Positions 1-34,748 of a DNA stretch of 34,748 bases are shown here, one piece after another. This DNA is from an uncultured bacterium (GTDB lineage: Bacteria > Cyanobacteriota > Vampirovibrionia > Gastranaerophilales > Gastranaerophilaceae), in contig CADCNV010000008.1 in NCBI GenBank assembly GCA_902802825.1, forward strand, positions 1-34,748, in the 5' to 3' direction. The number at the start of each line of letters is the position of its first letter. Within the stretch, counting starts at the first letter, position 1. The notes under the pieces are model-generated. The model saw only the letters and a program-made list of their open reading frames with translations. It was not told the origin of the DNA and did no database searches. The translations under genes and the position numbers were made by a program.

Positions 1-400
1 TAAAACTTTGCCCCTGCTCTTTTAATTTGTATTTAGTTAATGCTATTGCTTTGCCTATCGAAAGTCTATTCGGGTGCAAAAGCAACCCCATAAATATTTT
101 TATTTCTTCATTATTTAATACAGTTCTGTAATCATTAACACTACTGTACTTATATTGTGGCAAGAGTTTTGTATAATCTTCTGTTTCATTTAGCATCGCA
201 TACCAACGGTGCAAACTGCCTCGGCATATTTTACCTAAAATCTCAAATAAGTGAGAATTTGAAGTATTATGTAATTTTACAAAATCATAATCGGCTTGAA
301 GTTTATTTTGAGATTGTTTTCTAAATTCAAGCCACTTATGAACAACGTCAAGTCTTGCAAGTGCTATTTGTTTACATTTTTCTGGAGTAAATTCTGCCAT
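1..400 (-). CDS. Mu-family (DDE) transposase, N-terminal part, runs off the left edge
   Basis: Reading the minus strand from the ATG at 400 gives 133 codons with no stop up to the window edge, so only the N-terminus is seen. The protein begins MAEFTPEKCKQIALARLDVV. It carries a helix-turn-helix-like stretch (CRGSLHRWYAML, about residues 73-84) and then LLLHPNRLSIGKAIALTKYK (about 107-126). This order, a basic helical N-terminus, a 'S-LHRW' recognition helix and a 'P-R-SI--A' segment, is what I know from MuA/TniA-type transposases ahead of their DDE core, which lies outside the window. A Shine-Dalgarno AAGGAG precedes the ATG. It implies a transposable phage or Mu-like transposon to the left. 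The assignment is by pattern memory, without the catalytic domain. Confidence 0.62.
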   Translation of the reverse strand, partial: MAEFTPEKCKQIALARLDVVHKWLEFRKQSQNKLQADYDFVKLHNTSNSHLFEILGKICRGSLHRWYAMLNETEDYTKLLPQYKYSSVNDYRTVLNNEEIKIFMGLLLHPNRLSIGKAIALTKYKLKEQGQSF

Positions 401-402
401 GC

Positions 403-420
403 GTATGCTCCTTTGCATAC
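403..420 (-). promoter_or_regulatory. Hairpin presenting the transposase ribosome binding site
   Basis: GTATGC at 403-408 and GCATAC at 415-420 form a perfect 6-bp stem. The 6-base loop and its edge contain the AAAGGAG Shine-Dalgarno of the minus-strand transposase, two bases before its ATG. This could modulate transposase translation, which is inference. Confidence 0.4.
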
Positions 421-425
421 ACATT

Positions 426-479
426 AATGTCTCTGTTTCGCAGAAACATCAAGTCCTGAATCTCAATCTCAGAGACATT
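426..479. repeat. 10-bp inverted repeat in the transposase leader
   Basis: AATGTCTCTG (426-435) and CAGAGACATT (470-479) are perfect inverted copies separated by 34 bases. Nested inside is GTTTC/GAAAC (435-439 and 443-447). In a minus-strand transcript this would fold into a branched leader upstream of the transposase. It could equally be a binding site for a protein acting on DNA. Confidence 0.45.
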
Positions 480-510
480 TGGACACATATCAAAGTGAAA
501 GATAAATTAT

Positions 511-639
511 TTTTGCACTTTATTGCACAATTTTGCACGAGGTAAATATTCAAATATATTGGCACCTTAAGGCATGAAAAACACTAAAAACCACAAATAT
601 TAGTGCAAAAGAGTGCAAAAATTGGGACAAAAGTGCAAG
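511..639. repeat. Two facing clusters of helically phased iterons (TTTTGCAC / GTGCAAAA)
   Basis: Three copies of TTTTGCAC-like octamers start at 511, 521 and 531, exactly 10 bp apart; the middle one reads TATTGCAC. After a 60-bp gap the reverse complement GTGCAAAA occurs at 603 and 613, a degenerate GGGACAAA at about 624 and GTGCAAGA at 632, again near 10-bp phasing. A further half copy, TTTGCAC, lies at 811. One face of the helix would carry all sites, and the two clusters point at each other. The region 401-926 has no convincing gene and looks like the control region or end of the Mu-like element, with operators for a repressor or binding sites for the transposase. Confidence 0.7.
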
Positions 640-777
640 AATAGTCCGGCAAATCTCAACACTATAAATCTGCCTTAAACTTACAACAAATCAGCATTAT
701 AGCCAATAAAAACGCATCTAAACTGTCCTGAAAACCTATACCACAATCTATGGTTCTCACCCAATCCCCTGTGTAAA

Positions 778-821
778 TAGACAGATGGTATGGTTTCGTT
801 AGACAGATAGTTTGCACTTTT
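778..821. repeat. Tandem 22-bp direct repeat, possible transposon end sites
   Basis: TAGACAGAT occurs at 778-786 and again at 800-808, exactly 22 bp apart, with partial similarity continuing through each unit (GT-TG after the core). Adjacent 22-bp sites are typical of the transposase-binding sites at the ends of Mu and Tn7-class elements. The right end of the element carrying the transposase could therefore lie here. No target-site duplication can be shown because the other end is outside the window. Confidence 0.35.
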
Positions 822-838
822 TGGTAAAGTTAGTTTTT

Positions 839-867
839 TTAACAATTCTGATGTAGTGTGTTACAAT
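839..867 (+). promoter_or_regulatory. Sigma-70-type promoter for the metalloprotease-like gene
   Basis: TTAACA (839-844) and TACAAT (862-867) are separated by 17 bp, with an extended -10 TG at 859-860. Transcription would start near 874, giving a leader of about 53 bases before the ATG at 927. Confidence 0.6.
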
Positions 868-926
868 TAGGCAATTTTTTAAGAAAAAAATACTTTATAT
901 AAATATACACAGGGGAAAATATTGTT

Positions 927-1898
927 ATGGGATTACAAAAAGTCGCATTTAATTTTATGGTTGAACGTGGCGGGAAACTCGCCAAAAGCTGGCTATGCTC
1001 AAAACCGCAACAGTTACAAGTATTAAAGGGTTTAAAGTATAAGCCAGAATTAAAAACAGATATTTGTCAATTTCAATCTGATTATTCATTATGCCCAAAA
1101 TTTTTAGATAGATTAAGAGATATAAAGGGAACAGGACAAAATAGATTAGAACAAATAACACAGAAAATATTTAACAAAATGGGTTATAAATCTTCTATAA
1201 AAATTAAATTAGAAGATTTTGCAGATAAATCAGCAGGAGTGAGCTTTCATAGTGGAGAAATTCGAGTATCTAAGCATTGTCTAAACTTATCAAATGAAGA
1301 ATTAATTGCAATGATAAGGCATGAATTGGATCACGTTGATAAATATGCTAAAACGATAAAGAATGAAGGTTTAGAAGAAGTAATTAACTCTTTTGGGTTT
1401 AAGCATATGTCCAAAGAAACTAAAAACTTTTGGCAAAAATTAGCAAATGAAACAAATACGGAAAACTTTGATTCCAAAAAATATTTACAGGCAATTAAGG
1501 ATTATAAAAGTCCGGATCACATGGAACCTAAAAATTATTTACAAAAATTAATGGGCATGCATATATATGTTACAAATCCACTAGAAGAATCAGCATATAA
1601 AATTCAGAAAAAAGTAGCTAAATATTATAATATTGAAAATTTAACAGCCTATGAAGTTTATAGTAATCGGGCAAAAAATATAAAAGATATTTTATTAAAA
1701 CACTGTACCAATAAAGAAATTACAATTAGAGTTCTTCAAGAGAAAAATGGGGTACAAATACTACGAGATAGGGATATGGGAAAAGTTCTTGAAATATTAA
1801 AAAAAGAAGTATCTTGTAATCAAGAAGCATCTGCTCTGGATCAAGTATATAATTGGTTAGTGAAAGAAAAATTTAACCTAAGTGATATAATTTCTTAA
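927..1898 (+). CDS. Orphan HExxH metalloprotease-like protein
   Basis: A 323-residue protein that I do not recognise as a named family. HELDH at residues 132-136 matches the HExxH zinc-protease signature and lies in a helix (ELIAMIRHELDHVDKY). A Glu-rich stretch, NPLEESAY, about 85 residues downstream (218-224) could give the third zinc ligand, as in gluzincins. No signal peptide or membrane segment is evident; the N-terminus MGLQKVAFNF is only mildly hydrophobic. The ATG has AGGGGA 10 bases upstream and a good promoter. It stands alone between the transposase control region and the tRNA operon and is AT-rich, so it may be mobile-element cargo. The protease function is inferred from the motif alone. 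Confidence 0.7.
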   Translation: MGLQKVAFNFMVERGGKLAKSWLCSKPQQLQVLKGLKYKPELKTDICQFQSDYSLCPKFLDRLRDIKGTGQNRLEQITQKIFNKMGYKSSIKIKLEDFADKSAGVSFHSGEIRVSKHCLNLSNEELIAMIRHELDHVDKYAKTIKNEGLEEVINSFGFKHMSKETKNFWQKLANETNTENFDSKKYLQAIKDYKSPDHMEPKNYLQKLMGMHIYVTNPLEESAYKIQKKVAKYYNIENLTAYEVYSNRAKNIKDILLKHCTNKEITIRVLQEKNGVQILRDRDMGKVLEILKKEVSCNQEASALDQVYNWLVKEKFNLSDIIS

Positions 1899-1934
1899 TT
1901 TTTTATTTATGCAGATTTGTATAACAAGTAAATA

Positions 1935-2051
1935 CGGACACAATCGGACATCATTTTCTTGACTAAAGTTTAGGTTGTGTTCGGATTTTATTAATTTGCG
2001 AAAATTTCATTGTCCGTTTAGGAGTAAATAAAGTCCATTTTAGTCCGTTTT
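1935..2051. repeat. Phased CGGACA / TGTCCG repeat region
   Basis: CGGACA occurs at 1935 and 1945, 10 bp apart. The opposite orientation follows as TGTCCG (2011), AGTCCA (2032) and AGTCCG (2042), the last two again 10 bp apart. One more CGGACA lies at about 2144. The sequence differs from the 511-639 iterons but the layout is the same: two facing clusters about 90 bp apart, phased by one helix turn. No gene is visible in 1899-2205 apart from these repeats, a palindromic repeat and the tRNA terminator. Confidence 0.5.
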
Positions 2052-2095
2052 AAGACTGTTATAATCAAACTCCTTCCGACCTCTAAAACTCAAAT

Positions 2096-2122
2096 GGATT
2101 GCCACGCTTTACTCGCAATGAC
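2096..2122. repeat. Dispersed palindromic repeat, 'ATTGC..GCAAT' type
   Basis: GGATTGCCACGC followed by TACTCGCAATGAC resembles the widely scattered bacterial repeat GTCATTGCGAG...GCAATCC. The arms ATTGC (2098-2102) and GCAAT (2115-2119) pair. It lies in non-coding DNA between the metalloprotease-like gene and the tRNA terminator. Confidence 0.5.
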
Positions 2123-2171
2123 ATGAAAACTTCCAGTTCAAAACGGACATAAAACCTACACCCTGCAACAA

Positions 2172-2197
2172 AAAAGAAGGTCTTTAAACCTTCTTTT
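2172..2197 (-). terminator. Rho-independent terminator of the Thr-Thr-Tyr tRNA operon
   Basis: AAAAGAAGG (2172-2180) and CCTTCTTTT (2189-2197) form a perfect 9-bp stem with an 8-base loop. On the minus strand it is followed by a T-run and lies 8 bases past the end of tRNA-Tyr. Confidence 0.75.
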
Positions 2198-2205
2198 AAA
2201 AAGTT

Positions 2206-2288
<83 letters not shown>

Positions 2289-2324
2289 TTATTTAATTGT
2301 CTTTCATCAATAGGCCTTTTAAAA

Positions 2325-2396
2325 TGCCCTTGACGAGATTTGAACTCGTGGCCTCTCCCTTACCAAGGGAGTGCTCTACCCCTGAGCCACAAGGGC
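2325..2396 (-). tRNA. tRNA-Thr (anticodon GGT)
   Basis: Acceptor arms GCCCTTG and CAAGGGC pair. The anticodon stem CTCCC/GGGAG encloses TTGGTAA, giving GGT. The T arm GAGTTCAAATCTC is intact. CCA is not encoded. It lies between the other two tRNAs of the operon. Confidence 0.95.
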
Positions 2397-2412
2397 CTGT
2401 TTTCAAAAGAAT

Positions 2413-2485
2413 AGCCGGCAATGGGACTCGAACCTACAACCTACGGTTTACAAAACCGTTGCTCTGCCAATTGAGCTATGCCGGC
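2413..2485 (-). tRNA. tRNA-Thr (anticodon TGT)
   Basis: Acceptor arms GCCGGCA and TGCCGGC pair. The anticodon stem ACGGT/ACCGT encloses TTTGTAA, giving TGT. The T arm has GGTTCGAGTCC. CCA is not encoded and the discriminator base is T. First tRNA of the operon, next to the promoter. Confidence 0.95.
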
Positions 2486-2503
2486 ACCTCTTTCGTAATT
2501 TCA

Positions 2504-2531
2504 ATTATATTTAAAAAAAAGTCAATGTCAA
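2504..2531 (-). promoter_or_regulatory. Consensus promoter of the tRNA operon
   Basis: On the minus strand TTGACA (2531-2526) and TATAAT (2509-2504), both perfect consensus boxes, are separated by 16 bp. The start would be near 2497, about 12 bases before the first tRNA. The same short interval carries the divergent DUF486 gene's -10 (TATAAT at 2548-2553). Confidence 0.8.
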
Positions 2532-2587
2532 GCGCATTTGTTTGATTTATAATTGTATTTAATGATACGTAAACAAGGGAAATTATT

Positions 2588-2929
2588 ATGGTTAGAGCTA
2601 TTGCACCAATTTTATTGTTACTTATTTCAAATATATTCATGACTTTTGCATGGTATGGACATCTAAAATTTAAAACGTCTGCTCTTTGGGCTGTTGTTTT
2701 GATTAGTTGGGGTATAGCGTTTTTTGAATATTGCTTTCAGGTCCCCGCAAACCGTATCGGATATGAAACTTACAATGCTGCACAACTCAAAACTATTCAG
2801 GAAGTGATTACCCTTGTTGTATTCAGCTTCTTTTCTGTTTTTTACCTAAAAGAACAATTTAAATGGAATTATCTCGTTGGATTTGCCCTTATAGTCTTGG
2901 CGGTATTTTTTATTTTTAAAAAATGGTAG
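2588..2929 (+). CDS. DUF486 / DMT-type small membrane protein
   Basis: A 113-residue protein with four predicted membrane helices: about 5-24, 32-48, 75-91 and 93-110. The sequence NRIGYETYNAAQLKTIQEVITL and the C-terminal helix ending FIFKKW fit the DUF486 family, half-size members of the drug/metabolite transporter superfamily. These may work as dimers; the substrate is unknown. AAGGGA lies 8 bases before the ATG and TATAAT at 2548-2553 is a likely -10. It is a single gene between the divergent tRNA operon and a repeat-filled gap. Confidence 0.8.
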   Translation: MVRAIAPILLLLISNIFMTFAWYGHLKFKTSALWAVVLISWGIAFFEYCFQVPANRIGYETYNAAQLKTIQEVITLVVFSFFSVFYLKEQFKWNYLVGFALIVLAVFFIFKKW

Positions 2930-2949
2930 TTCCCGGTATTAATAAAGAC

Positions 2950-3143
2950 GCTAAGGCACTAAGATACTAAAGCACTAAGAAAATAGGTCGGCGCAGCTAC
3001 ACAGACAAATAGTTTACAACCTGCATCTTTGGGTAAATTATATATAGTTGTCAAAAATAATTAATTTATGTAAAAAAATAACTACTTATCTGCTTAAAAC
3101 CTTATACGAACTTAATGTCTTAGCATCTTAGTGCCTTAGTGCC
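2950..3143. repeat. Inverted pair of CTAAGGCACTAAG-type period-8 repeats
   Basis: A run of CTAAG units at 2950-2979 (GCTAAGGCACTAAG and onward) is matched in inverted orientation at 3111-3143 (CTTAATGTCTTAGCATCTTAG and onward), about 24 of 30 positions agreeing. The 130 bases between hold AT-rich sequence and a GGTCGGCG fragment at 2986 of another repeat family. I see no gene in 2930-3246. The arrangement resembles a small non-autonomous element or a long hairpin. Related single copies are at 4030-4062 and 17830-17862. Confidence 0.6.
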
Positions 3144-3156
3144 TTTTTACCACCAC

Positions 3157-3185
3157 TTGATTTTATGAATTTAGCGTTTTAAAAT
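3157..3185 (+). promoter_or_regulatory. rpmE promoter
   Basis: TTGATT (3157-3162) and TAAAAT (3180-3185) are spaced by 17 bp. Transcription would begin near 3192, leaving a 55-base leader with a hairpin. Confidence 0.6.
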
Positions 3186-3212
3186 GTATTCAGTCGAAAT
3201 ATTACACAAAAA

Positions 3213-3232
3213 TTCAGGTTTGGAATCCTGAA
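3213..3232 (+). promoter_or_regulatory. Leader hairpin just upstream of the rpmE ribosome binding site
   Basis: TTCAGG (3213-3218) and CCTGAA (3227-3232) pair around the loop TTTGGAAT. The hairpin ends 4 bases before the AGAGGT Shine-Dalgarno. L31 genes in several phyla have autoregulatory leader RNAs, so this may be a binding site for L31. It is short and could be incidental. Confidence 0.4.
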
Positions 3233-3246
3233 AGAAAGAGGTAAAA

Positions 3247-3450
3247 ATGAAAGCAGATATTCATCCGGAATATAAGAAAACAGTTATCAAATGTGTATGC
3301 GGCAACGAAATTGAAACCGGCTCAGTTCAGGACAACATCACTGTTGAAATTTGCAACAAATGCCATCCGTTCTACACAGGACAACAAAAAATTCTTGACT
3401 CTGAAGGAAGAGTTGAAAGATTTAACAAAAGATACGGTAAGAAAAACTAA
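3247..3450 (+). CDS. rpmE: 50S ribosomal protein L31
   Basis: A 67-residue protein starting [10 protein letters not shown], standard for bacterial L31, a protein of the large subunit that bridges to the small one. It has CVC at 16-18 and CNKC at 36-39, four cysteines placed as in the zinc-binding (C+) form, followed by [24 protein letters not shown] precedes the ATG by 5 bases. It is monocistronic, with its own promoter and a strong terminator. Confidence 0.97.
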
Positions 3451-3469
3451 TCCGTTAACAACTATTTTA

Positions 3470-3500
3470 AAAAAGCTCCGTTTTTTTTTCGGAGCTTTTT
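3470..3500. terminator. Bidirectional terminator between rpmE and the HEAT-like gene
   Basis: AAAAAGCTCCG (3470-3480) and CGGAGCTTTTT (3490-3500) form an 11-bp stem with a T-rich 9-base loop, followed by Ts on both strands. It serves rpmE (+) and the convergent minus-strand gene ending at 3514. Confidence 0.85.
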
Positions 3501-3513
3501 TTATTATACAATT

Positions 3514-4011
3514 TTAGTTTCTCCATCTGTCAGAAATGTAACTCAATATTGCGCCGCCAATTTCTTCATTTGGATCAAACGACTGATTGGGGTTATTCGG
3601 TTTCATTGAATTTTGAATAAGCATTTTGCATAAAGGCCCAAAAGCGTCAGGGACCTGAATTTTACGGTAAATTCCTGCTAAAAATGTCTGTATATTAGGT
3701 GATTGAGTTTCATTAAATCTTGAAAAAACAGGATAAAGTTTATCGATTCCTTTTGTTCCGTTATCCAGCATTCTGTCCATAATATACAGGGTTTCGGTAA
3801 CCTGCGCTTCATTATTTGAATGTTCCAGAATATCTGTCAGGTATGGCAGTGCATTTTCTTTTTGTTTTACAAAATAATCAACTTTATTTTGGTCAAAAAG
3901 ACAGTAATTTCTATTCCGGTTTGGCATATTAACATTTGAATTTGAAACATTATTACCGTACGAATACGTTCTATATGTAGTATATTGATTATTTATAGCA
4001 TTTATTGTCAT
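3514..4011 (-). CDS. Lineage-specific protein with HEAT-like helical repeats
   Basis: A 165-residue protein of unknown role. The first 35 residues are Asn/Tyr-rich and probably disordered. The rest is a run of helix pairs (YFVKQKENALPYLTDILEHS, then QVTETLYIMDRMLDN and later units) that looks like HEAT/ARM-type repeats, as does the unrelated-position gene at 29546. No signal peptide is visible. GGAGAT lies about 8 bases before the ATG. It is the third gene behind 5601-6290 and 4067-5611, with only a period-8 repeat between, so probably the same operon. Confidence 0.75.
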   Translation of the reverse strand: MTINAINNQYTTYRTYSYGNNVSNSNVNMPNRNRNYCLFDQNKVDYFVKQKENALPYLTDILEHSNNEAQVTETLYIMDRMLDNGTKGIDKLYPVFSRFNETQSPNIQTFLAGIYRKIQVPDAFGPLCKMLIQNSMKPNNPNQSFDPNEEIGGAILSYISDRWRN

Positions 4012-4029
4012 TTTTAATCTCCGAAATAA

Positions 4030-4062
4030 CTTAGTGCCTTAGTATCTTAGTGCCTTAGTGCC
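4030..4062. repeat. CTTAGTGC period-8 repeat, single cluster
   Basis: CTTAGTGC-CTTAGTAT-CTTAGTGC-CTTAGTGCC forms four imperfect 8-bp units between two genes of the same operon. Same family as 2950-3143 and 17830-17862. Confidence 0.65.
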
Positions 4063-4066
4063 TTTT

Positions 4067-5611
4067 CTATGAATATACAAATGGAGGTCCATTTTTAATT
4101 TCCAGCAAAATGTTTTCTGCCATCGTTTTTAATTCCTGTTTTGTGCGTTTACCGCTATCGACCTGTTTATAAAATTCTTTTACAAGCGGATTTATTGCAG
4201 AATCTTTTTTTGCTTTAAAGTTTCTTAATTCAGTGGAAACAAGACGCTTTTGCAAATCGAGTTCTGTCTGTGCATTTATTTTTTTGACCTGAACATCTTT
4301 TAATGCTTCGCCCGCAAGTTTCCCGCCGTAACCAATTGCGGTAATAGAGGTTATCCCGCCAAACAGTAAACCGAATTGCGGATTTGAAGTATCCAAAAGC
4401 CAATTGTAGAAAAATGCCTTATAATCATCTACAAAAGAATTAAATGCAGGTTTTGGTGTCCCGTCGCCGCCAATATTCGGGTTAACTTTTGTAGTCGAAG
4501 TTTCAATTTTTTCAATAATTTTCTTCTCGAAATTTTCTTTTTCTTCTTTAGTCCAATTTAAAGCAGTGACTTGCTCTTTGATAAATTCTTTTATTCCTTT
4601 TGAATTTTCGATTTCAATGAACATGTGTTCAAGATTTTTTTCATCAATATGTTTAGTTTCATTTGTTGATGTTTTTACAAGCTGAGCAATTGCTTTTTTT
4701 GTTTGTTCAAGGGTTTCCTGCAAATGCATTTTGCTTTTTGTCAGATTTTTCAAAGACAAAAAACCAAGACCGACGATCCCTGCAAGTGTACCGATGCCTA
4801 ATAAAATGTTCCCCAAATTAGTATTTTTGAAAGATTCTTCGCTATTTGTCGTTTTGAGGGCAAAGTCCGAAGAATCCCCTTCATTTCGCTCAGAATGGCG
4901 AGAACTGAATGCAAACTGAGCAAAAGTTTTGCGCCCGAATGGTGTATCCGGTTTTTCTTCAGGCGGATTCAAAAAACCTTCAAAATCTCTCGTATATTTA
5001 GAAAGCATAGAACGAATTATCTGCATTTTGCCTGAAAATGCCTGAGTTTCTACGGCAATTAAATTTTCCTGTAAATTCTTTTGAATGTTTGATTCTTTGC
5101 GCTTTACCCAAATATCTTTGTAGCCGTCAAAGAATGTTTTGCTCATAAATGCCATCGCTGAAAGTGTAAGAACCCCTGCCCCTGCAATAAAAGTTTTGCT
5201 GTTTGGACTTTGAACCATTTGATATATAACCTGTGAGGTTTCTTTACTTAAATTTACGTTTCTGGTAACGGCAGGAAGCCACTTTTCTTTTGCAAGATTT
5301 TTGGAAGCTTTGGCGCTGTAACGTACAAAACCGGTGAGCCCTGCAATTGCACTCATTACTCCCAATGCAATTGTACTTAGCGGTAATAACTTTTTGTCAA
5401 CGATTTGGTTGTCTTTGTATAATTGTGACGGCATAGTAGTATCATCAGATATGACAAAAGTATCTTTCAAATCTGACAGAGAAATATCATTATCTTTAAC
5501 AAAGCTGTTTACAATAACTCCTTCTTTTGTAGAATTAATGTTACGTTTTTGGGATTGAGTCATATTTCTGTGCTGAATCAGTTGTTCGTTTGCAAAAGGA
5601 TTAATGTTCAT
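4067..5611 (-). CDS. Lineage-specific membrane protein with in-frame palindromic repeat
   Basis: A 514-residue protein with no family I recognise. Four hydrophobic segments are visible at about 75-97, 139-161, 268-288 and 412-434, separated by charged, partly coiled-coil regions (290-370, 435-490). The N-terminus contains NPFAN (4-8), a short motif also found in the protein at 29004. Residues 236-260 (SSRHSERNEG...NSEES) are encoded by a copy of a dispersed palindromic repeat and probably form a surface loop just before the third segment. The ATG overlaps the end of the upstream gene by 11 bases, so the two are translationally coupled. Likely an inner-membrane protein. Confidence 0.8.
   Translation of the reverse strand: MNINPFANEQLIQHRNMTQSQKRNINSTKEGVIVNSFVKDNDISLSDLKDTFVISDDTTMPSQLYKDNQIVDKKLLPLSTIALGVMSAIAGLTGFVRYSAKASKNLAKEKWLPAVTRNVNLSKETSQVIYQMVQSPNSKTFIAGAGVLTLSAMAFMSKTFFDGYKDIWVKRKESNIQKNLQENLIAVETQAFSGKMQIIRSMLSKYTRDFEGFLNPPEEKPDTPFGRKTFAQFAFSSRHSERNEGDSSDFALKTTNSEESFKNTNLGNILLGIGTLAGIVGLGFLSLKNLTKSKMHLQETLEQTKKAIAQLVKTSTNETKHIDEKNLEHMFIEIENSKGIKEFIKEQVTALNWTKEEKENFEKKIIEKIETSTTKVNPNIGGDGTPKPAFNSFVDDYKAFFYNWLLDTSNPQFGLLFGGITSITAIGYGGKLAGEALKDVQVKKINAQTELDLQKRLVSTELRNFKAKKDSAINPLVKEFYKQVDSGKRTKQELKTMAENILLEIKNGPPFVYS
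4832..4900 (-). repeat. Palindromic repeat (CATTCTGAG/GATTCTTCG family) inside a coding sequence
   Basis: On the minus strand the order is GCCATTCTGAG, GATTCTTCG, CCCTCAAAACGAC, CGAAGAATC. The same order of blocks occurs at 34586-34650 and, inverted, at 34238-34316 in thiL. Here it is read as RHSERNE..., a different frame from thiL. Confidence 0.75.
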
Positions 5612-6290
5612 ATTCGGCTATCCTTTCTTCTTCACGTTTGAATTTTCTTGAAAGATTGTGTATAAAAGTTTTCAGATTAAATGCTTTTTTTGTCTCATCA
5701 ATTTTTTTGTCGTTATCATCTGTTTCGTCTGCTCCAAAAACAAAAAATATTGATTTGAGCTTCTTTTTAATACTTCCCATAAGATTTGATAGTGACTTTG
5801 TCAACGCAGCTTTGAGCTCTCCGTATACGGCTGCAAGTTTATCTGCAATATCTGCAAATTTTTGTGCAAAATTTGCCATAACATTCGGGATTGCAGACAT
5901 AATGTTAATTACTCTTGCAACAACCTGTGTTAATACAAAATTTACCGGAGCAGAAATAATTGCCGGCATAGATTTTGATATATTCGTAGCAAGGTCAATA
6001 ATTCTTTGATGTATGCTCTCAAGATTTTTCTGAAATTGAACCATTGATTGGATAAAACCCTGTTGAGATGCTTGAGCCCTTTGTTGAGCTGCTTTTTGAG
6101 CTCTTAGCATTGCCCCTATTGCAGCACACTGATTATATGTCATTTCTCCGACATTACGGGGGGTATCACGTTTTGTTGTCGAATTCCCTCCCGCCATTCC
6201 GCTGCATATAGGGCATGCGCCTGCAGGAAGACCATGCGGGCAACAACCTATTTTTGAATTATGAATATGCGGTGCTGCTCCTACTGACAT
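5601..6290 (-). CDS. Cys-rich N-terminal, amphipathic-helix protein of unknown function
   Basis: A 229-residue protein. Residues 15-35 (IGCCPHGLPAGACPICSGMAGG) contain C16, C17, C26 and C29 with a His, a likely small zinc site (CC-H...CPIC). Residues 60-180 are long amphipathic helices with a stretch of mostly hydrophobic residues around 108-135. The C-terminus is highly charged (KFKREEERIAEYEH). There is no classical signal peptide. It is the first long gene of the 6290-to-3514 operon, and its translation start sits behind a structured leader. Function unknown; the zinc site is inferred from spacing. Confidence 0.75.
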   Translation of the reverse strand: MSVGAAPHIHNSKIGCCPHGLPAGACPICSGMAGGNSTTKRDTPRNVGEMTYNQCAAIGAMLRAQKAAQQRAQASQQGFIQSMVQFQKNLESIHQRIIDLATNISKSMPAIISAPVNFVLTQVVARVINIMSAIPNVMANFAQKFADIADKLAAVYGELKAALTKSLSNLMGSIKKKLKSIFFVFGADETDDNDKKIDETKKAFNLKTFIHNLSRKFKREEERIAEYEH

Positions 6291-6297
6291 TAAAAAA

Positions 6298-6377
6298 TCC
6301 TCTCTGAATCAAAGAGGACACAACCTTTGGAATATTTATTTTATTTTCCCAAACTGCACGTAGAAAAATAAATATTC
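6298..6377 (-). promoter_or_regulatory. Structured leader: 13-bp hairpin and a Shine-Dalgarno-masking hairpin
   Basis: GAATATTTATTTT (6330-6342) and AAAATAAATATTC (6365-6377) are perfect 13-bp inverted repeats with a 22-base loop. Closer to the gene, TCCTCT (6298-6303) and AGAGGA (6313-6318) pair, and the gene-proximal arm is itself the AGAGAGGA Shine-Dalgarno of the 5601-6290 gene. The two stems are in the same transcript, downstream of the promoter at 6448-6476. This looks like a cis-regulatory leader. Confidence 0.55.
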
Positions 6378-6425
6378 TTGAGTGTTCCGACTTTTACGGC
6401 TGCGGCAGCAGTTGAAGATATTCAC
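6336..6425 (-). CDS. Possible 29-residue leader peptide
   Basis: A GTG at 6425, with AGAGG 7 bases upstream, opens a 29-codon frame beginning MNIFNCCRSRKSRN and ending TAA at 6338-6336. Its last codons run through the 13-bp leader hairpin, so ribosome movement could change the fold. The Cys-Cys-Arg codons are noteworthy, but there is no comparative support. It may be non-coding. Confidence 0.28.
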   Translation of the reverse strand: MNIFNCCRSRKSRNTQEYLFFYVQFGKIK

Positions 6426-6447
6426 TTCATTTCCTCTTTGTTCCATG

Positions 6448-6476
6448 ATGGTAAAATAAGAGTAATTTCATGTCAA
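6448..6476 (-). promoter_or_regulatory. Promoter of the 6290-to-3514 operon
   Basis: On the minus strand TTGACA (6476-6471) and TACCAT (6453-6448) are separated by 17 bp. Transcription would start near 6441, giving a leader of about 150 bases before the ATG at 6290. Confidence 0.55.
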
Positions 6477-6507
6477 ACATTTCAGAGTATTTTGTTACAA
6501 AAAATAA

Positions 6508-6981
6508 TTAGTATTTCAGCGGAGATTGTCTGAAAATTTTTCTGAAAAAAGGAAATGCATGATAAAAGATTTCTTTTGTCGGATATTTCAATTTTTTTAT
6601 AATAGTAATTACCGCTTCATTATTTTTTTTGTCCCAAACCAGAATTGATGCAGGACTAGGACTGAAATACAAATCCTTATTTAAATCCAATTTTTTCAGT
6701 CCTTTTTCATTCTTTATAAATGGTCTGAGTAAATTTTTTAATGATTCAAATTCTGCCGGACTAATAAATCTGGGCATATTTAAATCAAAATCATTCAATA
6801 TAAGTTTCTTCTCAAGTTTTTCAATAGCAGGCGTTAAAACGTATTTTCTTTTGCCTGCTTCTTCAATAAATCCGCAATCCTGACCGTGGTATAGAACATT
6901 TTTTACATATTTGTTAAAAGTCATTCCCGGGGTTAATTTATTTAAATTTGTTCTGATTTTTGTAATAAACATATCAATCAT
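6508..6981 (-). CDS. Hypothetical protein, 157 residues
   Basis: No recognised family. The protein is basic and mixed alpha/beta in appearance (KRKYVLTPAIEKLEKKLIL, then SILVWDKKNNEAVITIIKKL). No signal peptide or membrane helix is seen. The first ATG (6981) and a second at 6972 are both possible. No Shine-Dalgarno is visible, and a TACTAT box overlaps the first ATG, so the transcript may start at or near the second. It is divergent from leuS and is a single gene. Confidence 0.6.
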   Translation of the reverse strand: MIDMFITKIRTNLNKLTPGMTFNKYVKNVLYHGQDCGFIEEAGKRKYVLTPAIEKLEKKLILNDFDLNMPRFISPAEFESLKNLLRPFIKNEKGLKKLDLNKDLYFSPSPASILVWDKKNNEAVITIIKKLKYPTKEIFYHAFPFFRKIFRQSPLKY

Positions 6982-7038
6982 AGTAAAACGCGTAAAAAAA
7001 AAATTTGCTACTATTCTTAAAATTAATATCGTTATTTG

Positions 7039-7047
7039 TGTTATACT
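7039..7047 (+). promoter_or_regulatory. Extended -10 promoter of leuS
   Basis: TGT followed by TATACT (7042-7047) is an extended -10; no good -35 is seen. The start would be near 7054, which leaves 27 bases before the preferred leuS start at 7081. Confidence 0.45.
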
Positions 7048-7080
7048 GAACTAAACAGAGAGTAAATGGAGTATACAGAA

Positions 7081-9567
7081 ATGAAACAAAGCTATTATCC
7101 GCAGGAAATAGAAAAAAAATGGAAAAAATATTGGGAAGATAATAAAGTTTTTAAAACAGAAAATGATAACGGAAAGCCAAAATATTATGCGTTGTCGATG
7201 TTTCCGTATCCGTCAGGTAAATTGCATATGGGGCATGTACGCAACTATACAATTACTGATGTAATTGCGAGATTTAAAAAGGCAAACGGTTTTAATGTAT
7301 TGCATCCGATAGGATGGGACAGTTTTGGGTTGCCCGCAGAAAATGCCGCAATGAAACATAATGCCGACCCTGAAAAGTGGACTGATGAAAACATTGCATA
7401 TATGACCGAACAATTGAAAATGCTTGGGCTTTCATACGATTGGGACAGAGAAGTAACTACCTGTAAACCCGACTATTACAAGTGGACTCAGTGGATATTC
7501 TTGCAATTGTATAAAAAGGGCTTGGTTTATAAAAAAGAAGCTGCCGTTAATTGGTGTCCTGATTGCGGAACGGTGCTTGCAAACGAGCAGGTAATAGACG
7601 GTAAATGCTGGAGATGTGATTCTGAAGTTGAGAAAAAATATTTATCTCAATGGTTTGTTAAAATCACACAGTACGCTGATGAATTGTTAAAAGACTTAGA
7701 CCTGTTAACAGGCTGGGGCGATAATGTAAAAACAATGCAGGCGAACTGGATCGGAAAATCTCATGGTGCAATTTTCAGATTTCCTGTTGTTGATGCTCCT
7801 TCAGGGGAAAAAATGGAAGTCCCTGTATATACAACAAGACCCGATACGGTTCATGGAATAACTTATCTTGTTGTTGCACCTGAATACAAGGATATTGAAA
7901 AACTTACAACTGATGAAAATAAAGATGCAGTCGAACAATACAGAGCAAATGCGCGTAAAATGTCTGAAATCGAACGGCTTTCAACTGACAGAACAAAAAC
8001 GGGTGTTCCTTTAGGAACTCATTGCAAAAACCCGTTTACGGGTGAAATTTTCCCGCTATGGACAGCAGATTATGCTTTAGTTGAATATGGAACAGGGGCT
8101 GTTATGGCTGTTCCTACACACGATACAAGAGATTTTGATTTCGCGAAAAAATATAATTTGCCGATGAAAGTTGTTATTCAAAATCCTGATAGCCCTTCGA
8201 ACTGTGAAAATGAAGCATATACAGAAGAGGGTGTTTTGGTAAATTCAGGTGAATTCAACGGGATGAAAAATACCGAAGCAAAAAAAGCAATTACTCAAAA
8301 AGCAGTCGATGGCGGCTTTGGAGAATTTAAAACTCAATTCAGACTCAGAGATTGGTTAATTTCTCGCCAAAGATATTGGGGCGCTCCGATTCCTGTTGTA
8401 TATTGCGATAAGTGCGGAATTCAGCCGGTACCTGAAGATCAGTTGCCTGTATTGCTGCCGAAAGATGTGGATTTCTCTGTTGTTGGTAAATCACCTATAA
8501 CGACATCCCCAACTTTTAAAGATACGGTATGTCCTTGCTGCGGCGGGCATGCTACCCGTGAAATGGATACAATGGATACATTCATCTGTTCAAGCTGGTA
8601 TTATTTGCGTTATGCAGATGCTAATAACGACAAAGAATGTTTTAATAAAGACATAGTAAATAAATGGCTTCCTGTTGATCAATATGTCGGCGGTATTGAA
8701 CACGCAATTTTACATTTGCTGTATTCAAGATTTTTTACAAAAGCATTGCGTGATTGCGGGCTTTTAGACTTTGATGAACCGTTTAAAAATCTTTTGACTC
8801 AGGGTATGGTTTTAAAAGACGGGTCAAAAATGTCAAAATCAAAAGGTAATACGGTGGATCCTGATGAAATATTTGAAAATTACGGAGCAGATACGGCAAG
8901 ATTATTTATTCTTTCAGATTCACCTCCGGCAAGGGATTTTGACTGGTCAGATGCAGGTGTTGAGGGATGTTATAAGTTCCTAAACAGAGTTTGGCGTCTT
9001 GTTGCATCAAACGCTGAAAATGTCAATCTGAAGTATCAGCTAAATTCAAATCTTTCAAAAGATAACGATGATTTGGTTCGTACAGTTCACATGCAAATCA
9101 AGGGTATTACAAATGATATTACAAATGAATTTCAGTTTAATACAGTAATTTCAAAATATCGTGAACTTGTTAATGCAATCTATGATTGGCAGGCAAAGAA
9201 ATCTGGACTTAGTGACGAAGATAAGAATGTTTTGAGTTTTGCAATTGTTTCTATGCTCAAATTAATGTCGCCTGTTGCGGTTTATTTGACTGAGGAAGCA
9301 TGGCACGAATTAGGCGGAGAAGGTTCAATCCATGACCAGCCATGGTGTGAATGGGATGAAAAACTCGCTAAATCATCTTCAATAACAATGGTTGTTCAAA
9401 TCAACGGTAAAGTTAAAGATAAAATTGATGTTGATGCCGAAATTTCAAAAGATGAAATGGAAAAACAGGCACTATCGAGCGATAGAATTAAAGAACTTAC
9501 TGCAGGAAAATCAATAGTAAAAGTTATTGTTGTCCCCGGTAAATTAGTTAATATCGTTGTAAAATAA
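7081..9567 (+). CDS. leuS: Leucyl-tRNA synthetase
   Basis: Charges tRNA-Leu with leucine in the cytoplasm. Counting from 7081, the class I signatures are HMGH (about 50-53, in PYPSGKLHMGHVRNY) and KMSKS (about 583-587). Between them are CPDCG...CWRC, a zinc-binding pair, and the CP1 editing domain with TRPDT and the GTGAVMAVPTHDTRDFDFA stretch. The length, 828 residues, fits bacterial LeuRS. I prefer the ATG at 7081 (MKQSYYPQEIEKKWKKYW) because GGAG lies 9 bases upstream; an in-frame ATG at 7066 has only AGAGAG at short spacing. It is a single gene with a strong terminator. Confidence 0.97.
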   Translation: MKQSYYPQEIEKKWKKYWEDNKVFKTENDNGKPKYYALSMFPYPSGKLHMGHVRNYTITDVIARFKKANGFNVLHPIGWDSFGLPAENAAMKHNADPEKWTDENIAYMTEQLKMLGLSYDWDREVTTCKPDYYKWTQWIFLQLYKKGLVYKKEAAVNWCPDCGTVLANEQVIDGKCWRCDSEVEKKYLSQWFVKITQYADELLKDLDLLTGWGDNVKTMQANWIGKSHGAIFRFPVVDAPSGEKMEVPVYTTRPDTVHGITYLVVAPEYKDIEKLTTDENKDAVEQYRANARKMSEIERLSTDRTKTGVPLGTHCKNPFTGEIFPLWTADYALVEYGTGAVMAVPTHDTRDFDFAKKYNLPMKVVIQNPDSPSNCENEAYTEEGVLVNSGEFNGMKNTEAKKAITQKAVDGGFGEFKTQFRLRDWLISRQRYWGAPIPVVYCDKCGIQPVPEDQLPVLLPKDVDFSVVGKSPITTSPTFKDTVCPCCGGHATREMDTMDTFICSSWYYLRYADANNDKECFNKDIVNKWLPVDQYVGGIEHAILHLLYSRFFTKALRDCGLLDFDEPFKNLLTQGMVLKDGSKMSKSKGNTVDPDEIFENYGADTARLFILSDSPPARDFDWSDAGVEGCYKFLNRVWRLVASNAENVNLKYQLNSNLSKDNDDLVRTVHMQIKGITNDITNEFQFNTVISKYRELVNAIYDWQAKKSGLSDEDKNVLSFAIVSMLKLMSPVAVYLTEEAWHELGGEGSIHDQPWCEWDEKLAKSSSITMVVQINGKVKDKIDVDAEISKDEMEKQALSSDRIKELTAGKSIVKVIVVPGKLVNIVVK

Positions 9568-9592
9568 CAAAATTGATTATTCATAAACAAAC

Positions 9593-9620
9593 AAAGGTTG
9601 GTATTATAGTACCAACCTTT
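9593..9620. terminator. Bidirectional terminator after leuS
   Basis: AAAGGTTGGTA (9593-9603) and TACCAACCTTT (9610-9620) form a perfect 11-bp stem with a 6-base loop, between the convergent leuS and the phosphoesterase gene. Confidence 0.8.
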
Positions 9621-9644
9621 ATTTGTATAAGTTTTATAAATATT

Positions 9645-10379
9645 TTAAATATGTCTTTGTCCCGGGGTTAATAGCAAATCAGAGAGTCTGTCAGAGCCAA
9701 CAAAATCTCTTTTTGACATAAGTCGTGCCGCCAAATGATTATCATACGGAACAAATCTGTGTCTTATCTCAAAAGAACCGTCATTAAAATCAATTACACA
9801 GTAGCATGCTTTTGGTTCTTCAGTCATTGGACGTCCGACTGAACCGACATTTACAACGGTTTGTCCCGAATTTGTCTGATATCCGCAAGGTATGTGAGTA
9901 TGACCGCACAGGATAAGTTTTTCTGTTGTTCCTTCAATCATTTCTTCAATATTTTCAAGAGCCATACCCGGGAAAATGTCTTCATTATTTGCTCTCGGCG
10001 ATCCGTGAACAAATAATACGCTGCAGCCCTCAATTTCCTGACTCAATTGTGGCGGCAGATTATCAAGATAAGCTCTATATTTATCGTCAAGAATTTCCAT
10101 ATCACTTTCAATAGCGTTTGCCATTACGGGATATTGAGCATCCAAAAAATCCACAACTTCAGGCCCGAAATTCGCAATCATTTTGTCTGTGTTGCCTTGA
10201 ATAACTGTCCATGTATCCTGTTCCATGACATAATCCATAACTTCTTTCGGCTGAGGACCTGCCAGTGCCAAATCTCCCAAACAAAATACATGTTCGCAAC
10301 CCTGTTCAATAACATCTGTCATAACAGCTTCCATTGCCTGAACATTTGCGTGAATATCAGATAAAACTGCAACTCTCAT
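9645..10379 (-). CDS. Calcineurin-like metallophosphoesterase
   Basis: A 244-residue protein with the full set of metallophosphoesterase motifs: DIHAN (8-12), GDLALAGP (35-42), GNTDK (62-66), HGSP (124-127), GHTH (about 159-162) and a C-terminal NVGSVGRP. This is the two-metal YfcE/MJ0936-like group, cytoplasmic phosphodiesterases of broad or unknown substrate. AAGGAG is well placed before the ATG. It is divergent from ispG with only 38 bp between. The real substrate cannot be told from the sequence. Confidence 0.88.
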   Translation of the reverse strand: MRVAVLSDIHANVQAMEAVMTDVIEQGCEHVFCLGDLALAGPQPKEVMDYVMEQDTWTVIQGNTDKMIANFGPEVVDFLDAQYPVMANAIESDMEILDDKYRAYLDNLPPQLSQEIEGCSVLFVHGSPRANNEDIFPGMALENIEEMIEGTTEKLILCGHTHIPCGYQTNSGQTVVNVGSVGRPMTEEPKACYCVIDFNDGSFEIRHRFVPYDNHLAARLMSKRDFVGSDRLSDLLLTPGQRHI

Positions 10380-10402
10380 TTATTTCTCCTTAATTTTTGT
10401 TG

Positions 10403-10411
10403 TGTTAATAT
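10403..10411 (+). promoter_or_regulatory. Extended -10 directly in front of ispG, leaderless arrangement
   Basis: TGT plus TAATAT (10406-10411) lies exactly six bases before the ispG ATG at 10418, so the predicted first transcribed base is the A of the start codon. No Shine-Dalgarno is present. Confidence 0.5.
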
Positions 10412-10417
10412 TATACT

Positions 10418-11467
10418 ATGATAAACAGAAGGAAATCAAAAGAAATTTTAATAGGGAATGTAAAAATCGGTAATAATAACCCAATTAGTGTGCAATCAAT
10501 GTGTAATACCGATACTCGTGATGTTGATGTGACTTCAAGGCAAATCAGAGAACTTGCAGATGCGGGATGTGAAATTGTGCGGCTTGCAGTTCTTAATAAA
10601 GATGCCGGTGAGGCAATCAGAGAACTTGTAAAAGTTTCTCCCGTACCTTTGGTTGCAGATATACATTTTGACTATCGTCTTGCAATTCAGTGTATAAATA
10701 ACGGAATCAGTGCATTACGTCTAAACCCCGGCAATATCGGGAAAAAAGAACATACTCAGGAAGTTGTAAAACTCGCAAAACAGCAAAATATCCCGATAAG
10801 AATTGGAGTGAATGCCGGTTCTTTGGAAAAAGCATTGCAAGCTAAAGACATTCCGCTGCATGAAAAAATGGTTGAAAGCGCTTTAAATCATATAAAAATT
10901 TTGGAAGATTTGGATTTTGATAAGATTAAAATTTCGCTGAAATCTTCAGATGTTATGACTACAATTGAAGCATACAGGTTAATGGCACAAAAAGTTGATT
11001 ATCCTCTTCATATTGGTTTGACTGAGGCGGGGACTTTAAAAGGCGGGCTAATAAAATCTGCTGTCGGAATAGGCACATTGCTCGCAGAAGGAATAGGTGA
11101 TACCATAAGGGTTTCGCTTACAGAAAATCCGATTGAAGAAGTTTATGCGGGGTATGATATTTTAAAAAGTCTTGGTATAAGAAAACGCGGGGTTAATTTT
11201 ATATCTTGTCCGACCTGCGGAAGAACACAAATAGATTTAATAAATCTTGCAAAGCAGGTTGAAGAAAGATTTAAAAATTATGACAAAGATATAACGATTG
11301 CGGTTATGGGCTGCGCTGTCAATGGCCCGGGGGAAGCAAAACACGCAGATTTTGGTATCGCAGGCGGAATTGGTGAAGGTTATATCTTTAAAAAAGGTGA
11401 AATTATAGCCAGAGTTCCCGAGGATCAGTTATTACAAAAATTTGAAGAAATTGTATTTAATTCATAA
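10418..11467 (+). CDS. ispG: 4-hydroxy-3-methylbut-2-en-1-yl diphosphate synthase
   Basis: The penultimate step of the MEP isoprenoid pathway: an iron-sulfur enzyme that converts MEcPP to HMBPP. The N-terminal TIM barrel starts at VKIGNNNPISVQSMCNTDT, with RLNPGNIG near 100-107. The cluster ligands are C264 and C267 (SCPTCGRT) and C299 (MGCAVNGPGEA, with the following Glu). The length, 349, is typical of the short bacterial form. The start has no Shine-Dalgarno, and a TAATAT box lies exactly six bases upstream, so a leaderless transcript is likely. The upstream neighbour is divergent. Confidence 0.96.
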   Translation: MINRRKSKEILIGNVKIGNNNPISVQSMCNTDTRDVDVTSRQIRELADAGCEIVRLAVLNKDAGEAIRELVKVSPVPLVADIHFDYRLAIQCINNGISALRLNPGNIGKKEHTQEVVKLAKQQNIPIRIGVNAGSLEKALQAKDIPLHEKMVESALNHIKILEDLDFDKIKISLKSSDVMTTIEAYRLMAQKVDYPLHIGLTEAGTLKGGLIKSAVGIGTLLAEGIGDTIRVSLTENPIEEVYAGYDILKSLGIRKRGVNFISCPTCGRTQIDLINLAKQVEERFKNYDKDITIAVMGCAVNGPGEAKHADFGIAGGIGEGYIFKKGEIIARVPEDQLLQKFEEIVFNS

Positions 11468-11476
11468 TATTGTGCG

Positions 11477-11504
11477 ATGACAATTTCCAAAAAATTATTA
11501 TAAT
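11477..11504 (+). promoter_or_regulatory. Promoter of the secreted protein gene, leaderless arrangement
   Basis: ATGACA (11477-11482), a 16-bp spacer and a perfect TATAAT (11499-11504) end exactly six bases before the ATG at 11511. The mRNA would begin at the start codon. A weak AGGA lies within those six bases and would not be transcribed. Confidence 0.5.
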
Positions 11505-11510
11505 AGGATT

Positions 11511-12047
11511 ATGAAAAAATTTATTGTTTTATTGGTGCTTTTGGTTTCTGTTCCAGTTCCTGTTCCTGTTCAGGGCGAAATGCTCACAGGCGGCGTTAAA
11601 TATACTGTTGAAGATGCAAAAATCGAACTTCAGAATAACAGACCTTCGGAAGCTGATTATTTGCTAAGACAAAATAATTTTGCGGATAAAAATTATAAAG
11701 AAAATTATTCGGCACTTTTAAAAGGAATTACAAAGCTCAATGACAGGACATTGGGTCTATTTTCTGACGGAAGTTATGCCGTCAATTATAAAAATGATTC
11801 AAGCCATGTTTGGTATTATGACAAGGATGGCTTTTTAATAAATACAGAGATGCGGACATCAACGTGGTATCCTTACAGGAGTTACAAATATACTCCTGAC
11901 GGAGAATTGGTCAATATGAGTTTGCGTGTTTCAGAAAAAGAAACTTTTATATTCTCGCCTTTTGGAGAGCTTTTAGGTCATTGGGTTGGGAATAATTGTT
12001 ATGACGAAAATGGCAATATTGTGATGACAAGAAAAATAGTTAAATAA
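11511..12047 (+). CDS. Secreted protein with YD/MORN-like strand repeats
   Basis: A 178-residue protein with a clear signal peptide (MKKFIVLLVLLVSV, cleavage probably after the VPVPVPVQG stretch near residue 22). The mature part ends in short repeated strand units, WYYDKDGFLI, YKYTPDGELV, FIFSPFGELL and CYDENGNIV, that recall YD or MORN-type repeats with a G-[EN]-L/I turn. Function unknown. The PVPVPV run comes from a short GTTCCT tandem repeat in the DNA. It lies between ispG and aroE on the same strand but has its own promoter. Confidence 0.7.
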   Translation: MKKFIVLLVLLVSVPVPVPVQGEMLTGGVKYTVEDAKIELQNNRPSEADYLLRQNNFADKNYKENYSALLKGITKLNDRTLGLFSDGSYAVNYKNDSSHVWYYDKDGFLINTEMRTSTWYPYRSYKYTPDGELVNMSLRVSEKETFIFSPFGELLGHWVGNNCYDENGNIVMTRKIVK

Positions 12048-12064
12048 TTTATTCCAACAAACGG

Positions 12065-12094
12065 TTGATTGAATAAGTTCCGATTTATTATAAA
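12065..12094 (+). promoter_or_regulatory. Candidate aroE promoter
   Basis: TTGATT (12065-12070) and TATAAA (12089-12094) with an 18-bp spacer; the start would be near 12101, ahead of the AGGA at 12107. Confidence 0.4.
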
Positions 12095-12118
12095 ATTATC
12101 CGAAAAAGGATAAGAATT

Positions 12119-13312
12119 ATGGCAGTGAATAAAGAATTATTGGAACGATATAAAGCTATGAAAGCGGCAAAACTTGCGCAGCAAGGCAGCTCTGAATCGC
12201 CAAAAACCGGCTTTGCCGCACTGAGCCAGCCCTCGGTTCCGACAGTTGCACCTGTTGCTCTACCTGAGACGGTTCAGCAGGTGAATCAAACTTATTCTCA
12301 AAATTCTCGCCAAAATGAAATAATTAATAATTACAATTCACAATTTAGTACTCCGCAGTCTTTTATGACTCCTGCGCCGATGCCTGAAACGACAGATGTG
12401 TTTTCAAATCCTACTCCGTCACCAACTGCTCCGCAGGAACAAATTCATACTCCCGAGCCGGAACAAAAGATTAAAAAATTTGCTTTGATTGGTTATCCTC
12501 TTGGACATTCGATGTCTGAATATATACATCTTGCCGGGTTTAAAAGTATGGGTATTGATGCGACTTATGAAATTTTACCGACTCCGCCCGAGGAATTATC
12601 TGACAGGATAAAATACTTGCGAAGCAATGGTTACAGTGGATTTAACGTAACGATACCGTTAAAACTTCCTGTATCATTATTTCTTGATGAAGTTGACCCC
12701 TCAGCAGGCGTTGTAAATGCTATAAATACTGTTTTTATTGACCCTCAGACTAATGCTTTGCGCGGATACAATACGGATGTGAAGGGTTTTATTTCTGCAA
12801 TTCCTTCGGATTTTCCGTTATATAACAAAACAGTCGCGGTTTTGGGCACCGGCGGAGCTGCAAGAGCCGCAATTAATGCTCTTGCTCAAAAACAGGTAAA
12901 AGAATTCAGAATTTATACCAGAAATATCGCAAATTCCTTTGAACTTATTGATTATTTGAGAAAAACTTTTCCGAATATTACGTTTAATTCTTATCAGATT
13001 GATCAGTTTAAAGATTTTTCGGATGTTAATATTCTTGTAAATGCTACCCCAATCGGAATGAGCGGCCCTGCTGTGGGGTATACCCCGGCAGAAGAAGATG
13101 AGCTCAGGACTCTGCCAAATGATGCGCTTATTTACGATGTAGTTTATAATCCTAAAAAAACAAATTTGATAAGATTGGCTGAGAAGTTGAATTTAAGACA
13201 TATAAACGGTGTTGATATGCTTGTATGGCAAGCTTATGAGGCACAAAAAATCTGGACAGGCAGAACCCCGGATTTTAAAGATATGAAGATTGCCCTGCTT
13301 GAAAATTTGTAA
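12119..13312 (+). CDS. aroE: Shikimate dehydrogenase with a long disordered N-terminal extension
   Basis: Reduces 3-dehydroshikimate to shikimate with NADPH in aromatic amino acid synthesis. The AroE domain begins only at about residue 119: GYPLGHSMS (125-133) binds shikimate, NVTIPLK (176-182) carries the catalytic Lys182, NTD (218-220) the catalytic Asp, and GTGGAARA (243-250) the NADP loop. Residues 1-118 are Pro/Gln/Thr/Ser-rich and lack hydrophobic segments, starting with a short charged helix (VNKELLERYKAMKAAKLAQQ). The total of 397 compares with about 270-290 usual. AGGA lies 8 bases before the ATG, so the extension is probably real. It abuts the convergent permease gene with one base between. 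Confidence 0.93.
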   Translation: MAVNKELLERYKAMKAAKLAQQGSSESPKTGFAALSQPSVPTVAPVALPETVQQVNQTYSQNSRQNEIINNYNSQFSTPQSFMTPAPMPETTDVFSNPTPSPTAPQEQIHTPEPEQKIKKFALIGYPLGHSMSEYIHLAGFKSMGIDATYEILPTPPEELSDRIKYLRSNGYSGFNVTIPLKLPVSLFLDEVDPSAGVVNAINTVFIDPQTNALRGYNTDVKGFISAIPSDFPLYNKTVAVLGTGGAARAAINALAQKQVKEFRIYTRNIANSFELIDYLRKTFPNITFNSYQIDQFKDFSDVNILVNATPIGMSGPAVGYTPAEEDELRTLPNDALIYDVVYNPKKTNLIRLAEKLNLRHINGVDMLVWQAYEAQKIWTGRTPDFKDMKIALLENL

Positions 13313-13313
13313 A

Positions 13314-14156
13314 CTAACCTTTTACGGCGCCTTCGTTTTCACCCGAAATAAAATATTTTTGCATCGCAAGGAAAAATATTATAATCGGAATTGTTGAAAT
13401 TATTGAGCCGGCTGCGATAAAGCGCCAATTAGATGAAAACATTCCCTGCAAATTGTTTACTCCGACAGGCAGAGTATACATTGCTTCCTTTGTTAAAACG
13501 ATACTTGGCCACAAAAATTCTCCCCACGAACCGATAAATGTAAATATTGCAAGAACTGCCAAAGATGGTTTTACCATTGGTAAAAGGACTTTCCAAAATA
13601 CCTGAAAAACATTACAGCCGTCAACAATTGCTGCTTCTTCCATTTCTCTCGGGATTGCCAAAAATGCCTGCCGCATAAGAAATATTCCGAATGCGCTGAC
13701 CGCAAACGGCATTACAAGCCCGATAAATCCCATCGTATCGTTTACACTATCCACAAGATGAAGTTTTAAAGTTATTAAATAAACAGGTAGCATAATCGCC
13801 TGAAACGGTATCATTATTGTTGCCAAAATTGCGAAAAATGTTATTTTTTTACCCTTAAATTCCATTCTTGCCAGAGGATAAGCGGCAAGAGATGATAAAA
13901 TTAAATTCAAGACAACAGTTGCTCCTGCAACAATCATCGAATTTATAAAATATTTCATCAGGTCAACTCTTTGCCAAACACCTGAATAATTTGCCCAGGT
14001 GAAATCCTGAGGAATTATTGTCGGCGGATAAGCAAAAATATTTTCCCCTGCGCCTTTCAACGAAGTCGATAACAGCCATATAAACGGGAATATCGACAGT
14101 AACGAAACCGCAATTAAAACTATATGTGTCGGTATATTTTTTAAATTGAATTTCAT
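13314..14156 (-). CDS. ABC sugar transporter permease, MalG-type
   Basis: A 280-residue inner-membrane protein with six predicted helices (first at about 10-28). The EAA loop EEAAIVDGCNVFQVFWKVLLP (about 185-205) contacts an ATPase, as in the CUT1 family of carbohydrate importers. The ATG overlaps the end of the preceding permease gene by 4 bases (ATGA), the standard coupling of MalF/MalG pairs. No binding protein or ATPase gene is nearby, so the partners are encoded elsewhere, perhaps with a shared MsmK/UgpC-type ATPase. The substrate cannot be told. Confidence 0.92.
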   Translation of the reverse strand: MKFNLKNIPTHIVLIAVSLLSIFPFIWLLSTSLKGAGENIFAYPPTIIPQDFTWANYSGVWQRVDLMKYFINSMIVAGATVVLNLILSSLAAYPLARMEFKGKKITFFAILATIMIPFQAIMLPVYLITLKLHLVDSVNDTMGFIGLVMPFAVSAFGIFLMRQAFLAIPREMEEAAIVDGCNVFQVFWKVLLPMVKPSLAVLAIFTFIGSWGEFLWPSIVLTKEAMYTLPVGVNNLQGMFSSNWRFIAAGSIISTIPIIIFFLAMQKYFISGENEGAVKG

Positions 14157-15025
14157 ATTTTATATTTCCCTCGTTCGAATACAAAGATATTTAAAAGTGA
14201 AAATATCATTACGATAATCAGAAGTATAACGGCCATCGCACTTGCGTAACCCAAATCCAGATTTTCAAACGCTTTTTCGTATATATAATAAACAATTGTT
14301 TTTGTTGAATCAAGCGGGCCGCCTTTTGTCATAACATATATTTCTGCAAAAATTTTCATTGCAGAAATTGAACTTATTGTGCTGACAAGGGCAATTGTAG
14401 GCATCAAATGCGGTACGGTTACCGTCAAATGCTTTTGCCAAAAATTTGCCCCATCTATTTCACATGCTTCATAGAGCTCTTTTGGTACGCTCATCAGCGA
14501 TGCAAGATAAATCATCATATAATAGCCGATACCCTTCCAAATTGTGACAATTATGACAGAATAAATTGCATATTTAGGGTCTGTCAGCCAGCCGATTTTA
14601 GGAAGATGCATCAATTGCATAAAATAGTTCAAAATTCCGTCCTGTGCATAGAGCCACTTGAAAGCAATTGCAGCCACAACAATAGACACAATAACAGGAA
14701 GATAAATCAAAATTTTATATAAAGTTATCCCTCTGATTTTCTGATTAATTAAAACTGCCAAAAATAATGGGAATATTGCAAGAATCGGTACTGCAACAAC
14801 AAGATAAATTATTGTATTAATCATAACTTTGTAAAATACAGGGTTATGCAGAATTTCAATATAATTTTTTATTCCCGTAAAATCAGGGTTGTATATACTG
14901 TTTGAATAGTCAAAAAAACTCAGTCCGATAGTTTGAAAAAACGGAATAAAGAAAAATATAAGCAAAACTATTCCCGCAGGAAGCAGGAACATATAAGGTG
15001 CAAATTTCCCATAATACTTAAACAT
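14153..15025 (-). CDS. ABC sugar transporter permease, MalF-type
   Basis: A 290-residue protein from the preferred start (MFKYYGKFAPYMFLLPAGIV), with six membrane helices and the EAA loop YEACEIDGANFWQKHLTVTVP. It pairs with the MalG-type gene downstream. A longer reading from 15082 adds 19 residues and has a GGAGG-like Shine-Dalgarno, but that sequence is contributed by a palindromic repeat. A TTGACC-17-CATAAT promoter ends exactly six bases before the ATG at 15025, favouring the shorter, leaderless form. The true start is uncertain. Confidence 0.9.
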   Translation of the reverse strand: MFKYYGKFAPYMFLLPAGIVLLIFFFIPFFQTIGLSFFDYSNSIYNPDFTGIKNYIEILHNPVFYKVMINTIIYLVVAVPILAIFPLFLAVLINQKIRGITLYKILIYLPVIVSIVVAAIAFKWLYAQDGILNYFMQLMHLPKIGWLTDPKYAIYSVIIVTIWKGIGYYMMIYLASLMSVPKELYEACEIDGANFWQKHLTVTVPHLMPTIALVSTISSISAMKIFAEIYVMTKGGPLDSTKTIVYYIYEKAFENLDLGYASAMAVILLIIVMIFSLLNIFVFERGKYKI

Positions 15026-15031
15026 ACACTG

Positions 15032-15060
15032 ATTATGCCACTTTGGAGAGGTTTGGTCAA
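15032..15060 (-). promoter_or_regulatory. Promoter of the permease pair, leaderless arrangement
   Basis: On the minus strand TTGACC (15060-15055), a 17-bp spacer and CATAAT (15037-15032) end six bases before the ATG at 15025, so the A of the ATG is the predicted first base. Confidence 0.5.
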
Positions 15061-15085
15061 TATTGTTAATTAAAAAACTCATGAT

Positions 15086-15119
15086 CCCCCTCCCTTATGA
15101 GGGAGGGATGGGGTGGGTG
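15086..15119. repeat. CCCTCCCT/AGGGAGGG palindromic repeat
   Basis: CCCTCCCT (15088-15095) and AGGGAGGG (15100-15107) form a perfect 8-bp hairpin with loop TATG, followed by GATGGGGTGGGTG. It is the same family as the CCCTCACCCCAACCCTCTCCC insert in thiL (33931). It lies between pdxA and the permease pair and may also terminate pdxA transcripts. Confidence 0.6.
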
Positions 15120-15164
15120 CTTATTTTAGATATTTTTTTGCCAATGCTATATATTCCCTAAATT

Positions 15165-16118
15165 TTATTTGCTCAGTTCAATTGCCAATTTAATTGCTTC
15201 AACCATGCTGTCGGGGTTTGCAGCATTTTCCCCCGCAATATCAAATGCCGTGCCGTGTCCGGGGGAGGTTCTTATTACATCAAGTCCGATGGTTGTATTA
15301 ACAGTCTTTTCTCCTGCAACTGTTTTAATCGGTATCAAACCCTGATCGTGGTAACAGGCGATATAGCAATCGTAGTAATCTTTTTCGCCATTTGCATAAC
15401 TTTTCCCTGCATTAATAAACAACGTATCTGACGGTTTTGGGTAAGTAATATCAATGCCCTCATTGCGCAAATAATCAACCGCCGGAATTAAAATATCAAT
15501 TTCTTCTTTGCCCAAAATGCCATCTTCCCCTGCGTGTGGATTAAAGCCGCAAAGTGCGAATTTTGGGTTTTCAATTCTGAAAACCGTTTCAAAGGTTTTG
15601 ACAAGATTTTCAACTTTTTTTATTACAACTTCTTTTGTTAAATTTATATCTTTCAATGCGCAGTGGCGGGTTAATAATAAAACTCTGAAATTGTTTGCCA
15701 CAAAAAGCATTTCAGCAAGCTGACCGTCATGTGATAAGTATTTTTGCAAAACTTCCGTTTGTCCGTTGAAATTATGCCCCGCAAGATGAAGCGCATTTTT
15801 CGCAACAGGTGCGGTTACAATGGCTCTTGGCTTTAATTCACAAACTTTTTTCAATGCCTGAAAAGAAAATTCTCCCGCCTGAGCGGTAACTTGCCCCGGG
15901 CAAATATCCGATTTTTTATAAGGAATTTCAATTATCTCATATTTATTGATGTCTTGATAGCAACACTGTCCTGCAATATTGTTATAGTAATTTAGCACTT
16001 CACGGTTAGAAATCAAAACGACTTTATCTTTTTGTAAATTCAAAATATTCAGGGCTTTAAGCGTAATTTCTGCTCCGATTCCGTTCGGATCACCTGTTAA
16101 GATTGCGATTTTATCCAT
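15165..16118 (-). CDS. pdxA: 4-hydroxythreonine-4-phosphate dehydrogenase (PdxA family)
   Basis: A 317-residue oxidoreductase of the DXP-dependent vitamin B6 pathway, which turns 4-phospho-hydroxy-threonine into 3-amino-1-hydroxyacetone phosphate. The motifs are GDPNGIGAE (9-17), NPHAGEDG (His195) and CYHDQG (His257), two of the three metal ligands. The first ligand position reads GQTE (Gln120) where E. coli has GHTE; I recall GQTE in cyanobacterial PdxA, so this may be lineage-typical. The start lies 3 bases after the DUF1537 stop, with GAGGG upstream, so the two are coupled. The PdxA2 role in sugar-acid breakdown is an alternative, given that neighbour. Confidence 0.9.
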   Translation of the reverse strand: MDKIAILTGDPNGIGAEITLKALNILNLQKDKVVLISNREVLNYYNNIAGQCCYQDINKYEIIEIPYKKSDICPGQVTAQAGEFSFQALKKVCELKPRAIVTAPVAKNALHLAGHNFNGQTEVLQKYLSHDGQLAEMLFVANNFRVLLLTRHCALKDINLTKEVVIKKVENLVKTFETVFRIENPKFALCGFNPHAGEDGILGKEEIDILIPAVDYLRNEGIDITYPKPSDTLFINAGKSYANGEKDYYDCYIACYHDQGLIPIKTVAGEKTVNTTIGLDVIRTSPGHGTAFDIAGENAANPDSMVEAIKLAIELSK

Positions 16119-16121
16119 CTG

Positions 16122-17438
16122 TTAACCCTCATGAGTTTCAAAATATCGCAAAATATCCATTATAGTTGTTTCTTTGCCGAGATTTCCGGATTTGGTAACA
16201 ATGTACTGAGTAGAATCAACATTTTTACTGAGTGCAATTGCCGGAAGCACTTCATCTACAAGCCCTAATTGACATACACCTATCGCATCGCAGCATTTAT
16301 ATGAAGTTTCTCCGCCAAGTGTTATTAAAATTGCACAAATCTTTGATAAAACCGCAGAGGTAAGTTCTGCCAGATAATCCGTTATCATATTTGCCAAGCC
16401 GGATTTTGTAAGCTCTACATTTATTGATGAGGAATCAAAACCGTTGAAATTCTTGAATAAGTTAGATGTGTGAACAAGAACAATGCCTGTATTACTCAAA
16501 TCCTGAACAATTCTGTCAACAAATTCATCCTGAACCCCAAGCATAATTGTATCCATATCGAGTTCATAAATTTTTGATTTCTCACTATAAATACAATTTT
16601 TTTCTAATGCCTTAATCTGATCTGCAGTAATATGAGTTGCGCTACCCGATACTATAAATTTAGGCATTTTAGGAACTTTAATATTCCTGTCAATTCCGTT
16701 TTCATTCGGGAACCATATATTACTCAGAACTTTTGCTGCTGCAGCATTACCGACAGGTAAAATCTTATATTCGGATTTTTGTACCGCAAGAACGGTTTGT
16801 TTTATATCCGTATCAGAAACCGAATCAACTATAATAATTCTTTTTCCGTCTTCAATCAGTTCGTTTACCCTGCGTAGAATCGGACCTGCGCCATCCAAAA
16901 CAGTCTTTAACTCAACAAGTCCTACAAGATTTTCCAAGTTTTCACCCAATTGATGTTTCATCATTGACGGTAAATGAGATTCGGTTATTGGGGAATGAGG
17001 ATCAGCCGCCATTTCGGTTCTTTCTATCGGTGTTCCGTTCAAAAGTTGATACCCGCCAACTGTTGTTCTGCCTTCTGAAGGAAATGCAGGCATCATTACC
17101 GCAGCATCCCAATCTAAAGCTTCCAATGCCGAAATAACCTCAACCGCAATATTACCCCTGACGGTTGAATCGATCTTTTTGTAGAAAAAGTCAGGATTGA
17201 TTTTATCCGTAAATAATTCGATTGCTTTTTTTACCTTATCAAATGCACATGCGGGAGTGCCGTTTCTTGATTCTGTCGAAATTGCCCACGCCTGCGGAAT
17301 GTGTTCCCGTATCTCAGAAACATTTTCATTCAGCAAAATATTTGTATCCGCGCCGTTTAATTTAAACTGCAGTGCCGTATCATTTGCTCCTGTCAGATCA
17401 TCTGCAATTATACCGACGATATTTGAATTAGTAATCAT
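16122..17438 (-). CDS. Four-carbon acid sugar kinase family protein (DUF1537)
   Basis: A 438-residue protein with the family's N-terminal IADDLTGANDTALQF (10-24), the KKIDSTVRGN substrate-side motif (about 86-95) and the C-terminal LITLGGETSY nucleotide-side motif (about 371-380). Known members (DtnK, OtnK) phosphorylate threonate- or erythronate-like acids, and their products are oxidised by PdxA2-type enzymes. Here it is sandwiched between ssb and pdxA: the ATG shares a base with the ssb stop (TAATG), and pdxA starts 3 bases after its own stop. Such coupling suggests it makes the phosphorylated substrate used by the PdxA next door. The exact substrate is unknown. Confidence 0.88.
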   Translation of the reverse strand: MITNSNIVGIIADDLTGANDTALQFKLNGADTNILLNENVSEIREHIPQAWAISTESRNGTPACAFDKVKKAIELFTDKINPDFFYKKIDSTVRGNIAVEVISALEALDWDAAVMMPAFPSEGRTTVGGYQLLNGTPIERTEMAADPHSPITESHLPSMMKHQLGENLENLVGLVELKTVLDGAGPILRRVNELIEDGKRIIIVDSVSDTDIKQTVLAVQKSEYKILPVGNAAAAKVLSNIWFPNENGIDRNIKVPKMPKFIVSGSATHITADQIKALEKNCIYSEKSKIYELDMDTIMLGVQDEFVDRIVQDLSNTGIVLVHTSNLFKNFNGFDSSSINVELTKSGLANMITDYLAELTSAVLSKICAILITLGGETSYKCCDAIGVCQLGLVDEVLPAIALSKNVDSTQYIVTKSGNLGKETTIMDILRYFETHEG

Positions 17439-17782
17439 TATAAAGCTTCTTCTACATCCCTTTTAGAGCCCAATAATCTTATATTATTGGCTATTATATA
17501 AAATGTTTCTTTTTCATTCCCTGTAGCTTTATCTGTCCAGCGTCTGTTTGCAATTCTGCCGTCAACTGCTACAAGTCTGCCTTTTTTCACATATTCCGAT
17601 GCAAACTCTGATTGTTTATCCCATACATCGATGTTAAACCAATCCTTAACTTCAGCTTTTGTTTTTGCATCCCATCTGTTTACCGCAACAGAAAAATTTG
17701 TTTTGGTTTTTCCTGATTCAAAAGATGTAAAATTTTCCGATGCATCTCTGCCTACTCTGCCTACTATTGTAACTGTATTCAT
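17438..17782 (-). CDS. ssb: Single-stranded DNA-binding protein, short form
   Basis: A 114-residue OB-fold protein: MNTVTIVGRVGRDASE, NFSVAVNRWD, WFNIDVWDKQSEFASEYVKKG and VDGRIANRRW follow the SSB pattern. It coats single-stranded DNA in replication and repair. It lacks the long flexible linker and the usual DDDIPF-like tip; the C-terminus is SKRDVEEAL, only mildly acidic. It could be a second, specialised SSB or the short cyanobacterial-type form. GAGGTAA precedes the ATG. It heads an operon with the DUF1537 kinase and pdxA. Confidence 0.9.
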   Translation of the reverse strand: MNTVTIVGRVGRDASENFTSFESGKTKTNFSVAVNRWDAKTKAEVKDWFNIDVWDKQSEFASEYVKKGRLVAVDGRIANRRWTDKATGNEKETFYIIANNIRLLGSKRDVEEAL

Positions 17783-17829
17783 AATTATTACCTCTTATAT
17801 ATTTTGGTAGATAAAGTCTACGCTATATT

Positions 17830-17862
17830 CTTAGTGTCTTAGTATCTTACTGCCTTATTGGC
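17830..17862. repeat. CTTAGTGT period-8 repeat, single cluster
   Basis: CTTAGTGT-CTTAGTAT-CTTACTGC-CTTATTGGC gives four imperfect units ending right at the trpS stop codon, between trpS and ssb. Same family as 2950-3143 and 4030-4062. Confidence 0.6.
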
Positions 17863-17863
17863 A

Positions 17864-18865
17864 TTACTTATATATTCTTACCAATTCTTTTACGCCGTCA
17901 AGAATTTCGCTTGCTCTTTCTTTCGCTTTTTTTGAACCTGCTCTTATTATATCATCAACTTCATCAAGATGTTCTTCATAATATTTGCGTTTTTCTCTTA
18001 TTGGGGCAAGTATTGAGTTTATTTTTTCGCCTAATTGACGTTTGCATTGTGCGCAACCTCTCAGCCCCTGTTCACATTCACTCCTTACAGCAGAGATTTC
18101 GTCATCCAAACCAAATATTTTCCAGTATTTATATGCAACTTCACATTCGTCCGGATGTCCCAAATCATCTTTTCTCAATCTTGAACGATCAGTAATTGCT
18201 GTCATAACTTTTTTGGAAGTTTCTTCTGCACTGTCTGAAATTTTAATATCGTTGTGATAAGATTTTCCCATTTTATTGCCGTCTAAACCGCAAATTAAGG
18301 AACATTCATTCAAAAGGGGTTTTGCTTCACGGAAAAATTCGCCATACAGATTATTAAATCTTCTTGCAATATCTCTTGTAATTTCAATATGCGCAACCTG
18401 ATCGATTCCGACAGGAACCAAATCCGCATTCATCATCATAATATCAGCACTCATCAAAACAGGATAGCCAAGCAGACCGTAGTTCATCTGCTGCCCCTGG
18501 CCTTCTTTGGTTTTTAGAATTTTAACCATATCTTTTAAAGTAGGGTCACGCTCAACCCAATTTTGTGGTGTTATCATACTCAGATATACGTTTAACTCCG
18601 CAACTTCAGGAATTAATGACTGAACGTAAATTACGGATTTTACCGGATCTATTCCGCAGGCAAGCCAATCCATAACAACATCATAAGTGTTTTGTCTCAG
18701 TTCTTCGGTTTTGTCATATTTGGTAGTCAAAGCATGCCAATCTGCAACAAAATAATAACAATCGTATTTATCTTGCAAATTTACCCAATTCTTAATTACA
18801 CCCAAATAGTGTCCTAAGTGTAATTTCCCTGTCGGGCGCATACCTGATACAATAACCTGCTTCAT
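17864..18865 (-). CDS. trpS: Tryptophanyl-tRNA synthetase with an iron-sulfur-type Cys motif
   Basis: Charges tRNA-Trp. The class I motifs are PTGKLHLGHYLG (11-22) and KMGKS (198-202, the KMSKS variant). Near the C-terminus C241, C264, C271 and C274 are spaced C-x22-C-x6-C-x2-C, the pattern that holds a [4Fe-4S] cluster in Thermotoga maritima TrpRS; most bacterial TrpRS lack it. The length, 333 residues, is normal. I chose the ATG at 18865 (MKQVIVSGMRPTG) because AAAGGAT lies 5 bases before it. An ATG at 18889 is next to TATAAT boxes and is probably at or outside the transcript start. Confidence 0.96.
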   Translation of the reverse strand: MKQVIVSGMRPTGKLHLGHYLGVIKNWVNLQDKYDCYYFVADWHALTTKYDKTEELRQNTYDVVMDWLACGIDPVKSVIYVQSLIPEVAELNVYLSMITPQNWVERDPTLKDMVKILKTKEGQGQQMNYGLLGYPVLMSADIMMMNADLVPVGIDQVAHIEITRDIARRFNNLYGEFFREAKPLLNECSLICGLDGNKMGKSYHNDIKISDSAEETSKKVMTAITDRSRLRKDDLGHPDECEVAYKYWKIFGLDDEISAVRSECEQGLRGCAQCKRQLGEKINSILAPIREKRKYYEEHLDEVDDIIRAGSKKAKERASEILDGVKELVRIYK

Positions 18866-18946
18866 AAAAATCCTTTCACTGTTTGTCATTATATTATAAA
18901 CAAAAAGTAAAAAAAATAACTCTCAAAAAAGGATTATTTTATTTCC

Positions 18947-19081
18947 GGGGCGGAAGGACTGTCTTGAGTCGCTCGCAATAAACGGGGCTACGCCCTGCTC
19001 GTCGCACCAGCGTGTGCCGACACCGGCTTCGCCCTCTGATCGCTCCTCGCTCGAACCTTGGCAATGCTTTTTTTGCATTGC
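18947..19081 (-). repeat. GC-rich split copy of the tRNA-Gln 3' end
   Basis: On the minus strand AGGTTCGAG (19058-19050) and TCCTTCCGCCCC (18958-18947) are contiguous in the tRNA-Gln gene but here are separated by 91 bp of GC-rich sequence. Just beyond lie GCAATGC (19061-19067 region) and GCATTGC, forming a hairpin around seven Ts, and a further GGAAGGACGAGAACC-like fragment. It looks like a duplicated attachment site or repeat element that inserted into a tRNA-Gln T-loop copy. Apart from this, 18866-19100 holds no gene. Confidence 0.5.
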
Positions 19082-19103
19082 AGGTTCTCGTCCTTCCATA
19101 AAA

Positions 19104-19125
19104 AAAAGACCTTTACAGGTCTTTT
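19104..19125 (-). terminator. tRNA-Gln terminator
   Basis: AAAAGACCT (19104-19112) and AGGTCTTTT (19117-19125) form a 9-bp stem with loop TTAC, followed on the minus strand by Ts, 5 bases past the tRNA. Confidence 0.75.
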
Positions 19126-19130
19126 ATTAT

Positions 19131-19203
19131 CTGGGGCGGAAGGACTCGAACCTCCGAGATGGCTGGACCAAAACCAGCTGCCTTACCACTTGGCGACGCC
19201 CCA
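19131..19203 (-). tRNA. tRNA-Gln (anticodon TTG)
   Basis: Acceptor arms TGGGGCG and CGCCCCA pair, with discriminator G73, as in E. coli tRNA-Gln. The anticodon stem GCTGG/CCAGC encloses TTTTGGT, giving TTG. The T arm GGAGGTTCGAGTCCTTC has one G-T pair. CCA is not encoded. The promoter is at 19228-19255. Confidence 0.93.
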
Positions 19204-19227
19204 ATACTTATATATTGGACTATCCCT

Positions 19228-19255
19228 ATTCTACATAGTCAAAATTTAATGTCAA
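19228..19255 (-). promoter_or_regulatory. tRNA-Gln promoter
   Basis: On the minus strand TTGACA (19255-19250) and TAGAAT (19233-19228) are spaced by 16 bp; the start would be near 19221. Confidence 0.65.
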
Positions 19256-19304
19256 GGTTGAAACATTCCCAAAATCTTTGTTCAACCTTAAGATTGATTG
19301 AACA
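19254..19304. repeat. Nested inverted repeats between tRNA-Gln and the orphan terminator
   Basis: AAGGTTGAA (19254-19262) and TTCAACCTT (19281-19289) are perfect 9-bp inverted copies, and the second arm also faces TTGAACA at about 19298-19304. They overlap the -35 of tRNA-Gln and precede a TATAAA on the plus strand, so they may be an operator for one or both directions. Confidence 0.4.
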
Positions 19305-19311
19305 TTATAAA

Positions 19312-19449
19312 AATGCCATGACTTTCGCTTGTGCCATGGGTTTTGCCGTAACGTATATCACCAGTATTAAGAAATATTAAGCAGCTGGCGAATTCTGCTG
19401 ACACGCCCGAAACCATGATGGGGACATGGTTTCGGGCGTGTTTTATTTT
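19312..19449 (+). ncRNA. Candidate small RNA or yggS leader ending in an orphan terminator
   Basis: No plus-strand gene precedes the very strong terminator at 19401-19449, so a transcript must begin in the roughly 190 bases before it. TATAAA at 19306-19311 is a possible -10. Within the stretch, AGCAG/CTGCT (near 19379-19398) forms a second hairpin. A 20-codon frame (MTFACAMGFAVTYITSIKKY) fits inside but lacks a Shine-Dalgarno. It may be an independent small RNA or an attenuated leader of yggS. It matches no RNA family I can name. Confidence 0.35.
19401..19449 (+). terminator. Strong orphan terminator upstream of yggS
   Basis: ACACGCCCGAAACCATG (19401-19417) and its exact 17-bp reverse complement (19425-19441) close a 7-base loop and run into TTTTATTTT. 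It is unusually GC-rich for this genome and lies about 110 bases before the yggS start. Confidence 0.8.
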
Positions 19450-19557
19450 CCCGAAAATGCTTATTTAATAATTCTTTTGGACATCATGAAAAAAATTTGT
19501 AAAATAAAAATATGTTCGATTTTATTTGAACATCTTTCTTGTAGAGGTAATGATTTA

Positions 19558-20220
19558 ATGTTTGAAACTGTTAGGGATAATCTTTTACGGATACGGAAAG
19601 AAATTGAACCTTGTAAACCAAAAATAATTGCGGTAACGAAGTATTTCGGGCAAGATGCGATAATCAATGCATACAAAGCAGGGATTCGCGATTTTGGGGA
19701 ATCAAGAGCGGTTGAGGCATGTGAGAAGATAAGCTCTCTTCCGGCAGAAATAAAACAAAATTCAATATTTCATTTTATCGGTCATTTACAAACAAATAAA
19801 GTGAAATTGGTTATAAAAACTTTTGATTATATTCATTCTGTTGATTCTTTGAAACTTGCACAATGTATTTCGGAACACTCTAAGGGGGTTGGGAAGACCC
19901 AGAAGATTCTTCTTCAGGTAAACAATGCAAATGAAGAACAAAAATTCGGGTTTTCAAAAAATACTCTGTTTGATGTATTCCAACAAATACAAAAGTTGGA
20001 TAACATAAAAGTAGTTGGTGTTATGAATATGGCGCCGCTGGGGGAGGATGAACCTGAACTAAGAAGGTTGTTCTCAGAAATAAGACAGATAAAAGATGAA
20101 CTAAATACAAAGTTTGGCTGTGATTTAAAAGAAATATCAATGGGTATGAGTCAGGATTACAAGATTGCGGCAGAAGAAGGTTCAACAATGCTAAGGATTG
20201 GTAGAAAGTTATTTACATAA
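19558..20220 (+). CDS. yggS: PLP-binding homeostasis protein, YggS/PROSC family
   Basis: A 220-residue single-domain alanine-racemase-fold protein that carries pyridoxal phosphate and helps control vitamin B6 and amino acid pools, without known catalysis. KIIAVTKYFG (21-30) holds the PLP lysine; FGESR, FHFIGHLQTNK, SMGMSQDYKIAAEEGSTMLRIGR are family hallmarks, the last binding phosphate. I start it at 19558 (MFETVRDNLL), with AGAGGT 9 bases upstream, which gives the usual length; a longer frame from 19426 would run through the terminator tail. It directly precedes sepF, an arrangement common in Gram-positive bacteria and Cyanobacteria. Confidence 0.94.
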   Translation: MFETVRDNLLRIRKEIEPCKPKIIAVTKYFGQDAIINAYKAGIRDFGESRAVEACEKISSLPAEIKQNSIFHFIGHLQTNKVKLVIKTFDYIHSVDSLKLAQCISEHSKGVGKTQKILLQVNNANEEQKFGFSKNTLFDVFQQIQKLDNIKVVGVMNMAPLGEDEPELRRLFSEIRQIKDELNTKFGCDLKEISMGMSQDYKIAAEEGSTMLRIGRKLFT

Positions 20221-20239
20221 TTATACGGAGGACGATAAA

Positions 20240-20743
20240 GTGGCAATTGTAGAGAGTTTGAAAAAAGCAGTAGATTTTGTGATGGATGGTTTTAGAGACA
20301 GTGATGATGTATTTGATGAAATCAATGATGACTACGGTTATGATGAAGAATACACAGAACCGGGTTCAAATGCGGTAAGAGTTTCCGAACCTGTTTCGCT
20401 TCCTGAAAGAAGAGTTGAAACTAAAGTAGCTACTCACCCAAGATTTAATCAGGGCGGTAATGAAATTGTTGTTATGGAACCACATTCATTTGAAGATGTT
20501 GCCACAATTGTTGAAAAATTTAAAGAAAGAAAAATTGTTATGTTGGATTTGCACCTTTTGGATAATCACCAATCTCAAAGAACAATTGATTATATTTGCG
20601 GTGCATCTCAGGCATTGGGCGGTCAGCCCAAAAAAGTCGGAGACAGAGTGTTTGTATTTGCCCCTCATAATGTCACTTTATCAGCAGATACTCCGTCTGT
20701 TCAAAGTAAATATGATACTGCGTGGGGAACATCTCTACAGTAG
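20240..20743 (+). CDS. sepF: Cell division protein SepF
   Basis: A 167-residue cytoplasmic protein that anchors FtsZ to the membrane and shapes the division septum. The N-terminal amphipathic helix (MAIVESLKKAVDFVMDGF) would bind membrane. An acidic, variable linker follows to about residue 75, then the SepF core: EIVVMEPHSFEDVATIVEKFKERKIVMLDL, ending DRVFVFAPHNVTLSA. I chose the GTG at 20240 because GGAGGA lies 7 bases upstream; an in-frame ATG at 20198 lies inside yggS and has no such site. It follows yggS by 19 bases and has its own terminator. Confidence 0.94.
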   Translation: MAIVESLKKAVDFVMDGFRDSDDVFDEINDDYGYDEEYTEPGSNAVRVSEPVSLPERRVETKVATHPRFNQGGNEIVVMEPHSFEDVATIVEKFKERKIVMLDLHLLDNHQSQRTIDYICGASQALGGQPKKVGDRVFVFAPHNVTLSADTPSVQSKYDTAWGTSLQ

Positions 20744-20780
20744 TAATCTTGGTATGAGAAGAGATAGTTTGTAAATTGAG

Positions 20781-20807
20781 GGCATCTTAAAAAGGTGCCT
20801 TTTTTTT
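20781..20807 (+). terminator. sepF terminator
   Basis: GGCATCTT (20781-20788) pairs with AAGGTGCC (20792-20799) around AAA, with one T-G pair, followed by eight Ts. It is immediately left of the MITE-like element. Confidence 0.75.
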
Positions 20808-20856
20808 ACATAATATTTGTTATAGGGAGCAAGCTTAAAGATATTTATTTTTCTTT

Positions 20857-20899
20857 GTTCACTTTTCTTTTTGATTACGACGCAAAAAGAAAAGTGAAC
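20857..20899. repeat. 17-bp hairpin, GTTCACTTTTC family
   Basis: GTTCACTTTTCTTTTTG (20857-20873) and its exact reverse complement (20883-20899) are separated by 9 bases. The homologous hairpin at 21250-21293 differs by a few bases, with one compensating loss. Confidence 0.8.
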
Positions 20900-20960
20900 C
20901 GAAAAGAAAAACACGTTTACCAATGCGCTGCCTATCGGCATCGCTCCGCCTGTAATGTAG

Positions 20961-20980
20961 GTCGGCGTTGCAACGCCGAC
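20961..20980. repeat. 20-bp perfect palindrome GTCGGCGTTG/CAACGCCGAC
   Basis: GTCGGCGTTG followed directly by its reverse complement. Partial relatives occur at about 2986 (GGTCGGCGCAGC) and 30005-30020 (GCGTTGTCACGCCGAC), so this is another dispersed repeat family. Confidence 0.65.
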
Positions 20981-21249
20981 AATAACCCCCATACGTTTTT
21001 GTCCTAACGGACAAAAATCAATCAGCCACCTAAACAACGGTGACTTCGATATAACCCTCACCCGCATTTCTATGAAATTAAAATTTCAAGCACTGCGTCC
21101 TCTCCCAAAGATAGAGGGGTTTTACCAAGTGCGCTGCGTAGTTTTAGCAGCGCTAAGAGATTTTTGCCGTCAGGCAAAAACACATCTTACCACGAAGTGG
21201 TCTTATGCTGCCGAAGGCAGTATTATAATTAGCGAGTTTTTCTTTTTTG

Positions 21250-21293
21250 GTTCGTTTTTTCTTTTTGCTTCAAGACAAAAAGAAAAAATGAAC
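21250..21293. repeat. 18-bp hairpin, second copy of the GTTC...TTTTTG family
   Basis: GTTCGTTTTTTCTTTTTG (21250-21267) pairs with 21276-21293 with a single mismatch, mirroring the hairpin at the other end of the element. Confidence 0.75.
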
Positions 21294-21377
21294 ATACAGA
21301 TAATTTTCAATTTCTCAAGACATTCCTATAACAAATATTATGCTCTACATCTTATGAACGATATTTTTCATATTTAA

Positions 21378-21406
21378 TTGCAAATTTGTAGTGTAATTTA
21401 TATGAT
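21378..21406 (+). promoter_or_regulatory. rel promoter
   Basis: TTGCAA (21378-21383), a 17-bp spacer and TATGAT (21401-21406) predict a start near 21413, only 3 bases before the rel ATG, where no Shine-Dalgarno exists. Confidence 0.45.
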
Positions 21407-21415
21407 TAATCTGCT

Positions 21416-23617
21416 ATGTCAGACGTCGAAACATTTAAAGAATTAAAAGCTATTTTAGAGCAGCAAAATCATACAAGTGATGACATTGCACTTGTTGAAA
21501 AAGCGTATAAATTTGCGAAGAAAACACATGATGGTCAATTCAGGGTTTCAGGTGAACCATACATAATTCATCCTGTTGAGGTTGCAAAAATTCTTGCAGG
21601 GCTTGAAGTTGATATTCATACACTTATGGCTGCGTTTTTGCATGATGTATTGGAAGATACTGATACTTCCCCTGATACCATAAATGAATTATTTGGGGAT
21701 GATGTTTTAAATCTTGTGCAGGGTGTTACAAAATTAGGTAAATTAAAGTTTAAATCGAAGGAAGAACGTCAGGCAGAGAATTTCCGCCGTTTGTTTATTG
21801 CAATGGCAAACGATATAAGGGTTATTTTCTTAAAACTTGCAGACCGCCTTCATAATATGCGGACTCTGAATTTTATGACCCCTGAAAAGCAAAAAAAGAT
21901 TGCGCGTGAAACGCTTGATATTTTCGCTCCGCTTGCCAATCGGCTTGGTATTTATACTATTAAAGCAGAACTGGAAGATTTGTCACTAAAATATTTAGAA
22001 CCGGAAAAATATTTTGAAATTGCTCAGCTTGTTGCCCAAACAAAAGCTGACAGAGATGCAACTGTCAATGAGCTTATTGATAAAATATCTCATGATGTTG
22101 AAAAAAGCGGAATTAAGGCGCAAATTACAGGCAGAGCGAAGCATTATTACAGTATTTACGCCAAAATGAAACGCCAAAATATCACGTTTAACGATTTGTA
22201 TGATGTTACGGCTGTACGCGTAATTGTTGATTCAATAAAAGAATGTTATGAAGTTTTGGGGATTATTCACTCGCAATTTAAACCGATTCCCGGACGTTTC
22301 AAGGACTATATTGCGATGCCCAAAGGCAATATGTATCAATCTTTGCATACATCTGTAATAGGGCCGAGATTAAAGCCGCTTGAAGTGCAGATAAGAACAT
22401 GGGATATGCACAGAACGGCGGAATATGGTGTTGCTGCTCACTGGCGCTATAAAGAAAAGGGCTCTCAAAAGGCGGATGCGGCTACCGATAAACAATTCTC
22501 ATGGCTTCATAAACTTGTTGAGTATGATAAAGAAGTTGCGGATGCAAAAGATTATGTCAGCAGTGTAAAACTCGACTTATTTTCTGATCAGGTATTTGCA
22601 TTTACTCCGAACGGTGATATTTATGATTTCCCGAAAGATGCAACTTGTGTTGACTTTGCATACAGGATTCATACTGATGTCGGTCACAAAACTGTCGGCG
22701 CATTAATTAACGGTCGTATTGTTCCGTTAAGTACAAAACTCAATAACGGAGATATTGTAGAAGTTTTAACTTCAAAAACTCCTGCCCCGCGATTGGATTG
22801 GCTGACATTTGTTGTGACAAAACAGGCATCTTCAAAAATTAAGCAGTGGTTTAAAAAGAATAACAGAGATGAACATATAAATATAGGAAAATCAAGTCTT
22901 GAACATGAGCTTACTAAAGCCGTGTTTGATGAAAATATTAAAAACGGTGAGTTTGAAAAAATAGCAAAAACAATGAATTATCAGTCTGCTGATGATTTGT
23001 TTGCAGCTTTGGGTTATGGAGAAACTACCGTAAGTAAAATAACAAATAAGCTTAAAAAGCCGGAAGAAAAACATATTGAGGACTCATTCCATAAATCGGG
23101 CAGAAAGAGTTCAAGTAAAGATATTATTGGTCTTGAGGGTATGCTTTATTCATTTGCAAGATGTTGTTCGCCAATTCCCGGAGAGCCGATTGTGGGTGTT
23201 GTTACCCGTAACAAAGGTGTAACTGTTCACAGAGTTGATTGCAAAACGCTTGAAACCATTCCGCCTGAACGCATGATGGATATAAAATGGGCAGGAATTA
23301 ATACAAATAAGACTTATACAACAACAATAAGAGTTGAAACTGCAGAGAAGCTTGGATTGTTAAAAGACGTCATTTCTGCGGTTTCCGATAATAATACCAA
23401 TATTGTTAGTGCAAATATTAAAACCAAAAATCATGTCGGTATTATTGAAATAGGTATAGAACTTGATAATATTGACACTTTGAAAAAGGTTATCAATTGC
23501 ATCCAGTCATTGCCGGATGTTTACAGTGTAAAACGTATTCAGACATCAGCAAATATGATAAAAAACACTTCTGCAAATAAACCGCAGAAAAAGAATTATA
23601 AGAACAAAAAAAATTAG
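21416..23617 (+). CDS. rel: Bifunctional (p)ppGpp synthetase/hydrolase, Rel/SpoT
   Basis: A 733-residue stringent-response enzyme. The hydrolase HD domain has IHP (51-53), HDVLEDT (His76-Asp77) and LADRLHNMRT (141-150), so it looks active. The synthetase follows, with RFKDYIAMPKGNMYQSLHTS (294-313); RFKD is the basic form of the loop typical of bifunctional enzymes. TGS (about 392-455), a zinc-finger-like CC (SFARCCSPIPGEP) and a C-terminal ACT domain (about 645-715) complete the long Rel layout. The start has no Shine-Dalgarno and an almost leaderless promoter. A membrane-domain gene cluster follows 12 bases downstream. Confidence 0.96.
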   Translation: MSDVETFKELKAILEQQNHTSDDIALVEKAYKFAKKTHDGQFRVSGEPYIIHPVEVAKILAGLEVDIHTLMAAFLHDVLEDTDTSPDTINELFGDDVLNLVQGVTKLGKLKFKSKEERQAENFRRLFIAMANDIRVIFLKLADRLHNMRTLNFMTPEKQKKIARETLDIFAPLANRLGIYTIKAELEDLSLKYLEPEKYFEIAQLVAQTKADRDATVNELIDKISHDVEKSGIKAQITGRAKHYYSIYAKMKRQNITFNDLYDVTAVRVIVDSIKECYEVLGIIHSQFKPIPGRFKDYIAMPKGNMYQSLHTSVIGPRLKPLEVQIRTWDMHRTAEYGVAAHWRYKEKGSQKADAATDKQFSWLHKLVEYDKEVADAKDYVSSVKLDLFSDQVFAFTPNGDIYDFPKDATCVDFAYRIHTDVGHKTVGALINGRIVPLSTKLNNGDIVEVLTSKTPAPRLDWLTFVVTKQASSKIKQWFKKNNRDEHINIGKSSLEHELTKAVFDENIKNGEFEKIAKTMNYQSADDLFAALGYGETTVSKITNKLKKPEEKHIEDSFHKSGRKSSSKDIIGLEGMLYSFARCCSPIPGEPIVGVVTRNKGVTVHRVDCKTLETIPPERMMDIKWAGINTNKTYTTTIRVETAEKLGLLKDVISAVSDNNTNIVSANIKTKNHVGIIEIGIELDNIDTLKKVINCIQSLPDVYSVKRIQTSANMIKNTSANKPQKKNYKNKKN

Positions 23618-23629
23618 GAGGTTATAAGT

Positions 23630-24187
23630 ATGGAAACAATTACACAAAATGCAGTTCAATACTATTATTATTTAGCGTGGTTTGCTACAATTTTCTTTGT
23701 TATTAAATTGATAATATTTTGGGTTTTCGGTGGCGGAGACTCAGAGGTAAGCTCTGATTTCAACACTGAAACAGATACAGACGGTACATTCCATTTCATT
23801 TCATTGCAGTCTATACTTGCATTCTTAATGGGTTTTGGCTGGATGGGTTATACAGCACTAACTTCATTTAAGTTAGCGCAGTTGGCAACATTTGGAAGTG
23901 CATTTGGTTTAGGGCTTGTATTTATGTTCGGCACTGCATGGCTAATGTCATTAGCAAGAAAACTTGAAAAAACAGTAAAGAAGGATAAGGCAACAGCTAT
24001 TGATAAAATCGGTAAAGCATATACTGATTTCGCTCCAAAAGGTCAGGGACGTGTTGAAGTCGAAATCAATGAACAAATAGCGGTGGCTGACGCAGTGAAC
24101 AATACTGATGAAGAAATTAAATCATTCGATGCCGTTAAAGTTGTAAAAGTTGAAAATGAATTGTTGTATATAGAAAAAGTAAAATAG
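23630..24187 (+). CDS. NfeD/YuaF-like membrane protein
   Basis: A 185-residue protein with a first membrane helix at about 13-34, two more hydrophobic segments at about 58-80 and 84-105, and a C-terminal beta-rich domain (GKAYTDFAPKGQGRVEVEI to the end) that fits the OB fold of NfeD proteins. NfeD partners are usually encoded next to flotillins, as with yuaF-yuaG in Bacillus subtilis; the flotillin gene is two genes downstream here. AGGAGG is ideally spaced. It starts 12 bases after rel and probably shares its transcript. The OB fold is inferred from pattern and context. Confidence 0.82.
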   Translation: METITQNAVQYYYYLAWFATIFFVIKLIIFWVFGGGDSEVSSDFNTETDTDGTFHFISLQSILAFLMGFGWMGYTALTSFKLAQLATFGSAFGLGLVFMFGTAWLMSLARKLEKTVKKDKATAIDKIGKAYTDFAPKGQGRVEVEINEQIAVADAVNNTDEEIKSFDAVKVVKVENELLYIEKVK

Positions 24188-24207
24188 AATTCAGGAAAGG
24201 AAAAACA

Positions 24208-24711
24208 ATGTTTAATATATTTTTACTTATAATCATTTGTGCCGTTGCGGCGTTGTTGTTAATGTCAATGTATAAGCGCTGTTCTGAATACGAAATATTG
24301 GTTATTTCTAATAAAAATGACAAAGTAAAGCCAAAAAAAATAATTCCGCCAAAGGGTGGCGCATTTATTAATCCGTTAGTGAATGAGTGTGCTTATGTTC
24401 AGTTACAGGATATTATGAAATTTACGATTCATGATGAAATTTTTCATGAAAATGATTGTGATGAAACATTTGAATGCTCTGTTGGTATTTGCTCAGGAGA
24501 AGAATATTATAATATTTTGGCAGAAAATTTTGCAGGACTTGAGAAAAAACAGATTGCAGAAATTGCAGAAAATATTATAAAGAAAGAATTGTTTGAAATA
24601 GCAAAAGAGGTTGAATTGGTTGATTATTTGAATCTGAAAAATTCAGACGAATATTTTAAACGAATTAACGACAAGCTGAATAAAGTTGGTTTAGAGTTAT
24701 TGGAAATATAA
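24208..24711 (+). CDS. Short SPFH-domain paralog of the adjacent flotillin
   Basis: A 167-residue protein: membrane helix (3-20), then KRC followed by a divergent SPFH domain. It can be aligned with the first ~180 residues of the flotillin downstream: MYKRCSEYEILV with QYKRCPSNKIIV, PKGGAFINPLV with HGGGTFIIPLI, and LNKVGLELLEI with LKKIGLEIINV. It stops where the flotillin coiled coil begins, so it lacks the oligomerising tail. It is more acidic than its neighbour. It lies between the NfeD-like and flotillin genes (20 and 23 bases away). A capping or regulatory subunit is possible. Confidence 0.75.
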   Translation: MFNIFLLIIICAVAALLLMSMYKRCSEYEILVISNKNDKVKPKKIIPPKGGAFINPLVNECAYVQLQDIMKFTIHDEIFHENDCDETFECSVGICSGEEYYNILAENFAGLEKKQIAEIAENIIKKELFEIAKEVELVDYLNLKNSDEYFKRINDKLNKVGLELLEI

Positions 24712-24734
24712 ATAAGAAAGGAGAAAATTAAACC

Positions 24735-26189
24735 ATGGAAGGAATGTTTGGTTTACTTGTCGCAGCGGCTCTAATTTTGGTTGCAATCTTTGCATTTGTT
24801 GCAAATCAATACAAAAGATGCCCGTCAAACAAAATTATCGTAGTTTACGGTAAAACAGGCGGTACAAGAACCGCAAAATGTGTCCACGGCGGTGGTACAT
24901 TTATTATCCCGTTGATTCAAGATTATGGAGTATTGTCATTAGAGCCGATGACAACTGACATTGACCTTAAGGGCGCACTGTCAAAAGGTAATATCCGTGT
25001 TGCTGTTCCGTCAACATTTACATTTGGTATTTCAACCGATGAGAGAATTATGATTAATGCTGCAGAACGTTTGCTCGGATTATCAAGAGCAGAAGTTATC
25101 ACTCAGGCAAGTGATATTATTTTAGGTCAATTACGTCTTGCTATCGCAACATTGTCAATTGAAGAAATTAACCAGGATCGTGAAAAATTCTTAGAACAAA
25201 TTAACGCAAACGTAAACACAGAGTTGAAAAAAATTGGTCTTGAAATCATCAACGTAAACATCAAAGATATTACCGATGAATCAGGGTATATCGATGCTAT
25301 CGGTCGTAAGGCAGCAGCAGAAGCAATAAACAAAGCAAAAGTAGAAGTTGCTCAACAGGAAAAACTTGGTGCTGTCGGTGAAGCTGAAGCAAATAAAGAA
25401 AAAGAAGTACAAGTCGCTCAACAGACTGCTATGACTGAAATTGGTAAAACAAACGCATCTAAAGAACAGCGTATTAAAACTGCTGACTTGGAAGCTCAGG
25501 CAGTTGAGGGTGAAAACATTGCAAAAGCAAATATCGCAGAATATAACGCAACATTATCCGTAAAACAGGCAGATGCCTTCAGAGAAGGGGAAGTTGCAAA
25601 AGCAAACGCTCAGCGTGATGTATTACTTGCTCAAAAAGAACAAGAAGAAGCAAAACTTAAAAAAGAAGAACTTGCAAGACAAGAAGTTGAAAAACTTAAA
25701 ATTCAGGTTGAGGCAGATGCTGAAGCTGAAAGATTAAGAAGAGTTGCAAACGGTCAGGCAGACGCTATAAAAGCAAAATACTTTGCTGAAGCAGAGGGTG
25801 TGAAGGCCGTATTGGAAGCAAAAGCCGCAGGTTATGCTGATTTGGTAAGAATTTCTAATAACAGACCTGAAATTGCTACAAGCTTCCTGATGATTGAAAA
25901 AATCCAGGACATCGTTGCAAAACAGGTTGAAGCAATTAAGAATATCAAATTTGATAAGATTACTGTTTGGGACGGCGGAGCAGGTTCTGCAAACGGTTCT
26001 ACAACCGCTAATTTTATGAGAGATTTAATCAAATCTCTTCCTGCAATGCATGATCTTGCAAATCAGGCAGGTATTGAGTTACCGTCAGTTTTGGGTAAAG
26101 TCGATAACGGAATTGATGACATAAAAGTGGCAGCATCTCCTGTTAAAGAAAAACCTCAAACTCCGACTCTTAAAAAAGAAGATAAATAA
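24735..26189 (+). CDS. floT: Flotillin-like protein (SPFH/band 7)
   Basis: A 484-residue scaffold of functional membrane microdomains. A membrane segment (about 5-24), KRCPSNKIIVVYGKTGG, and an SPFH domain to about 190 are followed by a long Ala/Glu/Lys coiled coil (about 195-350) with EA-rich repeats, the flotillin signature. The C-terminus has the conserved LDLVRISNNRPEIATSFLMIEKI-like helix and a disordered tail after 455. AAAGGAG precedes the ATG by 11 bases. It ends the rel-nfeD-miniSPFH-floT run with its own terminator. Confidence 0.94.
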   Translation: MEGMFGLLVAAALILVAIFAFVANQYKRCPSNKIIVVYGKTGGTRTAKCVHGGGTFIIPLIQDYGVLSLEPMTTDIDLKGALSKGNIRVAVPSTFTFGISTDERIMINAAERLLGLSRAEVITQASDIILGQLRLAIATLSIEEINQDREKFLEQINANVNTELKKIGLEIINVNIKDITDESGYIDAIGRKAAAEAINKAKVEVAQQEKLGAVGEAEANKEKEVQVAQQTAMTEIGKTNASKEQRIKTADLEAQAVEGENIAKANIAEYNATLSVKQADAFREGEVAKANAQRDVLLAQKEQEEAKLKKEELARQEVEKLKIQVEADAEAERLRRVANGQADAIKAKYFAEAEGVKAVLEAKAAGYADLVRISNNRPEIATSFLMIEKIQDIVAKQVEAIKNIKFDKITVWDGGAGSANGSTTANFMRDLIKSLPAMHDLANQAGIELPSVLGKVDNGIDDIKVAASPVKEKPQTPTLKKEDK

Positions 26190-26213
26190 AATTGAATATA
26201 AAATTTAATTTTG

Positions 26214-26246
26214 AAGGGTACACTTTTTGAGTGTACCCTTTTATTT
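26214..26246 (+). terminator. floT terminator
   Basis: AAGGGTACACT (26214-26224) and AGTGTACCCTT (26230-26240) form a perfect 11-bp stem with a 5-base loop and a T-run. Confidence 0.85.
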
Positions 26247-26303
26247 TGTTAAGTTGTGTAAACTTTTGTTTTCTTTATATATTGTGCTTTTTACCTTGCT
26301 CGT

Positions 26304-26340
26304 TTAATTAAAAATTTCCCAAAAGGCAATTTTGAATTAA
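26304..26340. repeat. AT-rich inverted repeat upstream of the beta-barrel gene
   Basis: TTAATTAAAAATT (26304-26316) and AATTTTGAATTAA (26328-26340) pair over 13 bp with one mismatch. It ends 43 bases before the ATG at 26384, where an operator or leader structure could act. Confidence 0.4.
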
Positions 26341-26383
26341 AAAAAATTTTTATAGAAATATAGGGATATTAAAGGGGAATATT

Positions 26384-28123
26384 ATGGTATACTTGCGCAA
26401 AATCGGGGCTGATGAGCCGATTGTAAGCGGTCAGTCAGTACAGCAAGACAAAAAAGCAAAAAAAGAACAGGTAAAAGTTGTTCCTGTCGGACAAAAAACT
26501 GAAAAAAAATCTGATGAAGCTGATAAATTACCTCAGGGGTATTATATTGAAAAATCGCAGGACGCACCGGCAGCTGAGCCGACCGAAGCTCCTGCTGAAG
26601 ACTTAAAGGAAAAATCGCAGGATGCGCCGGCAGCTGAGCCGAGTGAAGCTCCAGTTGAAGAAGTAAAGAAAAATTTACATAAACAAGAGCAGAAATCAGA
26701 ATCCGCAAATAATAATTATGATGACGTTGATGAACCGGATACAAATGCTTATCCCGGTGCAAGAATAACTGTCGATAATATTGCTTTGGGTCAATCTGAC
26801 AAAGTTGAAGAAGCTCTTGCGGGTGCAGAAATTAAAGGTCTTAATTCTGTCATTCAAGGACCCGCAAGTCAATTAGATAAAGCATTGACAATGATACAAA
26901 CAGATCCGCACAGTGTTTTGGAACCGAATTTTAAAAAAGGCTTTCACGGTACCGGAATTGCCCGCTATGAATTGACTAATTATTCAATTAATATAGATAA
27001 CGAATATAATTCATCTGTTTTTAAAAGAACAACGGACACAAAACGTGTTGATTTCAACGCTACTTATGAAAGTCCTAAGGGTAAAACTAAACTGATGTTA
27101 CATGCATCAGGAACAACTACAGACAGACATGTCAAAGAGGTATCTTCTGAAAATCATATTGCTATTGAACAGGAAATTCCTGAGGTACAAGATGGTTCTC
27201 AGGCATCAGCAGATGGCACTGCAGCAAATGAAAACATTACTGAATCTAAAGAAACCCTTAATCAATACCGTTTGTATCTTGGCGGTAAATTCAAAATTAA
27301 CAAAGATGAATTAAGTGCAAGTGTTATACATGCAAAAGGCGCTTCATTAGATAATTCTAATATGACTCAGATAGATGCAAGATATCATGTCAACAATTAT
27401 AATGTAACATTGGACAGCAGTACCATAATTTATAAAATCGGTCCAAAAACTTCTACAAAAACAAATATTTCTTGCTACTTTAATGCAAAAGAACTCACCA
27501 ATCAAACAGAAAATGAAGCGAATACTGAAAATGAAACAGCGAATGAAAATCAAACTGCTGAAAGTAATCAAACTGCACCTGCAAATTCAGGTAATAAGTG
27601 GACTAAAAGAGGCGGTTTAATTATCAAGGGTGAATCTGTAAATGGTGAATATGAACAGGGTGTAGGTTACTACGAGACTTTTAAGAAGTTAGGTAAAGAT
27701 CATTCTATGCTGAAAATTACCCCGTTCGCAGTTGTTTCTACTACTCCGAGAAAAGAAGAAACAACAAGTTACCATTTTACGAGCGGTGTAAACGTTAAGT
27801 TTAACAAAAAATATAGCAAGGATTCAAACTTGACTGCAAGTTTGGATATCAAAGACAGAATTTCCTTCTGCGGTCAGGATAAAGGTAATACTTTTACGGC
27901 TTTTGTTGATGCGAATTACACAAACAAAAAATTCAATGCAAAATTCGAAGGGAAATACATTTCAGTCCCGGATTCAAAATATTTGGCTTTAGCATTAAGA
28001 GGCGGCTATAAAATAAATAAACATGTACAAGTATTCGGCGAAACAAGTTATTTGAACCAAAAGGACGGAATAACAAAGCTGAAGGGCGGTTCATTCATGG
28101 TTGGCGTTACCGGTACATTTTAG
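26384..28123 (+). CDS. Beta-barrel-like protein lacking a signal peptide
   Basis: A 579-residue protein. Residues 1-110 are charged and disordered, including a 20-residue tandem repeat (56-75 and 76-95, core SQDAPAAEP). A short helical part follows (about 130-180). From about 190 to the end the sequence alternates polar and hydrophobic residues in strand-length units (YRLYLGGKFKI, YNVTLDSSTII, FTAFVDANYTN, MVGVTGTF), ending in phenylalanine, as outer-membrane barrels do. But the N-terminus MVYLRKIGADEPIVSG is not a signal peptide, although AAAGGGGA makes the start convincing. Family unknown. Localisation is unresolved. Confidence 0.72.
   Translation: MVYLRKIGADEPIVSGQSVQQDKKAKKEQVKVVPVGQKTEKKSDEADKLPQGYYIEKSQDAPAAEPTEAPAEDLKEKSQDAPAAEPSEAPVEEVKKNLHKQEQKSESANNNYDDVDEPDTNAYPGARITVDNIALGQSDKVEEALAGAEIKGLNSVIQGPASQLDKALTMIQTDPHSVLEPNFKKGFHGTGIARYELTNYSINIDNEYNSSVFKRTTDTKRVDFNATYESPKGKTKLMLHASGTTTDRHVKEVSSENHIAIEQEIPEVQDGSQASADGTAANENITESKETLNQYRLYLGGKFKINKDELSASVIHAKGASLDNSNMTQIDARYHVNNYNVTLDSSTIIYKIGPKTSTKTNISCYFNAKELTNQTENEANTENETANENQTAESNQTAPANSGNKWTKRGGLIIKGESVNGEYEQGVGYYETFKKLGKDHSMLKITPFAVVSTTPRKEETTSYHFTSGVNVKFNKKYSKDSNLTASLDIKDRISFCGQDKGNTFTAFVDANYTNKKFNAKFEGKYISVPDSKYLALALRGGYKINKHVQVFGETSYLNQKDGITKLKGGSFMVGVTGTF
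26549..26668 (+). repeat. 60-bp tandem duplication inside the beta-barrel gene
   Basis: Two adjacent 60-bp units encode EKSQDAPAAEP[TS]EAP and a short variable tail. The bases are nearly identical over the first part, suggesting a recent duplication. Confidence 0.75.
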
Positions 28124-28129
28124 CCGGTA
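28108..28129. terminator. Weak hairpin between convergent genes
   Basis: TACCGG (28108-28113) and CCGGTA (28124-28129) pair around 10 bases that include the stop codon. No T-run follows, so termination is doubtful. Confidence 0.3.
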
Positions 28130-28130
28130 G

Positions 28131-28901
28131 CTAACAATTCAGCTCTTTCTTAGCAAGCTTCCAGAGTGTATCATATTCTTCAAAAGAGTATTCTGTCAAT
28201 GGTTTGGTCGCAAGTTCTTCCATTTTGCGGAAACGTTTTTCAAATTTTTTGTTTGCTTTTAATAATGCCTGTTCCGCATCAATTTTGTTCCAGCGCGCAA
28301 GATTAACAGCAGCAAAAAGTATGTCACCGTATTCTTCTTCCATGTGATTTTTATCTTGTTCTTTTTGTGCTTGTTTAAATTCTTCAATTTCAGAATAAAA
28401 ACAATCATACAAAGATTGTTCATCAGGCCATTCAAATCCGACTTTGACTGCTCTTTTGGAAATTTTTTGAGCAAGTACAAGCGCCGGCTGGCTTTTTGAA
28501 AGCCCGTCCATTGCTGATTTGCGTTCTGTTTTTTCTTCGGCTTTCAATTTATCCCATGCTTTCAAAACATCTTGAGCATTATCAATTTTTGCGTTCCCGA
28601 AAACATGAGGGTGACGGTGAATAAGCTTGTCTTTAAGTTCTTTTGCGACTGCCTCAATATCAAAATCACCTTTTTCTGAAGCAATTTGTGAATGTAAAAG
28701 CACCTGCAATAAGACATCTCCAAGTTCTTCCCTCAGGTGAGGCATGTTGTTTTCATCAATTGCATCAACTGCTTCATACGCTTCTTCTAGCATGTTCGGA
28801 CGCAGCGACTGATGAGTTTGTTCTTTGTCCCACGGGCATCCGTCGGGGGCTCTGAGTTTTGCTACAACTTGTATTAATTCTTCCAGATTTTTGTAATTCA
28901 T
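28131..28901 (-). CDS. mazG: Nucleoside triphosphate pyrophosphohydrolase
   Basis: A 256-residue protein with two tandem MazG domains. The first contains PWDKEQTHQSLRPNMLEEAYEAVDAI (24-49) and EELGDVLLQV (58-67); the second has EEEYGDILFAAVNLARW (about 187-203). It hydrolyses NTPs to NMP and pyrophosphate, cleaning the nucleotide pool; in E. coli it also lowers ppGpp during starvation, a link to rel in the same window, though not the same operon. No Shine-Dalgarno is visible; TGC-TAAAAT ends exactly six bases before the ATG, so the mRNA is probably leaderless. Confidence 0.95.
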   Translation of the reverse strand: MNYKNLEELIQVVAKLRAPDGCPWDKEQTHQSLRPNMLEEAYEAVDAIDENNMPHLREELGDVLLQVLLHSQIASEKGDFDIEAVAKELKDKLIHRHPHVFGNAKIDNAQDVLKAWDKLKAEEKTERKSAMDGLSKSQPALVLAQKISKRAVKVGFEWPDEQSLYDCFYSEIEEFKQAQKEQDKNHMEEEYGDILFAAVNLARWNKIDAEQALLKANKKFEKRFRKMEELATKPLTEYSFEEYDTLWKLAKKELNC

Positions 28902-28907
28902 ATTCGT

Positions 28908-28916
28908 ATTTTAGCA
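28908..28916 (-). promoter_or_regulatory. Extended -10 directly in front of mazG, leaderless arrangement
   Basis: On the minus strand TGC plus TAAAAT (28913-28908) is followed by six bases and the ATG at 28901. Confidence 0.5.
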
Positions 28917-29003
28917 CAAATCATACGGAAGGATGATTTTAAATTCAGTCGATATGCTAGACTAAATTGGTGGATATATAGAGTTATAAAAGAGAGGTAA
29001 AGT

Positions 29004-29534
29004 ATGTCAACAATAGAAAAAGTAAGTCAGTTAAGTCACCGTATTTTTAATACGACTCTTAACGAAAAAAATGTCCGCAGAAGTTCTAATCCGTTCGCGA
29101 ATTTCCAGAAAAATGTTTTAAATGCGGATGTACTTGAATTGAGTTCAAAAAAAGATGCCGGTGTTGTCGGTAATATAAGCCAAAGCACAAAAAGAATATA
29201 TTCTACTTTTGTCGGTTCAATCAATGATTTTGGCAGAAGATTTTATGAAGGTATCGAATCTATAAAAGAATTTGGCCACAGAATGAAAGAAGGTATGGTT
29301 GCAGCGTGGAATAAAGTTTGCGAAATCGGGAATACCGAAATTCATTTGGGTGAAGGTATAAAAAATGGTTATAATGCCGTAAAAGAGGCATTGGCAGTCG
29401 ACATGGGCAAACTGTTCAAGTCAAGGGAAAAAGAAATTGCAAGAATGGCAAAACTTGATCCTCATACGGAAGTTAAACCAATGTTGGTTGATTCATTAAA
29501 AGCGTTGGAAGAAGAAATAGCAGTAGCGGCATAA
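29004..29534 (+). CDS. Lineage-specific helical protein with NPFAN motif
   Basis: A 176-residue protein with no recognised family. The N-terminus is polar and contains SNPFANFQKN (about 28-37); NPFAN also occurs at residues 4-8 of the membrane protein at 4067-5611, possibly a shared sorting or interaction tag. The middle (60-140) forms amphipathic helices (STFVGSINDFGRRFYEGIESIKEFGHRMKEGM). No membrane helix or signal peptide. AGAGAGGTAA precedes the ATG. It is followed after 11 bases by a HEAT-like gene, so the two form an operon. Confidence 0.75.
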   Translation: MSTIEKVSQLSHRIFNTTLNEKNVRRSSNPFANFQKNVLNADVLELSSKKDAGVVGNISQSTKRIYSTFVGSINDFGRRFYEGIESIKEFGHRMKEGMVAAWNKVCEIGNTEIHLGEGIKNGYNAVKEALAVDMGKLFKSREKEIARMAKLDPHTEVKPMLVDSLKALEEEIAVAA

Positions 29535-29545
29535 GGGAGTAAAAG

Positions 29546-29932
29546 ATGGAAACAACAATTAAATCAAGTAAAAATTATATGAAAGTTAGTGATATTATTG
29601 ATTCTTTAACAATCAATCCGAGCCCTGATGCAGTTGCGGTATTGGAAGAAATCGGAACAAATTCATCAATCGATGAAATCAGAGAGATGACGGCTCTTGC
29701 GTTGGTAAAAAGAAATGAACCGGCTTCATTGTCTGTTGTAATTTCTCACAGAGGCAAAGGGATTAATGATATGTCCACTGTTGTTGCAATGAGCACAATC
29801 AATTGCTTGTTGTCATTGGAAGATAAACAGGAAGCAATGAGTGTTTTGGAACGTACAATCTCAGGTGAAGAATTTGAAGAAGAAGTCAGAGAAAATGCCC
29901 GTGCGGTAAAAGCATTGATGGCATTGAGTTAA
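29546..29932 (+). CDS. Small HEAT-like repeat protein
   Basis: A 128-residue all-helical protein. Helix pairs such as DAVAVLEEIGTNSSIDEIREMTALALVKRNE and the following MSTINCLLSLEDKQEAMSVL resemble HEAT repeats, scaffolds for protein contacts. It resembles in kind, not clearly in sequence, the gene at 3514-4011. GGGAG lies 8 bases before the ATG. Second gene of the 29004 operon; it ends at a terminator. Confidence 0.78.
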   Translation: METTIKSSKNYMKVSDIIDSLTINPSPDAVAVLEEIGTNSSIDEIREMTALALVKRNEPASLSVVISHRGKGINDMSTVVAMSTINCLLSLEDKQEAMSVLERTISGEEFEEEVRENARAVKALMALS

Positions 29933-29966
29933 TAAAATTATTGTTGATATATATTTTAATTTATGG

Positions 29967-29993
29967 CAGGTTCGGTTTGAACCTGTTTTTTTT
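29967..29993 (+). terminator. Terminator of the 29004-29932 operon
   Basis: CAGGTTC (29967-29973) and GAACCTG (29979-29985) form a 7-bp stem with loop GGTTT, followed by eight Ts. Confidence 0.8.
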
Positions 29994-30015
29994 AATAATA
30001 ATTAGCGTTGTCACG

Positions 30016-30045
30016 CCGACACAAAAATTACTTTTATGCTAATCT
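30016..30045 (+). promoter_or_regulatory. rsmD promoter, leaderless arrangement, using repeat sequence
   Basis: CCGACA (30016-30021, part of a GCCGAC palindromic repeat fragment), an 18-bp spacer and TGC-TAATCT (30040-30045) end exactly six bases before the ATG at 30052. The -35 may thus have been donated by the repeat. Confidence 0.42.
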
Positions 30046-30051
30046 GATTCT

Positions 30052-30582
30052 ATGAACATTACCGGCGGAATTTATAACAGCCAAAAAATTAAGGCACCTG
30101 ATGAAAATATTACACGCCCGACTTTGTCTAAAGTCAGAATGAGCGTGTTCAACACTTTGTCTGCCATGATAGATTTCGGGGGCAAAAGTTTTTTGGATAT
30201 GTATTCCGGCTCAGGGATAATGAGTCTTGAAGCCATTTCAAGAGGGTTTGAAAGGGCTGTTGCCGTTGAGCAGAATAAAAAAGTTTATTCTGTTATAAAA
30301 TCTAATTTCTCAAAGTATGAAAAATCTCATGATTTGAAGCTTATTTTAGGTAACAGTTTAAAAATTTGCCCAAAGATGAATGAAAAATTTGATGTAATTT
30401 ATATTGATCCTCCTTATTTTGCGGGGGTATATGAAAAAAGTCTTGAATCCGTCAGGGATATATGTGCGGAATTTATTATTCTTGAACACGTTACAGAAAT
30501 CGCTATTCCTGAAAATTTTAAAATTTTGAAACAAAAAAAATACGGGGATAAATTTATTACATTTTTGAGTTATAATTCTTAG
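30052..30582 (+). CDS. rsmD: 16S rRNA (guanine-N2) methyltransferase RsmD family
   Basis: A 176-residue class I methyltransferase that modifies G966 of 16S rRNA in E. coli. It starts MNITGGIYNSQKIKAP, a typical RsmD opening, then RPTLSKVRMSVFNTL, the SAM motif FLDMYSGSGIMSLEAISRG (48-66) and the catalytic DPPY (119-122). The length fits. There is no Shine-Dalgarno, and a TAATCT box lies six bases before the ATG. The GT9 glycosyltransferase follows 11 bases downstream. Confidence 0.93.
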   Translation: MNITGGIYNSQKIKAPDENITRPTLSKVRMSVFNTLSAMIDFGGKSFLDMYSGSGIMSLEAISRGFERAVAVEQNKKVYSVIKSNFSKYEKSHDLKLILGNSLKICPKMNEKFDVIYIDPPYFAGVYEKSLESVRDICAEFIILEHVTEIAIPENFKILKQKKYGDKFITFLSYNS

Positions 30583-30593
30583 TGGAGTTTATT

Positions 30594-31652
30594 ATGACTG
30601 TCAAAAGGAAGAAAAAAGTTTTACTGATAAAATTATCGTCGCTAGGCGATGTAATATTCAATGTCCCGCTTGCGAATGCGCTAAAAGATGCAGGGTATGA
30701 AGTTACATGGCTTGTATCCGAAAAAGGTATTCAGATTGTGCAAAACAATCCGTGCGTAGATAAGGCAATATTAGTTCCGATGAAGGAATGGAAAAAACGC
30801 GGGATGTGCCTTACAAGTTTTTTTGAATATCTTGATATTATAAAAAAATTGCGAAGTGAAAAATTTGATATTGCCATTGACTCACAGATGATGTTTAAAA
30901 GCTTGTATTTTATGCTTTTTTGCGGGGCAAAAAGAAGAATAATATCAAAAGAAGGCAGAGAAATGTCACTTTTGGGCGGGAATGAATGGATTGATAATAT
31001 CTCATATAAGCCGGACTCACCTATTGTAATGAATTATCTGCGTTATGCAAATCATTTGGGTATAGAGGTAGCTCCTGAAGATATAAAAGTGACTTTGCCG
31101 CCGCGAAATAAGAAACAAATTTTTAAAGTCGATGCTTTATTAACAAATATAGACAAAAATAAGCAGACTGTTGTGATTTCCCCTGCGACAACATGGGGTA
31201 ACAAACATTGGAACAGGGATAATTGGCGTGAAATTGTTGATTACCTGAACGATAAAGTAAATTTAATCTTCACCGGAGGTCCAGGAGATAATGAGCTTAT
31301 AGAATATATTTCTCAGGGTAAGGGTTTGAATTTGGCAGGCAAAACAGATATTTTGGAACTTGCCGAGGTCTTTTCTCGTTCCGATCTGGTACTTTCACCT
31401 GACAGCGGAAGTGCACATCTTGCGTGGGCATCACGTAAACCGAAAGTCATTGCAATATTTACCTGTACTCCAAAAGAAGTTTTGGGACCTCTTGGCAGTT
31501 ACGATAAATATGTGTCGTTAGGCAGCCACGGATTACCTTGCCAGCCGTGTTTTAAACGAAAATGTTTGTTGAAAGATAACAAGGATGCATGCACTTTAAT
31601 ACCGACCGTGAAAGAAGTTACGGATGCAATAAACAGCTTGATATTTAGCTGA
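30594..31652 (+). CDS. Glycosyltransferase family 9 (heptosyltransferase-like)
   Basis: A 352-residue GT-B enzyme. N-terminal KVLLIKLSSLGDVIFNVPLANALK is the acceptor-side signature of ADP-heptose:LPS heptosyltransferases; the C-terminal half has TTWGNKHWNRDNW, FTGGPGDNELIEY and LSPDSGSAHLAWA (donor binding). It probably adds a heptose or similar sugar to a cell-surface glycolipid at the inner face of the cytoplasmic membrane. I use the ATG at 30594, with GGAG 6 bases upstream; a GTG at 30582 overlaps the rsmD stop. Which glycan is made is unknown. Confidence 0.88.
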   Translation: MTVKRKKKVLLIKLSSLGDVIFNVPLANALKDAGYEVTWLVSEKGIQIVQNNPCVDKAILVPMKEWKKRGMCLTSFFEYLDIIKKLRSEKFDIAIDSQMMFKSLYFMLFCGAKRRIISKEGREMSLLGGNEWIDNISYKPDSPIVMNYLRYANHLGIEVAPEDIKVTLPPRNKKQIFKVDALLTNIDKNKQTVVISPATTWGNKHWNRDNWREIVDYLNDKVNLIFTGGPGDNELIEYISQGKGLNLAGKTDILELAEVFSRSDLVLSPDSGSAHLAWASRKPKVIAIFTCTPKEVLGPLGSYDKYVSLGSHGLPCQPCFKRKCLLKDNKDACTLIPTVKEVTDAINSLIFS

Positions 31653-31699
31653 AATAATGTTAAAATTTGATGTCATTTATTTAAAATCAGGAATTATGG

Positions 31700-32884
31700 A
31701 TGGGACTTTTCGATAAATTTAAAGAATTATCAAATAAAGTTTTGGAAGTTGAAAATAATATTTACAACGAAAAACGTGATTATCTTGAAATATATGAGCG
31801 TAATCAGGAGCTTGAAAAAGAGATAGCGGAAAGAACTGCTGAACTCCATGATGCTAATCGCAGAATGCTGACTTTGCAGCATATCTGGGATATGATGAAT
31901 TCTTCTACCCCTTTGGAAAATGTTCTTGACGCGATTGTAAATAGCACCCAGGGCGAACTCGGTTACATGCATTGCGTAATCATAAGAAAATACACGGATG
32001 AAGAAGGTGATTATTGCCGGATTATTGCCCAGTCAAAAGATAATCTTATTGAAAGATTAAATAATATTATCGGTTCTCCGTCAATACAAACACGCCGCCT
32101 CAGTTATACGGAAAACAGTATTTTTTCAGATACTTTGAAAGAAAAAAAAATAGTTCAGACTCAGGCGCTTGATTTGTCTTTAAAAGCAGTATTGCCTGAA
32201 CTTTCTCCGGAAACAATAGCGCAAATACTTTCTGATCAGCCGATCAAATCGGTTATTGCTATTCCGCTTATGCCGCGTGAAAAAGAATTCGGATGGTTCT
32301 GCGTATTCTCATCAAGAGAAGAACTTGCACCGGCTGAAACGGATTTCCTTAATTTATTTGCAAAACAGATAGAAATGGCTATTACAATTGCAGATTTGTT
32401 CCAGGCAGTCAGAGAAGAGGCCGTAACAGATGCATTGACCGGCTTGTATAACAGAAGATATTTTGAAGAATCATTAAATAAGGAAGTTGCCCGTGCAAGA
32501 CGTCAGGGAACTCCGTTCTCTGTTATTGGTATAGATTTGGATTTTCTTAAAAAAATCAATGATACTTACGGACATTCATTTGGGGATATTGCAATTAAAA
32601 CTATTGCGGATATATTGAAATCAAATGCCCGCTCGATTGATGTTCCTGCAAGAATCGGCGGGGAAGAATTTGATGTATTACTACCCGGGATTTCGTCTGA
32701 AGGTGCGATGATAGCAGCAGAGAGAATTCGTAAAGCAATAGAAAGCAGAGAAATTGATACAATTGGGCATATTACAGGCAGTTTGGGGGTTGCAACATTC
32801 CTTGAACATACTTCAAATGTGGAAGAACTTTTAGAGCTGACCGATCAGGCAATGTATACATCAAAAGTATACATCAAAACGTAA
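31700..32884 (+). CDS. GAF-GGDEF diguanylate cyclase
   Basis: A 394-residue cytoplasmic protein: coiled coil (about 15-60), GAF-like sensor (about 70-235) and a GGDEF domain (about 240-392). GGEEF at 320-324 is the active-site form, and DLDFLKKINDTYGH (279-292) binds metal and GTP. RSID (311-314), five residues before GGEEF, is an intact inhibitory I-site, so it should both make c-di-GMP and be feedback-inhibited. AGGA lies 7 bases before the ATG at 31700; an overlapping ATG at 31696 is out of frame and stops at once. A degenerate HD-GYP gene follows after 31 bases. Confidence 0.92.
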   Translation: MGLFDKFKELSNKVLEVENNIYNEKRDYLEIYERNQELEKEIAERTAELHDANRRMLTLQHIWDMMNSSTPLENVLDAIVNSTQGELGYMHCVIIRKYTDEEGDYCRIIAQSKDNLIERLNNIIGSPSIQTRRLSYTENSIFSDTLKEKKIVQTQALDLSLKAVLPELSPETIAQILSDQPIKSVIAIPLMPREKEFGWFCVFSSREELAPAETDFLNLFAKQIEMAITIADLFQAVREEAVTDALTGLYNRRYFEESLNKEVARARRQGTPFSVIGIDLDFLKKINDTYGHSFGDIAIKTIADILKSNARSIDVPARIGGEEFDVLLPGISSEGAMIAAERIRKAIESREIDTIGHITGSLGVATFLEHTSNVEELLELTDQAMYTSKVYIKT

Positions 32885-32915
32885 CGGCAGAAATCAGGTT
32901 ACACTTGCCAAATCT

Positions 32916-33620
32916 ATGTCTGAAACTTCTTGGCAGGAGGTTGCGCTCAATACATTTATAGATATTTTGTCAAAAAATCGTGTACCTATGGCACAGCGGC
33001 TTTCAAAAGAGCTTTGTCAAAAACTTAAAGACAGCGCAGATGAGGGTGAAAACAGACAGAATGCGCTTTATATGGTTGCAGATATGCTCACAAAATTATA
33101 CAACCCTATGCACGAAAATGGTGTTGTCCGAAATAAAGTTTTGATGGCTGTATCTTTGGCAAAGAGATTTGATTTACCGAAAGAAGATGTTGATAATCTG
33201 CGTGTTGCGGTATTGTTATATGACATCGGTAATTTGATGATATCTCCGGGGCTTTTGCAAAAGGCAACCCCTTTGACTGAAGAAGAAAAAGCCACTATTA
33301 AAAATCACCCTATAATTGCGGCACAAAAGATTTTAAAACCAATATCTTATGTTCAGGATATTTTGCCGATAATTGAACAGCATCACGAAAATTGGGACGG
33401 AAGCGGTTATCCGAATAAAAAATCAAAAGAAGAAATTCCTTTGACTTCTCAGATTATTTTAATTGTAGATGAATACTTTGCGCTCATTGAGGCAAGACCA
33501 TATAGGGCGAAAATGTCAGGACGCGATGCTATTGAAATTATCAAATCAGATGCAGGTAAAAAGTGGAATACGACCCTTGTCAATGAGTTTATTTCATTGT
33601 TAGAGCATGATATAGTTTAA
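32916..33620 (+). CDS. HD-GYP domain protein with degenerate metal site
   Basis: A 234-residue protein, HD-GYP fold from about residue 60. Canonical HD-GYP phosphodiesterases degrade c-di-GMP. Conserved here are NHP (His131), HHENWDGSGYP (His156-His157, the GYP box) and the DEYFAL Asp185. Changed are LLYDIGN, where the catalytic HD reads Tyr102-Asp103, and the upstream H-x-x-R helix, where His is lost. Two of the usual ligands are therefore missing, so activity is doubtful and it may act as a c-di-GMP-linked adaptor for the cyclase upstream. No Shine-Dalgarno is seen before its ATG; coupling is likely. thiL starts 2 bases after its stop. Confidence 0.85.
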   Translation: MSETSWQEVALNTFIDILSKNRVPMAQRLSKELCQKLKDSADEGENRQNALYMVADMLTKLYNPMHENGVVRNKVLMAVSLAKRFDLPKEDVDNLRVAVLLYDIGNLMISPGLLQKATPLTEEEKATIKNHPIIAAQKILKPISYVQDILPIIEQHHENWDGSGYPNKKSKEEIPLTSQIILIVDEYFALIEARPYRAKMSGRDAIEIIKSDAGKKWNTTLVNEFISLLEHDIV

Positions 33621-33622
33621 GA

Positions 33623-34729
33623 GTGAAAGAAAAAGAATTTATAAATATAATAAAAAATGTTTTAAACTCCTGTTATATAGGTGATGATTGTGCGTATTTG
33701 CGTGATTTGGGTATTGTGATTTCTCAGGACAGTCTTGTTGAAGATGTGCATTTTAAAAAGGATTTCTGTACCCCGTTTCAGCTTGGTTATAAATCCGTTA
33801 TGGTAAATATTTCAGATATTTGTGCAAGTGGTGCAAAGCCGATGTATCTAACAATTTCACTATCTTTACCGAATGATATTGATTCAGATTTTGTAGAAGA
33901 TTTTTATAAAGGGGCAAAATCTGCCTGTAACCCTCACCCCAACCCTCTCCCAAAGGGCGAGGAGGATAATATTAAAATTGTCGGGGGGGATATCACTTCA
34001 TCTGACAAAATTTATATTTCCGTTTGTGCAATCGGGGATGCAAAAGCCGGGAATATTTCATCAAGAAAAAATGCAAAAGAAGGATATAAAGTTGTAGTTT
34101 CGGGTTTGCATGGTTCAAGTGCCGCCGGCTTAAGATTGTTACTTGAAGGTAAAGCCGAACCGGAAAAATTTATAAAAGCACATCTTGAACCGCAGGCACA
34201 GATTGAGTTTTCTCAGCAAATCAGTTCACAGGGTACAAGATTCTTCGCTTCAAAATCTCCAGTTACTCAGAGGATGGAGTCCAAAGAATCTGAAGATTTT
34301 GGAGCTCAGAATGACGTTGTTCCTTATGCAATGATGGACACATCAGACGGGCTTATGGATGCTTTATCAACAATTGCAAATGAAAGCGGAGTATTATTAG
34401 AAGTTGATTTTGATAAAATTCCTTATGATAAAGATCTGGAACAATTTGAAAATTGGCAGGATATGGTACTTTTTGGGGGGGAAGATTACGGACTTGTCGC
34501 TGTTGTTCCGCAGGATTTTGACGGCGGAGTTCAAATCGGCACAGCAAAACATGGTTTGGGGGTTGATTTAATTTCAGCAAGTCCTGTCATTCTGAGCGAT
34601 GATGAGATTCTTCGGGCAAAAGCCCTCAGAATGACGGAAGCGAAGAATCTCACACCTGATGCAAATAGATATATCGTCCACTACTCAAAAAAGGATGTAG
34701 AAAATAAGATTTTTAATCATTTTAATTAA
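33623..34729 (+). CDS. thiL: Thiamine-monophosphate kinase with three repeat-derived inserts
   Basis: Makes thiamine diphosphate from thiamine monophosphate. The PurM-like fold is recognised by GDDCAYL (20-26), SQDSLVEDVHF (34-44), the SDICASGAKP helix (64-73), GGDITSS (121-127) and MDTSDGLMDAL (238-248); GGEDYGL (285-291) follows. It starts at a GTG 2 bases after the HD-GYP stop. It is 368 residues, about 40 more than usual, because three segments are encoded by dispersed repeats: 102-115 (NPHPNPLPKGEE), 205-231 and 319-344. All lie in loops between motifs, and the frame is kept. It may still fold, but that is unproven. Confidence 0.92.
   Translation: MKEKEFINIIKNVLNSCYIGDDCAYLRDLGIVISQDSLVEDVHFKKDFCTPFQLGYKSVMVNISDICASGAKPMYLTISLSLPNDIDSDFVEDFYKGAKSACNPHPNPLPKGEEDNIKIVGGDITSSDKIYISVCAIGDAKAGNISSRKNAKEGYKVVVSGLHGSSAAGLRLLLEGKAEPEKFIKAHLEPQAQIEFSQQISSQGTRFFASKSPVTQRMESKESEDFGAQNDVVPYAMMDTSDGLMDALSTIANESGVLLEVDFDKIPYDKDLEQFENWQDMVLFGGEDYGLVAVVPQDFDGGVQIGTAKHGLGVDLISASPVILSDDEILRAKALRMTEAKNLTPDANRYIVHYSKKDVENKIFNHFN
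33931..33965 (+). repeat. CCCTCACCCC...CTCTCCC repeat in frame in thiL
   Basis: CCCTCACCCCAACCCTCTCC leads into CAAAGGGCGAGG; CCTC-TCCC pairs with GGG-GAGG. Read as NPHPNPLPKGEE, it sits where ThiL normally has a short loop before GGD. Related intergenic copy at 15086-15119. Confidence 0.7.
34238..34316 (-). repeat. Palindromic repeat in thiL, second insert (inverted orientation)
   Basis: On the minus strand GTCATTCTGAGC, then GATTCTTTGGACTCC, then GCGAAGAATCT, the same block order as at 34586-34650 and 4832-4900. Translated as residues 205-231 of ThiL. Confidence 0.7.
34586..34650 (+). repeat. Palindromic repeat in thiL, third insert
   Basis: GTCATTCTGAG (34586-34596), GATTCTTCG (34606-34614), CTCAGAATGAC (34625-34635) and CGAAGAATC (34641-34649) form two perfect inverted repeats in the interleaved order A-B-A'-B', a pseudoknot-like layout. 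Read as SPVILSDDEI and onward near the C-terminus. Confidence 0.8.
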
Positions 34730-34748
34730 TGATATTATGAGTTTATGA

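Follow-up and report, generated by a model that had tools for sequence, protein, structure and literature searches.

A flotillin-like protein without a coiled coil encoded between nfeD-like and flotillin genes in rumen relatives of cyanobacteria

In the solved SPFH complexes, one or two paralogs build a ring or cage, with the SPFH domains at the membrane and the coiled coils forming the wall; hetero-oligomers are common among SPFH cages, and coiled coils together with C termini stabilise that of flotillin (PMC11260169). For FloA of S. aureus, the PHB (head) domain has been proposed to drive the formation of dimers and the coiled coil that of multimers, and the NfeD protein contacts the tentacle region (PMC11222466). 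HflK/C has been found both open and closed, and cages locked in the closed form impair stress recovery (PMC13220708). Two arrangements close to the one described here have been reported (Hinderhofer et al, 2009; PMC2636767): SPFH11b, which has no coiled coil and always adjoins SPFH11a, and an nfeD operon from a cyanobacterium that includes two flotillins (Syc1604_d, Syc1607_d and Syc1608_d).

We analysed a stretch of 34,748 nucleotides from an uncultured rumen bacterium of Gastranaerophilales type (the window), in which a short SPFH gene, referred to below as mini-SPFH, lies between an nfeD-like gene and a full-length flotillin gene. The product resembles bacterial flotillins (SPFH2, FloT/YuaG type) in operon position, N-terminal membrane segment, SPFH1-SPFH2 domain and the YKRC motif after the helix, but it lacks the coiled coil and the flotillin C-terminal region and has 167 instead of 484 residues. 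As in SPFH11a/SPFH11b, adjacent SPFH genes share one operon, one of them is without predicted coiled coil and duplication has been invoked; however, that pair belongs to a different SPFH subfamily with no nfeD partner reported, and the comparison uses the published description of SPFH11b only (PMC2636767). The Syc operon, from the same phylum, likewise combines nfeD with two SPFH2-type genes, but both are listed as SPFH2 members with no missing coiled coil reported (PMC2636767), whereas mini-SPFH consists of the SPFH domain only. HflK/HflC, prohibitin 1/2, erlin 1/2 and flotillin 1/2 are also pairs of SPFH paralogs made together, and they co-assemble into hetero-cages; in contrast to mini-SPFH, both paralogs of the solved complexes have the wall helix. 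Finally, QmcA-YbbJ (8z5g) pairs an SPFH protein with an NfeD partner, and our mini-SPFH model aligns to QmcA with a Z score of 10.1, but QmcA is a single SPFH protein of the stomatin type that retains the region after the SPFH domain. The sequence-only reading of this DNA had treated the arrangement as unprecedented, which is true in part. Coiled-coil-less SPFH genes and two-flotillin nfeD operons were already known (PMC2636767), while we found no description of a coiled-coil-less flotillin inside an nfeD-flotillin operon in the open-licence literature.

Gene order at the locus

The window carries, in this order, a relA/spoT-type gene (21416-23617), the nfeD-like gene, the mini-SPFH gene, the flotillin gene, a hairpin and a gene for a 579-aa protein (Table 1); the reading frame, coordinates and neighbours given by the sequence-only reading for mini-SPFH were all recovered. 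The nfeD-mini-flotillin operon likely ends at the hairpin. As for the upstream gene having been called NfeD-like, its distance of ~20 bp from flotillin in relatives speaks for the name, but the support from the Pfam NfeD family is weak, with a full-length match of residues 124-183 scoring 13.4 bits (cut-off 29.1). Flotillin is the sole Band_7 protein above cut-off in the source genome (86% complete) and thus the likely parent and partner of mini-SPFH; on the same grounds, other SPFH families were rejected as its parent.

The relA/spoT-type (p)ppGpp gene ends 12 bp 5' of the nfeD-like gene. Almost every locus of the genus has a gene of this type shortly upstream of nfeD, and none was detected beside the nfeD-flotillin pair in other genera.

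Table 1. Features of the mini-SPFH locus, in coordinates of the window
Feature	Position	Strand	Basis
NfeD-like membrane protein gene, first in the flotillin operon, 185 aa	23630..24187	+	Open reading frame; weak Pfam NfeD match; ~20 bp 5' of flotillin in almost every relative within the order
Probable mini-SPFH ribosome-binding site, AGGAAAGG, 7 nt upstream of the ATG	24193..24200	+	Read from the sequence
Mini-SPFH gene, 167 aa: one membrane helix and SPFH1-SPFH2 domain, no coiled coil	24208..24711	+	Open reading frame, homology, orthologs, predicted structure
Predicted N-terminal membrane helix of mini-SPFH, residues 2-21	24211..24270	+	Predicted helix H2-21, pLDDT ~90; hydrophobic in 5/5 copies
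SPFH domain of mini-SPFH, ~residues 22-167, matching human flotillin-1 residues 1-149	24271..24708	+	VIA-align, Foldseek
Probable flotillin ribosome-binding site AAAGGAG, in the mini-flotillin spacer	24717..24723	+	Sequence
Full-length flotillin, 484 aa: membrane helix, SPFH, coiled coil, flotillin C-terminal region	24735..26189	+	Pfam Band_7 E 7e-29, Flot E 2e-9; best PDB matches human flotillin-1/2
Intrinsic terminator-like hairpin 3' of flotillin, 13-bp stem, then T-rich tail	26213..26241	+	Sequence
Gene for barrel-like 579-aa protein, after flotillin in 4/4 species with mini-SPFH	26384..28123	+	Neighbourhood comparison; no Pfam/NCBIfam family above cut-off

Homology and predicted structure of the mini-SPFH protein

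Mini-SPFH is a conserved coding gene of the nfeD-flotillin operon whose product consists of a flotillin membrane anchor and SPFH domain, with nothing after them. Its alignment to the neighbouring flotillin spans the membrane helix and the whole SPFH domain, with 26% identity over 180 columns (BLASTP, E 1e-8), and a profile comparison of the five known copies against 59 flotillin SPFH domains gave a probability of 98.3% (hhalign, E 1.5e-14). Against the flotillin SPFH profile it scored 51.7 bits in hmmsearch, compared with 6.2 bits for the best unrelated frame among 450 real ORFs; the similarity thus lies far above chance. The Pfam Band_7 score of the window copy was just below the cut-off of 23.6 bits (22.0) and that of the ortholog at locus L036 just above it (24.0). 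The final residues GLELLEI align with GLEIINVN of flotillin, which form the last SPFH strand, so that it is exactly the coiled coil that is missing; the stop codon follows this strand directly in 5/5 copies, none of which has the long coiled coil, while flotillin continues for ~310 residues (coiled coil and C-terminal region). Neither the flotillin C-terminal domain (PF15975) nor the NCBIfam FloT model matches mini-SPFH, and for the neighbouring flotillin the Flot match is above and the NCBIfam FloT match below cut-off. These alignments bear out the earlier description of a protein collinear with the membrane segment and SPFH domain of the next gene that ends before the coiled coil.

The AlphaFold2 model (pLDDT 87.3, pTM 0.76; alignment including flotillin rows) comprises a membrane helix and a complete SPFH1-SPFH2 domain, the full SPFH fold that the sequence-only reading had implied. 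Foldseek returned a human flotillin complex as top match (9l3g_A, E 8.4e-8), and the best 31 matches were all of the SPFH family; VIA-align superposed the model on flotillin-1 (9bq2_B) with a Z score of 13.5 over 143 residues. Because flotillin rows in the alignment favour a flotillin fold, the five mini-SPFH sequences were also folded alone. The resulting model was poor (pLDDT 51.9) and we rejected it as stand-alone evidence for the fold; its top match among 350,542 chains was the Band 7 domain of flotillin-2 (1WIN), which was not significant (E 0.46). A PDB sequence search with the profile of the mini-SPFH sequences gave chance matches only, none of them SPFH. The hydrophobic N-terminal helix at residues 2-21, present in all five copies, is predicted to attach the protein to the membrane.

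Mini-SPFH has diverged strongly from its relatives, with an SPFH identity of ~22-26% to flotillins and changes at most positions with 90% conservation across flotillins of the order. These changes suggest that the flotillin-flotillin interface may not be kept. All copies contain an acidic loop, FxEN[DE], where the corresponding flotillin segment reads LSKGNIR. That the protein is the more acidic of the two, as noted previously, applies to its own genome (pI 4.8 against 6.6 for the SPFH part of flotillin), although other flotillin SPFH domains are also at 5.2-5.7.

Distribution and history

The gene is present in 4/46 genomes of the genus, all carriers being rumen members of the non-photosynthetic relatives of cyanobacteria. 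Orthologs in three other assemblies are 98, 80 and 75% identical to the window protein, and all are intact and 167 aa long; several equally close relatives are without the gene. One carrier, RUG11206 (L034), has a second, tandem copy that is 49% identical to the window protein. Mini-SPFH is under purifying selection, with a dN/dS of 0.04-0.13 among close orthologs; in more distant pairs, synonymous distances are near saturation and the ratios are thus approximate. This range led us to reject a pseudogene. We also rejected the view that mini-SPFH is a longer flotillin cut short by an assembly or frameshift artefact, as four assemblies have the gene intact and followed by a separate full flotillin, as well as a viral or mobile origin, since a scan of viral contigs with the mini-SPFH profile gave no relative.

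In a profile search of 383 genomes of the order, no further short SPFH frame belonging to this family came up. In 172 loci, some of which are overlapping fetches of one place, the median nfeD-flotillin distance was 20 bp, and gene-sized gaps occurred only in the carriers (~540 bp, rising to 1062 bp where there are two copies) and in a distant locus, L109 (653 bp). Sought in relatives, the order nfeD-like, mini-SPFH, flotillin was therefore confined to four species and gave way elsewhere to the pair ~20 bp apart, save for a different small protein at L109. Mini-SPFH always lies in the flotillin operon and was never seen without an adjoining flotillin. A further locus, L062, has a 162-bp nfeD-flotillin spacer (3838-4000) of short repeats (ACTAAGATACTAAGG and similar) instead of the usual 20 bp. 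The flotillin of RUG11085 (L037:4001-5475, also L003) is frameshifted near residue 448 and has lost the usual C-terminal tail, which may be genuine or result from misassembly.

Presence of the gene varies between sister species. The close relatives L032, L033 and L035, with 95-96% identical flotillins, are without mini-SPFH, and relA/spoT unites L036 (with the gene) and L032 (without it) as sisters with 100% support, as does flotillin with 94%. This difference between sisters indicates that the gene has either moved or been lost more than once and makes it an optional module of the operon. The three relatives without the gene have an identical 18-bp nfeD-flotillin junction, which resembles the mini-flotillin spacer of the carriers. 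Between L036 and L032, identity is ~0.92 in relA/spoT, drops to 0.79 in nfeD and rises again within flotillin; dS is 0.91 for nfeD, 0.80 for mazG and 0.52 for relA/spoT. Judging from these profiles, the nfeD-mini part of the operon was likely exchanged by recombination, although nfeD evolves fast in any case.

The 579-aa gene lies directly 3' of flotillin in 4/4 carriers (in RUG11085 as a fragment at the contig end), whereas relatives of it were found in only 3/42 non-carrier genomes of the genus; one of these, in genome G062, is 39% identical and lies on the same contig ~400 bp past flotillin. The sister locus L032 has neither mini-SPFH nor the 579-aa gene in an otherwise identical gene order. 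Since the genomes are few and related, we regard this co-occurrence only as a lead. The 579-aa protein matches no Pfam or NCBIfam family above cut-off and has no obvious signal peptide. By eye, its C-terminal half, with short alternating strands that end in Phe, looks like an outer-membrane barrel. Where carriers have this gene, L033 has, downstream of flotillin and in opposite orientation, a small regulator-like gene (4731-4985), and L032 an apparently broken copy of it (5452-5790).

At L109 (genome G182, of a distant genus), the place between nfeD and flotillin is occupied by a 213-aa protein (3355-3993) with an N-terminal membrane helix followed by YKKARADEIVILYN. Its similarity to flotillin is weak but collinear over the SPFH domain (E 0.012; profile-comparison probability 12%). 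It scored 6.8 bits against the flotillin profile, a value equalled by 3/2,672 shuffles. The protein has no Pfam match, and searches of 9 genomes from its genus and of 383 from the order returned no relative; with the next unrelated ORF at 6.2 bits, we did not accept it as a certain SPFH protein.

Possible roles of a flotillin head without wall helix

The explanation we favour, to which we give an even chance, is that mini-SPFH is a duplicated and truncated flotillin, which persists as a subunit of its own without coiled coil and modifies the flotillin cage from within the membrane-side ring. It would insert beside full flotillin subunits in this ring by SPFH-SPFH contacts and, having neither wall helix nor cap, each copy would leave a gap in the coiled-coil wall or end it. 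Whether a closed cage, an open cage or a smaller oligomer is formed, and thereby how easily membrane proteins enter, would then depend on the ratio of mini-SPFH to flotillin. In this role the protein would not be an obligate subunit but an optional modifier that comes and goes together with neighbouring DNA. The homology to flotillin, the SPFH fold, purifying selection, constant length, operon position, ribosome-binding sites and the terminator after flotillin are all in favour of such a subunit. The protein may cap, seed or regulate flotillin oligomers, as put forward in the sequence-only reading. At the level of sequence, however, the strong divergence of mini-SPFH and the absence of matching changes in the flotillins of the carriers count against the ring-subunit mechanism: co-variation of flotillin or nfeD with its presence gave no signal above that of arbitrary splits, as flotillins showed one such column and arbitrary splits of these species 0-4.

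These two points would fit a protein that acts apart from the flotillin cage, as an adaptor for lipids or proteins that assembles with itself into SPFH dimers or small oligomers at the membrane and may bind the NfeD-like protein. The acidic loop kept in all copies and the possible joint exchange of nfeD and mini-SPFH in L036, suggested by the high nfeD dS relative to relA/spoT, point in the same direction. Nevertheless, an adaptor of this kind would hardly be tied to the flotillin operon without exception, and the part of FloA that contacts NfeD, the tentacle region, is absent from mini-SPFH (PMC11222466), so that we consider this role possible but somewhat unlikely. Its domain content, which is that of a dominant-negative truncation, and its patchy presence among sister species could also suggest an antagonist that blocks cage assembly and is kept as a switch or as a selfish passenger of the operon; we find this improbable, as a pure inhibitor would oddly share the operon of its target and the protein has long been preserved (orthologs 75-80% identical, paralog 49%). 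A functionless, decaying remnant of a flotillin duplication, as close relatives without the gene and its low G+C (29% against 36-39% for the neighbours) might indicate, is highly implausible given an intact frame of equal length in four species and five copies, a good ribosome-binding site and a dN/dS far below 1.

Extending the subunit explanation to L109, wall-less SPFH subunits may have joined the nfeD-flotillin operon more than once, as the 167-aa family and independently as the 213-aa protein, and serve as dedicated openers of flotillin cages. We regard this as unlikely; if true, such repeated openers would be a kind of subunit undescribed for SPFH cages. The locus bears on the way in which SPFH cages let membrane proteins in and on what determines cage size, and the open and closed forms of HflK/C matter for stress recovery. 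A natural SPFH head without wall helix, which shares an operon with flotillin and is missing in sister species, would be a ready tool for testing whether gaps in the wall govern access to the cage.
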